Both the position numbers and the translations under genes were made by a program. Source: Caballeronia sp. SBC1 (GTDB taxonomy: Bacteria; Pseudomonadota; Gammaproteobacteria; Burkholderiales; Burkholderiaceae). Taken from it: a DNA stretch of 64,000 nt. The notes under the pieces were generated by a model. The model was not told where the DNA came from. It saw nothing but the letters and a program-made list of their open reading frames with translations, and did no database searches. The stretch lies in assembly GCF_011493005.1 (NCBI RefSeq), contig NZ_CP049159.1, forward strand, positions 496,001 through 560,000. Direction: 5' to 3'. Positions 1 to 64,000 of this stretch are shown here, piece after piece; positions within the stretch are counted from its first letter, which is position 1, and the number at the start of each line of letters is the position of its first letter.

Positions 1-1048
1 TCCGTTCGGCTTCAGACATTTTCCAGTTATCGCGGAGAGCTCTCATCAAGTAGCCAGCTGGACTCCTTTTCACCTGTCCGCGATTAATCTTGAAGCGAGT
101 GTATTCAACAGCTTGCTGGATGTGCGTATCGGTCCAGACCTCACGGTTCTCGGAAATCTCCGTAAACTGTTTAGTCGACAAGTTGAATTCATCCTTGAGA
201 ATCTTGTACAGGTGGCTGGCGTCAGCCAAGCTGGCCAAGACAGCATCGGCGGTATCCTTGCGCTTGAGCAGAAACCTTATGCGGTCGATTTTTTTCGATG
301 TGGTGGACTCGGTCCTGGTTTCATACGTCAAATCGATGTCCGATACCTCATTGATTTCACGCACCGCCGGCTCAAGCCAGTCCCGTTTGAAGTATTTGAA
401 GATAGCCGCGTTCGCACCCATTTTCCCGGGCCAATTTCGCATTTCTTCAAGCGGTATCCATTCCGTTCTGCCATCGGGGACGCTCGGCAGTATCTGGTCA
501 TAAATCGCTCGCGCCAGACTGCGTGTAAAAGCCGTCGAAATGCGCAAGCTTAGCCAGTGAGACTTTTTGGGGTCACGGATGTGTGGGACCAATCGAGGAT
601 GTACGTCGAATCGGATCCGTCCTCTGTGGAACCCTACCATCCCCAGCAGCTGGACTGAGACCCATAGGTCGTCTTCATTGGGGTCACGGTCGAGCGGCGT
701 ATCGGTCACCTGGATCTTCGCGTCCTGCGCTTCCTCTGCGATTGTGCGCAGGTGCTTTAGATTGCGGCTGTCATAGCGCATCAGCCATTTGAAGTAGTTC
801 AGTTCAACGTCATACTGATCTCGTGCTTCCTGTTCCTGGGCAACGATGAAATATGCAGCGTCAAGAAATCGCCGCGCCGGCAGGCCCATGTTGACGATCT
901 GCGTGAAAAAATTGTTCCGCTGATAGCCGATCTCACGGGTGGCTTCGCTGATGGGCATGCCCAGGTCGAACAGGTCCTCGAACAGCGCGAGCGCCATCTG
1001 GCGAGGTGTTACCCTCGACTTGCTTTCTTCAGGATTGTCCGCCGCCAT
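1..1048 (-). CDS. Replication initiator protein (Rep), 3' end beyond the window
   Basis: This gene encodes the probable initiator that binds the iterons next to it and starts replication of the replicon. About 349 codons are visible, running off the left edge. The protein begins MAADNPEESKSRV and continues PRQMALALFEDLFDLGMP, then GYQRNNFFTQIVNMGLPARRF, a layout I associate with Rep proteins of large Burkholderiales replicons (Rep_3/RepB-like winged-helix initiators). The ATG at 1048 is preceded by an in-frame TGA six codons upstream, so the start is well fixed, although the ribosome binding site is weak. It is transcribed away from the iteron region, the usual arrangement for an initiator that represses its own promoter through iterons. 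The family call rests on recognition and context; a profile search was not possible. Confidence 0.83.
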   Translation of the reverse strand, partial: MAADNPEESKSRVTPRQMALALFEDLFDLGMPISEATREIGYQRNNFFTQIVNMGLPARRFLDAAYFIVAQEQEARDQYDVELNYFKWLMRYDSRNLKHLRTIAEEAQDAKIQVTDTPLDRDPNEDDLWVSVQLLGMVGFHRGRIRFDVHPRLVPHIRDPKKSHWLSLRISTAFTRSLARAIYDQILPSVPDGRTEWIPLEEMRNWPGKMGANAAIFKYFKRDWLEPAVREINEVSDIDLTYETRTESTTSKKIDRIRFLLKRKDTADAVLASLADASHLYKILKDEFNLSTKQFTEISENREVWTDTHIQQAVEYTRFKINRGQVKRSPAGYLMRALRDNWKMSEAER

Positions 1049-1108
1049 AAGCTCATCAGCTGATCATTTCAATTGTTGCGAATGTAGCATGCATGGGTGA
1101 GCTGTCAA

Positions 1109-1433
1109 CACATACAACCTCACCCTCCTCCGGTCGCACGCGGATGTTTGTAGTGGTCAAGCTTGCACCACCTTGCCGATTTCGCACAATTAACCTCACC
1201 TATGCACAATCAACCTCACCACGTTGAACCTGTGCCCCACGGTAACGCCTTATTTCACGCCGCCGGCAACGACGCCTTCCCGGTACTGCACAGCCAACCT
1301 CACCTTTGCTAGAGCAGTTTTTTTCTGCACATCAAACCTCACCATTGCGCGAATTAAACCTCACCTTGGCCACACAACGACACTCACCTTCCTGCACAGC
1401 AAACCTCACCTTCGACACAAGGAATCTCACCTT
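1109..1433 (+). repeat. Left iteron array, forward orientation
   Basis: Copies end with the shared core AACCTCACC. Strong copies lie at 1184-1200, 1204-1220, 1288-1307, 1327-1343, 1348-1367 and 1394-1412. Weaker copies lie at about 1109-1124, 1377-1390 and 1414-1433. The first two strong copies are spaced 20 bp apart, close to two helical turns, while others are irregular. Confidence 0.85.
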
Positions 1434-1556
1434 TCTACAGTTAAATTGTTGAAATCAAAGGAAACAAGGGGACTCTGTTGGTAGGTTGGTGGGTTTAATT
1501 CTTTAAAAAAACAAACCAACTCGTCGCCAATACGTTGAGACGTGAGTTGCTGAAGA

Positions 1557-1814
1557 TGGTGAGGTTAGTTGTGCAGTGATGGGAAAAGAGACCGGTACGG
1601 AGGATGGCGAGCAAAATTCATGGTGAGGTCGATTGTGCATTGCATCACCGCTGGTCCGTGCTCGCGGGTTTTTCCACTAAAAATATATTAGGGAACGTCC
1701 AAAACACGCGATTGAAGGTGAGGTTAATTGTGCAGATTTACGCTTTGGCCTTTTTGCGGAGATTTTTCGCGCTTGTTCCGGAAATCCGGGTACGAAGGTG
1801 AGGTTGATTGTGCA
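1557..1814 (-). repeat. Right iteron array, inverted orientation
   Basis: Four well-conserved copies read as the reverse complement, core GGTGAGGT: 1557-1575, 1621-1639, 1715-1734 and 1795-1814. They are spaced 60-95 bp apart, wider than the left array. The first base after the core varies (TTA, TCG, TTG), the same position that varies in the left array. Confidence 0.85.
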
Positions 1815-2079
1815 CTTCAGATCCGGTCGAACGACGCCGTCAATAAGAACAGCACAATCGACCTCACCTTGAAAATCTCAGGAGCGATTGGAGAGCGGTC
1901 TAGCGGCGTGCACGAGACAACAACTACGTCGACTCATGATCGTCCCGAAGAGAAATTGAGTAGTTTTACGTTTCGCGAACGCGCTCTACAACGTTGTGAG
2001 TGAAACATCGGCTGTCGTTTTCACAGATTATTTCTATAATAAACAGCAATTTATAGAGCAATTTACAAGTCTTTCCTGT

Positions 2080-2119
2080 ATTCTGAGGTTAATTGAAATT
2101 TATGGAAAAACCTCAGAAT
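2080..2119. promoter_or_regulatory. parA operator candidate (inverted repeat over the start codon)
   Basis: Perfect 11-bp arms ATTCTGAGGTT (2080-2090) and AACCTCAGAAT (2109-2119) are separated by 18 bp. The right arm overlaps the parA ATG at 2118. ParA proteins with an N-terminal DNA-binding domain repress their own operon, so this is the expected place for the operator. The arms share the AACCT motif with the iterons but not the rest of the iteron. Confidence 0.6.
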
Positions 2120-3329
2120 GGTGAAAACGAGCCAACTTCCTGCTGTAGACCGAACTGTTCACCTTGAGCAAATTAGCCAATTTGCTGAAAAGGTCTCAAT
2201 TTTCACAGATGAACTTCGTGACACTATTCTCGCTCCACGGCCGAGAAAGGCTGCGCCTGTCTTTAAAACAGGGGAGATTGCCGAAATGTGCAATATCGCC
2301 CACTCGCAGGTTCAATACCTCGCCACCAAGAGTGACGGAGAGTTGCCGTCGGGCACCGCGGCAGGCACTGGCCGAACCCGGACCTTCACTCTAGAGGAAG
2401 CGCGCGTCTGGGTTCAGAAAGTCTCTGACATCTATCAGACTCCGCTTGTTACCGGGACACGCGAGCCTGAAGGGAAAATCATTATCACGGCTCAGTTAAA
2501 GGGGGGATCGGCAAAGACAACCACAACCATGTGCCTGGCACAAGGATTGACGTTGCGCGGGCGCAAGGTGCTGGTTGTCGACCTCGATCCGCAAGCCTCG
2601 CTTTCCGAGCTTTGTGGTCTTTACGCGGAAAAGGATGTGACGCCGGACGACACGATTCTGCCTTACATTTACGACCAGGACATTGAAGGTGGATTGGAAG
2701 CGAGAGTTCAGTCAACGTATTGGAATGGTCTTGATGTCATCCCGGCTCACACTGAATTGATTGGTGCAGAGTTTCATTTGCCCGCGATGCAGAAAATGAG
2801 GCCGGGATTTCGGTTTTGGACAGTACTGCGCCAAGGCCTGGAGCCGCTGCGCAAGCGTTATGACTACATTCTCATGGACACGTCGCCTTCTCTGTCGTAC
2901 CTCAACCTGAACGCGTTGCTGGCAGCCGATGCAATGGTTATGCCAATGGTCCCGGAGAATCTCGACTTCATTAGTTCGTTGTCGTTCTGGCGCCTGTTTT
3001 CTGATGTGTCCAAGAGCTTCATGAAATATGAGACTGACAAGAAATACGACTTTATTTCGCTGCTCCTTTCGAGGGTCGACTATGGCCGTACTTCGTCAGC
3101 GCCCATCGTGCGTGCGTGGGCACAAAGCGCCTACGAGAATTGGTTGCACTCGATTGAAGTGCCCGCGAGTTCTGTAATGAGTACGGGAGCGCTTGCGTTC
3201 TCAACGGTGTTCGACGTCAGCAGTACCCATAGCGCGTCAAAGTCGTTGCAGCGGGTTAGACAGCCTCTTGTCGATTACTGTCGTTGGATAGATGAAATCT
3301 ATGCGGAAAAATGGAGGAACGCGCAATGA
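2118..3329 (+). CDS. parA: Partition ATPase ParA (type Ia, with N-terminal DNA-binding region)
   Basis: ParA is the ATPase that moves ParB-bound plasmid copies apart over the nucleoid. The 403-residue protein has an N-terminal extension of about 110 residues with a MerR/HTH-like stretch around residues 48-95. It then carries a deviant Walker A box KGGSAKTTTT at residues 128-137 with both signature lysines, the following VVDLDPQAS segment, and a Walker B-like YILMDTSPS. The length and N-terminal domain match the larger autoregulatory type Ia ParAs. The ATG at 2118 follows the inverted repeat at 2080-2119 and is in frame with the whole domain; an ATG at 2102 is out of frame. It overlaps parB by four bases, implying coupled translation. 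Confidence 0.92.
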   Translation: MVKTSQLPAVDRTVHLEQISQFAEKVSIFTDELRDTILAPRPRKAAPVFKTGEIAEMCNIAHSQVQYLATKSDGELPSGTAAGTGRTRTFTLEEARVWVQKVSDIYQTPLVTGTREPEGKIIITAQLKGGSAKTTTTMCLAQGLTLRGRKVLVVDLDPQASLSELCGLYAEKDVTPDDTILPYIYDQDIEGGLEARVQSTYWNGLDVIPAHTELIGAEFHLPAMQKMRPGFRFWTVLRQGLEPLRKRYDYILMDTSPSLSYLNLNALLAADAMVMPMVPENLDFISSLSFWRLFSDVSKSFMKYETDKKYDFISLLLSRVDYGRTSSAPIVRAWAQSAYENWLHSIEVPASSVMSTGALAFSTVFDVSSTHSASKSLQRVRQPLVDYCRWIDEIYAEKWRNAQ

Positions 3330-4303
3330 GCAATATGCGTGAACAATTGCTGGCCAAGACGGCAGGCATACGGGCAACTTCGTCTATTAACGGAGACGAA
3401 GTGAAACGAAGCACTCGCACGCAAACGGCGCCTGGCCTCGCGGGAGCGTTGGCGGTTGCGCAGCTCCGTGTGCAAGAGCTGGAGTCCACCGGTGCCGCTT
3501 CGAAATTGGTTGTGTCCGACGTTGTGCCGAACCCCTGGCAGCCGCGTCGAGTATTCAACGAGGCGAAGCTGTCGGAGCTGGCGGAATCCATTCGTGAGGT
3601 CGGGCTCATGCAGCCCATCGTGGTACGCCGGTCCGAGGAAAACTATCAGATTGTGGCGGGAGAACGCCGGTGGCGCGCGCACAAGATGGTCGGGTTCGAC
3701 ACAATCAACGCGGTTGTTGTGGAGTGTTCCGACGCGGATATGGCGGTCTTGGCCCTAGTGGAAAATGTCAGCCGTGATGACCTATCTGACTATGAAGTCG
3801 CCACGTCCATCAGGCAAACGGAAAAGGAATTTCCCGACCGGAAACGGATGGCTGAGGCACTGGGTATGTCCCGCAGTGGGCTCTACCAGTTCCTCTCATT
3901 CGAGAATTTGCCGGACTTTATCAGGAAGGACTTGGACATTCAGCCGCGACTGCTTGGTGGAACCGCAGCCCAAGCGATTGTGACGGCCATCAAGAAGCAT
4001 GGCAACGGCGGTCTCACCGCTGCGCTGGAACTCTGGCCCCTCGTTGTGAAGGGTGATATGGACCAAGGTAAGGTCGCGGCGGCGATTAAAGCGTTGGCAA
4101 CTCGACAAACGACGACGGCCAACTCAGCGAGCGAGCGGAGCATTGACAAGTTCTTCTCGGGCAAAGAACACGCCGGCTCTATTACCAAGGACATTAGCGG
4201 TATCACGGTAAAGATCAAATCTGGCGTGCTGACTGACGTGCAGGAGACGCAGATAAGGGAGCTAATAAGCCAAATGTTCCACGCTCAGCCTAAAGCGAGC
4301 TGA
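3326..4303 (+). CDS. parB: Partition protein ParB (centromere-binding CTPase)
   Basis: ParB binds the centromere (parS) and spreads on DNA as a CTP-dependent clamp, working with ParA. The 325-residue product has the ParB/Spo0J core: NPWQPRRVF, then GERRWRAHK (the GERRxR nucleotide-binding motif), then LALVENVSRDDL, followed by a helix-turn-helix around MAEALGMSRSGLYQFL. The ATG at 3326 is chosen because it overlaps the parA stop as ATGA and has GGAGG at 3313-3317. An in-frame ATG at 3311 lacks such a site. A terminator follows at 4321, and palindromic parS candidates begin 60 bp after the gene. Confidence 0.93.
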   Translation: MSNMREQLLAKTAGIRATSSINGDEVKRSTRTQTAPGLAGALAVAQLRVQELESTGAASKLVVSDVVPNPWQPRRVFNEAKLSELAESIREVGLMQPIVVRRSEENYQIVAGERRWRAHKMVGFDTINAVVVECSDADMAVLALVENVSRDDLSDYEVATSIRQTEKEFPDRKRMAEALGMSRSGLYQFLSFENLPDFIRKDLDIQPRLLGGTAAQAIVTAIKKHGNGGLTAALELWPLVVKGDMDQGKVAAAIKALATRQTTTANSASERSIDKFFSGKEHAGSITKDISGITVKIKSGVLTDVQETQIRELISQMFHAQPKAS

Positions 4304-4320
4304 GGAACGATCGCCGTAGC

Positions 4321-4347
4321 AAAGCCCGCCATGTGCGGGTTTTTTTT
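4321..4347 (+). terminator. Rho-independent terminator after parB
   Basis: The stem CCCGC/GCGGG (4325-4329 with 4335-4339) extends outward through A-T pairs. It has a 5-nt loop and is followed by a run of eight T from 4340. It lies 18 bp after the parB stop and probably ends the parAB transcript. Confidence 0.85.
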
Positions 4348-4362
4348 GTGCTGTCTCCAAGC

Positions 4363-4381
4363 GTGTCTAGAGTCTAGACAC
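4363..4381. promoter_or_regulatory. parS-like palindrome, copy 1
   Basis: GTGTCTAGAGTCTAGACAC is a perfect 9+1+9 palindrome, and one further C/G pair extends it to 4362-4382. The odd-length symmetry with a central G/C recalls the KorB operator type of ParB-family proteins. It sits just after parAB, the commonest place for a plasmid centromere. Function is inferred from position and symmetry only. Confidence 0.6.
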
Positions 4382-4430
4382 GGAGCAGATATGGCGGCCC
4401 GGTCCGGAATCCATTTTGCAGCATATAGTC

Positions 4431-4449
4431 GTGTCTAGACTCTAGACAT
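4431..4449. promoter_or_regulatory. parS-like palindrome, copy 2
   Basis: It matches copy 1 at all positions except the last base and has C instead of G at the centre. Its centre is 68 bp from the centre of copy 1. Confidence 0.58.
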
Positions 4450-4480
4450 GGCGCCCGTAGCGTTGACACCCGCATGCCCA

Positions 4481-4499
4481 ATTTTTAGAGCCTAGAAAC
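4481..4499. promoter_or_regulatory. parS-like palindrome, degenerate copy 3
   Basis: About 14 of 19 positions agree with the palindrome of copy 1, including the TAGAG centre and CTAGA of the right arm. It may be a weak or decayed site. A further half-site (TCTAGAC) lies near 4598. Confidence 0.35.
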
Positions 4500-5237
4500 G
4501 CGCGTGGACAGCCAACGGTCAAGCCGCGCTATCGTCACCGCGCGATACCTGGGAGTCTGACCGAGCACGCCGGCAGATCAGCCGAACGGACCAGCGAGTC
4601 TAGACGCGCGCGTTAGGCCTTGGTGCGGAGATCCATTTGCAACTCTGTTGACTGTTGATTCCCTGCTCGGCAGGTATGTAGAGATTGAAAATGTCGCCAC
4701 GCGGCATGGCAATTACGCTTGTCTGGTGCCTAAAGGCCGCGGTCACAATAGAAAAATCCGTCCCTCAGAAAAGCAGCAAAGAGTTTCCGTGGCCACAACG
4801 CCGGAGACCGTATCAAAACCATGCCGGGATACAGCGCGACCGTCCTTGCCCGGGTGACGTCCGCAATCTGGTTGGTCGCTGATGCTCGTGGCCGGGCATC
4901 TTCTCGAAGGCTGCTTGTTCCTTTGCGATTGCTTCGGGCCTGTCTGGGCCGTCGGAGGGCACGTGTGAAGGCAAGCCACAGGACACTGAGGTACCGACGC
5001 AAGCGCGCGAGAGCTGGCTTTGCTGGGGATTCGCGAGTTCAGGGCGAGGACTTGTTTCAGGCTTCAAGTCTGGCGGAAGAGCTTCTGCGGACCGCCGTTT
5101 TACGTGTTCCAGTTGCTCGGGCAATTGCGATATCGGTGACCTCGGCCCGCCGGCACTTTGCTGTGCGCCCTCAGCGCCTTCCGCCCGAGCGTGTCTGTCG
5201 ACTGACGCGCCGGGTGAATTTCCACGTAGCGACAGCC
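4500..5237. other. Region without a convincing gene
   Basis: Several short open frames occur here on both strands, but they overlap each other, are rich in Arg/Pro/Cys, lack ribosome binding sites and match no family I know. The region lies between the parS-like copies and may simply be centromere-associated spacer DNA. Confidence 0.5.
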
Positions 5238-5288
5238 CCGTTCGTACCGATGCGTGTCTAGACTCTAGACACGCATCGGTACGAACGG
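5238..5288. repeat. Perfect 51-bp palindrome with a parS-like core
   Basis: Both 25-bp arms are exact reverse complements around a single C at 5263. The inner 19 bp (5254-5272) are the same palindrome as 4363-4381, with C at the centre. The outer 16 bp of each arm are not shared with the other copies. It lies 0.75-0.9 kb from the other copies, in DNA with no convincing gene. Confidence 0.8.
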
Positions 5289-5303
5289 CCTGCCAGTCTC
5301 GCG

Positions 5304-5624
5304 CTAAAGAGATATCGCGATAGGAGCTTCGGATTTTTCCGCCGGCGTATGGATGGTGGGCTTTGTCACGTTGTTGATCCGCTGGCGTAGGATCCTGACA
5401 TGACGAAATCGAAATCGCTCCAACACGATCACCGTTTTTCGCCCCATGTCTTCAATTGCGCGGTGCGCTGGAATCGCTAGTTTCAGTTGATGCTGGACAA
5501 CATTGAAGCCTCGCTTTTCGAGCGTAGCGAGGTCGGTAGCTATGAGACTGTTTGTCGCTGCAGACGCGTTTGGCGCAAGCTTCACGCGCAGTGCACAGGT
5601 TACGCGTTGCGAGTCTGGCACCAC
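5304..5624 (-). CDS. Doubtful hypothetical protein or gene remnant
   Basis: This is an open frame of 106 codons whose product starts MVPDSQRVTCALRVKLAPNA and ends with KSEAPIAISL. Its composition is more protein-like than the overlapping frames: balanced hydrophobic residues and a helix-like ATDLATLEKRGFNVVQHQLKL segment. I do not recognise a family. The frame stays open upstream of the first ATG, so it could be the end of a longer decayed gene. It sits between the 51-bp palindrome and the IS256 remnant. Confidence 0.25.
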   Translation of the reverse strand: MVPDSQRVTCALRVKLAPNASAATNSLIATDLATLEKRGFNVVQHQLKLAIPAHRAIEDMGRKTVIVLERFRFRHVRILRQRINNVTKPTIHTPAEKSEAPIAISL

Positions 5625-5850
5625 ATCGGATCTGTAAGTCGTGTTTGTTACGCCGCAAGGCGAGCCGCATTTGCGGCGCCGGTGCAGCGGAATATCGAGT
5701 GCCGCGCCACGCTGATCGGACGGCTCGTCCTAGCAAATACGGGTAGTGTGCTGGGAAATATGCAGAAAGTCTGAAGGCAGGTAGGGGGTGGCCGTGGTGT
5801 AAGTTGATGAGTGTCCAATTCGTCAACCTGCCCCGTGGAGGGCTTGTGCC

Positions 5851-6350
5851 ATGGCCACAACCAATCGTAGTGCGACCCGGCTGCCAGCGGAAGCGCTGGT
5901 TGCTGGCCATCGGGACCTGATGAAGGCCCTGATGAAGGACGCGCTGCAGGAAGTACTCGAAGCCGAGATGACGGAACAACTAGGCGCGACTTCCAACGAG
6001 CGCACCGAGGTGCGCAGCGGTTATGGCGCGGGCTACTGCGGCCGTGGCCTGATCCCGCGTATCGGCAAGCTCGAGCTGTGCGTGCCGCGCGACCGGCATG
6101 GCGAGTTCCCAACGGCCTTGTTTGAGCGCTACGCGCGCAGCGAGAGGCACTGGTCGCCCCCTCGCCGAAATGTATGTGCAGGGCGTGTCCACGCGCAAGG
6201 TGAAGGCGATTACGGTCACAGCTTCTCGGCCTCGGCGGTTTCGGCAATTAACAAGGGGCTGGACGCGACGCTGGCGAAGTTTGCGCATCGCCCGCTTGAG
6301 GAGGGCATACCTGTACCTGATGTCGATGCGTGCAGATCCATCTGCGGATA
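5851..6350 (+). pseudogene. IS256-family transposase, N-terminal remnant with frameshifts
   Basis: This was a mutator/IS256-type DDE transposase of roughly 400 residues. The remaining part covers about the first 165 residues: MKALMKDALQEVLEAEM, then GKLELCVPRDRHGEFP, then ALFERYARSE. The frame then slips to AEMYVQGVSTRKVKAIT in the next frame and slips back to GHSFSASAVSAINKGLDATL. The sequence leaves the family around 6350. At least two indels and the missing catalytic C-terminal part show it is dead. The DNA from about 5783 (GGGGTGGCC) may be the left end of the element; no matching right end was found. Confidence 0.85.
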
Positions 6351-6512
6351 GGACTTGCAAACTCGTGTCAGGCACCTCGCGATGAGATCGCGCGGAGACC
6401 CTATACGCAACTAACGGTCCCCTGCGGGAGCATACACAACAAACGCCACGCTCAACATTCAATGGCGGAAGACGCCTATTACTTGTCATCAACGAGTCGT
6501 GGCATTCGAGTA

Positions 6513-6528
6513 CTGTATAAACATACAG
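6513..6528. promoter_or_regulatory. LexA (SOS) box
   Basis: CTGTATAAACATACAG fits the CTG-N10-CAG consensus and differs from the ideal CTGTATATATATACAG at only two central bases. It lies 14 bp before the ATG of the next gene. Beta-proteobacterial LexA uses this consensus, so DNA-damage control of the downstream gene is likely. Confidence 0.75.
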
Positions 6529-6542
6529 CCTGCGAGGAAGCC

Positions 6543-6848
6543 ATGGAACAGTGGGTACGCGTGCGGAACGAGCAGGATCATCAGCTGTTGAGGTGGCTTG
6601 TTGAGGCCGTCGGCGAGGCGGCGATTGCCAAGGCTGCGCAGGCGTGCGCTAGGGGTGACGCTAAACCCTACTTATCGACCGTGTGTCGGCAGCTAGGGGT
6701 GTCGGTTCCGCGACTTTCGACCCCGCGTTCTCAGTCCGGCGGGGTAGGGGAACAGCACCTCCAAGCGATCTACCGCATCCTCCAGCGGCCGGGCACACCA
6801 GCTCGAGGCGATTGGCAATCCACGCGCTCGACGGCCTTGCATCAGTGA
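6543..6848 (+). CDS. Small conserved-looking accessory protein, probably SOS-regulated
   Basis: The product is a 101-residue protein beginning MEQWVRVRNEQDHQLLRWLV, with a helical VGEAAIAKAAQACARGDAKPYLS stretch and a basic CRQLGVSVPRL segment. The sequence looks like a small all-helical DNA-associated protein of a kind I associate with Burkholderiales plasmids, but I cannot name a function. ATG 6543 has GAGGAA eight bases or less upstream and sits directly behind the LexA box at 6513-6528. The frame is open further upstream, but that part is IS debris. The C-terminal 30 residues are lower in quality. Confidence 0.6.
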   Translation: MEQWVRVRNEQDHQLLRWLVEAVGEAAIAKAAQACARGDAKPYLSTVCRQLGVSVPRLSTPRSQSGGVGEQHLQAIYRILQRPGTPARGDWQSTRSTALHQ

Positions 6849-7054
6849 CACACTGCGGCGCGCCGTACAAGGGTCCGTCTGGGGCCATGTTTGCCACGCC
6901 ACCAGCAGGTTAAGAGTGCAGCAACTTTGTTTGCGGGATCGCCCTTGGCCGACAATTCTTTATTGACTGCGTTTGCCGGAGTCGACGGTTCTCCAACTGT
7001 CCGGGCGATGGCCCACGGGCGCCGACAGGGCGAGTTGAGGTTGGCCGAACGGTT

Positions 7055-7090
7055 CGCCCGGACCAAGTGCCGAAGCGGTTGGTCCGGGCG
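7055..7090. terminator. Strong hairpin, possible terminator
   Basis: Perfect 12-bp arms CGCCCGGACCAA (7055-7066) and TTGGTCCGGGCG (7079-7090) with a 12-nt loop are followed by GCTTTTGCTTTAG. The tail is only moderately T-rich, so termination is plausible but not certain. It may end the transcript from 6543. Confidence 0.5.
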
Positions 7091-7690
7091 GCTTTTGCTT
7101 TAGCGCCATTGAACGGACCGGGTGCGAGCATGTTGCGCAACGTGCCGCGACCGTGAAACAATCGATAGCAAATCAGGAAGTCCCAAAAGCCATATCCAGT
7201 AACGAAAGGCCGCGTTAAAGGCCGGAATGTTTCACGCGCCCACGAAGCCTTTTGGGCTCGACGCGTTTTTGAACCCGGCTTTTTCGATAACTGGCGGCAA
7301 TCCATCGATTTCCAAGCTCGCTTGTATCGAATGAGTCCAAAAGCGTATCAACCGCTACGTTAAGAATCAAACACAGTATCCTTCGCTATCGCGCGGCATG
7401 CAGGCGTCGAACGGGACGCAGCGCCATGGATAACTTGTCCGCTGCTCTGAGCGCGAAGAACCCGACCACGGATGGGGGCCGCAAACTTGCCGGGCAAGTC
7501 AGCAAGCTCTGGAAGGCCGTTGGCGCAAGTAGCGCGAATGACCGCTGCCAAACGCGTATGACACACCGACTCGCGCAGCACGCAGAACTCGTCGCCCCGC
7601 ATGGTGATCAACCGATTCGTCGCTGATAAGGGTCAACTTCCACTACCTGCACGACCGACCCATTCACGGGCTCGCCATGCTTCAACATAG
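7091..7690. other. Region without a convincing gene
   Basis: Short open frames on both strands lack start signals. A plus-strand frame ending at about 7363 encodes a protein-like stretch (NVSRAHEAFWARRVFEPGFF) without a start codon, which may be a gene remnant of unknown origin. Nothing else could be supported. Confidence 0.4.
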
Positions 7691-7708
7691 CTTCGGACTA
7701 TTCCGAAG
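7691..7708. promoter_or_regulatory. LysR-type operator upstream of the ureohydrolase gene
   Basis: CTTCGGACTATTCCGAAG is a perfect 6-6-6 inverted repeat. The same TTCGG-N6-CCGAA arrangement occurs at 9801-9816, upstream of the LysR gene. Both are followed within 25 bp by a TGCATTT motif. The pairing with this LysR protein is inferred. Confidence 0.6.
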
Positions 7709-7867
7709 TGCATTTCTTGTTTTAGGCATTTTTCCGTTGAAATTGTTTGCCTAGACTTCGCTCCAGATGCGCCACTCGCTCCCGACAAAGGGCGCCGCTG
7801 AGCAATGGAGTGGGCGACGCCTGCGCGTCGCACCTATCTGGATGAACAAAACAGGACGGAGGCAATC

Positions 7868-8845
7868 ATGTCTGAAAACAGCTACGAAACGGGGCGGCTC
7901 AATTTGCCGTTTGTGGGAATCTGCACGTTCGCGAAATCCCCCTTGTGTCTTGATTGGGACAAGATCGGCGCGGACGTCGCGGTAATGGGCGCGCCCTTCG
8001 ACTGCGGCACTCAGTGGCGCGCCGGAGCGCGCTTCGGCCCGCGTTCGATTCGCGACGCGTCGACGTTGTTCTCGTTCGGCCACGGCGGCGCATACGACTT
8101 TGAAGACGATGTTGTTTACCTGCCTAGCGACGAAGTTCGTATCGTCGACATCGGCGACGCGGACATGGTGCACACCAACACCGAAAAGAGCCACGCAAAC
8201 ATTGAGTACGGCGTGCGCAAGATCCTGGCGGCGGGCGCGTTGCCAGTGGTGATGGGCGGCGATCACTCGATCAACATTCCGTGCATCAACGCGTTCGAGG
8301 GCCAGGAGCCGTTTCATATCGTCCACATCGACGCACACCTTGATTTCGTTGACGAGCGTCATGGCGTGCGATACGGCCATGGCAATCCGCTACGGCGCGC
8401 GGCGGAGAAAAGCGTGGTGTCGGGCATGACGCAGATTGGCATTCGCAACGTGTCGTCGACGGCGCGCGAAGGCTACGCCCAGGCGCGCGAGATGGGTTCC
8501 GACATTATTTCGGTGCGCGATTTGCGGCGCCTCGGCATCCAGGGCGTGCTGGACCGCATCCCGAAGGGCGTGCGCTATTACTTGACGATCGATATCGACG
8601 GTTTCGATCCCTCGATCGCGCCTGGCACGGGCACGCCTAGCCACGGCGGTCTTCTGTACTACGAAGGACTTGAACTGTTCGCAGGCCTCGCCGCGCAGGG
8701 TGACGTGATCGGCATCGATCTCGTGGAAGTTGCGCCCGATTACGATCATTCGGGCTCCACTTCAATTCTTGCCGCGCAATTGCTGCTGAATACCATCGGC
8801 CGTGTCATGCATCAACGCAAAGTTAAGCGAAACCTTTCCCGCTAA
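7868..8845 (+). CDS. Ureohydrolase (agmatinase/guanidino-acid hydrolase family)
   Basis: A member of the arginase/agmatinase superfamily of dinuclear-metal hydrolases that release urea from guanidino compounds. The 325-residue product has the metal-binding motifs in order: GGDHS, DAHLD and DIDGFDPS. Most agmatinases have DAHTD; the DAHLDFVDERHGVRYGHGN loop here differs, so the substrate (agmatine, 4-guanidinobutyrate or another) is open. ATG 7868 is preceded by GGACGGAGG at 7855-7862, which favours it over the in-frame ATG at 7805. The gene is convergent with the LysR gene, the two stop codons abutting. It has the operator at 7691-7708 upstream. It could supply the last step missing at the truncated gene near 51.5 kb. 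Confidence 0.85.
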   Translation: MSENSYETGRLNLPFVGICTFAKSPLCLDWDKIGADVAVMGAPFDCGTQWRAGARFGPRSIRDASTLFSFGHGGAYDFEDDVVYLPSDEVRIVDIGDADMVHTNTEKSHANIEYGVRKILAAGALPVVMGGDHSINIPCINAFEGQEPFHIVHIDAHLDFVDERHGVRYGHGNPLRRAAEKSVVSGMTQIGIRNVSSTAREGYAQAREMGSDIISVRDLRRLGIQGVLDRIPKGVRYYLTIDIDGFDPSIAPGTGTPSHGGLLYYEGLELFAGLAAQGDVIGIDLVEVAPDYDHSGSTSILAAQLLLNTIGRVMHQRKVKRNLSR

Positions 8846-9781
8846 TTAATCCGCGCGCTGTTTGCCGCTCCGTGGGGCGCGGCCAACTTGCTTGCCGGCT
8901 GCCCGCAACTGGTTGCAAAAGGCCTGTACGACGCGCGCCGATTCACCCCCCTTGCGCGTGATGATCTGAAAGTCCAGATGGGTCGCGTAGTGCTCGGGAT
9001 CGATGCGGGTCAACAAACCGCTGTGCACCCAGGGCTGGGCATAATGCGGCGGCAGAAAGCCGATGTAGTTGCCGGACAGAATCAGCATGGCCCGGCCTTC
9101 AACGTTATCGACGGAGGCCGCGGCTTCCGGCATGCGCAGCAACTTCAATTCCTGGCTGCCGAGATATGCGCGGGCCGCCAGCCGCTGCTTGCTGAGTAGC
9201 GAAACAGAAACCCTGCCACTCGCCCGTTCGTGCAACGGATGCGTGGACGCACAGTAGAGCCCTTGTTCCTCACGATAGAGCGGCAAGTAATCGAGGCCAG
9301 GAATTTGCGCGGGGAACGGCCCCACTGCAAGATGCAGACGGCCATCCAGCACGTGCTGCTCCATGCTGCCGGGCGTTTCGATCTGTACATGCAGGCGGAC
9401 TTCCGGAGCCATCTGGCCGAACTCTCGAATCGCTATTGGCAGAGGCGAGTACTTGTCGGTCAATGTCGCTTCGATCATGCCAAAGCGCAACACGCCGGAA
9501 AGCTGATTGCGCAGTGCACCGGCCTCCATATGAAATGTGTCCACCGCGCCGAGCAGACGTTGCGCGGCCGCGTGTAGTTCCGCGCCCTCCTCAGTGAGCC
9601 GAAAACCGGCGCGTCCGCGTTCACATAGCCGGAGTCCGAGTCGCGTCTCCAGCTGCGACATATATTCGCTGATACTCGATGCACCGATGTTGAGAATTGG
9701 CTGTGCAGCGGAGAAACCACCACATCGCACGATGGTTTCGAAGATCCGCAGCAGCTTGAGATCCGTGTCCTGAACTTGCAT
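8846..9781 (-). CDS. LysR-family transcriptional regulator
   Basis: A 311-residue LTTR with the N-terminal winged helix (TDLKLLRIFETIVRCGGFSA, then SISEYMSQLETRLG) followed by a substrate-binding domain of the periplasmic-protein fold. It lies between the ureohydrolase gene (convergent) and a periplasmic amino-acid-binding protein gene (divergent). An inverted repeat identical in design to the one upstream of the ureohydrolase gene lies 20 bp before its start. It probably controls both flanking genes and itself in response to a guanidino compound or an amino acid; the ligand is unknown. Confidence 0.88.
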   Translation of the reverse strand: MQVQDTDLKLLRIFETIVRCGGFSAAQPILNIGASSISEYMSQLETRLGLRLCERGRAGFRLTEEGAELHAAAQRLLGAVDTFHMEAGALRNQLSGVLRFGMIEATLTDKYSPLPIAIREFGQMAPEVRLHVQIETPGSMEQHVLDGRLHLAVGPFPAQIPGLDYLPLYREEQGLYCASTHPLHERASGRVSVSLLSKQRLAARAYLGSQELKLLRMPEAAASVDNVEGRAMLILSGNYIGFLPPHYAQPWVHSGLLTRIDPEHYATHLDFQIITRKGGESARVVQAFCNQLRAAGKQVGRAPRSGKQRAD

Positions 9782-9799
9782 CGTGCCACCTCTCCATTA

Positions 9800-9816
9800 C
9801 TTCGGGAATTACCGAA
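9800..9816. promoter_or_regulatory. LysR-type operator in the lysR/binding-protein intergenic region
   Basis: TTCGGGAATTACCGAA (9801-9816) is a 5-6-5 inverted repeat matching the site at 7691-7708. It begins about 20 bp upstream of the LysR start codon and about 190 bp before the binding-protein gene on the other strand. Confidence 0.55.
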
Positions 9817-10004
9817 ATATGCTTCGTCAATGGTGCATTTTATTGGAGAATTTGGCAACACAAAATTGTTGCTAACCCCACTGTCCAGACATTGGAAGAG
9901 GCGTCGCGACGGATGGGGTCGCGCGATGTTTCCGTGCCCACACTGATGAGATTCGCCGTCTCGGCGACGACACGGTTTGGCACACCACACGAGGTGAGGA
10001 AAGC

Positions 10005-11150
10005 ATGATGAACAAACCATACGCAGGCGCAAGCTGGGTGACAACAGTCGCTTTGAGCATGATCTCCCTGAGCGCGACGGCCGGCGATCAGGTCGTCAAG
10101 ATCGGTTTGACAGGGCCGTTGACTGGCGCGCAGGCCGCCATTGGCAAGGACGACGAAAACGGCGTGAGAATGGCGATAGAGCGCTTGAATGCCAAGGGTC
10201 TCGTGATCGGCGGCCAGAAGACGCGCTTTGAACTGGTTTCACAGGATGATGCCGCCGACCCTCGTACCGGCATGACGGTCGCACAAAGTTTGGTGGACGC
10301 GAACGTCAAGGTCATTTTCGGGCCTTTCAATTCCGGCGTCGCGATTCCGATCTCGAACCTCGTGAACGTGTCGGGCATCGTGATGGCGACTGTCGCGTCG
10401 AATCCGTCGATTACGCAGCACGGCTATCCGTTCGTGTTTCGCATCTCGGCCAGCGATACGCAGCTTGGCAGCCGGATGGGGGAATTTGCAGCGAAGGAAC
10501 TGAAGGTCAAGCGTATCGCCGTGATCGACGATCGCACTGCGTACGGTCAAGGCGTCGCCGACGAGTTCGTCAACGCGGCTAAAGCCAACGGCATTGAGAT
10601 CGTCGATCGTGAATATACGACCGACAAGGCGACCGACTTCGTCTCGATCCTTACGCATGTCAAGGGCTCGAATGCCGAAGGGATTTTCTACGGCGGTTAC
10701 TATGCCCAGGCCGGCGCGCTGCGCAAGCAGATGAAGCGCCTCGCGATGAATGGCTACCTGCTGGGCGGTGACGCAATGTGCAATGCCGAACTGGCGAAAC
10801 TTGGCGGCGATGCGGTCGACACGCGCGTGTATTGCCCGCAAGGCGGCCCCGTTCTCGATCAAACACCGGAAGGTCGTCGGTTCAAGGCGGACTACAAGCA
10901 GCGCTTTCATACCGATCCGCTGACCTACAGCGCTGCTTTGTACGATGGCGTGAACATCGTCGCGCAAGCGATGACGAAGGCCAATTCGATTGAACCGGCC
11001 CAATACCGCGCTGCGCTGGCGAACATCGATTCTCACGGTGTTTCCGGCCACTACCAGTTCGACAAGAATCGCGATCTCACGGATTCTCCCATCACGATCT
11101 ATAACTATCGAAATGGCGAACCGACGCCTCTTGCGTCTGCGCAACCGTAG
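10005..11150 (+). CDS. Periplasmic Leu/Ile/Val-type binding protein of an ABC transporter
   Basis: The 381-residue protein starts with a signal peptide (MMNKPYAGASWVTTVALSMI, cleaved near SATAG/D). It continues with VVKIGLTGPLTGAQAAIGKDDENGVRMAIE, the hallmark of branched-chain amino-acid and related binding proteins (LivJ/LivK, Peripla_BP_6). RIAVIDDRTAYGQGVADEF is the usual second conserved block. It captures a small polar or amino-acid-like ligand in the periplasm. No permease or ATPase genes are next to it, so it must use a transporter encoded elsewhere. A GAGG site precedes the ATG. Its link to the ureohydrolase and LysR genes suggests a guanidino or amino-acid ligand. Confidence 0.87.
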   Translation: MMNKPYAGASWVTTVALSMISLSATAGDQVVKIGLTGPLTGAQAAIGKDDENGVRMAIERLNAKGLVIGGQKTRFELVSQDDAADPRTGMTVAQSLVDANVKVIFGPFNSGVAIPISNLVNVSGIVMATVASNPSITQHGYPFVFRISASDTQLGSRMGEFAAKELKVKRIAVIDDRTAYGQGVADEFVNAAKANGIEIVDREYTTDKATDFVSILTHVKGSNAEGIFYGGYYAQAGALRKQMKRLAMNGYLLGGDAMCNAELAKLGGDAVDTRVYCPQGGPVLDQTPEGRRFKADYKQRFHTDPLTYSAALYDGVNIVAQAMTKANSIEPAQYRAALANIDSHGVSGHYQFDKNRDLTDSPITIYNYRNGEPTPLASAQP

Positions 11151-11415
11151 GCTTACGCCGTGCGCGCCGTCTGCGTGACCGTACGCTCAGACGGTCGCTC
11201 CACCCAGCAAACGGCCATTCACTGCGCCGATGACATCCGGGCCAACTACGGTTGAGAGCTTCGACTCTCTTGGGAAAGCCGGTGCGTGGAACGCTGAGCA
11301 ACGCATGTGAACGCTCCCAATTACTCTTCGCTGGTTTGTTGAATAGCCGCAGCCAATGACGCGACAACCTCCTATTCTAAAAGAGTCCATCCGGACACAG
11401 TCAAGGAGGATCACT

Positions 11416-11721
11416 ATGCGCATGCTTCTCAACATACGAATACCTCACGAGCCATTCAACGCTTTTGTACGCGATGGCTCCATCGGAGAGTTAATAGAGA
11501 AAATCCTCGCAGAGTCGAAACCGGAGGCCGCCTACTTTACCGAGCAGAACGGTACACGCGGAGCAATTCTCATCGTTGACCTTGAGGAGCCGTCGCAGAT
11601 TCCAAAATTCGCGGAACCATGGTTTCTTACGTTCAATGCCGACTGCGAGTTTCGCGTGGTGATGGTGGCAGATGACCTCAAGAGAGCTGGACTCGAAATG
11701 CTTGGCTCGAAGTGGAAATAG
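11416..11721 (+). CDS. Small conserved hypothetical protein
   Basis: The 101-residue product begins MRMLLNIRIPHEPFNAFVRD and contains EAAYFTEQNGTRGAILIVDL and PWFLTFNADCEFRVVM. The alternating strands and helices suggest a small ferredoxin-like (Dabb/YciI-like) alpha-beta barrel fold. Residue-level function is unknown. AAGGAGG at 11403-11409 just before ATG 11416 is an excellent ribosome binding site. The gene stands alone between two spacers. Confidence 0.7.
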   Translation: MRMLLNIRIPHEPFNAFVRDGSIGELIEKILAESKPEAAYFTEQNGTRGAILIVDLEEPSQIPKFAEPWFLTFNADCEFRVVMVADDLKRAGLEMLGSKWK

Positions 11722-13081
11722 GGCGCGGCACGGCGTGCGAGTGACGCGCTGACAGCATGCCGTGCTGCCGCCCACGTTTGAAGCGGTAGAGTTTCGAACA
11801 AACCTCAAGATAGTTTGTCTCCAGCTCCAACCTACTCAGATGACCGATTGACCTCGGAGAGCCGCCGTTCCCCACCAGGAAGCGTTAGCGGCGGAGGAGG
11901 GTCGACAGGCCAGCCCGGGGAGCGGCATAAACGAACTCCGGCCCTTTTCATACCCTCCATATCAGTTGGATTCCGGAGCCGCAGACAACTCAACTCGATG
12001 ACACGGAGCGAGCCGGAGCCGGAGCTTTGACAAAATCCGCACGGCTGCGCGCGACCGATCATGGGATCCCGGCGAAGCTTTGCTCCAGAGAGGCGAAGAT
12101 GGCGGTGGACTTACAACCAGCGCGATTGGGCTCTTCCTGAACATGTAGGTAAGGCATTTTGATGTTGCAGTGCGACGGCATCGTTTCGTACATATCCAAA
12201 GAATCAAATATAAGGGTATTTACCTAGTGATCCACCTACTTGCTTTGGCGTTCATCTGGTTAGAATAATTACTCTAATATTTGTTTGTATGTAACTGCAT
12301 ACACCGCAATGCGGCCGAACATGCCCCCGCCGAGGGCCCAACATGTCAAGTGTCAAGCTCAAGGGGGCGGTGGCGAGGCGGCTGTCAGAATCGCGCAATG
12401 TTCAAGGTTTAATCTGCTGGATCGCGGGTTAAAAGGTTCGATCCGAGTGGACTGTTTTTCAATCTATTAGTCATACTAATAATGACTTTCAAAGCAGATC
12501 TTCTCCAACCAGCAGGCAGCAAATTAACGGCATGCAAAACCGCCGGCGCCGCGTGTTTTAAGCATCAATCCAGGAAAGGCAATGAACGATTTTTTGTCTG
12601 AAGAACTGACGCAATTCTATAAATGGAATGTTTCGACCTTCTTTTAATGGAATGTTTCGACCTTCTTTTCGCTGGCTAGCGAATCGTTTGAGGGGACGCG
12701 GAAGCTGACCGAACTTAACCTGCAGGCGGCTCTTTCGCGGTCTGGCTGAATGCACGGAGACGCTGCTCAAGCCAGCGATATGGTCAGCGCCCGTGTCTAT
12801 CCGAAGATGATTGGCAAGGGATCGGCGCCAGCAGTCGAGCGCGCCTGATCATGCGGGACATTTAGAATTTTTAAAGCAGTGCGCGGCATGTTGTAGCGCG
12901 CTGACGCACCAGACTTCATTCGCGCAATACCACAAGCCTACAAAAACCCGCGCAGTTCAAACAATGCTGAAACCGTTCCTTCCGCGACCCGGAAGGCGGT
13001 AATGCATTGTGGCAAAGCAATGGCGGGTTTTGCGAGACGGCCATTGGGTATTCATGATCCTCGCAGATATTACGATCACGG
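11722..13081. other. 1.36-kb stretch without a convincing gene
   Basis: Only short frames without start signals are present. The DNA is partly AT-rich (12180-12290 and 12470-12660) compared with its surroundings, which suggests acquired or decayed DNA. It includes the tandem repeat at 12622-12669. Confidence 0.5.
12622..12669 (+). repeat. Tandem duplication of a 24-bp unit
   Basis: Two exact, adjacent copies of a 24-bp unit (12622-12645 and 12646-12669), each starting AATGGAATGTTTCGACC. No gene is interrupted. It could be a replication slippage product or a pair of binding sites. Confidence 0.85.
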
Positions 13082-13834
13082 ATGAAAAGGATGACGAAAC
13101 GAATCGCTGTGGTAACGGGTGGTATGGGCGGCCTTGGAGAGGCGATCAGCACGAAACTGCATGACGCTGGTTATGCGGTTGTAGTAACGCACTCGCCGAA
13201 CAACGCCGGCGCAGCCGAATGGCTGGCTAACATGGAAACTCAAGGCCGGGGCTTTCGCGCGTACCCGGTTGATGTCGCCGACTACGACTCCAGCCAGCAC
13301 TGTGCGGCCAGAATCCAGGTTGAAGTTGGCCCGGTTGACATTCTGGTGAATAACGCCGGGATCACGCGGGACATGACGCTCAGGAAGATGGACAAGGTCA
13401 ACTGGGACTCGGTCATTCGCACCAATCTGGATTCGGTCTTCAACATGACTAAGCCGTTGTGCGAAGACATGGTTGCACGCGGATGGGGGCGCATCATCAA
13501 CATTTCTTCCGTCAACGGCTCGAAAGGCTCAGTCGGCCAGACTAACTACGCCGCGGCCAAGGCTGGCATCCACGGCTTCACCAAATCGCTGGCGCTGGAA
13601 GTGGCGCGCAAGGGGGTGACCGTCAACACAATTTCGCCGGGCTACCTGGCGACAAAGATGGTCACTGCGATTCCTCAGGAAATCCTCGATACAAAGGTGC
13701 TGCCGCATATCCCGATGGGGCGTCTCGGCAAGCCCGAGGAAGTAGCGGCGCTTGTTGCTTACCTGTGCTCGGACGATGCCGGCTTCGTGACCGGCTCCAA
13801 TATCGCGATCAACGGCGGCCAGCACATGCAGTAA
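13082..13834 (+). CDS. phaB: Acetoacetyl-CoA reductase (PhaB-type SDR)
   Basis: An NADPH-dependent short-chain dehydrogenase that reduces acetoacetyl-CoA to (R)-3-hydroxybutyryl-CoA, the monomer for polyhydroxybutyrate. The cofactor motif is TGGMGGLGEA, the catalytic serine lies in NISSVNGSKG, and the Tyr/Lys pair is in NYAAAKAG. The blocks GITRDMTLRKM, SPGYLATKMV and the NGGQHMQ ending are typical of PhaB. It is 250 residues from ATG 13082; the ATG at 13091 (MTKRIAVVTGG) aligns better with known PhaB starts, and neither has a strong ribosome binding site. No phaA or phaC neighbours it, so it is probably an extra copy. Confidence 0.85.
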   Translation: MKRMTKRIAVVTGGMGGLGEAISTKLHDAGYAVVVTHSPNNAGAAEWLANMETQGRGFRAYPVDVADYDSSQHCAARIQVEVGPVDILVNNAGITRDMTLRKMDKVNWDSVIRTNLDSVFNMTKPLCEDMVARGWGRIINISSVNGSKGSVGQTNYAAAKAGIHGFTKSLALEVARKGVTVNTISPGYLATKMVTAIPQEILDTKVLPHIPMGRLGKPEEVAALVAYLCSDDAGFVTGSNIAINGGQHMQ

Positions 13835-13928
13835 CGCGACGCGCGCACCGGCTGGTTCGTGCAGGACACCGTACGAACCGGCGTGAACCAATCACGCAAC
13901 CCCTGTGCTTCCATGAGAGGTATGTGTC

Positions 13929-14087
13929 ATGAGTGAAACCTGGTTAGGTCTGGTCATTGGGGGCTCGGCCCTTAGTATCGCGATGCTCATGGTGATTGGT
14001 CACTATCGCCGTGAGCGGACACGGGCAAGAATGCTACGGCATTTGAATCATCATGAGTGGTGGCATCAAACGCGCGGGCGAATGTGA
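13929..14087 (+). CDS. Small single-pass membrane protein
   Basis: The 52-residue product MSETWLGLVIGGSALSIAML continues to a basic, His/Trp-containing tail ending WWHQTRGRM. Residues 4-24 form one membrane helix followed by RRERTRAR, so the C-terminus should lie in the cytoplasm. GAGAGG at 13915-13920 supports ATG 13929. No function is known; it may form a small operon with the genes at 14141 and 14596. Confidence 0.6.
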   Translation: MSETWLGLVIGGSALSIAMLMVIGHYRRERTRARMLRHLNHHEWWHQTRGRM

Positions 14088-14140
14088 TCGCACCGCCCAT
14101 GCGAAGAACAAGACAAACACATCGGAGAGAGGGCTTGCAG

Positions 14141-14407
14141 ATGACACCGAAAATTGCCGGGCTATTAACGGCCACAGGCCATCAGATCACGGTTCGTACG
14201 AGCAGCGGCGGCATGCGGGTCGCCGCCATCTGGCAGGTGCTGATGCCGGTCGCGCGTGACATCGAGTGCGTCCGGATTGTGACTAACAGCGAACGTGGTT
14301 TCGAGGACATGACGATATCGTTTTCCGAAACGATCCCCGGGTCGCTGAACGCAGTTCTCAGGCAGTTCGAGAAGATGACGTGGGTGGCCACCGCACAGCT
14401 TTGCTAA
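14141..14407 (+). CDS. Small hypothetical protein
   Basis: The 88-residue protein starts MTPKIAGLLTATGHQITVRT and ends WVATAQLC. It looks like a compact alpha-beta domain with an IECVRIVTNSERGFEDMTISF strand pair. Start 14141 has GGAGAGAGGG upstream. An in-frame ATG at 14057 would overlap the preceding small gene and has no such site. The family was not recognised. Confidence 0.6.
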   Translation: MTPKIAGLLTATGHQITVRTSSGGMRVAAIWQVLMPVARDIECVRIVTNSERGFEDMTISFSETIPGSLNAVLRQFEKMTWVATAQLC

Positions 14408-14595
14408 ACATTCCCGGTGCCGTGCGCGTGCGATGGGTCTCGTCGAGTCGTCGGCCGGGACGGGTCGCGCTTCCGGAATTTGCATGGTCGCTGTTCAGTG
14501 AGGACACACCCGCGTTTGTTGTTTGATAAAGACAGGCTCAACTAAAGCCTGGCGTGCGGGGCCGGACTTAGTAGGTAACCACAAGAGAGAAGTGG

Positions 14596-14850
14596 ATGAA
14601 AACAACGATAAAAAAAGGACCCGGAGACATGGGGAGCCCTTATACACCCCAAAATGCCGAGGATGCGATTTCCCATCTCGAACGGATCCTGTCAGCCGAT
14701 GGTGCAGACTCATTGTTCAACCGGACCTACTGGCGCGCACGTGTTCAGCAGGTGAGCGCTACACGAGGGCTGACTCCGCAGCAGCGAGCAAGGCTTGCGA
14801 GACTGCTTGAGTCCCTGCCTTCCCCGGTTCGGGGCGAAGAGCCATCGTAG
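14596..14850 (+). CDS. Small hypothetical protein
   Basis: The 84-residue product starts MKTTIKKGPGDMGSPYTPQN and contains a helical DAISHLERILSADGADSLF and QQRARLARLLESLP. The alternating Ala/Leu/Arg helices suggest a small cytoplasmic helical protein. A GAGAGAAG-type site precedes the ATG. It follows two other small genes in the same direction. Confidence 0.55.
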   Translation: MKTTIKKGPGDMGSPYTPQNAEDAISHLERILSADGADSLFNRTYWRARVQQVSATRGLTPQQRARLARLLESLPSPVRGEEPS

Positions 14851-15414
14851 ATCCGCACCGTCGTGCGCGTCGAATGCCTGTTGGCAAACGTCGCTGGTCG
14901 AGCGTGCTATCTGGTTTGCGTCGCGCGGGCGAGGCAAACCAGCATGACGTCACAGCTTCTCGATGGTCCAGCCGCACTGAAAATGGGAATCGGAGCGCGC
15001 GACAGGCTACGACGACGCGCCGAATCACCTGGCCAGTGATGAGTATGCCTACACATCACTGGCTAGCTCGGCGGGCATCTCCACTAACGGCGCTTTGCAA
15101 TGTAAGAGTCCGGCGTCCATTTGGATATGTATCTTGGCTGAAGGCATCGGAATTAAGCCAAAAATCCGCGCTCAGAAACTGATCACCTCTGGCGCACCTG
15201 CAAAAAAGTCGATTGGTGCACGATTCGGTCTGCAGAGGGGTCAAAAACCGCAAAGCAGCAAAATCCAATTCCATTACGCGTCCATAAAGCGGCCGCTTCG
15301 AACGCTCTAGCTTGGTGCATCCACGGATGAGTTCAATGGGAGTGTGGCGGAGAATGAAATCCACGCCGGGCAACAGACCGCGTTCGACGGTTTCATAAAG
15401 CCGAGAGGGCACAC
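14851..15414. other. Region without a convincing gene
   Basis: Short frames on both strands with no ribosome binding sites or recognisable products. Nothing further could be supported. Confidence 0.4.
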
Positions 15415-15621
15415 ATGTCTAAGGTAGCAGTTACATATAAGGGATTCTTTCTAACTCCACTTGCAGCATTTGACGAAGGTTCCTACGCCGCGATGGTCAT
15501 CGTTGAGCGACCCGACCACTCCGAAAAAGCGTCGGGCGTGCTGGGGCATTTTGCCAATCCGGATGCGGCTTGTCGTTGCGCAGTCGAGTATGGAATGGCC
15601 GAGATTGACCGCGTTGTTTGA
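15415..15621 (+). CDS. Small hypothetical protein
   Basis: The 68-residue protein MSKVAVTYKGFFLTPLAAFD continues with EGSYAAMVIVERPDHSEKAS and ends CAVEYGMAEIDRVV. The YKGFxLTP start and ending are of a kind I associate with small Burkholderia-lineage proteins of unknown function. The start follows GAGAGGGC. It stands alone. Confidence 0.55.
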   Translation: MSKVAVTYKGFFLTPLAAFDEGSYAAMVIVERPDHSEKASGVLGHFANPDAACRCAVEYGMAEIDRVV

Positions 15622-16275
15622 CTTGGCGCGCAGCCCGAGAGCTTCGCGCAAAGTTTGCGTGAGTTGGCGTTCGAGGATCGTTGTGCCGAAATAGTCGAAC
15701 CGTCCCTCACAGGAGTATCGGTGAGGACATTAGCCGCCGATGCCGCTCTTGTCGGACAGATTGCGGTTGCACTTTGCCAGTCGGACAACAAAATTCGCGC
15801 CGTCAGACCGTATGGACCGTTGACTTTCAGCTCGGCCATTGGAGTGCCCGCGCGTCGACGGGCGGGATTCTTGCGTCATAGACCAGTGTCCGGCATCTAA
15901 GTCGGCGCCGGGAAGATCTATCGATACATTAATCGTGATAGTTCGTATTATTCAGACAGCGTTTGCAGCGCAAAATCAGCCCATGTCCACTGCGCGTCGG
16001 TTTTTCGAGGCCGAGCGCCCTTAATGTCCCGCCGGTCCGACTCCTCAGCCCGAGAAACCGCCCGCATCATCATGCAGCTCGACTGCGCGATTTCACAACT
16101 TTCCTATGCTCGATCTGTTCCAAAGAAAACGACATGCATAGCTTGATGAAAGCTTGCCACTCAAAGTCTTGCACGACGAAAATGAGCAACTACGACGTGA
16201 GCAACTAGGATGCTTTCTGTCCCGACGCTAATCGATCGGAAAAGATAACAACCGATTCTTAAGGGGATGATCACG
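15622..16275. other. Region without a convincing gene, leader of the SH3-type gene
   Basis: An open frame at about 15655-15900 is Arg-rich and lacks a start signal. No hairpin or operator stands out. The last 60 bp hold the ribosome binding site of the next gene. Confidence 0.4.
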
Positions 16276-16908
16276 ATGAAAAAACCTTTGGCTATGAGTC
16301 TCTTTGTTGGCATGGCCGGCTTGCTTTGCCTAACGGACAGCGCGTCCGCGCAGCAGGCTGCGTTCACCAATGTACCCGTCGACGTGTTCGCGGGGCCCGC
16401 GCCGGATTATCCGGTTGTGTCGCAGCTGCCGCAGGGACTTCAGGTAACGGTATACGGCTGCGTGGCCGGCTATTCCTGGTGCGATGTAGCCGTACCGAAC
16501 CTGCGTGGCTGGGTTGACGCCTCCACACTCAGCTATCCGTATCAGGGCAACAACGTGCCCATCCTGACTTATGGCGCGGCCATCGGCCTGCCGATCGTCA
16601 CGTTCTCCGTGGGCGATTACTGGGGCAATTATTACCGCGGGCAACCGTGGTATCACGATCAGGGACGATGGATCAATCATGCGCCGCCTCGTCCGAGCCC
16701 GGGGCCGGGTTATGGGCACCCGCCGCCGCAACCGTATGGTGGGCGTCCTCCGGGGCCACCACGTGGCAATGAAGGCTATGCAGGTCGTCCGCCCGGTGCG
16801 CCTCAAGGCAACTACGGGCATCCGCCTGGACCCGGGGTGAATCGCGAGCAGCCGAAGCCCGAGCATCGGGGTGGCGAAGATGATCATGGCCATCCGCCGC
16901 CACAATAA
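16276..16908 (+). CDS. Secreted SH3-domain protein with Pro/Gly-rich tail
   Basis: The product, about 210 residues, has a signal peptide (MKKPLAMSLFVGMAGLLCLT, cleavage near ASA/QQ). A bacterial SH3 (SH3b/YgiM-like) domain follows at about residues 25-80 (DVFAGPAPDYPVVSQLPQG, then GYSWCDVAV, then LRGWVDASTL). After a short aromatic-rich linker (YWGNYYRGQPWYHDQGRW) comes a 70-residue tail of Gly-His-Pro-Pro repeats. It probably acts at the cell envelope, perhaps binding peptidoglycan. ATG 16276 is preferred over 16267 because AAGGGG at 16261-16266 is properly spaced only for the later one. Confidence 0.75.
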   Translation: MKKPLAMSLFVGMAGLLCLTDSASAQQAAFTNVPVDVFAGPAPDYPVVSQLPQGLQVTVYGCVAGYSWCDVAVPNLRGWVDASTLSYPYQGNNVPILTYGAAIGLPIVTFSVGDYWGNYYRGQPWYHDQGRWINHAPPRPSPGPGYGHPPPQPYGGRPPGPPRGNEGYAGRPPGAPQGNYGHPPGPGVNREQPKPEHRGGEDDHGHPPPQ

Positions 16909-16956
16909 GCGGCTAGCAAGGCAACAAGCTCAGCCCGGGCCGGGAAAGTCTTTCGG

Positions 16957-17277
16957 TCAGTAGGCGCCGAAAATCCGGTCGAGCGCGGCCAAGATGGCGT
17001 CGCGCTGATCCGCAAGAGAACCAATGCGCCTGCCGAGTGCGTTCAACGGAACGGCACTCATGGCGGGCGTATCGAGGAAGTAGTACTCGCCGTTAATCTC
17101 GAAGACCGGAAGCAAGTCGGACGGTTTGCCTGAGAACCCGAGGTCCGGGGTAGGTCGCAGAGGAATCACGATGCGCGTCGGCAATATTCCGACATGCGTG
17201 CTCTGCACGTCGAGCAGGTATGGCGCAAGGCGCCGCGTTTCATTGTCGGGGTTACCGTAGAGATCAAAACGCGCCAT
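16957..17277 (-). CDS. ccdB: CcdB-family toxin
   Basis: A 106-residue CcdB-like toxin, a family that poisons DNA gyrase when the antitoxin is lost. Supporting segments are MARFDLYGNPDNETRRLAPY, LDVQSTHVGILPTRIVIPL and the C-terminal LGRRIGSLADQRDAILAALDRIFGAY, whose final helix is the gyrase-contacting part in known CcdB. Its ATG overlaps the ccdA stop by one base (TAATG), implying translational coupling. It acts as a plasmid-maintenance (addiction) system, in line with the partition genes at the left end. Confidence 0.92.
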   Translation of the reverse strand: MARFDLYGNPDNETRRLAPYLLDVQSTHVGILPTRIVIPLRPTPDLGFSGKPSDLLPVFEINGEYYFLDTPAMSAVPLNALGRRIGSLADQRDAILAALDRIFGAY

Positions 17278-17519
17278 TAAAACGTCCGGTACTTCGCAAG
17301 CGGCAGCCCGTCGCGTTCAACCATGGCCGTGTATGCCGCGACCAACTCGGCATTGTCGTCGGCCCAACGACGCGCCTCGGTTTCCTGGATTTCTTCGCGC
17401 ACACCACGCTCACTCGCGCGCGAAAGGTTGATCCCGAGCTCCTTTGCCCGATCCAGGACTTCAGGCGGCAGCGTGACATTCGTGGACTTGCGCGCCCGGA
17501 CTTCGAGTGCCTTACCCAT
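17277..17519 (-). CDS. ccdA: CcdA-family antitoxin
   Basis: The 80-residue antitoxin starts MGKALEVRARKSTNVTLPPE, a ribbon-helix-helix DNA-binding region, and continues with VLDRAKELGINLSRASERGV. It ends in an acidic, disordered-type toxin-binding tail (EARRWADDNAELVAAYTAMV). The start at 17519 gives the usual length. A longer frame to 17561 would run through the operator-like repeats. CcdA and CcdB together normally repress their own promoter. Confidence 0.92.
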   Translation of the reverse strand: MGKALEVRARKSTNVTLPPEVLDRAKELGINLSRASERGVREEIQETEARRWADDNAELVAAYTAMVERDGLPLAKYRTF

Positions 17520-17541
17520 GTGTATATCCCTGTTGGAAAAC

Positions 17542-17561
17542 ATGTGCATTGTAGTCCACAT
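17542..17561. promoter_or_regulatory. ccdAB operator candidate
   Basis: ATGTG (17542-17546) and CACAT (17557-17561) form an inverted repeat, with further overlapping ATGCAT repeats to about 17568. It lies 22-50 bp upstream of ccdA, where the ribbon-helix-helix antitoxin is expected to bind. Confidence 0.4.
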
Positions 17562-17710
17562 GCATGATGATCGCTAACAGGAAATCTTCCTCCGAGCGAG
17601 CCGGTGCAAGGCCACGGAGTAGACGCCTTCGCGACAATGGCGGGAGGACGGCCAGAATTGTCCCGAAGTATTCGGCGCTCTTCCACGGCGGCCGGATAGC
17701 CATCATTTGT

Positions 17711-17905
17711 TCAAGCCCCGGGTTCGGGTTTCTGCTGCATCAGAAGAGGGACGAACTGCCGAAATGTCTCGTGGTCCGGCTCGAACAGCAACTGATCGGA
17801 GGCGGCGTCAGTAGCAGAAGTTTTTAATTCCATTACTAAAATCGTCTGACTGCCGGGGTGGGCTGACGTGGCCGCACTGAGACGGTTCAGTGGTTTCAAT
17901 GTCAT
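17711..17905 (-). CDS. Doubtful small hypothetical protein
   Basis: The 64-codon frame gives MTLKPLNRLSAATSAHPGSQ followed by a well-formed SDQLLFEPDHETFRQFVPLL stretch. The composition is protein-like, but no ribosome binding site precedes the ATG and no family was recognised. It is divergent from the gene at 18169. Confidence 0.35.
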   Translation of the reverse strand: MTLKPLNRLSAATSAHPGSQTILVMELKTSATDAASDQLLFEPDHETFRQFVPLLMQQKPEPGA

Positions 17906-18168
17906 GAATCAAAACCAAAAACATGCTTTCAGGCACAGCGTCCTGCCGCAGTCGGAGACGACGCAATTCGCGACGCCCGGCATCTGCTCAATTGAGACAT
18001 TTTTGCAACACTCCAGATCTTAATGCACAGATCGGCATCGCTTTACGCTGAACTTTGTTATGTTTAGATGGAAGCTGTAAACGAAAAGATTCCAATCGCT
18101 CAGATGCGGTCGATTGCTGTCTAGGCGCAAGCGATCGGACATAAAGCGACGCGACCGGAGAGATCACT

Positions 18169-18447
18169 ATGTTGCGATGGATAGCGAGCTGGGCGGCACG
18201 TTACGCACCGACTGTGGAGCAGCAGGCGCAAAAGGCGTTGCCGGAACTACGTCTCGAGCTCTTTCAAGCCGAGCAACGAATTCTTGACGCACAAGTACAC
18301 GCGGACTACTACCGCGCGCGATTAGCATTTTGCGAGTCGGTGCTGAAAATCGGCATCGAGCAGGTGAGCGACAAGCGAAAGGAGCCGGAAATGGCAGTTG
18401 CGACATTGCGCAGCGGCCCTAAGCTAACAGCAGCGCAATCAGCGTAA
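18169..18447 (+). CDS. Small coiled-coil hypothetical protein
   Basis: The 92-residue protein starts MLRWIASWAARYAPTVEQQA. Its middle part (LPELRLELFQAEQRILDAQVH) is a continuous charged helix likely to form a coiled coil, and the C-terminus is basic. GGAGAG a few bases before ATG 18169 supports translation. Function is unknown. Confidence 0.6.
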   Translation: MLRWIASWAARYAPTVEQQAQKALPELRLELFQAEQRILDAQVHADYYRARLAFCESVLKIGIEQVSDKRKEPEMAVATLRSGPKLTAAQSA

Positions 18448-18482
18448 GTAATCGGCGTGAGTGTCAGCGCGCTGCCTGAAAC

Positions 18483-18853
18483 TCACCGCAGTTTGTTTTT
18501 GAGCGCTGTAGCTGAGCGGGTGAAGTGCAGCATCAATTTCGCGTTGACGTCCGCGTGGAATCCAACGTCTGCGATGGCCTTCTTCATACACGTAAGCCAT
18601 GCTTCAACTTCAGCGGGACCAATCCGAAGGTGTTCAGGTATGACTCGCATATTTGCATGCCCCATCTTTTCAAGGTAGTACTGAGGATAACAAAATAATC
18701 CAGGCAGGAATTTAAATCGGGCCGAATGGACGTGGTTGATGCCGAACTCCTTCAGATGAAGTGCATGAATGGTTGCGCCATCTGGAGCGGTTTCGATGAT
18801 GTCATAGCCGTTCGAGCGTCTCGTCGCCGCTGATCGTCTGATAAACCGTTACC
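18483..18853 (-). pseudogene. Truncated haemoglobin (group 2-type globin) pseudogene
   Basis: The C-terminal two thirds of a bacterial truncated haemoglobin can be read: EFGINHVHSARFKFLPGL, then YPQYYLEKMGHANMRVIPEH, then GPAEVEAWLTCMKKAIADVG. Upstream, ISGDETLER lies in another frame just before YDIIETAPDG, so the segment that normally joins them is deleted with a frameshift near 18810. No intact start remains. Intact relatives bind oxygen or NO through a haem. It overlaps the DUF447 remnant by a few bases. Confidence 0.75.
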
Positions 18854-19060
18854 GCAGATCTGTCACGCAGCCGCCGAAGACGCGTACGTCAGTCGTGAAA
18901 TTCACGACTGCGCAACCGGCCGCGACGATGTTGTCATAGGTGGCCGATGGCAGGAACGGCATCAGGATCACATTGCCGTCCTCGAAGCGCACGCTATTGG
19001 CGCGATGTGCGACGCGTCATGTTTCGATTCCGTGACCACGGCAGTTTCGTGGATCACATA
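18849..19060 (-). pseudogene. DUF447-family protein remnant
   Basis: The readable parts are IHETAVVTESKHDASHIAP and, after a frameshift, VRFEDGNVILMPFLPSATYD and VVNFTTDVRVFGGCVTDLR ending at a TAA at 18849. These blocks (HIAP, LMPF.PSATYDN, VNFTxDVR) fit the DUF447 flavin-reductase-like family, often found with methanopterin-dependent C1 metabolism. Frameshift and missing parts show it is dead. Confidence 0.6.
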
Positions 19061-19124
19061 GCCCGTCCGGCCGAGATCCTTTTAAATATGGATACCTTAT
19101 TAATGTAATAACGTCACTCCAAAC

Positions 19125-19223
19125 GGATGGCGGTGCGATGTTCTTGAGCCCGAGAGCGCACAGGTCGGGCTGCCCCTTGCGAATGCGATGCATCAACTCG
19201 ATGCCTGAAATCGTGGTCGCGAC
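19125..19223 (-). pseudogene. IS6-family transposase, C-terminal remnant
   Basis: The reverse strand reads ATTISGIELMHRIRKGQPDL, the conserved end of IS6/IS15-type DDE transposases. The sequence continues without the rest of the gene on either side. No terminal repeats were identified. Confidence 0.6.
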
Positions 19224-19371
19224 ACCTCAGATGATTGCGACGACCCCAGCCGTTGAAGGTCGCTATCCCGCTAGCTGTGTTAGTTAGTTATGCTAGCGCC
19301 CCGAGTCAATCGATTGGTTCAGTGCTAGTCTGAAGATCGGGATTTTCCCCAGTCTTGGGAGAAGGGAGAAC

Positions 19372-19533
19372 ATGATGCCATCAGACCCTACCGCAAATCC
19401 TGCCGCGCCATCGGCGACCCGAGATAAGCCGGTCCCTGCTTCGACGCCGCAGAACAAACCACCAGTTCCAGACGCCGATAAAGCCGAGCCGGCACCGCAT
19501 GAGCGCCCGCCGGTCCGGTCAGACGACAACTGA
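19372..19533 (+). CDS. Small proline-rich hypothetical protein
   Basis: The 53-residue product MMPSDPTANPAAPSATRDKP is followed by a Pro/Ala/Lys-rich, probably disordered chain ending RPPVRSDDN. GGGAGAAGGGAG directly before the ATG is a strong ribosome binding site; the ATG at 19375 is an equally good start. No function is known. Confidence 0.55.
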   Translation: MMPSDPTANPAAPSATRDKPVPASTPQNKPPVPDADKAEPAPHERPPVRSDDN

Positions 19534-19749
19534 CTTTCCTTTTTCTGGTTATCAAACTAAATACTTCATCTCTAGGGCTGCCTTGGCTCTGACTCGTAAG
19601 TAGTTTCGATGAGTTGTCGATGATTTTGTCGGGGCGTACCGTGAAGCCGTTGTGCGACTGTGCGGCAGCGGTGAGGACCCCGGCCGATTTCGACATGAAC
19701 TGCCGGCCCTGTTGCCCGGCACGTTCGTTTTGCCGGAGGCGGCAGCATC

Positions 19750-20193
19750 ATGGCTCACCGCGTCTATTTCGACAGCACCGATGACTTCATCATGTGGCGG
19801 CCCATCGATGCGATTAATCCGGTTTCGACACCCCGAGTCCTGGTGGTCGACGACTATCCTGTAGGAGCAGATGCCCTGCAATTGCTATTAGAGCAAAACG
19901 GGTTTGAGGCTCGAACAGTCAATGACGCGCGGCTGGCGTGTGCGGTTGCAGAGGAATGGCTGCCCTTCGCTGTGGTAGTAGACGTTGCGATGCCCGGGAT
20001 GACGGGGCTGGAACTCGCGCGCCGGCTCCGGGCAGGGGCGCTCACTTGCGAAATGCTGCTTGTCGCCTTCACCGCGCGGACTTCGCAGGCGGACCGGACC
20101 CGGGCACTCGAAGCCGGCTTCGATGTCCACTGCGCAAAGCCACTCACACCTAGCCGATTACTGACGGTGCTCGCGTCCGTCGTCAGCAGGTGA
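19750..20193 (+). CDS. Stand-alone response regulator receiver protein
   Basis: The product, about 147 residues, holds only a CheY-like receiver domain (about residues 27-145): the acidic pair in VLVVDDYPVG, the phospho-acceptor Asp in FAVVVDVAMPGMTG, and the lysine in VHCAKPLTPSRL. There is no output domain, so it should act through protein contacts or as a phosphate sink. GGAGG shortly before ATG 19750 supports the start. No sensor kinase gene is adjacent. Confidence 0.85.
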   Translation: MAHRVYFDSTDDFIMWRPIDAINPVSTPRVLVVDDYPVGADALQLLLEQNGFEARTVNDARLACAVAEEWLPFAVVVDVAMPGMTGLELARRLRAGALTCEMLLVAFTARTSQADRTRALEAGFDVHCAKPLTPSRLLTVLASVVSR

Positions 20194-20692
20194 TCGGGCC
20201 GTTCAATGCTGTGGTCGATGAGCGTATTTCCGGGTTTGCTGTCAGCCCTTCAAAAGCACCACAGGCCATTGCAGTCGTGGACATTCGAATCTCTCCGACG
20301 CTACCGACGAATACACGATGCTTGGTCCAATACCCGGAGGCGGATATATACGCCAGTCTTTCCGTCCGTGATGAAAGAAAGTCAGCGAAAAGAAACCTGC
20401 CGTGAGAGGGGCGCGAACACGGACATACCGACAGGCGCCGGGATAGACGTGGCCGAAGTGCGACATGTGAGCCCCACTGTCGGCTTCAAACCACCTGCTA
20501 ACCTCATGGCGAAGAGGCGATTGATGATCTTTGGACATGTTCTGTCTCGGCAACTGGCGTCGCAGCCACGCGACATTTCGACCTGAGAAAGCACATTAAC
20601 TTTAGGACACAAACCCATTATTTGCAAAGGTTTATCGAAATCCCCATCGCCAAAGCATCATCGGTGTCGCGATTCATGGCATCCGTTGCACT
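20194..20692. other. Region without a convincing gene
   Basis: An open plus-strand frame at 20206-20586 lacks a start signal and resembles no family. No regulatory element stands out. Confidence 0.4.
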
Positions 20693-20971
20693 TCAGCGGA
20701 TGGACGATGGATGACGTGCGAGCGCGGTCACCTGCATCGTCACATACGGAAACAACGGCAGACCTGAGAGGATGGTATGCAGTTCGTCGTGCGAGTCGAC
20801 ATCGAAGATGCTGTAGTTCGCATACTCACCGACCACGCGATGCAGCTGCTGCCACTTGCCTTGCTGCTGAAGCTCTTGCGAGTACGCTTTCTCGCGAGCC
20901 TTTATTTCATCGGCTCGGGCAGCGGGCATGTCGTGGGGCAGATGTACGTCCATTCTTACGAGATAAAGCAT
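20693..20971 (-). CDS. catC: Muconolactone delta-isomerase
   Basis: CatC converts muconolactone to 3-oxoadipate enol-lactone, the third step of the catechol branch of the beta-ketoadipate pathway. The 92-residue product starts MLYLVRMDVHLPHDMPAARA and contains KAREKAYSQELQQQGKW and IFDVDSHDELHTILSGLPLF, all typical of the family; length is normal. An upstream in-frame ATG at 21016 would add a non-conserved leader. It lies downstream of catB in the same direction, about 90 bp after its stop, so the two are probably co-transcribed. Confidence 0.93.
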   Translation of the reverse strand: MLYLVRMDVHLPHDMPAARADEIKAREKAYSQELQQQGKWQQLHRVVGEYANYSIFDVDSHDELHTILSGLPLFPYVTMQVTALARHPSSIR

Positions 20972-21063
20972 AGGTCTCTCAATCAAAAAGTAGGGGTCTC
21001 TCAGGTCCACCGGCACAACAATTGGAATGGGTCGATGTTGCTGGTGCCGGGTTGACGGTGCAC

Positions 21064-22191
21064 TCAGATATTTTTGTCGCGACGGTAAAAGGCGAGCTTC
21101 TCTTCATCGATATGCAGGCCCAGGCCCGGTCCCTCTGGCATATGAAGGTCGAAGTCCCGGTATTGAGGTCGCGCGGTGACGATGTCGTCTTTCAACAAGA
21201 GCGGTCCGAACAGCTCTGTACCCCAGGCAAGTTGTGGAAGAGCCGCGAATCCGTGTGCCGATGCAATCGACCCAATGCTGCCTTCAAGCATCGTGCCGCC
21301 ATACAGGGACACGCCAGCTGCATCCGCGATGGCGGCTGTCCGCAACATTGCGTAGATGCCACCGGACTTCGCAATCTTCAATGCAAACACGTCCGCGCAT
21401 GCCCCGCGCACGAGTTCAAGGGCGTCCTCCGGGCCTGTCACGGCTTCGTCCGCCATGATGGGCACGATGAACCGCGCTGCAAGTCTGGCGAGTGCTCCGC
21501 GCTGCTCTCGGGGAGTGGGTTGCTCGATGAGGTCAATGCCAGCAGCTTCGAGCGCTTCGATTCCTAGCGCCGCGTCTACCTCATTCCATGCCTGATTCAC
21601 GTCTACCGTGACCTTGGCGCGCTCGCCAAGCGCGGTTTTGATCTTCGATACGTGCGCTACGTCATCACGAACGCTACGCCGGCCAATCTTCAGTTTGAAA
21701 GTATTGTGGCGACGTTCACCGAGAAGCATCTCCGCTTCCTCTATGTCTCGTTGGGTGTCCCCACTGGCGAGCGTCCAAAGGACTGGAAGTGTCTTGCGGA
21801 CAGCGCCGCCAAGAAGCGTTGAAACCGGGACGCCCAGGCGCTTGCCCTGAGCGTCCAGGAGAGCCGTTTCAATTCCGCACTTGGCAAACCGGTTTCCCCG
21901 AGCAACTTTGTTCAGCTTAAGCATTGCGTCGTTGATGTTGGTCGCATCGTGCCCGACAATTGCGGGTGCAAGGTAAGTGTCGATGGTCAGCTTGATGCCT
22001 TCGGGGCTCTCTTCGCCGTACGACAGACCGCCGATCGTGGTGGCCTCGCCAATACCTTCAATGCCATCGCTCGAGCGCAGACGGACAATAACCAGGGTTT
22101 GTTGTTGCATCGTCGCCATTGCCAGCTGATGCGCGCGAATGGTCGGGAGGTCTACGAGAATCGCTTCGACGTTGGTGATTTGGGCGTTCAT
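21064..22191 (-). CDS. catB: Muconate cycloisomerase
   Basis: CatB is the Mn-dependent enolase-superfamily enzyme that turns cis,cis-muconate into muconolactone. The 375-residue protein starts MNAQITNVEAILVDLPTIRA and has the catalytic lysine region FKLKIGRR, metal ligands in VTVDVNQAWNE, DLIEQPTPRE and IMADEAVTG, and the second lysine in FALKIAKSGG. The start at 22191 matches the family; an upstream frame to 22293 would run through the CatR-type palindrome. It lies between catR and catC on the same strand and should be induced by CatR with muconate. Confidence 0.93.
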   Translation of the reverse strand: MNAQITNVEAILVDLPTIRAHQLAMATMQQQTLVIVRLRSSDGIEGIGEATTIGGLSYGEESPEGIKLTIDTYLAPAIVGHDATNINDAMLKLNKVARGNRFAKCGIETALLDAQGKRLGVPVSTLLGGAVRKTLPVLWTLASGDTQRDIEEAEMLLGERRHNTFKLKIGRRSVRDDVAHVSKIKTALGERAKVTVDVNQAWNEVDAALGIEALEAAGIDLIEQPTPREQRGALARLAARFIVPIMADEAVTGPEDALELVRGACADVFALKIAKSGGIYAMLRTAAIADAAGVSLYGGTMLEGSIGSIASAHGFAALPQLAWGTELFGPLLLKDDIVTARPQYRDFDLHMPEGPGLGLHIDEEKLAFYRRDKNI

Positions 22192-22267
22192 ACCTGGAGT
22201 GGCGGAGTTGATGAGTTGGCGAAGTATTGCGCGCCCAGGAATCGCCTGTCCAACACCATCGACGTCT

Positions 22268-22294
22268 AGTGTCATACCTTCGAGGTATGACACT
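22268..22294. promoter_or_regulatory. CatR recognition site upstream of catB
   Basis: Perfect 12-bp arms with a 3-bp centre (AGTGTCATACCT, TCG, AGGTATGACACT). The core ATACCTTCGAGGTAT fits the ATAC-N7-GTAT rule described for CatR/ClcR-type sites. It lies between the catR stop and the catB start. Confidence 0.75.
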
Positions 22295-22296
22295 TA

Positions 22297-23220
22297 TCAC
22301 CGACCGCCATCTATACGGGGTGCATACGATATCTTTTCCTCTACATAAAGCCGATAGATAAGTTCAAGCATTTCTCGAATGTCGCGCGACTCGTCGAGCA
22401 TGCGCATGCTCATGATGATGGGGGAAACCAGGGTGGGATCGTCCAGTTCCTTGTAGCTGACATCGTCTCGCTTAAGGCCGTACACGCTGCTCGGAACGAC
22501 AGAAATTCCTTCCCCCGCTGCGACGAGACCCAGCGCAATCTGCAACTCCCGTACTTCATATATCCGGCGAGGCTTGAGACCACGGTCTTGAAATGCTGAA
22601 AGCACCTGGTCTGCATAACTGGGTCGTGGCGACTTGGGAAAGATGATCAGGGTTTCGTTGATCAGGTCGCTGAGGGCGAGAATGGGTTTGGCGAGTGAGA
22701 GTGGATGACCTTCCGGCAGGGCAACAATCATCTTCTCCTCGCGAAGAATCACCCGGCGGATGTTCACGTCCTCATGTCGAATACGGCCGAACCCCACGTC
22801 AATCTGACCGTCTTTCAGCGCTCTGATCTGGTCCATCGTGGACATCTCGTGGAGGCTGAGTTCGACTGTGGGGTTCTCGTCGCGAAAGCGCCGGATGATT
22901 TTCGGCAGCATGCCGTACAACGTCGAACCCACAAAACCGACGGAGAGGCTGCGCTCGATGTTGCCCACGCGCCTCGTCATTGATTCGAGCTCGGCTGTCT
23001 GCGCCAGCAACTGCACGGCATGGGCATAGAAGAACTTACCCGTCTCCGTCAGCTTCAACGGGCGCGAGTCGCGCTGGAATAGCTGAACCTCAAGCGTCTC
23101 TTCAAGTTGCTGTATCGAACGGCTTAAGGGCGGTTGCGCCATGTGCAGCCGCTCTGCCGCGCGCGTGAAATTGCGTTCTTCGGCTACGGCGACGAAATAG
23201 CGAAGATGCCGCAGTTCCAT
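22297..23220 (-). CDS. catR: LysR-family activator of catechol genes
   Basis: A 307-residue LTTR of the CatR/CatM/BenM group. The DNA-binding domain is MELRHLRYFVAVAEERNFTR through AQPPLSRSIQQLEETL, followed by the effector domain (SVGFVGSTLYGMLP, then LSLHEMSTMDQ, then VDVGFGRI-type motifs). Proteins of this group respond to cis,cis-muconate and sometimes benzoate. It sits between catB and catA, divergent from catA-benABCD, with recognition-type palindromes on both sides. CatR is usually divergent from catB; here it is upstream on the same strand. Confidence 0.88.
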   Translation of the reverse strand: MELRHLRYFVAVAEERNFTRAAERLHMAQPPLSRSIQQLEETLEVQLFQRDSRPLKLTETGKFFYAHAVQLLAQTAELESMTRRVGNIERSLSVGFVGSTLYGMLPKIIRRFRDENPTVELSLHEMSTMDQIRALKDGQIDVGFGRIRHEDVNIRRVILREEKMIVALPEGHPLSLAKPILALSDLINETLIIFPKSPRPSYADQVLSAFQDRGLKPRRIYEVRELQIALGLVAAGEGISVVPSSVYGLKRDDVSYKELDDPTLVSPIIMSMRMLDESRDIREMLELIYRLYVEEKISYAPRIDGGR

Positions 23221-23224
23221 CTTG

Positions 23225-23239
23225 ATACCTCCCAGATAT
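23225..23239. promoter_or_regulatory. Second CatR-type site, catR/catA intergenic region
   Basis: ATACCTCCCAGATAT matches ATAC-N7-GTAT with one mismatch and begins 5 bp upstream of the catR ATG. It could serve catR autorepression and activation of catA-ben on the other strand. Confidence 0.45.
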
Positions 23240-23394
23240 AGACCAATACTAAATCAGTGTTGGACGGGGCTTTCTAGCGTCCATTATTCTCCACTTACAC
23301 CTGTTTCAGCGCCAAATTATACCTTCTGAGCATATCCAGGGCAGTGCTGAATCCAGGGTTAACCCCAGCAAAAATAGAGAGTTCAGGAGCAGAC

Positions 23395-24327
23395 ATGAGC
23401 GTGAAAGTGTTCGATACGAACGAAGTGGAAGACTTGCTGAAGGCCGCTGCCAACCTCGGAAGCCAGGACGGCAATCCTCGCGCCCGGCAGATTGTCCATC
23501 GCCTGCTGAGCGATCTGTTCAAGGCTATCGACGACCTTGACATGACGCCCGATGAAATCTGGGCCGGCGTCCACTATTTCAACAAGCTCGGGCAGGACGG
23601 CGAAGCGGCGTTGCTTGCCGCTGGCCTCGGTCTGGAGAAGTATCTCGACATTCGCATGGACGCCGCGGACAAGGAGGCCGAGATTGGTGGCACGCCGCGT
23701 ACCATCGAAGGTCCGCTGTATGTGGCCGGTGCGCCGGTGAGCGATGGCGTGTCCAGAATTGACATCAACCCGGACCCGGACGCAGGCCCGCTGGTCATCC
23801 GCGGCACGGTCACTGGCCCGGATGGCAAGCCCGTTGCAGGTGCGGTGGTCGAATGCTGGCACGCGAATTCAAAAGGCTTCTATTCGCACTTTGACCCGAC
23901 GGGCGCGCAGAGCGAGTTCAATTTGCGCGGTGCGGTCAGGACCGGCGTCGACGGCAAGTACGAATTTCGTACGCTGATGCCAGTGGGCTACGGCTGCCCG
24001 CCGCAGGGCGCGACCCAGCAACTGTTGAACGTGCTCGCGCGCCATGGCAACCGTCCGGCGCATGTGCACTTCTTTGTCACCAGCGATAAACACCGCAAGT
24101 TGACGACGCAAATCAATATTGAGGGCGACCCGTTGATTTGGGACGACTTCGCCTACGCCACGCGCGAGGATTTGATTCCGCACGTGCTCGAGAAGACCGG
24201 CGGCACTGCGCTGGGCATGAAGGCCGATACGTACAAGGACATCGAGTTCAACATCGAGTTGACCCCGCTGGTTCAGGGCAAGGATAACCAGGTTGTTCAT
24301 CGCCTGCGTGCGTCAGCTACGGCCTGA
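23395..24327 (+). CDS. catA: Catechol 1,2-dioxygenase
   Basis: An intradiol Fe(III) dioxygenase that opens catechol to cis,cis-muconate. The 310-residue protein has an N-terminal helical dimerisation region and the four iron ligands in context: Tyr in GPLYVAGAP, Tyr in LMPVGYGCP, and both His in RPAHVHFF. VECWHANSKGFYSHFDP is a family block. ATG 23395 has AGGAG a few bases upstream and gives the usual MSVKVFDTNEV start; the in-frame ATG at 23344 is less likely. It is the first gene of the catA-benABCD run. Confidence 0.93.
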   Translation: MSVKVFDTNEVEDLLKAAANLGSQDGNPRARQIVHRLLSDLFKAIDDLDMTPDEIWAGVHYFNKLGQDGEAALLAAGLGLEKYLDIRMDAADKEAEIGGTPRTIEGPLYVAGAPVSDGVSRIDINPDPDAGPLVIRGTVTGPDGKPVAGAVVECWHANSKGFYSHFDPTGAQSEFNLRGAVRTGVDGKYEFRTLMPVGYGCPPQGATQQLLNVLARHGNRPAHVHFFVTSDKHRKLTTQINIEGDPLIWDDFAYATREDLIPHVLEKTGGTALGMKADTYKDIEFNIELTPLVQGKDNQVVHRLRASATA

Positions 24328-24335
24328 CCGCTAAA

Positions 24336-24367
24336 AGCGGCTGCTACATCGCACCACTGCAGCCGCT
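24336..24367. terminator. Hairpin between catA and benA
   Basis: Perfect 9-bp arms AGCGGCTGC (24336-24344) and GCAGCCGCT (24359-24367), starting 8 bp after the catA stop. No T-run follows, so it is more likely an mRNA-processing or partial attenuation structure than a full terminator. Confidence 0.45.
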
Positions 24368-24440
24368 CAATTCTCCGCAAGAATCTTTCGACACCAATAC
24401 GCGTGCTCCATAGCTTTGGGCACGCGTAGGGAGAGCACTC

Positions 24441-25799
24441 ATGTCTGCAATTATCGACAAACCTTCACAGCTGGATGAACTGCTGCAAACCGCTGTTCAG
24501 GATGATAAGCAGAGCGGTGTATTTCGCTGCCGACGCGATATCTTCACCAACGCCGATTTGTTCGAACTCGAGATGAAACACATCTTCGAGAGCAACTGGG
24601 TGTACCTGGCGCACGAAAGCCAGATCCCCAACAACAACGATTACTACACTACCTGGATCGGCCGCCAGCCTGTAGTGGTGACTCGCGACAAAAGCGGTGA
24701 ACTGCACGCCGTTATTAACGCCTGTGCGCACAAGGGCGCGATGCTGTGCCGGAAGAAGCATGGCAACAAGGGCACCTTCACGTGCCCGTTCCACGGTTGG
24801 AGTTTCGCCAACACCGGCAAGCTGCTGAAAGTAAAGGATGCGAAGACCACGGAATATCCGGTGCAATTCAACACCAACGGCTCGCATGACCTGAAGAAAG
24901 TCGCGCGCTTTCAGAGCTATCGTGGTTTCCTTTTCGGCAGCCTTAACGCAGACGTACTGCCCCTGGAAGACTTCCTCGGTGAGACCAAGGTCATCATCGA
25001 CCAGATTGTCGACCAGGCCCCAAACGGACTGGAAGTGCTGCGCGGCAACTCCTCGTACATCTACGACGGCAACTGGAAGATGCAGATGGAAAATGGTTGC
25101 GACGGCTACCACGTCAGCACCGTGCACTGGAACTACGCCGCAACGATGGACCGGCGGAAGGTTGATGGCACCAAGGCGGTCGATGCGAACAGCTGGAGCA
25201 AATCGGTAGCCGGCGTGTACGGATTCGACCACGGCCACATTCTGTTGTGGACCAAGACAATGAATCCGGAAGTGCGACCGGTCTATCAATATCGCGAAGA
25301 AATCAAGGCACGCGTGGGCGAAGTCCAGGCGGATTTTATAGTCAACCAGACTCGCAACCTGTGCCTGTATCCGAACGTGTTCCTGATGGACCAGTTCAGC
25401 ACCCAGATTCGCGTGGTACGTCCCTTAAGCGTGGACCGGTCCGAAGTCAGCATTTTCTGCTTTGCTCCAAAAGGGGAGAGCGCAGCCGACCGGGCTACCC
25501 GCATCCGCCAATACGAAGATTTCTTCAACGTATCGGGAATGGGAACCGCAGACGATCTGGAAGAGTTCCGCGCTTGCCAGGCCGGCTATGCCGGCACCAC
25601 CGCGTTGTGGAACGACCTTTCGCGCGGCGCGCCGTTGTGGGTCGATGGCCCGGACGAGAATGCGAAGAGCATGGGTATCAAGCCGGTTATTTCGGGCGAG
25701 CGCAGCGAAGACGAGGGTCTGTTTGTGTGCCAGCACGAGTACTGGGTTCACGTGATGCGCGACGCTTTGAAGAAGGAACAAGAGGAGGCGCTGGCATGA
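24441..25799 (+). CDS. benA: Benzoate 1,2-dioxygenase, large (alpha) subunit
   Basis: The catalytic subunit of the Rieske non-haem iron dioxygenase that makes the cis-diol of benzoate. It has 452 residues. The Rieske [2Fe-2S] ligands are C95, H97, C115 and H118 (CAHKG, then CPFHGW). The mononuclear iron site lies in the [11 protein letters not shown] block, with two His in the D-x2-H-x4-H pattern. Length and ending are normal for BenA. Its stop overlaps the benB start (ATGA), so the subunits are translationally coupled. Confidence 0.94.
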
Positions 25800-26284
25800 G
25801 CTTCGACTACCAGAAAATCTGCGCCGTGCTGTATCGCGAAGCGCGCCTGCTCGATGACCGCCAATGGGACGACTGGCTTGCCTGCTATGCCGAGGACGTC
25901 ACGTACTGGATGCCTGCGTGGGATGACGACGACCAACTTACCGACGACCACGAGAGCCAGATTTCGTTGATGTACTACCCGGACCGTGGCGGCCTGGAAG
26001 ACCGTGTGTTTCGCATCAAGACCGAACGCAGTGGCGCCTCGATGCCTGAACCGCGCACCAGTCACAACGTCACCAATGTGGAAGTGCTGGCTGAGCGCGA
26101 TAACGAAGTGGACGTGCGCTACAACTTCAACACGCTCAGCCACCGTTACAAAACCACTGCCCAGTTTTTCGGCACGATGTTCGTCACTCTGCGCAAGGTC
26201 AACGATGAACTGTTGATTTCCTACAAGCGCATTGTGTTGAAGGACGACTACATCCGCCAGGTGCTCGACGTTTATCACGTTTAA
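25796..26284 (+). CDS. benB: Benzoate 1,2-dioxygenase, small (beta) subunit
   Basis: The structural beta subunit of the alpha3-beta3 dioxygenase. It has 162 residues, starting [20 protein letters not shown] with the conserved [22 protein letters not shown] and a C-terminal [24 protein letters not shown] at 25781-25788 precedes the overlapping ATG at 25796. An open frame runs upstream inside benA but has no coding support. Confidence 0.94.
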
Positions 26285-26323
26285 TGTCGAGCGTCGTCGG
26301 AAATTAGAAGTACAGGAGGCAAG

Positions 26324-27346
26324 ATGTCCAGCTACAACATTGCACTGAATTTTGAAGACGGTGTGACCCGCTTCGTTACATGCAAGGCGGGCGAAAAGGT
26401 GCTTGATGCTGCCTTTCGCGCAAAGATCAACCTGCCGATGGATTGCTCCGATGGCGTGTGCGGTACTTGCAAATGCCGCGCCGAGATCGGCAGCTATGAT
26501 CTTGGCGACGATTACATTGATGACGCGCTGAGCGAGGATGAGAAGGACAGCGGCCTCGTACTCACTTGCCAGATGGTGCCGGAAAGCGATTGTGTGATTG
26601 CAGTGCCGGCATCGTCCACTGCGTGCAAGACTGAACAGAGCCGGTTCACCGCGACGGTATCGAAGGTTGAGCCGCACAACGACGCGGCCATTTTGCTCGA
26701 ACTGGACGTGGATACGACCGCGCCGGTATTCCTGCCGGGCCAGTATGTCAATATTGACGTTCCCGGAAGCGGTCAGCATCGTTCGTATTCCTTCTCATCG
26801 GCACCGGGTCAATCGAAAGTCAGCTTCTTGATTAAGAAGATTCCCGGTGGCGTGATGAGCACCTGGCTCGAATCCGCACAGGCAGGCAACAAAGTGGAGC
26901 TGACTGGACCGCTTGGCAGTTTCTATCTGCGCGCGGTGGAGCGGCCGTTGCTGTTTCTCGCTGGCGGCACAGGCCTGGCGCCGTTCCTGTCGATGCTGGA
27001 AGTGCTGGCGCGCACGAATTCGCAGCATAAAATTCATCTGATCTACGGCGTAACGCGAGACCTCGACCTGGTACAGGTTGATGCAATCGAGGCGTACGTG
27101 GCAAAGCTGCCGAATTTCACCTACACCACGGTCGTGGCCGACACGGAGTCGACCCATCCCGCCAAGGGTTGGGTGACGCAGCACATGCCGGCGGAGGCTG
27201 TGAATGATGGTGACGTGGACGTATACCTGTGCGGGCCGCCGCCGATGGTCGATGCAGTGCGTAAGTATTTCGACGATAACGGCGTGAAGCCCAACAGCTT
27301 CCACTACGAGAAGTTCACACCCAACGCAGCACCGAGGATCGCATGA
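26324..27346 (+). CDS. benC: Benzoate 1,2-dioxygenase electron-transfer reductase
   Basis: It passes electrons from NADH through FAD and a [2Fe-2S] centre to BenA. The 340-residue protein has an N-terminal plant-type ferredoxin domain with C41, C46, C49 and C82, then an FAD domain (HRSYSFSSAP), and an NAD domain (FLAGGTGLAPFLSML and CGPPPMVDAVR). AGGAGG before ATG 26324 is a clear ribosome binding site. The stop overlaps the benD start. Confidence 0.94.
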   Translation: MSSYNIALNFEDGVTRFVTCKAGEKVLDAAFRAKINLPMDCSDGVCGTCKCRAEIGSYDLGDDYIDDALSEDEKDSGLVLTCQMVPESDCVIAVPASSTACKTEQSRFTATVSKVEPHNDAAILLELDVDTTAPVFLPGQYVNIDVPGSGQHRSYSFSSAPGQSKVSFLIKKIPGGVMSTWLESAQAGNKVELTGPLGSFYLRAVERPLLFLAGGTGLAPFLSMLEVLARTNSQHKIHLIYGVTRDLDLVQVDAIEAYVAKLPNFTYTTVVADTESTHPAKGWVTQHMPAEAVNDGDVDVYLCGPPPMVDAVRKYFDDNGVKPNSFHYEKFTPNAAPRIA

Positions 27347-28119
27347 GCACGCAACGATTTGCTGGCAAGGTCATGGTCGTCACCGGCGCGGCACAGGGCA
27401 TTGGTCGCAGCGTAGCGCTTCGCGCGGCCGCCGAAGGCGCCAAGGTGCTGTTCGTCGACCGCGCCGACTTCGTCTCCGAAGTTGCCGCCGAAGCGAGCGG
27501 TGCGGACACGGCAGGGTTCGTCGCCGACCTCGAGACGTACGACGGCGCTGCGTCGGCGCTGGCGTTTGCCGCGCGCAAGTTTGGCGGCATCGACATCCTG
27601 GTCAACGGTGTCGGTGGCGCGATTCGGATGCGTCCGTTCGCCGAGTTCGAGCCCGCACAGATTGACGCGGAAATTCGCCGCTCTCTGATGCCCACGCTGT
27701 ACGCCTGTCATGCTGTGTTGCCGCACCTGCTCAAGCGTGGCGGCGGCACCATCGTCAACGTCTCCTCGAATGCGACGCGCGGTATCCGTCGCGTCCCGTA
27801 TTCGGCAGCCAAGGGCGGTGTCAATGCGATGACGCAGTCACTGGCGATGGAGTACGCCGAGCACAACATCCGCGTGGTCGCCACCGCTCCGGGCGGAACC
27901 GACGCACCTCCCCGCCGCGTCCCTCGTAATACCGCCGGCGACAGCGAGCAGGAAAAAGTATGGATGGGCGATGCGGTGAAGCAGGTCATTGAATCAACCT
28001 TTTTAAAACGCTACGGCAGCATCGACGAACAGGCCGCCCCGATTCTGTTCCTCGCTTCGGACGAAGCAAGCTATATCACCGGCACGGTGTTGCCAGTGGC
28101 CGGTGGTGACACGGGCTGA
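27343..28119 (+). CDS. benD: Benzoate cis-diol dehydrogenase
   Basis: A short-chain dehydrogenase that oxidises and decarboxylates 1,2-dihydroxycyclohexadiene carboxylate to catechol. It has 258 residues, with cofactor motif TGAAQGIGRS, catalytic Ser in VNVSSNATRG and YSAAKGG for Tyr/Lys. The block APGGTDAPPRRVPRN is typical of BenD. It is the last gene of the catA-benABCD run; no benzoate transporter or benR follows. Confidence 0.92.
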   Translation: MSTQRFAGKVMVVTGAAQGIGRSVALRAAAEGAKVLFVDRADFVSEVAAEASGADTAGFVADLETYDGAASALAFAARKFGGIDILVNGVGGAIRMRPFAEFEPAQIDAEIRRSLMPTLYACHAVLPHLLKRGGGTIVNVSSNATRGIRRVPYSAAKGGVNAMTQSLAMEYAEHNIRVVATAPGGTDAPPRRVPRNTAGDSEQEKVWMGDAVKQVIESTFLKRYGSIDEQAAPILFLASDEASYITGTVLPVAGGDTG

Positions 28120-28223
28120 CCCATGAAGGCGTTGAGCTTACAGAGCGACGTTGCAGAAGCATTGTTCAAAAGGCGTAGGTCCATACATGTCGCAACAAGG
28201 CGTTCTGGTAACCCACCTGCGCT

Positions 28224-28937
28224 TCAAAACACGCCAGGAATAAACCGATACCGCACGCGCGCAATGTACTCCCGATACCTCGCGTCTTTAACCAGCAAGC
28301 GTTCCTCTCGCACGACACGAAACATCTGCAACGCCCAAAGAAGCAAAAGCACGACGAGATTGCGCACGCCGAAGTTGGACAAGAGAAAACCGGCCTGATT
28401 GACGAAATATCCAAAGTACATTGGATGCCGAAGAAAACGGTAGGGCCCGTTCTCGACCACGCCACGATTCGCGGGGAGTATTCCGAACGATCGCCGCAAC
28501 GAAAGCTTCGCACTGACCTGGATCACCAGCCCCGCGATCTGCAGACCTGCCGCAACCGCTTCCGGGAGCAGGTGAATTCCGGGCTCTATACGGAACGCGA
28601 GGAAGTAGAAGCCCGCACAGAGGGAAATCACTACCGTGACAGGGTTCCAGTCACGCTCACGTGGCACGCGCGTGCAGAGAGCAAGCCCGAGCGCGAGCAA
28701 TTCGGAGATGACAAGCAGTAGCAAGGTAATCCGCGAAGGATCCTTGTGAAACTGATAGAGAGCCGACGAGACGAACGTCGAGTACATCAGGACTGCAAGT
28801 AGTCGCATGACGATCTCGCCCATCAGCTGATCGCGCGTCAAGGGAGCAGCCAAGGGAGCAGTCTTGCGGACTGGCGGCTCGGTAAGGCTGCCGGAGACAA
28901 CGGCTTGGCCCGCAGGCGATGGAATTTTCGATTTCAT
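28224..28937 (-). CDS. Isoprenylcysteine/phospholipid methyltransferase-type membrane protein
   Basis: An integral membrane protein of about 237 residues with five or so hydrophobic segments. The C-terminal signature GVVENGPYRFLRHPMYFGYF, followed by the REERLL and YREYIARVRYRFIPGVF ending, marks the ICMT/PEMT superfamily of S-adenosylmethionine-dependent methyltransferases. The substrate in bacteria is usually unknown. The start at 28937 (MKSKIPSPAGQ) is a choice: the frame is open further upstream to 29021, and neither ATG has a strong ribosome binding site. It lies alone between the ben and tad loci. Confidence 0.75.
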   Translation of the reverse strand: MKSKIPSPAGQAVVSGSLTEPPVRKTAPLAAPLTRDQLMGEIVMRLLAVLMYSTFVSSALYQFHKDPSRITLLLLVISELLALGLALCTRVPRERDWNPVTVVISLCAGFYFLAFRIEPGIHLLPEAVAAGLQIAGLVIQVSAKLSLRRSFGILPANRGVVENGPYRFLRHPMYFGYFVNQAGFLLSNFGVRNLVVLLLLWALQMFRVVREERLLVKDARYREYIARVRYRFIPGVF

Positions 28938-29097
28938 AGTCAGTTCCGGTCGGGACACAGATCGATCTAAGCGAAGGCACTGGCTTGGCCCAGGGGTTTG
29001 CAAACTCAGTAGCCAGCACACAGCCGTGGGTCAATCTTCAGCAAAGCCCATGCGCGTCATTTCACGGCCGGCCTTGCGAGCACTTTGGCGCATGCCT

Positions 29098-30006
29098 TTA
29101 TCGGAGGCTTGCGGCCTGCACCGGCTGCGCCTGAACCGCCGCCACCTTCGCAGGCGAAATGGACGACACCGGCTGCTGCACCAGGCGCTTGCGCTGAATC
29201 TCGTAAAACTGCAGGTTGTCCTGCACCGACGCTTTCGGCAGGTCCCGCGCGAGAATCTCGGCCGCTGCTTCCGTATTGCCGAGAAGACCGTAGGCCAGTG
29301 CGAGATCCTGACGCGCCTGCGGCGGTGCAGCCGGATATCGCGTGACGTCGAGCAACACGTTCGCGCCTTCGCGGGGATTGCCGCCGAGGATCAGCGACAA
29401 GCCGAGATTCGAGCTCAGCACCGGATCGCCCGGATTCGTCTTGAGAGCCGCGCGTAATTCAGCCTGCGCACCCGCGTGATCGCCGCTCAGGTCGAGTGCT
29501 GCGCCAAGTCCTGCCGACGCCAGTGGGTCGCCGGGCGTCAGCGTCAGCACTTGCCGATAAGCCGAGATCGCGTCGTCGAAACGGCGCTGGTGGATCGCCA
29601 CTCGCGCAATGCCGATCAGCGGCGCGGTGTTGGTCGCGTCAAGCTGGCTGGCGCGCTGGTAGTAGACGCCCGCGCGCGTGAAGTCGCCGACAGCGTAGAG
29701 CGTGTTGCCAAGCCCTGTCAGACCCGCTACCGAATGCGGATCAGCCTGAACGATCTGGTCGTAGATGGTTTTGGCGACGTCGATATTGCCCGAGTCGAGC
29801 GCCGTATCGGCGATGCGCAGTTCACTCATGCTGCTCGGCGAGGAATTGTGCGTGACAGGGCGGGTATCGGTCAGATGTTGCGTGGTGGTCGTTGTGCAGG
29901 CGGCGGTCGTGCCCAGGAGGACCACGGCGAGGGCCACAAGGCGAGGGCGCAGACCAGTCGATCCGGCAACCCTATTCCCGGCGCATGAGTGGAGATTTTT
30001 TTTCAT
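29098..30006 (-). CDS. tadD: Tad pilus TPR lipoprotein TadD
   Basis: The product is a 302-residue lipoprotein: signal peptide with lipobox LGTTAAC, then a Ser/Thr linker and about five tetratricopeptide repeats from residue 60 (SELRIADTALDSGNIDVAKT, then TGLGNTLYAVGDFTRAGVYY, then NTAPLIGIARVAIHQRRFDD). TadD is thought to help the secretin assemble in the outer membrane. It overlaps the end of tadC by four bases and is the last gene of the tad run. Pro/Val/Gln-rich C-terminus. Confidence 0.88.
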   Translation of the reverse strand: MKKNLHSCAGNRVAGSTGLRPRLVALAVVLLGTTAACTTTTTQHLTDTRPVTHNSSPSSMSELRIADTALDSGNIDVAKTIYDQIVQADPHSVAGLTGLGNTLYAVGDFTRAGVYYQRASQLDATNTAPLIGIARVAIHQRRFDDAISAYRQVLTLTPGDPLASAGLGAALDLSGDHAGAQAELRAALKTNPGDPVLSSNLGLSLILGGNPREGANVLLDVTRYPAAPPQARQDLALAYGLLGNTEAAAEILARDLPKASVQDNLQFYEIQRKRLVQQPVSSISPAKVAAVQAQPVQAASLR

Positions 30007-30965
30007 TGCTTTGACATGACATCCATAAGTTGGATAACCGCAGGTCCGGCCGAAATCACCACTACCGATGGAAGAATAAATAGCATCATCGGCACGACCA
30101 TCTTCGGGGCGAGCTTGGCGGCCTTCTCCTCCAGCTTGACGACGTGCGCAAGGCGCTCCGTGCGCGAGAGAGTGCGCAGAGCCTGTGTGATCGGCGTGCC
30201 GTAGCGCATGGACTGAATGAGCGTGGAGATCAGCGCCCGGATTGAAGGCAGGTCGATACGTTCAGCCAGCGCCTGGAGTGCACGGGTGCTGTCGCCGGAG
30301 AGCTTGAGCTCGTCGGCGGTGAGCGAAAACTCGTCGGAAAGCGGCGGGCAGATTGTCTTGAGTTCGTCGGCGACGCGCCGGATGCTTACCCCGAGGCTGT
30401 TGCCCGCATTCGTGCAGATTACAAGCAGGTCGAGGGCATCGGGCAAGCAGCCGGACATCTTCTTGCGGCGGCGCGACGCGCGAAATGCGACGATATATTC
30501 GGGAAAGACCATGCCGATGATAAACGCCATCATCATCATTACGCCGCGGGCTGCCGGGTATTGGCCGACCATCGGGACGCCGGACCCCAGCATGACGGCA
30601 AGCGCGGCGCAGACCAACCCGACAACGAACTTCACGGCAAGCAGCACCGACACCGCAAGACTGCCGCGATAGCCGCTACGCGCCAGTTCTTGTTTCAGCT
30701 TGAGCCGGTATTTCGTGTCGAACAGCGGAAGCCGGTCGCCAATCTTGGCAAGCCGCTGCACGAGCCGCGAGCGCCAGCCATCAGCCCCGTCGGCCTCCTC
30801 CATTTGAATGCTTGCACCGCGCTGCGTGAGCGCGACCTGTCGCGCGCGATCGGCAATCCGGCCGCGCCGCCCGCCCTGCTTGGTCACCCACAAGAGTGCG
30901 AGTCCGGCGACGAGTGCGGACAGCATCAGGAGGTTGATGAGTGTTTCAATACTGTCATGGCTCAT
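30003..30965 (-). CDS. tadC: Tad pilus inner-membrane platform protein TadC
   Basis: A 320-residue type II secretion F-domain protein (GspF/TadC) of the inner-membrane platform under the Flp pilus. It starts MSHDSIETLINLLMLSALVA and has hydrophobic segments near the N-terminus, in the middle (SVLLAVKFVVGLVCAALAVM) and at the C-terminus (MVVPMMLFILPSVVVISAG). The F domain has LDLLVICTNAGNSLGVSIRR. ATG 30965 overlaps the tadB stop (ATGA); a frame open to 31274 is inside tadB on the same strand and is not used. Confidence 0.9.
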   Translation of the reverse strand: MSHDSIETLINLLMLSALVAGLALLWVTKQGGRRGRIADRARQVALTQRGASIQMEEADGADGWRSRLVQRLAKIGDRLPLFDTKYRLKLKQELARSGYRGSLAVSVLLAVKFVVGLVCAALAVMLGSGVPMVGQYPAARGVMMMMAFIIGMVFPEYIVAFRASRRRKKMSGCLPDALDLLVICTNAGNSLGVSIRRVADELKTICPPLSDEFSLTADELKLSGDSTRALQALAERIDLPSIRALISTLIQSMRYGTPITQALRTLSRTERLAHVVKLEEKAAKLAPKMVVPMMLFILPSVVVISAGPAVIQLMDVMSKQ

Positions 30966-31939
30966 CGCGAGGTATCCAGTTTTGACATCTTGGTAATGAT
31001 GAAAATGCCCACCACGACCGAGATGACTGCGTAGGTAAGCAGTTTTTGACCAGCGGGCGTTCCCAGCAGGACCGGGAGATAGCTGTCGTTCGTCAGGGAC
31101 ATCACCACCATGACGACTACCGGAATCGCCGAGAGGATCTTGGTCGTGATGCGAGCTTCGCCGGTCAGAGCCCGGGTCTTTTGACGAATTTCGCGGCGTG
31201 TACGCACGATGGCGGCGAGGTTCTCGAGCGTCTCGCCGAGCTGGCCGCCCGTTTCCCGCTGCAGCATCACGCACACGCAGAAGAATGAAAAGTCCGCAAT
31301 CTCGATACGCTGCACCGCCGCCGCGAGAACTGTCTCGAGATCCAGTCCGATCTGAAGCGAATCGCCCATCAGCTTGAACTCGCGACGCAGGGGTTCCGGA
31401 AGCTCTTCCGTGGCGGCGCTGATCATCTGGGTCACCGGAACGCCAGCCCGCACTCCGCGCACGAGCAGGTCGATCAAGTCGGGAAAGCCATCGAGAAACT
31501 GGCGTCGAAAACGCTCCACGAGAAAGCTGTACGCACGCATGCCTGCCAGCACCGGTAGCCCCACCAAAAGCAACGGCGGGACGAAACCGGGCAGCGGCAT
31601 GAAGCGCGCCATTAGCATGGCAACCAGCTCGCCGCCGATCGCCGCCGCGATCACGATGCGCACTCCTTTCGCGCCGGCGACCGTGCGCAGGCGTGCGAGC
31701 TTCGGGCCGGACCAGCGGCTGAACGCGTTGTTTTCCCGTGTGACGTTGAAGAGATCCGCCGTTTGCTCGGCATCCTTCGCGATCGGCTGCTGACGCTGCA
31801 ACGAGAACCCATCTGCCATGCGCGCGCGGATCCGGGCTTCCGGCTGCTTGCTGCGCAGATCCTGCACGGTCAGGACCATTACACCGAGCACGATGACGCT
31901 TGCAAAGGACGCAACGGTGACAAGGTCGACGAAATTCAT
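30962..31939 (-). CDS. tadB: Tad pilus inner-membrane platform protein TadB
   Basis: A 325-residue partner of TadC with the same F domain: FPDLIDLLVRGVRAGVPVTQ followed by LQRETGGQLGETLENLAAI. Membrane segments lie at the N-terminus (VTVASFASVIVLGVMVLTV), around residues 95-135, and at the end (AIPVVVMVVMSL, then TYAVISVVVGIFII). It overlaps both neighbours by four bases, so tadA-tadB-tadC-tadD are coupled. Confidence 0.9.
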   Translation of the reverse strand: MNFVDLVTVASFASVIVLGVMVLTVQDLRSKQPEARIRARMADGFSLQRQQPIAKDAEQTADLFNVTRENNAFSRWSGPKLARLRTVAGAKGVRIVIAAAIGGELVAMLMARFMPLPGFVPPLLLVGLPVLAGMRAYSFLVERFRRQFLDGFPDLIDLLVRGVRAGVPVTQMISAATEELPEPLRREFKLMGDSLQIGLDLETVLAAAVQRIEIADFSFFCVCVMLQRETGGQLGETLENLAAIVRTRREIRQKTRALTGEARITTKILSAIPVVVMVVMSLTNDSYLPVLLGTPAGQKLLTYAVISVVVGIFIITKMSKLDTSR

Positions 31940-33330
31940 GACTTCATCGCCTCCAGCAGGGCATCCTCAAGACCGTAATAAGCGGCGCGGGCTGAAAACG
32001 CCGGACGCACTGAGGCGCACTCGAACACGCCCTTGACTTCCTCGCTGTACGCGCTGGTGTCGTAGCGGAAGGTGAACAGGTCCTGCGTGATGATGACGTC
32101 GCCTTCCATGCCGACAAGTTCGGTGATGCGCGTGATACGGCGCATGCCGTCGCGCATCCGTTCGATCTGCACGATCAGGTTCACGGCGCTCGCAATCTGG
32201 CGACGGATCGAAAGCAGCGGAAGATTGCCGTTCGCCATCATGACCATGCTCTCCAGCCGGGTGATGCTGTCGCGAGGCGTATTCGCGTGGATCGTCGTCA
32301 TCGAGCCGTCGTGGCCGGTGTTCATCGCCTGGAGTACGTCGAAGGCTTCCGGGCCGCGGGTCTCGCCGAGGATAATGCGATCCGGGCGCATCCGCAGCGC
32401 GTTTCGCACGAGGTCACGCTGCGCGACGGCGCCGAGTCCCTCTGAGTTCTCGGGTCGCGTTTCGAGGCTGACTACATGGGGCTGCACAAGTTGCAGTTCG
32501 GCGGCATCTTCGATCGTGACCGTACGCTCGCCGAGGTCGATGAAGTGCGACAGCGCATTGAGCAGCGTGGTCTTTCCCGAGCCCGTACCCCCTGACACGA
32601 TGATGTTGAGCCGGCAGGTGCTTGCAAGCTTGAGCACATTCGCCATGGCCTGCGACAGGTTGCCCTGCTGCGCCATGCGGTGCAGCGTGATGTTGCGCTT
32701 GGAGAATTTACGAATCGAGATGACCGCGCCGTGGATCGCGAGCGGCGGCAAGACAACGTTGACCCGGCTGCCGTCGGCGAGGCGCGCGTCTACCATCGGA
32801 CTGCTTTCGTCCACGCGCCGCCCGACGCTTGCCGCGATCCGCTGAGCCACGCTCACGACGTGCGAGTTGTCGCGGAACTTGTAGGGAGTGAGTTCGAGCC
32901 GGCCATGTCGTTCCACATAGACCTGGTCGGGTCCGTTCACGAGCACGTCGGTGACGGTCTCGTCGGCGAGCAAAGGTTCGATCGGGCCAAGGCCGAACAT
33001 GTCGTTGAGCAGGTCGCCAACTATCTGCGATTGCTCCGAGATGGTGATGTTCAGGCGTTCGCGTTCGGCGATCTCCAGCACGAGTTGCTCGACGCCGGAC
33101 TTCATCTGCTCGCGCGTGCGGCCGACCACGGCAGACGCGTTCATTGAGGCGAATACGCCGTTGCGAATGGTCTTGAAGAGCTCCGAGCGCACCAGCAGTT
33201 CGTTGCCCTCCGCCAAGCTGGCGCGCGACACCGCCGGCGGGACGGCGGGATCAGAGGCCACATCCCGAATGGCGAGCGTGACTGGCGTGGCTTGGCTGGC
33301 CGCGAGCGAGCTCTGTTTTTGCCCGAACAT
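31936..33330 (-). CDS. tadA: Tad pilus assembly ATPase TadA/CpaF
   Basis: The hexameric ATPase that drives Flp pilus assembly (and often retraction). It has 464 residues. Motifs are Walker A SGGTGSGKTTLLN, the Asp/Walker B region IILGETRGPEAFDVL and the His-box GHDGSMTTIHANTPRDS. The N-terminal region MLNDMFGLGPIEPLL-type sequence and YVERHGRLELT are usual for CpaF. It begins directly after tadZ, with a one-base overlap, and is followed by tadB. Confidence 0.93.
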   Translation of the reverse strand: MFGQKQSSLAASQATPVTLAIRDVASDPAVPPAVSRASLAEGNELLVRSELFKTIRNGVFASMNASAVVGRTREQMKSGVEQLVLEIAERERLNITISEQSQIVGDLLNDMFGLGPIEPLLADETVTDVLVNGPDQVYVERHGRLELTPYKFRDNSHVVSVAQRIAASVGRRVDESSPMVDARLADGSRVNVVLPPLAIHGAVISIRKFSKRNITLHRMAQQGNLSQAMANVLKLASTCRLNIIVSGGTGSGKTTLLNALSHFIDLGERTVTIEDAAELQLVQPHVVSLETRPENSEGLGAVAQRDLVRNALRMRPDRIILGETRGPEAFDVLQAMNTGHDGSMTTIHANTPRDSITRLESMVMMANGNLPLLSIRRQIASAVNLIVQIERMRDGMRRITRITELVGMEGDVIITQDLFTFRYDTSAYSEEVKGVFECASVRPAFSARAAYYGLEDALLEAMKS

Positions 33331-34550
33331 CAGCTTCTCCTCAGCCTGAGTTTCTGGAAGAACGTACGTTCAATGTTCGGGTGCTGGCCAGTCAGGTCAC
33401 CGCCGATGCGCGTGATGGTCTGGTTGAAGCCGTCGGTCGTCTTGTCTTTAGGCGCTTCGCCCAGATTTGCGGCAATGGTTACGGCCTTCGCTTCGTAGGG
33501 GATCTCGTACAGCACAGGACGGCCGACCGCCGCCATGAAGTCGGTCGGCTCGACCATGCCGGCAGTTGACGAAGTCACGTTGTTCAGCAAAAGCGACGTG
33601 GTCGGGTTGTTGTCGCGGTCTTCGATGAAGCGTAGCCGACGGATGCTCTCGCGGGTCGAATGCACCGAACGGTCGGCGATCAGGTAGACGCGCGACGCGT
33701 GATCGAACGCCTCGCCCGCGAGTGACTCCGCTAGGTTGCCGACGTCAAGGACCACGTAGTGAAAGTTTTCACACAGCAGTGCCAGCACGCGTCCGAGTGA
33801 ATCGTCTTCGAATGGGTGGGGGGTGCCGAAGTCGAGTTCTGCCGACAGCACGAACAGGCGCGAACCCTTGGCGACGAGCGTCCGCTCGACGTACTGCGGG
33901 TCAAGGCGATGCACGTTCTGCAATACGTCGGACAGGCCGTTGTTGGTCTGTATGCCAAGCATGCTGTTCGCGGCACCGCCGTACAGGTTCAAATCGACAT
34001 AGGCGATGCGGCGCTGCGTGTTTTCGGCCAGATGCCGTGCCACGTTGAGTGCGATCGTGGTCACGCCAACGCCGCCGCGCGTCCCCGCGAATGCCACGGT
34101 CTTGCCGGCGCGCATGCGCATGACCTGGCTCACTTTTCCCTCGGAGACATTCAGCGTGCGCTTGATCAGCTCCACCGTGAGCGGTTTCACGAGATAGTCG
34201 CGTACGCCGATCTGCAGCAGAGTACGAAACAGGCCGACGTCGTTGCGTTCACCGAGTGCCACTACCTGTACCGAAGGCTCGCATACTTCGGCGAGGCGGG
34301 CGAGATCGGAGAGCGGCATTGCGGAGTCGTTCAGGTCCACGAGCAGGAACAGTGGCGAGCGGTCGAGCTTGGCCAGCAGGGTGATCGCGTCGTTCACACC
34401 GCCAATCGCGATGTGAGTGTGCGGCATCGCTTGTTCAAGGACGTAGCTCTTGAGCACCTGCTCGGTCTTCTTGTCCGCGACGAACGCGATAAAGTCGGCG
34501 GCCCGGGCGCCGGCCTTGCTCTTCTGGAGATTTAACTCAGTCGTGCTCAT
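33330..34550 (-). CDS. tadZ: Tad pilus localisation ATPase-like protein TadZ/CpaE
   Basis: A 406-residue ParA/MinD-superfamily protein that places the Tad machine in the cell. Its N-terminal half is an atypical receiver domain (FLLVDLNDSAMPLSDLAR, then VRDYLVKPLT). The C-terminal half has the P-loop AFAGTRGGVGVTTIALNVAR, in which the usual lysines of KGGxGKTT are replaced (R before GG, V before TT). Substitutions of this kind occur in TadZ proteins and imply weak or no ATP hydrolysis. It follows the CpaD-like gene closely. Confidence 0.88.
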   Translation of the reverse strand: MSTTELNLQKSKAGARAADFIAFVADKKTEQVLKSYVLEQAMPHTHIAIGGVNDAITLLAKLDRSPLFLLVDLNDSAMPLSDLARLAEVCEPSVQVVALGERNDVGLFRTLLQIGVRDYLVKPLTVELIKRTLNVSEGKVSQVMRMRAGKTVAFAGTRGGVGVTTIALNVARHLAENTQRRIAYVDLNLYGGAANSMLGIQTNNGLSDVLQNVHRLDPQYVERTLVAKGSRLFVLSAELDFGTPHPFEDDSLGRVLALLCENFHYVVLDVGNLAESLAGEAFDHASRVYLIADRSVHSTRESIRRLRFIEDRDNNPTTSLLLNNVTSSTAGMVEPTDFMAAVGRPVLYEIPYEAKAVTIAANLGEAPKDKTTDGFNQTITRIGGDLTGQHPNIERTFFQKLRLRRS

Positions 34551-34562
34551 GCGGTGCTCCCG

Positions 34563-34937
34563 TCACTTGGTATCGTGAGTCGTAACTGTGTTGAACGGAA
34601 TCAGCTGGCCGCTTTCGTAGCGATGCACCGCGCTGGCCGCGATCGCGGCGTCGGCGGGTCCAGGCGCCCGTGGCGCGACCACGTCCTGCGGATTGGCGAT
34701 CTGCGCGGCGAGATTCGTATAGGTGGCGCAACCCCATTCCATGCTGGGACGGTGCCAACCCGCGTCGGTCAGTACCGCCGGGCGCGACAGGCTCGCGCAG
34801 TCGGGCGGCACGACCGAATGCCCATCGTATTTGAGGATTGACGCGTCGGGCATGTCGCGCGGAGGCTTGAAGCAGCCACTGAGGCCCACGCCAACAGCAC
34901 AGGCCAGGACGAACGTGAGGAGACGTGCAGATTTCAT
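34563..34937 (-). CDS. CpaD-like pilus lipoprotein
   Basis: The 124-residue lipoprotein has signal peptide MKSARLLTFVLACAVGVGLS with lipobox LSGC. The mature part has WGCATYTNLAAQIANPQDVVAPR, the conserved block of the CpaD pilus-biogenesis family. It is shorter than many CpaD proteins. It is expected at the outer membrane next to the secretin, whose gene lies 10 bp upstream. Confidence 0.75.
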   Translation of the reverse strand: MKSARLLTFVLACAVGVGLSGCFKPPRDMPDASILKYDGHSVVPPDCASLSRPAVLTDAGWHRPSMEWGCATYTNLAAQIANPQDVVAPRAPGPADAAIAASAVHRYESGQLIPFNTVTTHDTK

Positions 34938-34947
34938 GGCATTGTGC

Positions 34948-36399
34948 TCAATAAACGTATCCGGCCGCGCCGACTAGACGTGGTTGTCCTGCCGTCGACG
35001 CTGTGTCGCCGGCCTGATGGCTGAAGCTATATTCGACGTCGTTGCTCGGTGAAACGAGTGACTCGAGCGGCGTGCGCAGCTTCGCCGGATCGGTCGGCTC
35101 GACAATATACGGTGTCACCATGATGACCAGTTCGGTCTTGTTGTTCTGGTAATTCGTCGACTGGAACAGCTTGCCGAGGATGGGGATCGAGCCCACGCCC
35201 GGGACTTGGGAAATCAGGTCGTTCGTCGTGCTTTGCAGCAGGCCCGCAATCGCGAAACTCTGGCCGCTGCCCAGTTCGACTGTCGTGTCCGCGCGGCGCA
35301 GACTCAAGCCCGGCACTGTGATGCCCCCGGTCGTGACGCTTACCGAGGTATCGATCTCGCTCACTTCCGGACGCACCTTGAGGCTGATGCGGTTGTCGGC
35401 AAGCACGGTCGGCGTGAAGTCGAGTTTTACGCCGAACTGCTTGAATTCAACCGAGATCGCGCCATTGATCTGCGACACGGGAATCGGAAACTCACCGCCA
35501 GCGATAAAGCTTGCCGTCTGGCCGGAAAGCGCTACGAGGTTCGGCTCGGCGAGTACGGTAAGGAGTCCCTCCTGGTTCAACGCGTCGACGAGGGCCTGGA
35601 TACTGGTGCGGCCGGTACTGAACGCGCCGAAGATGGAATACGCATTGTTGGTCGGAAGGTTCACCGGATACACGGTGGAGGTTCCGTTCGTGATCGGCTG
35701 GTTCAGGTTGTAGATTGCGCGGCCGCTGTAGATGCCGCCGAAAAAATTGCCGGCCACATTGCCGAGCGACTGCCAGTTAATGCCTAGCTGCTGCGTGACG
35801 TTGCGGTCCACTTCCGTGATCCGCACACGCAATTGCACCTGCAACGGCCGGTCGATCGTCATGCGGTTGATCAACACTTCCTTGTCGGCCAGATAGGGCG
35901 TGACGGCCTGCACGACAGCGTCTGCATCGGCGGCGTTGGCGGCCTGGCCGGACAGTTGCAATGAGCCCTGGCCGCCGCTGATCTGCACGTTCATGTTGGG
36001 AAAGCGTGCGGCGATCGTCCTGCGCAACCCGTCCATGTCGCGGGCGACGGAGACGGTGCGCTGCAGGAGCGTCTTGTTGTTCGCACCCAGCACGTAGAGA
36101 GTCGTGGTACCACTCTTTTTACCGAGCACGAATACCGCTCGCGGCGAGGGCACGTGCACGTCGGCCACGGCTGGGTCGGCGACGAACACGGAAGTCGCAT
36201 CTTCATTGAGTCGCACCAGCACGCCCGCGCCTGCGTTGATTTCGAGCGGACCCGCTGCATATGCCGACGGTACCGGTTGCGACCCATTGGGGTCGCGAAC
36301 CGGCATGGCTTTCAGAGGCGCCGCGAGTACCGGTGCTACGCACAAGGCGCCAGCGAGCGCCCAGGTGGCGCGGCAAATCGGACCGAACTGCATTTTCAT
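34948..36399 (-). CDS. cpaC: Tad pilus outer-membrane secretin CpaC/RcpA
   Basis: The 483-residue secretin forms the outer-membrane channel for the pilus. It has signal peptide MKMQFGPICRATWALAGALC to about VLA/APL, then an N-terminal domain (INAGAGVLVRLNEDATSVFV, then VFVLGKKSGTTTLYVLG), a BON-like domain, and the secretin core with VQLRVRITEVDRN and LALSGQTASFIAGGEFPIPV. The C-terminal part contains VPGVGSIPILGKLFQSTNYQ, the secretin signature. Gene order after cpaB is standard. Confidence 0.92.
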   Translation of the reverse strand: MKMQFGPICRATWALAGALCVAPVLAAPLKAMPVRDPNGSQPVPSAYAAGPLEINAGAGVLVRLNEDATSVFVADPAVADVHVPSPRAVFVLGKKSGTTTLYVLGANNKTLLQRTVSVARDMDGLRRTIAARFPNMNVQISGGQGSLQLSGQAANAADADAVVQAVTPYLADKEVLINRMTIDRPLQVQLRVRITEVDRNVTQQLGINWQSLGNVAGNFFGGIYSGRAIYNLNQPITNGTSTVYPVNLPTNNAYSIFGAFSTGRTSIQALVDALNQEGLLTVLAEPNLVALSGQTASFIAGGEFPIPVSQINGAISVEFKQFGVKLDFTPTVLADNRISLKVRPEVSEIDTSVSVTTGGITVPGLSLRRADTTVELGSGQSFAIAGLLQSTTNDLISQVPGVGSIPILGKLFQSTNYQNNKTELVIMVTPYIVEPTDPAKLRTPLESLVSPSNDVEYSFSHQAGDTASTAGQPRLVGAAGYVY

Positions 36400-36446
36400 G
36401 ACGCTTTTCCTGGTGAATGGACGGTGTCCACCGGTCGTTGAGTGCG

Positions 36447-37415
36447 TTAGTGCGACGCGGGGACGGTCGGCAGCGGAGGCGCGCCGTTTGCTGCGCCACC
36501 ATTCCCCTGTGCGACGGTCTCGGCTGAATCGCTGCTCTCGGAGCCGCGATAGATCATGACGGTGCGCGGTGCGGCCGGCACGGGCGGGAGGCTCACGGGG
36601 CTGACCAGCTGGGCGCGCGATTTGGGCAACTCGCGCAGCGCACGGGAGATGTCCCCGGCCCAGACGGGTGCTGCTTGTGAGGCGTTGGACGCGGAGGCTT
36701 CCATGGTCGAATCGGGGTCGCGGCTGGCGGTCGCGAAGCTACGCAGGGCGAGCGACAAGCTGCCGAGGCGGGCGGCTACCGAGACCACCTCTCCCATGCG
36801 CGGCGTCACTTCCAGGGTGACCGTGCGAGCGCGGTTGTTGGCATCGGGGGCATCGCTCGTCTTGGGTCGACTGATTTCGGAGCCGACCGCCAGCACACGC
36901 ACGTGCTGTACAACCGTCTCGGTCGCCACCGCGAGGTCTGGAGATTCGGTGCGGCGATCCATTTGCTGGGTCAGCATCAGGTCGACGTAGTCGCCTGGCT
37001 GGATCAGTCCCGCGTTGCCGGACACGTCATCGACAGCCACCGAGACCGCCCGCATCTCGGGCTTCAGGGTCGCGGCAAGGAAGCCTGGCGCATTTGGCAG
37101 GATGACGTCGTCGGCGACGAGCACCGTGCCGCTCGCGGCCGGACGACGCAGTAGTGCGCCTTTCAGGTCGACGGCGTTGGGGGCGTCGGCAACAATCGCA
37201 TTAGGCGGTACTTCGGCCACCGGAACGTTCTTCCAGCCGAGGTCGTCGTCGCGCAGCAAGAGGCCTTGAGGAAGATCAGCGGCGCTTACGCGCACCTTTT
37301 GTGTCGTGGCCGCTGGCGCCGACGTGTGGTAAGCGCCAGCAATGACCGTGCGCACGATCAACGCAATCAGGAGTGCGCCCAGGAGAAGCAACGCGAACTT
37401 AATAATTTTGGACAT
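36447..37415 (-). CDS. cpaB: Tad pilus assembly protein CpaB/RcpC
   Basis: The 322-residue periplasmic protein is anchored by an N-terminal helix (IIKFALLLLGALLIALIVRT) and has a SAF domain (KVRVSAADLPQGLLLRDDDL) and the CpaB core (AVSVAVDDVSGNAGLIQPGD, then YVDLMLT). It is thought to act with the secretin. The C-terminal 80 residues are Ser/Pro/Ala-rich, perhaps disordered. Confidence 0.9.
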   Translation of the reverse strand: MSKIIKFALLLLGALLIALIVRTVIAGAYHTSAPAATTQKVRVSAADLPQGLLLRDDDLGWKNVPVAEVPPNAIVADAPNAVDLKGALLRRPAASGTVLVADDVILPNAPGFLAATLKPEMRAVSVAVDDVSGNAGLIQPGDYVDLMLTQQMDRRTESPDLAVATETVVQHVRVLAVGSEISRPKTSDAPDANNRARTVTLEVTPRMGEVVSVAARLGSLSLALRSFATASRDPDSTMEASASNASQAAPVWAGDISRALRELPKSRAQLVSPVSLPPVPAAPRTVMIYRGSESSDSAETVAQGNGGAANGAPPLPTVPASH

Positions 37416-37427
37416 AGGGACGCCGTC

Positions 37428-37937
37428 CTATCGCGTCAGGATCAAAGGCAGCAACGCGGGTAGCACGATCACCGTGCCGCCGCCCGCAGCAAGCGCCACG
37501 CCGTAAGGCACGCCGCGTGCGGATGAAAACATGGCGAGCGCTCGCATTGCCGCCAGGCGGTGATGCGGGTCCATGTTTCGAGTGGCAATACTGACCAGGG
37601 ACACGACCGTCCCGATCACTGAAATCAGGGTTAAGGCGGGCCACGAGAGGTGCAGGCCGGACCACAGGAAAATCATGGCTGCCAGCTTGGCGTCGCCGCC
37701 ACCCAGCATGTTTGCTGCGAACAGGCCAGCGCAGACCAGGAAGACCACAAGGGCCATGGCGAGATGGGCGAGCACGTCACCGAACGACAGGTGAAGGGCG
37801 AGCGCGTCGGCGAAAAAGAGCGCACCAATCGCGAGAACGGGCCCGGTCGGCAGGCGTCGCGAACGAACGTCGATCACCGCCAGCCATAACAGCGTGCAAA
37901 GTACGACGAGACGAATGGCGAGGGACAGTAGCTGCAT
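37428..37937 (-). CDS. tadV: Prepilin peptidase TadV/CpaA
   Basis: The membrane aspartate protease that cuts the leader from Flp and TadE/F-type prepilins. It has 169 residues and about five membrane helices. The two catalytic aspartates lie in WLAVIDVRSRRLP and in the GxGD-type motif LGGGDAKLAAM. It lacks the N-methylating domain of larger type IV prepilin peptidases, as expected for the TadV class. It lies between flp and cpaB. Confidence 0.92.
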   Translation of the reverse strand: MQLLSLAIRLVVLCTLLWLAVIDVRSRRLPTGPVLAIGALFFADALALHLSFGDVLAHLAMALVVFLVCAGLFAANMLGGGDAKLAAMIFLWSGLHLSWPALTLISVIGTVVSLVSIATRNMDPHHRLAAMRALAMFSSARGVPYGVALAAGGGTVIVLPALLPLILTR

Positions 37938-38005
37938 GATGATCGACGTGAGGAGCAGGGTCGGGCGGAAATTCGGACGAAATCCGAATTTCCGGACTCA
38001 GGCAA

Positions 38006-38185
38006 TCAGGACGTCGAAGCTGTCGAGACGGCGGTGGTCATGTTGGTGAACAGGGTCGCGATGGTGGTTTTGAACGTAAGGCCGACGGCGCCCAAAGTGA
38101 CGGCGACAATACCGGCCATCATGGCGTATTCCAAGGCGCTGACGCCGCGTTCGTCGCGGACAAACGCTTTAAAAAATTTGCGCAT
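38006..38185 (-). CDS. flp: Flp-type major pilin
   Basis: The structural subunit of the Tad pilus. The 59-residue precursor starts MRKFFKAFVRDERG and is cut after G14; the mature part begins VSALEYAMMAGIVAVTLGAV with Glu at +5 and Tyr at +6, the Flp signature. The hydrophobic helix (residues 15-37) is followed by a short Thr/Ser-rich end. GGAG 9-12 bases before ATG 38185 supports the start. It is the first gene of the flp-tadV-cpaBC run. Confidence 0.92.
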   Translation of the reverse strand: MRKFFKAFVRDERGVSALEYAMMAGIVAVTLGAVGLTFKTTIATLFTNMTTAVSTASTS

Positions 38186-38860
38186 TTTGGTAACTCCTAT
38201 ACGAGAAAGTAGGTGGAACTACGTAGTAACGACTCGCATATAAAGTCGCAGGTCGTACCCACCATCCCGGGACTGCCATATTTGTCCGTACGAACGGGGT
38301 GTGGGTACACCTCTTAACGGCGGATTCACACGGATCTTTAGCGGCATCGAGCGATAGCACGCTGTCTCCAACACCAGCCATTACCTAAAATAAAAACGGT
38401 TCATTTCGGATGCCATACTTCTGTTAAAGAGCCTTACCGGTTGTCAGGTTCGCCGTTATGTTATTGGCTACGGCGCCGCGGCCGTAGCAAGGTTGCTTGA
38501 GGTTGCGTTGGCGTAGCGCCCGAATCGAGTCCAGCTCGACGAACCCGGCCCGCGCTGGCCCATGTAGCGTGCGCAAGAAAATGCCCCCGATCGGCAGCAG
38601 GTCGTGTGTGTAGTCGCGTTTCGCCAGCACACGCTGTCGGCAGGCAAGAGTTGGGGGATGGACGAAAGTGCGTCACGAACACAAGCGAACGCTTGTGGTG
38701 CTTTACCGAAGATGGGAATCGGCCTGCTACCGTTAACTCGCGGCCGGCTTGGCGTGGATGAAGCGATCAAGTCGACCGCGACCAAGTTGACAATATCTCC
38801 GTTCTGGTCACGTGAGCACTGCCTATTAAAGGCAGGCTCATATCTTCTCGCTCGCTGCGC
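38186..38860. other. 675-bp spacer upstream of flp
   Basis: This separates the tadG-like gene from flp on the minus strand and should hold the flp promoter. Minus-strand open frames between 38424 and 38785 overlap in different frames and lack ribosome binding sites. No clear sigma-54 site or operator was seen. The part from 38186 to 38450 is comparatively AT-rich, as expected for a promoter. Confidence 0.5.
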
Positions 38861-40363
38861 TTATTGGGTCAACACAACTTCCGTATAGCCGGAGCCGCTG
38901 CCCCCGGTTGTCGTACATTGCGCTGCGAAGAAGTTGTTCTTGTACTGGCAGTCTTCGCCGTAGCCCGGGCCGTTCAAGCTCGTTGCCGAGCAATGACTTG
39001 ACGGCGAGTAGTACTGCTCGCCCGGTCCCACGCCGCCTGCGTCGTCCCACCAGAATACCGCGGCGGGAGCGATAGCTGAAGAGCCCGTCTGATTCGACAG
39101 CGCCGAGAGCTGAGAGCAAGTTGGCGCCGCATAGGCCGCTCCGCCGCCCGAAGTGGAAAAGCAGCTGGAAAGTGCGGCTGCTGGTGCGGTACTGGACTTG
39201 GACAAACCGCTAATGTAGCTCTGCGTCACCCCGGTTTGCACGTACAGCGAGCAGTTCGGCGTGGCTGATGTCGCGGTTGTCAGATACTGGGTGCTGCAGG
39301 TATAGACGGTCGTCGTGTTCTGTCCGGACGTAGATGACGTGGACGTGCAATTGGAATAGCCCGAGCCGGGCGCATTGATGCCCAGGTAAGTCGAGAGATT
39401 GTTGTACGACCCTGACGCTATTGGTACGTTGACCGATCCTGCGGTGACATTGGTGATCGAGGAGCTTCGCCCGTTATTGCTCGAAGTCACTGTGACGGTG
39501 TACGAGGTGTTGGTATTTTCGCTGGGTGACTGGTTATTAAGAAGGAGTGACGAATAAAATTTCTGGGTGCTCATATACGGCGCGCCATACGAGTTCGCCC
39601 CCGTGACCGTCACCCCGCAACCTGAATTCCCGGTGTTCCCGTCGGTCAGGTTCACGAGTGCTACGCCAAGCGGCTGGTTCGCAGAAATGTTGGGCAAGAC
39701 CTGACCGGATGGAAGTGCTTGATAGCTGCTGCCGATCATGTAGTAATTGTTGTAGAGGTTCCCTGTGGTCGTCCAGGCCGGCACCGACGAATAGTCGTAT
39801 CCGCCGCCTCCCGATTTCAACGGTACCTCGTACAGGTAAGCGGAATTCCCGTCGCACGCCACCGAATTTACGTTGGTAAACACCAATTGCGGCGTGACGA
39901 CCGGGTCCCCGGCGGTGCCGGTTGCCGTGATGGTGACCGACGGGATGACCAGCGACATCAACGTTGTGGAGACCTTCGCGGTGGCGCTCACGGTGACGGT
40001 GTAGGCCGTTGCATTGCCAAGCGCCGGATTGATTGTGCCATTGCTGTTTGTCGACACGGTTGGCGGGGTTATCGAAAGGTTCGACGGCAGCAGCGTGCGA
40101 TTAAAGTAATTGGTCGCGACCTGGGTTGCCGTGGCGCTGCGGGTGGGATCGGTGAAGACGGCAGCGCCCGCGATCGCGGCCTGATCGACTGCGCTCTGCA
40201 AGCTCGAACGGAATTGAACCATTCGCCCATAATCTACAGCGGCACCCACAATCAGGGCCATCGGAATAAGGAGCATCGCGAACGTCACGGCGATCGCGCC
40301 CGTCTCGTCCGCGCAAAGACGCGACAGCACGCGCATGAACGTAGTCTTCATTGACGGCAACAT
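38861..40363 (-). CDS. TadG-like pilus-associated protein
   Basis: The 500-residue protein starts MLPSMKTTFMRVLSRLCADE with the Tad-domain block GAIAVTFAMLLIPMALIVGA (one membrane helix) and VDYGRMVQFRSSLQSAVDQA. The remaining 430 residues are rich in Ser, Thr, Asn and Gly and lie outside the membrane, with several Cys pairs near the C-terminus. No von Willebrand A motif was seen. CCTGAGGAG before ATG 40363 supports the start; an in-frame ATG at 40426 overlaps the previous gene. It lies between the minor pilins and flp. Confidence 0.8.
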   Translation of the reverse strand: MLPSMKTTFMRVLSRLCADETGAIAVTFAMLLIPMALIVGAAVDYGRMVQFRSSLQSAVDQAAIAGAAVFTDPTRSATATQVATNYFNRTLLPSNLSITPPTVSTNSNGTINPALGNATAYTVTVSATAKVSTTLMSLVIPSVTITATGTAGDPVVTPQLVFTNVNSVACDGNSAYLYEVPLKSGGGGYDYSSVPAWTTTGNLYNNYYMIGSSYQALPSGQVLPNISANQPLGVALVNLTDGNTGNSGCGVTVTGANSYGAPYMSTQKFYSSLLLNNQSPSENTNTSYTVTVTSSNNGRSSSITNVTAGSVNVPIASGSYNNLSTYLGINAPGSGYSNCTSTSSTSGQNTTTVYTCSTQYLTTATSATPNCSLYVQTGVTQSYISGLSKSSTAPAAALSSCFSTSGGGAAYAAPTCSQLSALSNQTGSSAIAPAAVFWWDDAGGVGPGEQYYSPSSHCSATSLNGPGYGEDCQYKNNFFAAQCTTTGGSGSGYTEVVLTQ

Positions 40364-40373
40364 GCGAAACTCC

Positions 40374-40976
40374 TCAGGAACAGGGTGCGGTGCACGTAAT
40401 CGGCAGATTGTTGCGGGGCCGCGCAAACGCCGTTTTCACGAGCGTAAAACTCGCAGGGAACAGGTACGAGGTGAGCAAACTGTACTGATAGGTCACCCGT
40501 ACAATGACCACGCTGTCGCCAGGCGTGCCGGCGGTAGGCACCAGGTTGGTCGGCGTTGTGGCCAGCCCCTGGGCAGTGCTGGTACCCAAGGTTGTCGCCG
40601 TGGATGTGCACGCGTGATCGCTCTCCCAATTGACCGTAACGCCACCGCTCGTGTAATTGGTCACGCTCGCCATTGCCGCCGAGAAAGCGCCGGCGCCAGT
40701 CGTCGCTCCGGTTGGGAAGGGTGTCATCATCAACGTGCCTGCCTTGCAAAAATTACCCAGCACGCCGCTGGTTCCGCCGGTGACGCCATTACTTTGCTGC
40801 GAGATCAGGTCAGCCATGGATGACGCCGCATTGGACAACAGCATGTTGACCCTGACTATCTGTCCGATCTCGTAGATGCCGAACAGGAGGGCCACCATAA
40901 GGGGGAAGACAAGCACGAATTCGATCGCGGCAACACCACGCGTGTTCTTTAGAAACCTGCAAAGCCTGGGGATCAT
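40374..40976 (-). CDS. TadE/TadF-type minor pilin
   Basis: The 200-residue pseudopilin starts MIPRLCRFLKNTRGVAAIEF with the prepilin cleavage pattern RG/VAAIEF and hydrophobic helix VLVFPLMVALLFGIYEIGQI. The rest is a soluble domain rich in Thr/Ala with two Cys near the end. Its ATG overlaps the stop of the preceding tadE-type gene (TGATG). It is probably processed by the TadV peptidase. Confidence 0.82.
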   Translation of the reverse strand: MIPRLCRFLKNTRGVAAIEFVLVFPLMVALLFGIYEIGQIVRVNMLLSNAASSMADLISQQSNGVTGGTSGVLGNFCKAGTLMMTPFPTGATTGAGAFSAAMASVTNYTSGGVTVNWESDHACTSTATTLGTSTAQGLATTPTNLVPTAGTPGDSVVIVRVTYQYSLLTSYLFPASFTLVKTAFARPRNNLPITCTAPCS

Positions 40977-41656
40977 CAATAAGGCTCCGTCTGGAAAGCG
41001 AGGGTTGACATGACCATGGCCGTACCAGAAGAAAGCGACCCTAGTAATGACTTGTTGTAGCCGACCTGCAGGATGACGTCGTACTTTGGCGACAGCGAAG
41101 CTTTGGTCTGGTTCATGACCCCGCTGTTGACCGTCGCGGCACTCAGCGTCGTGAAACCCGCGCCAGCCGGCGTCCCCGAGCTTGCCGCCGCCACATAAAT
41201 CTGGATGCTCGTGGTGCATGACGGAACAAGGTTATAGCCGCTCACGGTCAGATCCTTACAGACCGCCGCGACCAGACTGGTGGTGTACTTGCTGGACGTG
41301 CCGGTGATTGTCCCTATGCGGATCTGCCGGGCGGCATCGCGCGTCGCATTGTCCATGAGCGACTGCGTGACGAACGACATGCCGAACTGGAACGTCCCGA
41401 TCATGACCCCGATGAAAAGGGGGAAAACTATGGCGTACTCCAGCGCACTTACGCCTCGGTCCTCGGAGCAAAATTCCGCGAACCATTTGACGGCTGCGCG
41501 CGCCCGCGATATTTCCGCGCGCGACGCATGACAAAACCTGCTGGCCCATAGGCGTCCGGGACCAAGGTGTTTCTTAAGTGTCGTTGCGCTAACGATCTGC
41601 GGCTGCGTTGCCTTCGACCTTGAGCGTGAACACTCGCTAGGCGTGCGGTTTTTCAT
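40976..41656 (-). CDS. TadE-type minor pilin
   Basis: A pseudopilin whose conserved part is DRGVSALEYAIVFPLFIGVM followed by GTFQFGMSFVTQSLMDNATR. The RG/VSALEYA cleavage motif is almost the same as in Flp. The N-terminal stretch before it is about 65 residues, unusually long and basic for a TadE leader; the ATG at 41656 is the only one available, so a non-ATG start closer to the helix is possible. It is the first gene of the tad locus on this strand. Confidence 0.78.
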   Translation of the reverse strand: MKNRTPSECSRSRSKATQPQIVSATTLKKHLGPGRLWASRFCHASRAEISRARAAVKWFAEFCSEDRGVSALEYAIVFPLFIGVMIGTFQFGMSFVTQSLMDNATRDAARQIRIGTITGTSSKYTTSLVAAVCKDLTVSGYNLVPSCTTSIQIYVAAASSGTPAGAGFTTLSAATVNSGVMNQTKASLSPKYDVILQVGYNKSLLGSLSSGTAMVMSTLAFQTEPY

Positions 41657-42122
41657 AAGCCACGAACCCCGAGTCCGGTAAGTTATCTGCGTCAGGCATT
41701 TATTTATGGGAAGCGTCGGTCTGCGCGCTTGCCTTCCGAGTTCGCTGGCAGGCGCCCTGCGATCCTTTGGATACCGAAAGGAAAAGGAAAGGTGGTTAGC
41801 GCAGGCGCGCTCGAACTTTCCTTCATCCCCTACTTGGGGTAACGGCAGGAATTTTGATTGCTTTAGACCTGCCGGCTACCGGCTTCTGCCCAAGGTGATC
41901 AGCTACGCGGTGTGGCGCTGGTCGGTGACGCCTATGTCGATTTTCCCGGGTACCTCCTGTTCAATTCTCCAGACGATTTGCTTCATGGAGCAACACCCTG
42001 GTTAACCCCGCCTGCTGGCACCTGGCGCGGCATGTTCAACAGTCTTGGCGACCATGGAGGGTATCCAACAACCCCTGAACGGGTCAGGACCGTCGTGCAG
42101 GCGTCAACGAGAGGAGTGCAGT
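41657..42122. other. Spacer between the tad locus and the monooxygenase gene
   Basis: No convincing gene. It should include the promoter of the tadE-type gene. Nothing else could be identified. Confidence 0.45.
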
Positions 42123-43340
42123 TCAAAGCCAGGTGCCGCCCTGGCGCTCGGTCGGCTCTTGCGCAAGGGCGTCAAAATCGTGAATCCAGTCCAGATGATG
42201 CAGCAGGCTGTCACGTGCGCGAAGGCGGGCGTTGCGCGCCTGCGCCTCGGGTCCGTCCGGCAGATGCAACACGTCAGCCGTCGATATGGAGGCGTATTGC
42301 ACCTTGCGTGTGCGGCCTCGCCGCAACCGCTCGTAGGCCTCCTGCGCCTCGCGCCAGCGACCCGGGCCCGCCTTGGCCAGCTGCGCGGCCAGCACCACGG
42401 CATCTTCGATCGACTGATTGGCGCCCTGGCCATGGTGCGGCACGAGCGCATGCGCGGCATCGCCGATGAGCGTCACGCGGCCCTTGCTCCAACGTCCGAG
42501 TGGAGGACGATGGAACAGGCCCCAGCGCTGGCTGATCGGCACTGCCGTGACCATCTGCACCACCGCCGGATGCCAGTCCTTGAACAGGCGCAGCTGCTCA
42601 CCCTCGCTCGCCGGCGTGACCCAGTCGCGCGACGGCCACGGCGAAGGATGGCGCTCGACGAGCAGAAAGTTCTGGTCGCCTTTGTCGCCGATCGGATAGT
42701 GAAGCAGATGACCCTGTGGTCCGACCCAGAACTGGATGGCCTCGGGATCGGGCAGCAGATCCATGTGTCCAGCCGGCACCACGCCACGAAAGCCTGAGCA
42801 GCCGGAATACAAGGCGTCGTCGTAGCCGAGCATCCAGCGCCGCGTGATCGAACGCGCGCCGTCCGCGCCGATCACCAGATCGGCGTCGATGTGCCGGCCG
42901 TTGGCGAAACTCAGACTCACACGATCCGGATGCTGCACGAGATCGGTCAGCCGATGGCTGAGATTGATGCGCTCGAGGCCGACCGCGTTCGACAGCACGG
43001 TCTGCAGGTCCGCGCGGTGTACGCCCCAGTAGGACCCCCCAAACTGCTGGCGATAGCTCGGTTCGCCACGATGCTGTCCAATCACTTCGCCGCTGCGCCC
43101 GTCCCGATAGATCAGCGCGGGTATTTCAGCGCACACCGCGTCGAAGGCTGCACGCAGTCCCATGCGCTCGTAAAACCGCGTCGCATTCGCCGACAGCGCG
43201 ACTGCCGCTCCGACCTCGCGCAGCTCGTCGGTCTGTTCGTAGAGCTGAGCGTCGATGCCATGTTCGCGCAGTGCGAGCGCGAGCGTGAGGCCGCCGATGC
43301 CAGCGCCGATTATTGCGATCTTCAGATCCAGCTGTTCCAT
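42123..43340 (-). CDS. FAD-dependent aromatic monooxygenase (salicylate hydroxylase-like)
   Basis: A single-component flavin hydroxylase of 405 residues. It begins MEQLDLKIAIIGAGIGGLTL (dinucleotide-binding GxGxxG), has the DG motif VIGADGARS and the GD motif LIGDAAHALVPHHGQGANQS. The family includes salicylate 1-hydroxylase and 3-hydroxybenzoate 6-hydroxylase; the substrate cannot be settled from sequence alone. ATG 43340 is the start; the frame is open much further upstream but that part is antisense to the LysR gene. The divergent LysR gene at 43512 is its likely regulator. If it hydroxylates salicylate, its product would feed catA. Confidence 0.82.
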   Translation of the reverse strand: MEQLDLKIAIIGAGIGGLTLALALREHGIDAQLYEQTDELREVGAAVALSANATRFYERMGLRAAFDAVCAEIPALIYRDGRSGEVIGQHRGEPSYRQQFGGSYWGVHRADLQTVLSNAVGLERINLSHRLTDLVQHPDRVSLSFANGRHIDADLVIGADGARSITRRWMLGYDDALYSGCSGFRGVVPAGHMDLLPDPEAIQFWVGPQGHLLHYPIGDKGDQNFLLVERHPSPWPSRDWVTPASEGEQLRLFKDWHPAVVQMVTAVPISQRWGLFHRPPLGRWSKGRVTLIGDAAHALVPHHGQGANQSIEDAVVLAAQLAKAGPGRWREAQEAYERLRRGRTRKVQYASISTADVLHLPDGPEAQARNARLRARDSLLHHLDWIHDFDALAQEPTERQGGTWL

Positions 43341-43511
43341 GGGGTGTCTCCAGTATTCAGACTGTGTGTTTGAGTCGGCGCGGCACGCGTGCTGTGTTGA
43401 AATCGGGTGCGTTCGCCGTGACTGAATTCTCGGCACTGGTCGTCCATTTCGCAATAAAATGGGGTGAATCTGCATCATCACTGAAATCAATGAACCCGGG
43501 ATACCCGCGTC

Positions 43512-44459
43512 ATGAATCTGAGTGAAGTCGATCTCAATCTGCTGCTGCTTTTCCAACGGTTGATGCAGGAGCGGCGAGTATCGACCGTGGCCGAGCAGAT
43601 GAACATGAGTCAGCCCGGCGTCAGCAACGCCCTTGCCAAGCTGCGTAGAAGGCTCGGTGACCCGCTGTTCGTGCGTGGGCCGGGCGGCGTAGTGCCCACG
43701 CCGTTCGCGCTGCGCCTGGCAAAGCCGGTTTCTCAGGCGCTCGCGATCCTGCACACCGCGCTCAATCCCGAGACCGGTTTCGACCCGCTGCGTGTCACGC
43801 GCACAATAACAATCGGCATGACCGATATCGGCGAGGTCGTCTTTCTGCCCGCGCTTGTCGAACGACTGTCGCGCGAGGCGCCGGGCATCGCGCTCAATAC
43901 CGTTCGCGACACAAGCGTCAATCTGAGCAACGAGATGGCCGAAGGCCGCGTCGATCTCGCCATCGGCCTGCTGCCGCAGCTCAAGGGCGGCTTCTATCAG
44001 CGCCGCCTGTTCGATCAGCGGTATGTCTGCCTGTTCAGGCGCGGCCATGCGCTCGAAGATGCACCGCTCACGCTTGCTGCCTGGCGTGAAGCCGAGCATC
44101 TGGTGGTGGTGTCTGCCGGCACCGGACACGGTCAGGTGGACGATTGGCTGAAACGGCGAGGCGTGCAGCGACGAGTGCGTTTGACGGTGCCGCACTTCAT
44201 GAGCGTCGGCTACATCCTGCAACGTACCGATCTGATTGCCACTGTGCCGGAGCGGCTGGCCTTGCAGCTGGCAGCGCCGTTCTCACTAAGCCTGCGCGCA
44301 TTGCCCTCGACGTTGCCCGCCGCGCCGATCCATTTGCTCTGGCACGCGCGAGTCCAGCAGGACGAAGGCAATCGCTGGCTGCGCGGGGTGGTGATCGACC
44401 TGTTCGCCGACTCGGCGATGCAAACGCGCAGAACGAAGTCCGTGCCAAAAAGCTCGTAG
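43512..44459 (+). CDS. LysR-family regulator (NahR/NodD-like group)
   Basis: The 315-residue LTTR starts MNLSEVDLNLLLLFQRLMQE with the HTH VAEQMNMSQPGVSNALAKLR and LGDPLFVRGPGGVVPTPFAL, features of the NahR/LinR subgroup. It is divergent from the flavin monooxygenase gene across 171 bp, so it probably activates that gene in response to an aromatic acid. A clear T-N11-A operator could not be chosen from the spacer. Confidence 0.86.
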   Translation: MNLSEVDLNLLLLFQRLMQERRVSTVAEQMNMSQPGVSNALAKLRRRLGDPLFVRGPGGVVPTPFALRLAKPVSQALAILHTALNPETGFDPLRVTRTITIGMTDIGEVVFLPALVERLSREAPGIALNTVRDTSVNLSNEMAEGRVDLAIGLLPQLKGGFYQRRLFDQRYVCLFRRGHALEDAPLTLAAWREAEHLVVVSAGTGHGQVDDWLKRRGVQRRVRLTVPHFMSVGYILQRTDLIATVPERLALQLAAPFSLSLRALPSTLPAAPIHLLWHARVQQDEGNRWLRGVVIDLFADSAMQTRRTKSVPKSS

Positions 44460-44594
44460 TCCGAAACAAGTCATCGGGTCGAGCGGCCTGATCGAGGCGG
44501 TCGATCGATTATATGACTGTATCTGGCGCCATTAACTGCCGGTCACAGGCGTCGTCGGTCGGACACTCCGGGGGCGGCTCCGCCCCGCAAGCGT

Positions 44595-44792
44595 TTTGAC
44601 AGCATTGGCAAGTTGCCCTTTGGCGAGGCGACAATCTTCAAGCAGATAGCCGATGGCATGCCGGGGTTGGAAGCACGGCTGCCGTTACTATTTTCCGAGG
44701 GTGTGGTCAAAGGGCGCCTGACGATGCCGTTTCGTTGCGCGGGGCACGCCGGAGCCGTGTACCGAGGGTGGTCCTCTATCGGAAGGACATAA
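44595..44792 (+). pseudogene. Hydantoinase/dihydropyrimidinase C-terminal remnant
   Basis: One frame reads FGEATIFKQIADGMPGLEAR followed by LPLLFSEGVVKGRLTMP, matching the near-C-terminal block of cyclic amidohydrolases of the D-hydantoinase group. After that the reading changes into noise (RCAGHAGAVYRG) and stops at 44790. No start or catalytic histidines remain. It lies in the 500-bp spacer between the LysR gene and the ABC transporter genes. Confidence 0.55.
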
Positions 44793-44957
44793 GTTCTTCC
44801 GCGCGTTGGCGCTTTCGGCGGCGAGCTCCCAGCAGGGTTTCGGGAAAGGCTATTCGGACGGGGAATAGAAAAAGGCGGCGTGGATAATCTGCACACCCGC
44901 CACCGTTCCATCTGTCTCTTGGCAAGTTGACAGTGTTGTCCCGAGTGGTGGGCAACA

Positions 44958-45683
44958 CTAATGAAGGATTTTCGCGAGAAAATCCTTCGCACGATCGGAC
45001 TTCGGGTTTGCAAAAAAATCTTCCTTCTTGTCATCCTCGACAATGACGCCCTTGTCCATAAAAATGACGCGGTGCGCAACCTTTCGTGCAAAGCCCATTT
45101 CGTGAGTGACGCACATCATCGTCATGCCTTCCTGCGCGAGTTCGACCATCACGTCGAGCACTTCGTTGATCATCTCGGGATCGAGTGCCGACGTAGGTTC
45201 GTCGAACAGCATCGCGATTGGGTCCATCGACAGCGCACGCGCAATCGCAACCCGCTGCTGCTGGCCGCCTGACAGTTGACCCGGAAACTTGTCCGCATGC
45301 GCGCTCAGCCCGACGCGATCCAGCAGCTTGAGCGCCTTCGTCGCGGCTTCGTCCTTCGAACGGCCAAGCACCTTGGTCTGCGCAAGCGTCAGGTTTTCAG
45401 TGATCGACAAGTGCGGGAACAACTCGAAATGCTGGAACACCATGCCCACTTTCGACCGCAGTTTCGAGAGGTTGGTCTTCCTGTCACCGACCGACTGGCC
45501 GTCGATCGTGATCGCACCTTCCTGGAACGGCTCAAGGCCGTTTACCGCCTTGATCAGGGTGGACTTGCCCGAACCCGACGGGCCGCACACCACGACTACC
45601 TCACCCTTTTTGACTTCAGTCGTGCAGCCGGTCAGCACCTGGAAAGGGCCGTACCACTTCGAAACATTGTTGATTGAGATCAT
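44958..45683 (-). CDS. Polar amino-acid ABC transporter ATPase (GlnQ/GltL type)
   Basis: The 241-residue ATPase starts [20 protein letters not shown]. It has Walker [11 protein letters not shown], signature [16 protein letters not shown], Walker [17 protein letters not shown] and the switch His in CVTHEMGFA. The glutamate/glutamine/arginine-type family is clear. It follows the two permease genes at 45760-47174. No binding-protein gene is in the set. The exact amino acid is not determined. Confidence 0.9.
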
Positions 45684-45759
45684 CGTGAAATCCATTCCTG
45701 ATCATGGTTGGGCTTCGTGGCGCGAGTCCACGTGCTGGCGAGGCGGCGCTATGGTTGTG

Positions 45760-46416
45760 TCACCTGCGTACCTGCGCGTGTTGCAACTGCTGCAGACGCC
45801 TCGCATACAGCGTCAGCGGGAAGCACATCGCGAAGTACAGCAGGGCGACCATTCCGTAGATCGGAAACGGGCGGAACGCGGTATTGGTGATCATCGAGCC
45901 AGTCTTCGTCAGTTCGATGAATCCAATGATCGACGTCAATGCGGTGCTCTTGACTACCTGCACCAGAAAACCGACGGTCGGTGCGACCGCGATCTTCCTC
46001 GCTTGCGGCCACACGATGTAGCGCAACTGCTGGCCAAACGTCATGCCGAGACTCGCGCCTGCCAACCATTGGCCACGTGGCACTGCTTCGACGCAGCCGC
46101 GCCAGATATCGGCGAGATACGCGCTGGTGTAGAGCGTCAGCGTGACGGTGGCAGCAACCCACGGCGACATTTCCACTCCCAGTAACGGCAGCCCGAAGAA
46201 GGCGAGGAACAACTGCATCACCAGCGGCGTGCCCTGGAATAGCTCGACATAGAGCGAGACCATACGGCGCATCAATGGCAACGGCGACACTCGCATTGCG
46301 AGCAGCACGAGCCCGACTGCACCGCCGCAGACGAAAGCGATCAACGACAACAACACGGTCCAGCGCGCGGCGAGCAGCAGATTGCGCGCGATATCCCACA
46401 GAGTGAATTCGGTCAT
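45760..46416 (-). CDS. Polar amino-acid ABC transporter permease (GltK/HisM type)
   Basis: The 218-residue protein starts MTEFTLWDIARNLLLAARWT and has about five membrane helices and the permease (EAA-type) loop LADIWRGCVEAVPRGQWLAG ASLGM. VELFQGTPLVMQLFLAFFGL is a typical family block. The ATG at 46416 overlaps the stop of the other permease by four bases. Confidence 0.9.
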   Translation of the reverse strand: MTEFTLWDIARNLLLAARWTVLLSLIAFVCGGAVGLVLLAMRVSPLPLMRRMVSLYVELFQGTPLVMQLFLAFFGLPLLGVEMSPWVAATVTLTLYTSAYLADIWRGCVEAVPRGQWLAGASLGMTFGQQLRYIVWPQARKIAVAPTVGFLVQVVKSTALTSIIGFIELTKTGSMITNTAFRPFPIYGMVALLYFAMCFPLTLYARRLQQLQHAQVRR

Positions 46417-47174
46417 TGCGAGCGCTCCGTTGCCAGCGTCTGCGGGCGTCGTCCGCCGAACCACTGGGTCCGCCGGTTACGCCAGTTGCGCCGCGCGGCC
46501 GGCGAGTGAGGCGAGCGTCCGGCAAAGAGGCCGCGGCCCAGCCGGTTCAGCAGTTGGCGCAAGACGATCGACAGGAACAGGTAGGTCGCCGTGACGATCA
46601 GGTAGCTCTCGAACGAGCGGAAGTTACGCGACTGGATGAAGTCGGCCGCAGATGTCAGGTCCGGTACCGAGATCTGCGAGACCACGGCGGAGCCGAGCAT
46701 CACGATCAGGACCTGGCTCAGGAGCGCCGGAAACACATTGGCCAGTGCCTGCGGCAGCACTACATGGCGGAACACCTGGCGTCCTTGCAAGCCCAGCGCC
46801 TGCGCTGCCTGCACCTGGCCACGCGGAACCGAGTCGATGCCGGCGCGGACGATTTCGGTCGCATAAGCGCCTAGATTGACCGTCATCGCGAGGACTGCAG
46901 CCTGCATTTCGTCGATATGTACGCCGAGACCCGGCAGCCCAAAGAAAACAAAGAACAGCTGAACGAGGAACGGCGTGTTGCGTATCAGCTCGACATAGGT
47001 GGCGATCAGTGTCCGGGCCCAGCGGGGGCCGGCCACGCTGATGCTTGCGCCCGCGATGCCGACGAAGCCGCCGAGTACCGTCGAGACAGCGGTAAGCCAG
47101 AGAGTGACGGCGACGCCCCGCGCGAGCATGCCCGCGTAGATGCCGAAGCCGCTGAAATCGAACACATAGGTCAT
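46413..47174 (-). CDS. Polar amino-acid ABC transporter permease (GltJ/HisQ type)
   Basis: A 253-residue permease starting MTYVFDFSGFGIYAGMLARG, with VELIRNTPFLVQLFFVFFGL and the EAA-type loop EIVRAGIDSVPRGQVQAAQA LGL. The C-terminal 45 residues are Arg-rich and extend beyond the usual end. It pairs with the permease at 45760-46416. Confidence 0.9.
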   Translation of the reverse strand: MTYVFDFSGFGIYAGMLARGVAVTLWLTAVSTVLGGFVGIAGASISVAGPRWARTLIATYVELIRNTPFLVQLFFVFFGLPGLGVHIDEMQAAVLAMTVNLGAYATEIVRAGIDSVPRGQVQAAQALGLQGRQVFRHVVLPQALANVFPALLSQVLIVMLGSAVVSQISVPDLTSAADFIQSRNFRSFESYLIVTATYLFLSIVLRQLLNRLGRGLFAGRSPHSPAARRNWRNRRTQWFGGRRPQTLATERSQ

Positions 47175-47251
47175 GGCGGATTGCTCATGGTCAGGTGAGG
47201 GCGGTTAAGTTGAATGGACCGGGCGAATAAAGTGGACTCAATAAAGCGGGC

Positions 47252-48325
47252 TCAATGAAGCTGGCGCGCCGCGATCAACTTGCAGGCGTGCGCAGGCAAT
47301 TCGGCCAGCACGGGCATGCCGAGGCTGAGACCGGGCGTTTCGCGCTGCGTGGTGGCGGCTGTCAGCGTGAAGCCGACGCAGTCGATCGTCGCTTCGAGCG
47401 TGGCACCGACGTCACGGATAAACGTGACTGTACCGGCGAGATAGTTAGGATCACTGGTGGTTGATACGTGCTTCACGCAAACATCTTCGGGACGGATCAG
47501 CAGGCGGATGTCCGCCGTGGATTCCGGCGCCCATGCGCCATCAGCTACGACGATCTGCTGGCCGCCCGGCAGCTTCACGCCGCCCCGTCCGTCATGCGTG
47601 ACCGGAAGGATGTTGCCGAGCCCGATGAAGTCGGCGACGAACTCGCTGACGGGGTTCCGGTAGATGTCGAGTGGCTTGCCGACCTGCGCAATGCGGCCTC
47701 TTTCCATCACGACGATCTCGTCGGCCATCGTCATTGCTTCACGCTGGTCGTGCGTGACCATGATCGTCGTGATGCCCAGGCGCTTCTGCAGCAGGCGGAT
47801 TTCGACCTGCATCGATTCGCGCAGCTTGGCGTCGAGTGCGGAGAGCGGCTCGTCGAGTAGTAACAGTTTCGGCGACGACGCGATGGCACGCGCGATCGCC
47901 ACGCGTTGGCGCTGTCCCCCGGACAGTTGCGTGACCGGCCGGTTCGCCATGTGCGGCAACTGGATCAGTTCGAGCAGTTCGGTGACACGGTGCCCTTGTG
48001 CAACCTTGCTCGTTTTGCGCAGCCGCAGCGGGTAGGCGATATTTTCGGCGACACTCATGTGCGGAAACAGCGCGAGCGACTGGAACACCATGCCGAAGTC
48101 GCGCTGGTTGGCCGGCAAGTGGGTGATGTCGCGGCCCGCGAAAGTCACGCTGCCGGAGCTCGGTGTTTCAAGCCCCGCGATCACGCGCAGCAAGGTTGTC
48201 TTGCCGCAGCCGGACGGGCCGAGAAAGCAGACCAGCTTGCCGTCCGGGACGCTCAGGTCGACGTGGTCGACAGCGTATGCGGTGTTGAAGCGCTTGGTCA
48301 CGGCCTGGAGTGTCAGATGAGTCAT
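47252..48325 (-). CDS. Spermidine/putrescine-type ABC transporter ATPase (PotA type)
   Basis: The 357-residue ATPase has Walker A GPSGCGKTTLLRVI, the signature [16 protein letters not shown], Walker B LLLLDEPLSALD, the His switch TTIMVTHDQ and a C-terminal TOBE domain from about residue 280. MTHLTLQAVTKRFNTAYAVD is the start. It energises the two permeases upstream. PotA-like ATPases serve polyamines, but relatives carry iron, 2-aminoethylphosphonate or opines. Confidence 0.9.
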   Translation of the reverse strand: MTHLTLQAVTKRFNTAYAVDHVDLSVPDGKLVCFLGPSGCGKTTLLRVIAGLETPSSGSVTFAGRDITHLPANQRDFGMVFQSLALFPHMSVAENIAYPLRLRKTSKVAQGHRVTELLELIQLPHMANRPVTQLSGGQRQRVAIARAIASSPKLLLLDEPLSALDAKLRESMQVEIRLLQKRLGITTIMVTHDQREAMTMADEIVVMERGRIAQVGKPLDIYRNPVSEFVADFIGLGNILPVTHDGRGGVKLPGGQQIVVADGAWAPESTADIRLLIRPEDVCVKHVSTTSDPNYLAGTVTFIRDVGATLEATIDCVGFTLTAATTQRETPGLSLGMPVLAELPAHACKLIAARQLH

Positions 48326-48350
48326 GAGGGTTCCTTAAATGCTTGCGTGC

Positions 48351-49220
48351 CTAGAGTGCGACACCTTCGTCGCCAATCAACTTTTCGAGGAGCCATATCA
48401 GCGCAAAGTCGATAGCAACGATTACCACCGCGAACGAAAACACGGTCGGGTCGAGCGACGACACCGTGCGGCTGTAGAGCCACACAGGCAACGTCATCGT
48501 GTTGATGCCGTACAGGAAGAACGTCACCGTGAACTCGTTGAACGAGATGATGAACGCGAACAGCATGCCGGCGAGGATGCCGGGGCGCATCAGCGGCAAC
48601 ACCACGTCGAACATGGCGCGGCGCGGGCTCGCACCCATCACGCAGGCGGCTTCCTCGAACTCCGGGCCAATCGATGCCGCCGACGCCGCGCAGTTTTTCA
48701 CGGTGAACGGCAGCGCGAGAATCACGTGCGCAATGATGAGCCGGAACACGCCGAGTTCCACGGGCAGCACGTTGAAGACCAACAGCAGCGACAGCCCGAG
48801 CATCACCAGCGGATAGACGAGCGGCAGCGCAACGAGCTGTTCGACGGCCGACTTGCCTCGAAACCGGTAGCGGCTCAACGCATACGCAGCGGGCACCGAG
48901 ACCAGCGTTGCGATGATCATCGTCGACACCGCGACGATCAGGCTCGTCGTCAGCGCGGTACCCATGGAAAGCACGTCGCTGGCATCCGGCGAGACAAAGC
49001 TGTGCCATGCCGCGCGATACCACTGCAGGCTGTAGCCGGGCGGCGGGAATTCCAACGTGTCCGAAGCGCTGAACGACATCAGGATCATCGTCAGGATCGG
49101 CAGGGCGGCAAGGAACAGAACCATCGCCGCGAGCAGCGCCGCGGGCCTGCCGAGCCGGCCCGGCATGGTCGCGGGCAGAAGACGCGCACGCGCGGGGAGT
49201 TGAGTGTAGGGAGTGCTCAT
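48351..49220 (-). CDS. Spermidine/putrescine-type ABC transporter permease (PotC type)
   Basis: The 289-residue permease has six membrane helices and the EAA-type loop EFEEAACVMGASPRRAMFDV. The start MSTPYTQLPARARLLPATMP overlaps the previous permease by four bases. It matches the binding-protein-dependent transport family for polyamines and related solutes. Confidence 0.88.
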   Translation of the reverse strand: MSTPYTQLPARARLLPATMPGRLGRPAALLAAMVLFLAALPILTMILMSFSASDTLEFPPPGYSLQWYRAAWHSFVSPDASDVLSMGTALTTSLIVAVSTMIIATLVSVPAAYALSRYRFRGKSAVEQLVALPLVYPLVMLGLSLLLVFNVLPVELGVFRLIIAHVILALPFTVKNCAASAASIGPEFEEAACVMGASPRRAMFDVVLPLMRPGILAGMLFAFIISFNEFTVTFFLYGINTMTLPVWLYSRTVSSLDPTVFSFAVVIVAIDFALIWLLEKLIGDEGVAL

Positions 49221-50146
49221 GCGGACGGCTCCTTGAGGCGTTGGGTGCGGCGCACGAGGCTCTGCGAGATCGCCATGACGGTGAGCGTGGCGACCATCAG
49301 CACCACGCCGGAGGCGGAGGCCGCCGGCCAGTTCAACAGAGGCGAGACTTCGTCGTGCACCAGCACGGCGAGCATCGGCACACGCCGGCCACCAAGCAGC
49401 AGCGGCACCGCGAACGCGCTTGCGTTGTAAGCGAACACGAGCAGTGCGCCTGACACAAGCCCGGGCATCGCGAGCGGCAACATGATGTGACGCAGCGTCT
49501 GCCAGCGCGTTGCGCCGAGCGTTGCAGCGGCCTCTTCGTACGAGAGCGAAACGGCGCGCATTGCGCTCGACAACGGCAGCACAGCAAGCGGAAATGCGGT
49601 CTGGATCAGGCCAAGCAACACGCCATGCTCACGATAAAGCCATTGCATCGGACGCTGGATCACGCCGCTTGCAAGCAATGCGTGATTGAGCAAGCCTGCC
49701 GGGCCGAGGATGATGAGCCAGCCGTAGCCTTGGAGCAACAGATTGACGAGCAGCGGCAACAGCACGCCCGCCAAAAGCAAGCGCCGCGCCAGCCGCGACT
49801 CGGTGCGCGCCATCGCAAGAGCGACCGGAATTGCCAGCAGCACCGCGCACACCATGCTCTGGAACGCGAGCCGCAACGTGAGCCACAGCGCCTTCAGGAA
49901 ATACGAATCCGCTAGGTTCGCGTAGTTTTGCAGCGTGAACCCGTGCCACTCGTCGCCTTGCGCACCGAAGCTCATGCGCAGGACGACGAGGGCGGCCGCC
50001 GCGAGCACCGCGAGAAACGCGAGGATCGGGGCGAGCAGCAGCCACGGACGCGCACGGGCGAGCACGGTTTCCGATGCGGGGGTAACCGGCTGGTCCGGCG
50101 CCCCCGGTCCGGCGCGCTGCGAAGAGAGTTCGGCCATCGTGGTCAT
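49217..50146 (-). CDS. Spermidine/putrescine-type ABC transporter permease (PotB type)
   Basis: The 309-residue permease has six membrane helices and the loop LSYEEAAATLGATRWQTLRH. It starts at ATG 50146 (MTTMAELSSQRAGPGAP), overlapping the stop of the binding-protein gene as ATGA; an in-frame ATG at 50179 lies inside that gene. Four-base overlaps on both sides mark a tight operon. Confidence 0.88.
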   Translation of the reverse strand: MTTMAELSSQRAGPGAPDQPVTPASETVLARARPWLLLAPILAFLAVLAAAALVVLRMSFGAQGDEWHGFTLQNYANLADSYFLKALWLTLRLAFQSMVCAVLLAIPVALAMARTESRLARRLLLAGVLLPLLVNLLLQGYGWLIILGPAGLLNHALLASGVIQRPMQWLYREHGVLLGLIQTAFPLAVLPLSSAMRAVSLSYEEAAATLGATRWQTLRHIMLPLAMPGLVSGALLVFAYNASAFAVPLLLGGRRVPMLAVLVHDEVSPLLNWPAASASGVVLMVATLTVMAISQSLVRRTQRLKEPSA

Positions 50147-51237
50147 GCCGAGAAAATCTCGGTGTAGCGTTTGATCCACGCGGCCTGTACCACGGCAAGC
50201 GACTTGTCGTCGTGCAGGACGGACTTCTCCGCAATCTGCTGCGGGCTCGGCACGAACCTGAGGCTCTCGGCGGGAATGATGGCCTTGGAATTCACCGGCC
50301 CGTTCAGCACGTCAGCGGCCATCTTGCCTTGCACGCCGGCATCGAGCGAATGATTGATGAACGCGTGAATCAGGTCGAGGTCGCCAGGGTGCGATTTCGG
50401 AATCACCGTGAACATCAGCTGCGTGGCGAAGCCTTCCTTCATACCGTACGTCACGCCCATCTTGTATTCGGGTTTCCTGATCTGGTCGGGAAAGAACGCG
50501 GGCGAATAGATGCCGCCGATATCGAGCGAGCCCGTGCGAAACAGGTCGGCGACCTGATTCGGATTCTCGCCGAGCGTCATCACGCGGTCCTTCAGTTCCG
50601 CGAGCTTCTTGAAGCCCGGATCGATGTTCTGCTGCGAACCGCCCGACATTTTTGCAGCGATGATCGCCAGATCGACCGCCTCGGCAAACTCGGGTGGCGG
50701 CAAGAACAGGCGGCCGGCGTACTTGGGATCCCACAGCGCTTCATACGACGAAGGCGGCGTCTTGACGGTCGATGTGTTGTAGATCAGGCCGTCGGACCAC
50801 AGCAGGTAGCCGACACCAAAACCATCTGCGCCGGTTCGATACCGCGCCGCCACGTCCTTGAGATTCGGCAGCTTGTCGAGGTCAGGCTTGACGAGCAGGC
50901 CCGCATCGCCGAGACCCGAGGCACCTACGCCCGCGAGCGTGATCACGTCATAGGTGGGACGGTCGCCCGCGGCCTTCACCTTGGCGACCATGCCGGAGGT
51001 GCCGTCCGCGCGGTCTGCGATCACCTTCGCGCCGGTCTTTGCCGTGAACGTAGCCGCTATATTGTGCAACGCAGCGGTTCCCGTATCGTCTGACCAGGTC
51101 AGCAGACGTAGCGTCTTGCCAGAGAAATTGTGTTCCTGTGCTCTCAGATTGAGGAACGGCGCCGGCAGCGCGGACGCTGCGAGCGCTGCGCCGATCGTCT
51201 TGACGGCCTGCCGCCGTCCCGTGCTGAATTTTTTCAT
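50143..51237 (-). CDS. Spermidine/putrescine-type periplasmic binding protein
   Basis: The 364-residue protein has a twin-arginine-like leader MKKFSTGRRQAVKTIGAALA, cleaved around LRA/QEH, then a PotD-like domain (LRLLTWSDDTGTAALHNIAA, YDVITLAGVGASGLGDAGL, GYLLWSDGLIYNT). It binds the solute for the PotB/C/A-like system. The gene follows the arginine catabolic genes by 240 bp, so agmatine, 4-guanidinobutyrate or a polyamine are candidate ligands (inference). Confidence 0.87.
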   Translation of the reverse strand: MKKFSTGRRQAVKTIGAALAASALPAPFLNLRAQEHNFSGKTLRLLTWSDDTGTAALHNIAATFTAKTGAKVIADRADGTSGMVAKVKAAGDRPTYDVITLAGVGASGLGDAGLLVKPDLDKLPNLKDVAARYRTGADGFGVGYLLWSDGLIYNTSTVKTPPSSYEALWDPKYAGRLFLPPPEFAEAVDLAIIAAKMSGGSQQNIDPGFKKLAELKDRVMTLGENPNQVADLFRTGSLDIGGIYSPAFFPDQIRKPEYKMGVTYGMKEGFATQLMFTVIPKSHPGDLDLIHAFINHSLDAGVQGKMAADVLNGPVNSKAIIPAESLRFVPSPQQIAEKSVLHDDKSLAVVQAAWIKRYTEIFSA

Positions 51238-51478
51238 CGCCGACTCCGTGAGTGTTAAGTGAGATGTCCAACCTATGCGCCGGGCGAACGGTCGTATCCG
51301 TTCGAATGTGTCCGTGCATGAAAATGTTAGGATCGCAAAATAGCCATCACAATCGATATATCGTCATGTCTGCCATGATCAAAGTGCATGGCTCCTTTGC
51401 TTTGTCTCTGGTTTTTTACAGCTAGCGGCATGCCGGATATGCATGACGCATCGCCGGCCAATAATCAAACGAAACAGC

Positions 51479-51901
51479 CTACGCCCGGTACTTCACTTTC
51501 GGCAGCACACACAACATCTCGTACAGCAGGTTGGCGCCGAGCAGCGCTGTATTGCCGGACGGGTCGTATGGCGGTGAAATCTCCACCAGGTCGCATCCCA
51601 CGATATCCAGCCCACGGCAGCCGCGGATGATCTCAAGTGCTTGCCAGATCGTCAGGCCGCCGATTTCCAGCGTGCCGGTGCCGGACGCGAAACTCGGGTC
51701 CAGGCCATCGATATCGAAGCCTAGATACACCGGGCCATCGCCCAGTTTCGCGCGCACCTCGTCCATGATCGGCGCGACCGATTTGTACCAGCACTCTTCG
51801 GCCTGCAGGACCCGTATGCCGTGCGAGCGTGACCAGTCGAAATCCTCCGCCGTATAGCCGGTGCCGCGCAGGCCGATCTGCGCGACGCGGTTGCCGTCGA
51901 T
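51479..51901 (-). pseudogene. Guanidinobutyrase-type ureohydrolase, C-terminal fragment
   Basis: The readable part covers about the last 140 residues of an agmatinase-family enzyme: VAQIGLRGTGYTAEDFDWSR, then PVYLGFDIDGLDPSFASGTG, then ALEIIRGCRGLDIVGCDLVE. The DIDGLDP metal motif is present, but the GGDHS and DAHxD motifs are gone, because the sequence ends abruptly where the aldehyde dehydrogenase gene stops. The blocks resemble GbuA of Pseudomonas (4-guanidinobutyrate to GABA plus urea). As the fragment lacks half the metal ligands it cannot be active. Confidence 0.8.
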
Positions 51902-53394
51902 CAGACCTGGTAGGCGGCCTGGTCAGGCTGACGACGCGTCAGCACCTGCTTGATTTCCTGGAAGGCGGTGAGCCCGAACGGACCCAGCTCTCGCCCGACA
52001 CTGCTGCGCTTGTAGCCGCCCCACGACGTCTGCGGATAGATCAGTTGCGCCGTGTTGACCCACACCACGCCGGCCGCAAGGGCACGAGCGACCCGCTCGC
52101 CGCGCACCTCGTCCTCTGTGACGACGGTCGCCACCAGCCCGTACTCGCTGTCATTGGCCATGTCGACGGCTTGCTCTTCAGTGTCGAACGCGCGCACGCA
52201 CAGGACCGGGCCGAAGATCTCGTCACGCCATAAGGCGCTCGTGGGCGGCACGTCGGTGAAAATCGTCGGTGCAATGAAAAACCCGTGCTCCGGTGCACCG
52301 GCTGGCCGGCCGCCGCCCGCGACGAGCCGCGCACCGTCGCCAATACCTTGTTCAATATGACCGCGCACCCGGTCGAATTGGGCACGGCTCACGAGCGGCC
52401 CCATCTGCACATCAGGCGCGAACGGGTCGCCGACGACCATCCGCTCCGCGCGCTCGACGAGCCTCGCCAACAATGTGGGCGCAAGTTCGCGCGCCACCAG
52501 CACGCGGCTCGTCGCCGAACACATCTGACCGCCGTTGAAAAAGCCGCCCGCTTCGACGAGGTCGACCGCCAGATCGAGGTCCGCATCGTCGAACACGATG
52601 ATCGACGACTTGCCCCCGAGCTCGAGGCTCACGCCCTTCAGCGTGTCGGTGGCAGTCTTCATTACCGTCTGGCCGACACTCGTGCTACCCGTGAACGATA
52701 CTTTCGCGACCCCAGGGTGGCCGACGAGCGGTGCGCCTACGTCCGCACCGGTGCCCGTCACCGCGTTGAAAACACCCGCCGGCAAGCCAACTGATGCGAT
52801 TACCGAGGCCAGTTCGAGTTCGGGCAGCGGCGTGATTTCGGAGGGCTTGAGCACGACCGTGCAGCCGGCTGCGAGCGCCGGGGCGAGTTTCCACGCCGTG
52901 GTCACCATCGGGAAATTCCACGGCACGATCAGCGCAGCCACGCCGCAGGGTTCGCGAAGAATCCGCGCACGGTGCCCGATGCTGGGGATGCTGACTTCGG
53001 CACCGCTTGTGTCATCCAGTTGCTCGGCTAGTTGAGCGTAATAGCGGAATGTCGCGATTACATCGTCGACGTCCATGTGCGCTTCCGCTTGCGGCTTGCC
53101 ATTGTTAAGCGACTGCAGCATTACGAGACGTTCGCGTCGCCCTTCCACTTCCGCCGCGATTGCGCGCAGGTAGACCGCGCGCTCGGCGCCGGTCGTATGC
53201 CGCCACGTACGAAACGCGCGAGCCGCGCACGCCACGGCCAGTTCCACGTCGAGCAGGGTGCCTGCGGCTACGTCGGCCAAGTGGGTCCCGGTCGAAGGGT
53301 TAACCACGGCAATCGTGCGGCCCAGTGCGCCGTCGAGCCAGCGGCCATCTATATAAAGCTGCGTCAGCAATCGAGTGTCGTTCAGCGCGGTCAT
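51901..53394 (-). CDS. Aldehyde dehydrogenase, probably for 4-guanidinobutyraldehyde
   Basis: The 497-residue NAD(P)-dependent aldehyde dehydrogenase starts MTALNDTRLLTQLYIDGRWL. The catalytic glutamate is in LELGGKSSIIVFDDADLDL and the nucleophilic cysteine in GGFFNGGQMCSATSRVLV. PWNFPMVTTAWKLAPALAAG is the cofactor block. The start overlaps the AruI-type gene by four bases. The context points to oxidation of 4-guanidinobutyraldehyde to 4-guanidinobutyrate, the KauB role, but other aminoaldehydes are possible. Confidence 0.85.
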   Translation of the reverse strand: MTALNDTRLLTQLYIDGRWLDGALGRTIAVVNPSTGTHLADVAAGTLLDVELAVACAARAFRTWRHTTGAERAVYLRAIAAEVEGRRERLVMLQSLNNGKPQAEAHMDVDDVIATFRYYAQLAEQLDDTSGAEVSIPSIGHRARILREPCGVAALIVPWNFPMVTTAWKLAPALAAGCTVVLKPSEITPLPELELASVIASVGLPAGVFNAVTGTGADVGAPLVGHPGVAKVSFTGSTSVGQTVMKTATDTLKGVSLELGGKSSIIVFDDADLDLAVDLVEAGGFFNGGQMCSATSRVLVARELAPTLLARLVERAERMVVGDPFAPDVQMGPLVSRAQFDRVRGHIEQGIGDGARLVAGGGRPAGAPEHGFFIAPTIFTDVPPTSALWRDEIFGPVLCVRAFDTEEQAVDMANDSEYGLVATVVTEDEVRGERVARALAAGVVWVNTAQLIYPQTSWGGYKRSSVGRELGPFGLTAFQEIKQVLTRRQPDQAAYQV

Positions 53395-55091
53395 GCCGGG
53401 TCTCCCGGGACGTGGTCGAACCACTTCTGTTCGTCGATTTCGATCAACGTGGGCACGCGACGCCACGCGGCCTGCATCAGTTCGTCCGCAAGTGCGGCGG
53501 GCGTATGGGCAGACGCAGCGCAGCAGCCGAAACCCCGTGCTAGCGCCAGAAAGTCCGGCGTATAGATGTCGACGCCGATCGGCTCGATATCGCGCTCGAC
53601 CATGTATTTCTTGATTTCGGCATAACCCCGGTTGTTCCAGAGCAGCACGATCACCGGTACAGCCGCTTCAACAGCGCTCGCCAGTTCAGGCAGCGTGAAC
53701 TGCAGCCCGCCATCGCCGATCAGGCAGATCACGGGCCGGTTGCCCGATGCAAGCCGTGCGCCGATCGCAGCCGGCAAGCCGTAGCCCAGCGTGCCGTAGC
53801 CAGTCGATGAGTTGAACCACGACCTGGGCGATGACGCTTCGAAAACGAAATTACCCGCGTACACGGGGCGGGTTGAATCACCCACGACGATTGCATCGGG
53901 CAGGGTGCTCAATACGGTATCGAAGAGCACTGCCTGCGAGCGGATCGGTGCGTCGTAGCCGGCATTGACCGCAGCCCGCAGCGTGCATACGCGCGGCGCG
54001 CCCCAATCGGCATCGCGCGGCGGTAACGGGCGCGTGGCGAGCTTTTGGTCCAGCGCGGTCAGCACGAGCTTCGCATCGGCTGCAATCGCCACATCGGGCC
54101 GGAAATTACGCATTACCTGCTGAGCGTCGATGTCGATCCTGATCAGCTTGCCGTCGATCGCAAACCCGTCGTCGAACACCACGTCGTAGTCTGTCTCACC
54201 CAGTTCGGTGCCGACCGCAAGCACGACATCGGCCTCACGCACCAGCGCGCGCGTCGCGGCGAGCGACTGGGTCGAGCCGATCGACAGCGCATGGCCGCGC
54301 GGCAACAGGCCCTTCGCGTTGATCGTAAGCGCCACCGGCGCCTGCAGGCGCTCGGCCAGCGCGCGCAATTCGGGGGCGGCCCCGGTCGCACCGCCGCCGG
54401 CCAGGATCAGCGGGCGGCGCGCGGTGGCGAGCAAGGCGCTCGCCTCGTCGACAGCAGCCGGCGCGCCGGCGGCCTTCGAGGGCAGCACTACTGCCCGGGA
54501 TGTCGTGTCGCGCGCAGGAGCAACGATCACGTCGAGCGGAATTTCGATGTGAACGGGCCGCGGCCGCGCGGTGGCGAATATCGCGAACGCGCGGGCCAGG
54601 ACTTGCGGTAGTTCGTCAGCGTCGAGCAACGTGTGCGAGAACGCGGTGAGCCCGGCGAATACGTCGCGCTGGGACGGCAATTCGTGCAGGCGCCCAGCTC
54701 CGCCACCCAGTTGGCGTGTGGTGTTGACGCTGGAGATCACGAGCATGGGGATCGAATCGGCGTAAGCCTGCGCCATCGCGGTCGCGATATTCGTCATGCC
54801 CGGGCCGGTGATGATGAAGCACACACCGGGTTTTCCCGTGACCCGCGCATAGCCGTCCGCCATGAAGCCCGCGCCCTGCTCGTGGCGAGGGGTGACGTGG
54901 CGCAGCGTCGACCTTGCCAGTCCACGATACAGCTCGACGGTATGGACGCCGGGGATGCCGAACACCAGTTCAACGCCATAGTGCTCGAGCAGCTTCACGA
55001 GTGCTTCACCACAGGTCGGTGAGTCGCCTGGCTGGGTCAAGCAGTGTCCGCCTGCGTGACCGAAGAGCGAGATATTTTCAGGCGAATTCAT
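53391..55091 (-). CDS. aruI: Thiamine-diphosphate decarboxylase, AruI-type (2-ketoarginine decarboxylase)
   Basis: The 566-residue ThDP enzyme of the acetolactate-synthase superfamily has the conserved Glu in TPRHEQGAGFMADGYARV. It also has the ThDP-binding motif CLIGDGGLQFTLPELASAVE ending in LLWNNRGYAEIK. AruI decarboxylates 5-guanidino-2-oxopentanoate, made from arginine by a transaminase, to 4-guanidinobutyraldehyde. The assignment rests mainly on the neighbours (aldehyde dehydrogenase, guanidinobutyrase fragment), so acetolactate synthase-like activity on another keto acid cannot be excluded. It is the first gene of the minus-strand cluster; no aruH transaminase gene is in the window. 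Confidence 0.78.
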   Translation of the reverse strand: MNSPENISLFGHAGGHCLTQPGDSPTCGEALVKLLEHYGVELVFGIPGVHTVELYRGLARSTLRHVTPRHEQGAGFMADGYARVTGKPGVCFIITGPGMTNIATAMAQAYADSIPMLVISSVNTTRQLGGGAGRLHELPSQRDVFAGLTAFSHTLLDADELPQVLARAFAIFATARPRPVHIEIPLDVIVAPARDTTSRAVVLPSKAAGAPAAVDEASALLATARRPLILAGGGATGAAPELRALAERLQAPVALTINAKGLLPRGHALSIGSTQSLAATRALVREADVVLAVGTELGETDYDVVFDDGFAIDGKLIRIDIDAQQVMRNFRPDVAIAADAKLVLTALDQKLATRPLPPRDADWGAPRVCTLRAAVNAGYDAPIRSQAVLFDTVLSTLPDAIVVGDSTRPVYAGNFVFEASSPRSWFNSSTGYGTLGYGLPAAIGARLASGNRPVICLIGDGGLQFTLPELASAVEAAVPVIVLLWNNRGYAEIKKYMVERDIEPIGVDIYTPDFLALARGFGCCAASAHTPAALADELMQAAWRRVPTLIEIDEQKWFDHVPGDPA

Positions 55092-55156
55092 GAGACTCCC
55101 GCGGATTCATCTGTTTGATCTGTTGCCGGTACATGCCTTTCTCCGGAGTGTGTGTG

Positions 55157-55176
55157 TTGGTGCATTCTTGGTGCAT
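55157..55176. promoter_or_regulatory. Direct repeat in the aruI/lysR spacer
   Basis: TTGGTGCAT occurs at 55157-55165 and 55168-55176, 11 bp apart, about one helical turn. It lies 66 bp upstream of the aruI-type start and 204 bp upstream of the LysR gene. It may be a regulator site. Confidence 0.35.
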
Positions 55177-55379
55177 GGCACATGAACGGCAATCGATGAA
55201 TTTGCATGCGCGTCATGTTTTTGGCTCATGGGCTTATCCAGAGGTGCAGTGCTTTCAGGCGACGCGGGGAGTTAAATTCGGTGTATATATGCAGCCTTGG
55301 ACCCGTGCATATGTGTAACCCTCTGGCCGGAAAGCACACCCGCCAGCCATGACTTTTTCAAATGGAGGAAGGGAACGAA

Positions 55380-56249
55380 ATGCGCCGCCTGCCGCCGCTG
55401 AATGCGCTGCAAATCTTTGAAACGGTCGCGCGCCACCGCAGTTTCACGCGTGCCGCCGATCACCTTTGCCTGACGCAAGGTGCCGTGAGCCGCCAGATCC
55501 TGACGCTGGAGGAGTACTACGGTTTTCCGCTGTTCACGCGGCACTCGAAGGGGCTCTCGCTGACGAATGAAGGCGAGCAGCTATTGCCGACCGTGAAAGA
55601 GAGCTTCTCGCGGATCGAGGAGATTTCACTGCGGTTGACCCGGCAGCGTACCGACCTCGCGCTAAAGGTACCCACTTGTCTGATGCGCTGGATTCTGCCG
55701 AAAATCATGCGCTTCCAGGCTGAGTGCCCCGAGATCCAGTTGCAGCTCACGACCACTTGGCAGCACGATGTCGATTTCCAGGTCGAGCCGTTCGACGCGG
55801 CGATCATTTATGGCTCGTCCCCGGGCGTGGACGTTCATTCCATTGCACTTTTCGACGAGCAACTTACGCCTGTATGTGCGCCTTCGTTGCTGGAGGAAAA
55901 GGCTCTCGATACGGTGGCCGATCTTGCCCGGCACACGCTCCTTCACCCGACGCGCGACCATCGCGATTGGAGGATGTGGCTCGCCCATGCTCATGCGCCC
56001 GAGATCAATGCGGACCTTGGGCAGAGTTTTGAAACGCTCGACCTTGCGACAAACGCGGCGACGCAGGGTTTCGGCGTCGCGATCAGCGACTGCTCGCTCG
56101 TGAGCGAAGATGTTGCGGCAAGGCGGCTCGCGATGCCGTTCGACATCGTGCTCACGACGGGCGCCCGGTATTACTTCGTCTACCCGAATTGCCTCGCGCA
56201 CCAGCACAAGGTGAACCTGTTTCGCGAGTGGCTCGGGGCGAATGGATAA
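55380..56249 (+). CDS. LysR-family regulator (GcvA-like group)
   Basis: The 289-residue LTTR starts MRRLPPLNALQIFETVARHR with HTH HLCLTQGAVSRQILTLEEYY and LFTRHSKGLSLTNEGEQLLP, typical of GcvA/AmpR-like regulators. ATG 55380 is preferred over 55362, because GGAGGAAGGG lies between them. It is divergent from the aruI-type gene and is the likely regulator of the arginine catabolic and transport cluster. Confidence 0.87.
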   Translation: MRRLPPLNALQIFETVARHRSFTRAADHLCLTQGAVSRQILTLEEYYGFPLFTRHSKGLSLTNEGEQLLPTVKESFSRIEEISLRLTRQRTDLALKVPTCLMRWILPKIMRFQAECPEIQLQLTTTWQHDVDFQVEPFDAAIIYGSSPGVDVHSIALFDEQLTPVCAPSLLEEKALDTVADLARHTLLHPTRDHRDWRMWLAHAHAPEINADLGQSFETLDLATNAATQGFGVAISDCSLVSEDVAARRLAMPFDIVLTTGARYYFVYPNCLAHQHKVNLFREWLGANG

Positions 56250-56397
56250 GGCTGACGACGCGAATCGCTCGTTTAAAACGAGCATTGGGCATCCTGTTTT
56301 AGCTATTTCTGCCGCGTTGGACACTACTTTAGTGGGCGATCGCGAAACGCCGAGGCTGCAGCAGCGACGCAGCCGATCGTGCTGGGGGAGGTGTTCC

Positions 56398-56460
56398 ATG
56401 CATCCGTATGTCCACGCCCAGCGTACGCCAGAGAAGGTCGCGATAGTGATGGCTGGCGGC
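56398..56460 (+). pseudogene. Acyl-CoA synthetase N-terminal remnant
   Basis: Behind GGGGGAGG, ATG 56398 opens the reading MHPYVHAQRTPEKVAIVMAG, the characteristic start of AMP-binding acyl-/aryl-CoA ligases. After about 21 codons the frame continues as unrelated Arg-rich noise to 56598. Only the start of the gene survives. Confidence 0.5.
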
Positions 56461-56656
56461 TTTATTCGAGCGCGGATTTCCGGGCCTCGTTTTCCGGCCA
56501 GTTCTCTTCTACAAAGAAGATGTCGTTGTGACTTGCTCCGCCCGTGTTCTCACGTGGATGCGTGCGTGTACGGCATCGCTTCAATGTCACGGCACTGACA
56601 AATAGCGTCTGTACCATCCGCGCGAAAAACAACGGCCATCACATTGAGGTAGCGCA

Positions 56657-57175
56657 ATGAGCGACAAATGTAAGGTCCTGTTTCTCTGCCGTGCGAATTC
56701 TGCACGCAGCATCATGGCCGAATCCCTGCTTAGGCAACTCGCGCCGAATAGATTCGACGCATTCAGCGCCGGGGTCGAGCCCGCAGCTCAGGTTCACCCA
56801 CTGACTATCGCGCAACTTAGCTCGACAATCGCCGACCTTGAAGTTCTCCAACCTAAAAGTTGGCACAGATTCGCCGGTGAGGACGCCCCGCATATGGATG
56901 TGATTGTCGCCCTGTGCGACGAGGCCGATGAAGCATACGCGCCGAACTTTCCGGGCTCGCCGGTGTTCTGCCGATGGACCTTTGAGGACCCGCTTGCGGA
57001 GTGTGTGAGCGAGGACGCGCAGAAACAAATGTTCGAACGGGTTTTCCGTCAAATCCTGCGGCGTATCAGCGTGTTCATCGCGCTTCCTCTGCAATCGATG
57101 AATGTGCATGAGCAGATGCTAGCGGTAAACGGTTCGTTGGACGCCGGGCCGTCCGGTGTCGGCTCCGCACCATGA
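56657..57175 (+). CDS. Low-molecular-weight phosphatase / arsenate reductase-type protein
   Basis: The 172-residue protein has the P-loop LCRANSARS (C11-x5-R17) right after a first strand (KCKVLFL), the signature of the LMW-PTP/thioredoxin-coupled ArsC fold. AFSAGVEP is the usual second block, and the aspartate segment is FEDPL (general acid expected there). Arsenate reductases usually read CTGNSARS or CTHNSARS; CRAN is unusual. No ars genes are adjacent, so the substrate may be arsenate or a phosphoprotein. Confidence 0.75.
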   Translation: MSDKCKVLFLCRANSARSIMAESLLRQLAPNRFDAFSAGVEPAAQVHPLTIAQLSSTIADLEVLQPKSWHRFAGEDAPHMDVIVALCDEADEAYAPNFPGSPVFCRWTFEDPLAECVSEDAQKQMFERVFRQILRRISVFIALPLQSMNVHEQMLAVNGSLDAGPSGVGSAP

Positions 57176-57307
57176 GTCGGACTGTTACACCACCATTCGA
57201 CTTGCCGGTTCGCAGCGCGATAAGTCGTCGATTGTCAGCAGCACGCCTCAAGAATTTTCAGAATCATCCGTTATATCAGTGACGTGATGGGCTAACAGGC
57301 GGATGAA

Positions 57308-60121
57308 GTGAAGCAACCCGAAGTTGCAGGTGGTGAGTCGTCCAAGCGGTATCGCGAGGGCACCCGCACAGCCGAACTCAAGGGTTCAGTGACTCGCCGG
57401 ACACAGGTACTGACAGTCCTTGCGGTAGTTTTTATTCTTTCCGCTATCGGGCTAAATACCGTCCTGGCTATGCGCCAGACGCAAGAGCAGAACGGAGCAC
57501 TTGCCGCGTTGCAAGCATCGGGTAAGGTCAAACACAATCTTGACGCGCTCCAGCAACTGTTACTCGACGAGCACGCGGAGCTCTATACACTCGTTGGAAC
57601 TCGCCCATTCTATACCCGGGCTCCTTACGTCTTTCCCTCGAACCAGGTTACTACGCTGACTCGAGAGGCGAGAGAGGGATGCAAGTTTCGGACTAATTGC
57701 GTCGGTCATTTGGACGAGTTGGACCGGATGGTGCATACCCTTTCGGAGCAAAGCGAGGCGCTCGCAGCACGCGTATCGCTTCATCCCGGCAGCGTAACGC
57801 TAAGCGACCCCGCGCTAGCGGCACTCGACGCCTTTTTTTATAGTGTAGTTGCGAAGGTTATCGAAATACGTGTGGATGCCGATGCGGCTGTGGACGCGAC
57901 GGTGAGTCGCGCAACGTTCGATACCAAGCGAACCTCCAACGTGCTCCTGGGTTCGGCTCTTTCGGCATCCTTGATACTTCTCGCACTCATACTCAGGGAC
58001 GCTCGAAGCGCTCAACGGCTTCGGCTTGCGTGGCGTGTTGCCGACGGCGCGCGTGCTGACCTGTTTCGCTCCAAGCAGACGCTTGAGTACGTCCTCGACC
58101 ACATTCCTCACGGCATCGCGTGGAAGGACGCAGAGCATCGCTATGGCGGCGGCAACGAAGTGTACGCTCGTGATGCGGGCCTGAACTCGCGCGCGGACCT
58201 TGCAGGCCTTACCGATTGGGCCTTGCGCTGGGGCGATGATCCGCGAGCAGTGCAAGTAGAGGACGTTCAAGTCATGGCCGGCGCGCTCAGCAAGAAGCAT
58301 TTTGAGCGGGAAATCAATGCGGTAGATGGGTCGAAGCAATGGATCTCCGAGACCAAGTTACCTCTGATTGACCAGGATGGGGCGGTGACTGGCGTCCTGA
58401 CGGCTTACGAGAATATTACCGCTCGACGGCATGCCGAACTCGCACTGCGGTTGCAGAGCCGTGCGCTGGATGCAAGCGTGAACGGCATTGTCATTACCGA
58501 GCCCCGCGACAACACGCATGTCGTCTTGTATGCCAACTCGGCCTTTGAGCGCATGACGGGCTACGCGAAGAACGAGGTCGTAGGCGTTGGCTGTGACATC
58601 TTGTTCGGAATTGCTGGTGAGTCGAAGAAATGGGACTCGGTGCGTGACGCGCTGGACCAAAGTATTGAATCCAACGTTACTCTGCGGTGTATCAAGAAAG
58701 GAGGTGAGCCGTTCTGGAATAACGTCCTGGTTGCACCGGTTCGAGATGGCGATGGCAAGGTTACGCATCATGTCGGCGTCATGAGCGACGTCACCGCTCT
58801 GGTGAATTACCAATCAGAACTGCAGCATCAAGCACACTACGATAGTTTGACTGGCCTGCCGAATCGTGCGGCTCTTGACAGCCGTTTAAACGAAGCTATT
58901 GTCCGGGCACATAGCTCAGGTGGTGAGGTGTCCGTGCTGTTTCTCGACCTTGACCGGTTCAAGCAGGTGAATGATTCGCTGGGGCACCGTGTAGGTGACG
59001 CGCTTTTAGCGCAGATGGCCGAACGCTTGCGCCGCGTGGTGCGTTCGACTGACCTCGTCGCCCGCTACGGCGGGGACGAATTTATGGTCGTTGCTGAGCG
59101 ACCCAGTGGAGCGAAGCTTGGGCCAATGGTCGCACGACTGCTTGCCTCGATGGCCGAACCGCTTCGACTGGCTGAGCAAGAACTGTATGTCGAGGTTAGC
59201 ATTGGGATTAGCACCTTTCCGCAGGACGGCATCGATGCCGACACCTTGATTCGCAACGCCGATGCCGCCATGTATCTCGCCAAAGAAAACGGGCGCAACG
59301 GATACCAGCACTACCGCTCGGAAATGAACGGCGCTGCAGCCGCCAAACTGATGTTGTCTACCAAGCTGCGTCGCGCTGTCAATGCTGAAGCGCTATATGT
59401 GGAATACCAACCCCAGATTGACATGGTCACCGGCCGCCTCTGCGGGGCAGAAGCGCTTTTACGCTGGCACGACAGTGAGCTGGGCAATGTTGCGCCGACA
59501 GTGTTCATCCCTCTCGCAGAAGAGGTTGGGCTTATCTCCAAGCTGGGCGATTGGGTACTCCGCGCGGCGTGCAGTCAGGCGAGGATTTGGCTCGACGAGG
59601 GACTGGACTGCGTGCGCATGTCTGTCAATGTATCGCCGTTGCAGCTGGAGCGTTCTGACCTCGTTAAGACCGTGTGTGAAGCGCTCGAGGTGGCCCGGCT
59701 ACCCGCGAGCGTGTTAGAACTTGAGCTCACGGAAGGCGCGCTGATGCGCGACCCTGACGAGGTGGCGAGAGTGCTTCGGGACCTCCGAAAATTAGGCATT
59801 CATATAGCAATCGACGATTTTGGAACGGGCTACTCCAGCTTGAGCTATCTCAAGCGATTCAGTATCGATCGAATCAAGATTGACCGCGCTTTTGTTCAAG
59901 AGATCGGTGCCGATACCGAGTACGAGGCGCTTACCCTCGCTGTCATTGCAATGGCTGATGCGCTCAAATTTGACGTCATCGCTGAAGGTGTTGAAACAGA
60001 GGCACAGCGGTGCTTTCTGGTTGAACACGGATGCATGAGGGGACAGGGATTCCTGTTCAGTCCCGCCGTGTCTGCCTCACGCTTTGCCGAACGGGCCGTC
60101 GCCCAGCCTGTGCTCATCTGA
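57308..60121 (+). CDS. Membrane PAS-GGDEF-EAL cyclic-di-GMP protein
   Basis: The 937-residue protein has two membrane helices (about 34-54 and 208-228) flanking a periplasmic sensing region of about 150 residues. Two PAS domains follow (about 250-370 and 380-500). The GGDEF domain holds RYGGDEF near residue 585, and the RSTD motif five residues before it fits the inhibitory I-site. The EAL domain has GAEALLRW near residue 712 and the IAIDDFGTGYSSLSYL block. Both active sites look intact, so it could make and break c-di-GMP. The start is GTG at 57308; the only nearby ATG (57303) is blocked by a stop. Confidence 0.92.
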   Translation: MKQPEVAGGESSKRYREGTRTAELKGSVTRRTQVLTVLAVVFILSAIGLNTVLAMRQTQEQNGALAALQASGKVKHNLDALQQLLLDEHAELYTLVGTRPFYTRAPYVFPSNQVTTLTREAREGCKFRTNCVGHLDELDRMVHTLSEQSEALAARVSLHPGSVTLSDPALAALDAFFYSVVAKVIEIRVDADAAVDATVSRATFDTKRTSNVLLGSALSASLILLALILRDARSAQRLRLAWRVADGARADLFRSKQTLEYVLDHIPHGIAWKDAEHRYGGGNEVYARDAGLNSRADLAGLTDWALRWGDDPRAVQVEDVQVMAGALSKKHFEREINAVDGSKQWISETKLPLIDQDGAVTGVLTAYENITARRHAELALRLQSRALDASVNGIVITEPRDNTHVVLYANSAFERMTGYAKNEVVGVGCDILFGIAGESKKWDSVRDALDQSIESNVTLRCIKKGGEPFWNNVLVAPVRDGDGKVTHHVGVMSDVTALVNYQSELQHQAHYDSLTGLPNRAALDSRLNEAIVRAHSSGGEVSVLFLDLDRFKQVNDSLGHRVGDALLAQMAERLRRVVRSTDLVARYGGDEFMVVAERPSGAKLGPMVARLLASMAEPLRLAEQELYVEVSIGISTFPQDGIDADTLIRNADAAMYLAKENGRNGYQHYRSEMNGAAAAKLMLSTKLRRAVNAEALYVEYQPQIDMVTGRLCGAEALLRWHDSELGNVAPTVFIPLAEEVGLISKLGDWVLRAACSQARIWLDEGLDCVRMSVNVSPLQLERSDLVKTVCEALEVARLPASVLELELTEGALMRDPDEVARVLRDLRKLGIHIAIDDFGTGYSSLSYLKRFSIDRIKIDRAFVQEIGADTEYEALTLAVIAMADALKFDVIAEGVETEAQRCFLVEHGCMRGQGFLFSPAVSASRFAERAVAQPVLI

Positions 60122-60296
60122 CGGCGAAGCAGGGTTCGAGGGTGCGCCTTGCAGTGCATGAAGTCCGCGGGCTCTGCGGCTTCACTTCCTGAACAGGTTG
60201 ATAACTTCATCTGCAATTACGCCGACGCCGCAGGCGCCTACATCGCTTTGTTATCGCGTATGCAGGACGCTTTCGACAAACAATACAGTGGCGGAT

Positions 60297-60815
60297 TCAA
60301 CCGGTCGACGCAACACCCATTATTTGTACAAGCTTACTGGCTGGCGTCATAAAGTCGAGGGTCTTGCGTGATCTTTCGTTTAAGCACCTGGCAACCTTGG
60401 TCAACTCGGACTGTGAGTAACCGTCTAAACGCGTGCCTTTGGGGAAGTACTGACGTAACAGTCCGTTAGTGTTCTCGTTGCTGCCACGTTGCCACGGACT
60501 GCGTGGATCGCAAAAATACACCGCGATATCCGTGGCAATGGTGAAGTCCTTGTGGCTTGCCAGTTCGCGCCCACGATCCCAGGTCAGCGTTTGGCGAAGT
60601 TCCTTGGGCAACTTTTTCATTTGTTTGCTTAAAGCCGACACCACGCTCAAGGTGTCCTTCCCATTCACTTTGACCAGCATGACGAAGCGAGATTGCCGCT
60701 CGACCAGCGTCGCGATATGCGAGTTGTGTGAGCCCGAGATCAGGTCGCCTTCCCAGTGCCCCGGAACCGCTCGATCTTCAACCTCTGCAGGACGGTCGCG
60801 AGTTCGGTCGCCAAG
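60297..60815 (-). pseudogene. IS30-family transposase, C-terminal part
   Basis: The frame reads RPAEVEDRAVPGHWEGDLIS, then TLTWDRGRELASHKDFTIAT, then SPWQRGSNENTNGLLRQYFP, the catalytic DDE core and C-terminus of IS30-type transposases. The N-terminal DNA-binding half (about 170 residues) is missing: at about 60800 the sequence changes directly into a porin gene on the other strand. The element's left end is probably the ATTCAACCGGTCGACGCAAC stretch at 60296-60315. Confidence 0.85.
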
Positions 60816-61660
60816 CATATGTCGGCTTGGCAAGTAGTCAATATGGTGCGATTACGCTAGGTCGTCAGTATGACTCACTGGTTGACTTTGTTGCCCCATT
60901 GTCGGGAACAGCGGGTACGTTCGGCGACACAGGGTTTGCACACCCTTTTGACAACGACAACCTGAACCACTCGGTGCGCATGAGCAACGCGGTCAAGTAT
61001 ATGAGCACCGATTATGCGGGGTTCAAGTTCGGCACCCTATACGCATTCTCCAACTCCACCAATTTTTCCCAGAATCGCGCGTATAGCTTTGGTGCAAGCT
61101 ACGGCTACGGGCCCCTGAATGTTGCTGCTGGCTATTTGCAGACTAATGGCTCGAACAGCACGACGAACACTGGCGGCGCTATCGACACGGCCGAGTCAAC
61201 TGCCAATGGCACGGGTGGTTTTCAAGTCGGCTCCAATCGAACTCGCATATTCGGGGGCGCCGCGAACTATGGGTTCGGTCCGGCACTTGTCGGTTTCGTA
61301 TATACGCACAGTCAATACGCCGGCACCAATGCGTTTGGTTTGTTGAATGGCACGATGCGTTTCGACAATTACGAATTGAACGGCAAATACGCTTTGACGA
61401 CGGCGCTGAGTCTCGGCATCGCAGATGCTTACACAGACGGGCACCTTTCGGGTGCGACGGCGTTTGGCGCCGACCCGAAGTTTAATCAGATTAACGCGCA
61501 GGTTGTGTATTCGTTCTCGAAACGCACGGACGTCTATGCGGAAGCGATGTACCAACACGCGGTTGGAAAGGACTTTGTCGCTTTCATCAACACGTCAGGC
61601 GGTGCTTCGTCGACAGCGAATCAAGTCGTTGGTACTGTTGGGATTCGTACCCGGTTCTAA
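60800..61660 (+). pseudogene. Gram-negative porin, 5' end lost at the IS30 junction
   Basis: About 286 residues of an OmpC/Burkholderia-type trimeric porin remain: FGRQAYVGLASSQYGAITLG, GFKFGTLYAFSNSTNFSQNR and the C-terminal VGTVGIRTRF with the terminal Phe that directs outer-membrane insertion. The signal peptide and roughly the first 90-100 residues are absent, replaced by IS30 sequence. A frame is open from 60728 but its first 20 codons are transposase DNA on the wrong strand. It is almost certainly not exported. Confidence 0.85.
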
Positions 61661-61852
61661 GTTGATTGATGCGGTGGTTTCTACTGCCTTTCACGGTGCG
61701 TTGGGACGTGCTCATCGCACCGTTCGGACATCGAAACAAACATCGCAAAGTAACTCTATGTCGAGACTGGCACAGATTGGTGGGGTAGGTATGTGAGTGC
61801 GATTCGTGCAGCACTCGCATCTCGATGCCGCTGAGCCGACCGCGTCAAGCAG

Positions 61853-61905
61853 AGGCCGATGAAGCGTCATTCGTACGGAGGCAGCGAACGACGCTTCATC
61901 GGCCT
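61853..61905. terminator. Long hairpin between the porin and the ABC ATPase gene
   Basis: 16-bp perfect arms (61853-61868 and 61890-61905, AGGCCGATGAAGCGTC on the left) continue after one mismatch with 4 more pairs around an 11-nt loop. It lies between convergent genes, the usual place for a bidirectional terminator, but no T-run follows on either strand. Confidence 0.6.
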
Positions 61906-62000
61906 ATTGCCGACGTCGCAGGACTATGTGTATGTGCTTCTGCGAAAGTTCGTTTCCCGGAAAGTCGAACACTCAAGCTCAGCGAGCCGAAGCCAAGGGA

Positions 62001-63338
62001 TCAGGATTCGACATCCGCGAGACTGAAAATTTCCGTTTTGTCGTTGTACGAAAAGATCTCGCCGTAACGGCCCCAGTTGATCACCGCGTCGAGCGTCTCT
62101 TCTGCAGCGCCGTCGGACAGAAAATCTTCCAGTTCCTGCTCGAAACGCACGCGCGGCGCGCGGTGGCCGGGACGCTCGTCGAGCACCTTCTTGAGTCGCG
62201 CGGCCAGCGGCACATTGCGTAGCAGATGTTCCGCAAACATCATCTTGCGCTCCTGTGTGCCCAACTCGGCGAAGGTGCGCGCCACCGGATTCAGGATAAT
62301 GTCACCTTCACGTACGTCGGCAAAGCCGAGATACTGCAGCGCTTCAGCCACCGGGAACAAGTCATCCACCTCAAGCTGCAGCGAACGCGCAATTTCCGGC
62401 ATGTCCGCGCGACCGTTGTAAGGCTCGGCGGCCAGCGTCTCAATCAGACCCGCCAATATGTTGGTCGACACGACTGGTAACCGGCTGCCGAGTTCGAGGC
62501 CTGTCTTCGCCGCTTCGTCGGCCTGACGAGCAGTCATCTTGGCGTAGATTTCGTCGACCAACGCGCGGAAGGCGGGATCCAGCCGGTTGCGTGGATGCGC
62601 AAACGGCACCTTGGTTTCGGCGACCACGCGGCCCGGGTTCGACGACAGCACCAGAACCCGGTCGCACATGAACACCGCTTCCTCGATGTTGTGCGTGACG
62701 ATCAGCATCGACTTGATCGGCATTTGGCCCTGCGTCCACAGATCCAGCAGGTCAGTACGCAAGTTTTCTGCAGTCAGCACATCGAGCGCGGAGAAGGGCT
62801 CGTCCATCAGCAGCAACGTCGGATCAACCACCAGCGCACGTGCAAAGCCCACGCGCTGGCGCATGCCGCCCGACAACTCGCGCGGATAAGCGTTTTCGAA
62901 GCCGTCGAGACCGATCAGATCGATTGCTGCCAACGCACGCTCACGGCGTTGATGCGGGCCTACGCCCTGCGCCTCGAGGCCCGCTTCCACGTTCTGCAGA
63001 ACAGTCAGCCAAGGGAACAGCGCGAATGTCTGGAACACCATCGCCACGCCTTCGGCAGGACCGTTGAGCGGTTTGCCAAGGTAGGTCACGTCGCCGCTGG
63101 TCGGCTCGATCAGGCCGGCAATAATGCGCAGCAGCGTCGACTTGCCCGAACCCGAACGGCCCAGCAGCCCGACGATCTCGCCTTGACACAGCGACAGGTT
63201 CACCTCGTCGAGGACAAGCAATTCTCCCTGCGTCTTGCTGAAACCGCGACATACGTCGTTGACGCGAAGAATCTCTTCACCGAGTCGGGGCGGATTCTGG
63301 AGCGGCGAGTCGGTCACGGCAGCTTTAGGATTTTGCAT
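62001..63338 (-). CDS. NrtD/SsuB-like ABC ATPase with C-terminal AAA-associated domain
   Basis: The 445-residue protein has an ABC ATPase domain of the nitrate/sulfonate/taurine group (Walker [15 protein letters not shown], signature LSGGMRQRVGFARAL, Walker B LLLMDEPFSALD, His in VTHNIEEA). A C-terminal extension of about 160 residues follows (PVVSTNILAGLIETLA, LGTQERKMMFAEHLL, VINWGRYGEIFSYNDKTEIF). I recognise the extension as the AAA-associated C-terminal domain found on such ATPases in Burkholderia. The permease gene upstream is reduced to its last codons, so the transporter is not complete here. Confidence 0.86.
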   Translation of the reverse strand: MQNPKAAVTDSPLQNPPRLGEEILRVNDVCRGFSKTQGELLVLDEVNLSLCQGEIVGLLGRSGSGKSTLLRIIAGLIEPTSGDVTYLGKPLNGPAEGVAMVFQTFALFPWLTVLQNVEAGLEAQGVGPHQRRERALAAIDLIGLDGFENAYPRELSGGMRQRVGFARALVVDPTLLLMDEPFSALDVLTAENLRTDLLDLWTQGQMPIKSMLIVTHNIEEAVFMCDRVLVLSSNPGRVVAETKVPFAHPRNRLDPAFRALVDEIYAKMTARQADEAAKTGLELGSRLPVVSTNILAGLIETLAAEPYNGRADMPEIARSLQLEVDDLFPVAEALQYLGFADVREGDIILNPVARTFAELGTQERKMMFAEHLLRNVPLAARLKKVLDERPGHRAPRVRFEQELEDFLSDGAAEETLDAVINWGRYGEIFSYNDKTEIFSLADVES

Positions 63339-63350
63339 GGCGATTTACTC

Positions 63351-63455
63351 TCAGTCGAGTGGAAGCCCGGATTCGGCATAGGCGTACGTCGGACGCCACG
63401 GCGTGCGGTTAAACAGGGTGACGAACAGAGATGGTTCATTAGTCTTTTCCACGGG
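63351..63455 (-). pseudogene. ABC transporter permease, C-terminal remnant
   Basis: The reverse strand reads SLFVTLFNRTPWRPTYAYAE to a TGA at 63351-63353, directly upstream of the ATPase gene. The NRxxWRPxYxYAE ending is that of the permease which normally precedes such ATPases. The rest of the permease is missing. Confidence 0.55.
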
Positions 63456-63614
63456 AAACCACCTGCATTCGCGCGGTTGTCGTTAGGATCAGTTCGCTCA
63501 TGACGTCACCTCATGAAACAGATATCGAGCGGTTCTGCGCCAAGCTGGTGGATGAGATGTCCCGGCGCGCAGTCCAACTCGCGCTAGCGCAGTCGAGTTG
63601 ACGCAGCAGCATCG

Positions 63615-63800
63615 TCAGAATGTGATGGTGGTCCTCACACCAACGATCGCTTCGTTGCCGATACGTTGCGACAGGTCATCCGGATTCCGCATGCCACCCG
63701 CCGGACGGAACGCGTATTGGAAGTCAGCCTGCAATTGCCACCACGGTGTGACCTGATACTGGTAGGTCGCTTCGATGATGGTTTCAGCGCTGCGCGACAA
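63615..63800 (-). pseudogene. OprB-type carbohydrate porin, C-terminal remnant
   Basis: The frame reads ETIIEATYQYQVTPWWQLQA, then FQYAFRPAGGMRNPDDLSQR, and ends AIVGVRTTITF with a terminal Phe, the final strands of OprB-family porins. Upstream of about 63800 the frame meets a stop and no longer fits the family. About 60 of the usual 400-plus residues remain. Confidence 0.7.
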
Positions 63801-64000
63801 CTAGCCTGACATGGAGGGCAAATGGAGGCAAAGTTTCCTGACGTGACGTCGGTATGCTCCATGGATGTGACACGTGAAATGTGACGATTCTGTGAAGCTG
63901 CCCCTTAATTACAGTCCGATTTTCGTCATGCGAGCCCGATCGCGTAGGGCACCGGCGTTCCACGTCCCGAAAGCCGGCGGGTCCTCGTAAAAGCTCAATC

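Follow-up and report, generated by a model that had tools for sequence, protein, structure and literature searches.

Palindromes downstream of parAB on a Caballeronia megaplasmid as the probable parS of a plasmid family whose sites change with their ParB

The parS2 site of Vibrio chromosome 2 is an odd palindrome that serves as the centromere of a secondary replicon, and the operator of KorB of plasmid RK2 is TTTAGCSGCTAAA. The chromosomal parS, TGTTTCACGTGAAACA, is an even site of 16 bp that is common across bacteria, and the parS sites of the Bsr group are 16-bp palindromes with a central CG, both as described in the available part of PMC5450999. According to the available part of PMC7383237, a few residues of the helix-turn-helix (HTH) region set the preference of ParB and Noc between parS and NBS, and residues R173, N178, G201 and R204 of the Caulobacter ParB are DNA contacts or specificity positions.

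Here, we analysed a stretch of 64,000 nucleotides of Caballeronia sp. SBC1 (NZ_CP049159.1, positions 496,001 to 560,000; hereafter the window), which is part of a 734-kb contig (C4) in a five-contig genome of 8,848,153 bases (8.85 Mb). The first 25 kb of the window are 100% identical to plasmid pSBC2-4 of Caballeronia sp. SBC2 (NZ_CP049320). The order along the window is rep, iteron-like repeats, parA, parB, a terminator-like hairpin and the palindromes, with the following features:

1..1048, minus strand: rep, replication initiation protein (pSBC2-4 annotation mapped onto the window; the other end lies beyond the window)
1106..1870, no strand assigned: iteron-like repeats of 17-22 bp, about GCACAAT[TC]AACCTCACC, 13 copies, 9 one way and 4 the other way
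2118..3329, plus strand: parA, Walker-type partition ATPase (AAA_31)
3326..4303, plus strand: parB, 325 aa, with a ParB_N domain, an HTH and the motifs GERRWR and ENVSRDD
3839..3907, plus strand: ParB HTH, helices 172-179 and 183-194 of the predicted structure
3875..3877, plus strand: codon of ParB S184; arm base 5 is G with K or R, and a different base with any other residue
3887..3889, plus strand: codon of ParB Q188; Q goes with A or G, and R or K with C, at arm base 7
3962..3964, plus strand: codon of ParB T213; arm base 8 is T with N, C with H, and A or G with T, S or A
3971..3973, plus strand: codon of ParB Q216; Q goes with CT at arm bases 5-6 of odd sites (21/21)
4321..4348, plus strand: hairpin plus T-run resembling an intrinsic terminator, between parB and the first palindrome
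4363..4381, no strand assigned: putative parS copy 1, GTGTCTAGAGTCTAGACAC, 0 mismatches, centre G
4431..4449, no strand assigned: putative parS copy 2, GTGTCTAGACTCTAGACAT, 1 mismatch, centre C
5254..5272, no strand assigned: putative parS copy 3, GTGTCTAGACTCTAGACAC, 0 mismatches, centre C
5238..5288, no strand assigned: perfect 51-bp palindrome surrounding copy 3; its left arm, 5238-5253, resembles a templated copy of the right flank

Judged by its sequence features, the locus is a type I ParABS system. The parA ATPase gene (AAA_31, E 6e-34) is in an operon with parB, which it overlaps by 4 bp; the product of parB carries a ParB_N domain (E 2e-31), scores 130 bits as parB_part against a cut-off of 58, and has Spo0J, ParB and Noc as its relatives in the PDB; and clustered palindromic cis sites lie beside parAB. 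We take the motifs GERRWR and ENVSRDD to have a role in a CTP switch. The repABC cut-offs were missed, with RepA at 191 bits against 348 and RepB at 62.5 against 201.5. The iteron-like repeats at 1106-1870, between rep and parA, are presumed to be the replication origin. A terminator scan gave 3 sites of the kind found at 4321-4348 against 4.0 in shuffles, so that hairpin is weak by itself.

A reading of the window made from its letters alone (the sequence-only reading) had described three near-identical odd palindromes after parAB, centred on G in one copy and on C in the others, and a degenerate fourth copy. The three copies are real: GTGTCTAGASTCTAGACAC matched three times downstream of parAB, starting at 4363, 4431 and 5254 with 0, 1 and 0 mismatches, and it had no match in 100 dinucleotide shuffles of the window. 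The centres are also as described, G at 4363-4381 and C at both 4431-4449 and 5254-5272. Random occurrence of the palindrome throughout the genome, which that reading had named as an outcome speaking against a centromere, was not seen, since the 15-bp core with at most one mismatch occurs only at the three window places in all 8,848,153 bases; the genome read backwards gave 0 core matches. The same genome encodes four other ParB-like proteins (E up to 1e-5), one on each of the other contigs, which are 26-37% identical to the window ParB. The fourth site, at 4481-4499 (ATTTTTAGAGCCTAGAAAC), is present with 5 mismatches, yet it is not kept in the relatives scanned, and we discarded it: at up to 5 mismatches it appeared, among loci L001-L051, only in those identical to the window, and it is missing at that place in the close relatives L153, L154, L155 and L193.

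Vibrio parS2, likewise an odd palindrome, probably has an unrelated sequence and frame. With the chromosomal system the locus shares an HTH-containing ParB and palindromes near the origin; comparison of the site sequences found no TGTTTCACGTGAAACA-like match in the window sites, which also do not match the chromosomal parS GTTNCACGTGAAAC from which they had been set apart at the outset. The Bsr systems are similar in being ParABS systems on Burkholderiales secondary replicons with palindromic, replicon-specific parS, and the available part of PMC5450999 likewise proposes the avoidance of cross-binding. The window family differs from them in having sites of 19 bp with a free centre, or of 18 bp without it, on a GTGT/ACAC frame. 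Judged by the definition in that part of PMC5450999 alone, membership in the Bsr group was rejected, as no 16-bp central-CG site was found, and the window palindromes are to this extent unlike the parS types of Burkholderia secondary replicons, as the sequence-only reading had held. The sole Bsr ParB compared, that of pBC, shares 28% identity with the window ParB over 189 aligned residues. In the open-access literature a search with the site strings found no partition paper, and no title or abstract start among the literature listings names this GTGT-NNNN-A site family.

The sequence-only reading had also proposed a search for the palindrome near parB in related megaplasmids. Our survey comprised 147 loci encoding ParB relatives with 51-100% identity, taken from plasmid records and genomes and containing 139 distinct parB-plus-100-bp sequences; the window copies L001-L003 and L022 were dropped before site calling. 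A recurring palindrome after parB was called automatically in 142 of the 147. In 128 loci, two or more copies fit the GTGT-NNNN-A frame, and the other 14 calls come from a laxer, frame-free fallback; the framed call on the same 147 loci read backwards gave 0/147. Measured from the end of the aligned parB stretch, the distance to the start of the first copy has a median of 83 nt in the 128 loci called by the frame (quartiles of 68 and 111 nt, range 21 to 1610 nt), and the median copy number is 3.

These positions bear on a reading in which the palindromes would be operators of a KorB-like global repressor rather than a centromere. The likeness to the KorB operator that had been seen in the letters is one of design only: both sites are odd palindromes with a free S centre, but the KorB operator has another sequence, is 13 bp long and serves a global repressor. 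KorB itself is a distant relative of the window ParB, weakly similar in structure, and its membership was rejected because the best solved relatives of the window ParB are Spo0J, ParB and Noc (E 1e-29 for Spo0J against 2e-9 for KorB) and Foldseek puts KorB below Noc and ParB. Since the sites are, in addition, confined to the region downstream of parB, absent from promoters across the replicon, and found after parB in nearly all of the surveyed loci, we consider the repressor reading very improbable.

Two geometries were found in the survey. The 19-bp form, present in 116 loci, has two 9-nt arms and one free centre base, and the 18-bp form, present in 26 loci, has two 9-nt arms without the centre base and is centred on AT. 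The outer GTGT/ACAC frame and the final A of the arm are nearly constant, while the inner four bases vary, with 22 distinct inner cores counted. The arms of the 19-bp form include GTGTCTAGA (the window), GTGTCCCAA, GTGTCCCGA, GTGTCCCCA, GTGTCTCCA, GTGTCAGTA, GTGTGCCTA, GTGTCCCTA, GTGTCTCTA and GTGTGTCGA, and those of the 18-bp form include GTGTCCGAA, GTGTCCGGA, GTGTCCTAA and GTGTTCTGA. Some Cupriavidus and Paraburkholderia sites deviate from GTGT at the outer bases, e.g. CCGTCCCAA and GAGTCCATA. Members of the family include such well-known replicons as pHG1 of C. necator H16, with GTGTTCCGA arms, and chromosome 3 of P. xenovorans LB400, with GTGTCTAGA. In several Cupriavidus loci (L034, L008, L009, L040, L042 and similar ones), 8-45 copies of the CCNTCCCAA class are arrayed with a spacing of about 39 bp, starting about 80 nt after parB.

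The five loci without a call are L117, L017, L068, L072 and L065. L117 has one perfect 18-bp site that fits the frame, the sequences of L068 and L072 stop within 275 and 137 bp of parB, respectively, and L065 has no site in the 1.76 kb downstream of parB. L017 belongs to a clade, together with L225, L226, L229 and L230, in which the caller finds no symmetric site. These five loci have in common an asymmetric 18-bp site, GTGTGCTA-N-TAGGCACAC, first found by eye, in 2-3 copies each, about 180-620 nt after parB. It consists of one 8-nt and one 9-nt half, the right half being the predicted GTGTGCCTA, and is apparently between the 19-bp and 18-bp forms. A conserved asymmetric site of Bsr 12J, described in the available part of PMC5450999, resembles it.

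To relate the sites to their proteins, the 142 loci were thinned to 79 training representatives with less than 95% identity, and every ParB column was compared with each arm base; L017 was kept out of training, as the automatic call there was a chance GC repeat. The 18-bp sites were read with a register shift of one position, fitted to the training data. Two residues of the HTH region are predictive, 188 for arm base 7 and 213 for arm base 8. At residue 188, Q goes with A or G (21/21) and R or K with C (58/58), which accounts for all 79 representatives; at residue 213, N goes with T (22/22), H with C (6/6), and T, S or A with A or G (51/51), again 79/79, although the rules are coarse in that T, S or A at 213 permits two bases. 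Restricted to the 19-bp sites, where no shift is needed, both rules hold in 64/64. By bias-corrected mutual information, 188 is the top ParB column for base 7 and 213 the top column for base 8. Arm bases 5 and 6 are associated with residues 184 and 216 in the sequences compared, K or R at 184 accompanying G at base 5 in 8/8. For bases 5 and 6, no HTH column came first by mutual information, columns outside the HTH ranking first, so ancestry is not separated there.

The predicted ParB structure has a mean pLDDT of 69.6, with values of about 70-90 over residues 171-220. Its second HTH helix (183-194) contains 184 and 188, and a later helix (212-225) has 213 and 216 at its start. Residues 183, 188, 194, 212 and 216 of the window ParB align with Caulobacter R173, N178, A184, G201 and R204, 216 being beside an alignment gap and the Caulobacter numbering offset being derived from the residues named in the available part of PMC7383237. 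By this alignment, the rule residues 184, 188, 213 and 216 lie at or next to R173, N178, G201 and R204. The likeness to the ParB/Noc case, as far as the available part of PMC7383237 presents it, is that a handful of HTH-region residues fixes site preference. The difference is that the work described there concerns parS and NBS, both of them fixed, together with intermediates made in the laboratory, whereas here more than 20 natural arm cores and a length change are found in one plasmid family.

The rules were recorded before a held-out set of 80 genome loci was fetched, 54 of which were removed for being at least 97% identical to a training ParB. A site was called in 24 of the 26 loci left, L225 and L229, of the asymmetric-site clade, giving no automatic call, and all 24 were correct at base 7, at base 8 and in having G or not G at base 5. 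When redundancy was removed, 19/19 were correct, against a permuted mean of 5.8 and a maximum of 13 in 2000 permutations. The caller used for the held-out set, which accepts single copies too, made 0/26 calls on reversed DNA and 4/78 on shuffled DNA. A second held-out set consisted of nine plasmid records, hand-picked from 58, mostly for low identity, before their sites were seen; 8/9 were called, and 8/8 were correct at bases 7 and 8, three of these eight ParBs (L238, L243 and L245) being 96-98% identical to training ParBs. For 29 held-out loci with a call, a set that leaves out these three and L237 (no automatic call), we scored bases 7 and 8 alike for the rules and for copying the site of the nearest ParB. 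The rules were correct in 29/29 and copying in 23/29; below 80% identity, the values were 8/8 and 2/8, these eight loci representing four lineages (L213/L214/L218, L223, L224 and L240/L241/L242). The cases that discriminate the rules from copying are L213, L214, L224 and L240-L242.

Sulfuricystis pSTJ1 (L237), from another order and with a ParB of 43.8% identity, has three 19-bp sites, GTGTTGG[CT]A-A-T[AG]CCAACAC, inside the parB coding sequence (L237:3802-3898) with 39-bp spacing. The 213 rule fails in this locus from outside the Burkholderiaceae, base 8 being C or T, and residue 188 is D, which is outside the rules. In this one case, the frame and the length extend beyond the family and the rules as written do not.

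The agreement between residues and bases could be due to shared ancestry alone, with no recognition involved. Many of the loci are related, the 188 class changes just 5 times on the tree, and the columns ranking first for bases 5 and 6 fall outside the HTH. We nevertheless find this explanation very improbable. On a tree built without residues 178-222, parsimony gives about 15 changes for the 213 class, 5 for the 188 class and 3 for the 184 class, and the residue and base classes agree in 94/94 representatives, training and held-out together. Copying from neighbours fails below 80% identity, where the rules succeed, and the rule positions lie at or beside ParB/Noc DNA contacts known from the available part of PMC7383237. 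Residue patterns at 183-185 and 216-217 were considered as a rule for the 18-bp form and dropped, as they gave no clean separation and the form has a single origin on the tree.

The close tracking of ParB HTH residues by the arm bases, held-out loci included, also bears on whether the sites are bound by a protein other than ParB, such as a recombinase or the product of a tyrosine-integrase gene, often encoded downstream. Several relatives do have a gene of the phage-integrase family, with its nearer end 0.4-2.5 kb beyond parB, but some annotated stretches have no integrase gene (plasmid annotation being incomplete), and we regard binding by such a protein as extremely improbable. Comparison across loci instead supports the 19-bp palindromes as the parS, or centromere, of the adjacent ParB on the Caballeronia megaplasmid. 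Taken together, the most probable reading by far is a type I ParABS system that uses the 19-bp palindromes as its parS, with sites that change with their ParB and with the 51-bp palindrome treated below as a probable by-product.

Each arm of GTGTCTAGA-S-TCTAGACAC would be bound by one HTH of a ParB dimer, and ParB would load and slide as a CTP clamp and ParA would move the complex. One clade has a site that is one base pair shorter, at 18 bp, with no centre base. With diverged sites, related replicons that occupy the same cell would each keep a centromere of their own. Among the fetched systems, which are those that this comparison covers rather than every system of the 24 genomes concerned, 35/36 same-genome pairs differ in the core; between genomes, 800/7839 pairs (10.2%) share it, which leads to an expectation of about 4 of the 36. 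This divergence fits selection for compatibility, though it is suggestive only and weak by itself. The exception is G307, in which contigs C3 and C4 (L141 and L142), of 793,818 and 793,876 bases, encode ParBs that are equally identical to the query and have the same site class; they are either a duplicated replicon or one replicon that was possibly assembled twice.

What is notable here, as judged from comparative data, is the combination of readable residue-base rules and a natural length change of one base pair. For related plasmids to coexist in a cell, cross-reaction between their partition systems has to be avoided. In this single protein family, more than 20 arm cores occur naturally, the site of a ParB not seen before can be predicted in part by the rules, and site length has changed in nature. 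The evolution of replicon specificity thus becomes directly testable, and orthogonal ParB-parS pairs might be used to label or stabilise DNA.

Copy 3 lies within the 51-bp palindrome, whose arms, 5238-5262 and 5264-5288, were confirmed as 25 nt each, 100% complementary and 1 nt apart. The sequence-only reading had raised the doubt of an assembly error; the palindrome and its surroundings are also present in the separately deposited pSBC2-4 (NZ_CP049320), within the 25 kb at 100%, which argues against a one-off error, with the caveat that the SBC1 and SBC2 strains may be near-identical or sequenced together. The orthologous copy-3 sites of relatives have perfect arms of just 7-11 nt. On the right, the flank in the window resembles that of the relatives except for a 2-nt gap; on the left, it exceeds theirs by 4 nt and matches the reverse complement of the right flank exactly. 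A second case is copy 1 of Paraburkholderia PGU19 (L006), a 43-bp palindrome whose left flank, ccgggcaacggt, mirrors its right flank; the close relatives L005 and L007 retain another left flank, ending gctgccggt.

Of the 205 perfect sites, 15 continue as a palindrome for at least 6 nt beyond the arm, a count that overstates the number of extension events because related loci are not independent, and 93 show no extension. The expected number of such extensions was 0.2 when flanks were shuffled freely and 2.0 when they were shuffled within class, a procedure that leaves single-member classes unshuffled, with at most 5 in 1000 shuffles. Few of the extended palindromes can be polarised.

Two explanations were weighed for these extensions. 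The 51-bp palindrome could have been selected as a structure, such as a cruciform, a set of extra ParB contacts or a resolution site; it folds strongly as single-stranded DNA (-32.7 kcal/mol, z -11.9), and extended palindromes around parS recur in unrelated flanks. We judge this unlikely in view of the short perfect arms of the orthologous sites, the one-sided mirroring in L006, whose two close relatives keep a different left flank, and the 93 perfect sites without any extension. On the simplest reading, template switching at the parS hairpin probably produced the 51-bp palindrome as a by-product of mutation: the parS palindrome would fold into a hairpin, and DNA synthesis would copy one flank onto the other. 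Template switching has been reported for quasi-palindromes in yeast (available part of PMC3820800). Any need for the 51-bp palindrome is not borne out by the relatives, and the palindromic flank resembles a one-sided copy.

For the wider picture we lean, with some reserve, towards a view in which Burkholderiaceae megaplasmids have diversified their centromeres on a GTGT-NNNN-A frame with or without a centre base, a near-modular code (residues 184, 188, 213 and 216) and a 1-bp length change would let several sister systems share a cell, and the palindromes would also be seeds at which templated mutation extends the flanks into long perfect palindromes.

Two further observations concern the surroundings of the locus. 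Between the parS cluster and speB, the window has an apparently short open frame at 5851-6351, which is a transposase according to the pSBC2-4 annotation. Contig C4 measures 734 kb and pSBC2-4 377 kb, though the two are identical over the 25 kb compared, and this difference in size possibly reflects a replicon fusion or a large insertion.
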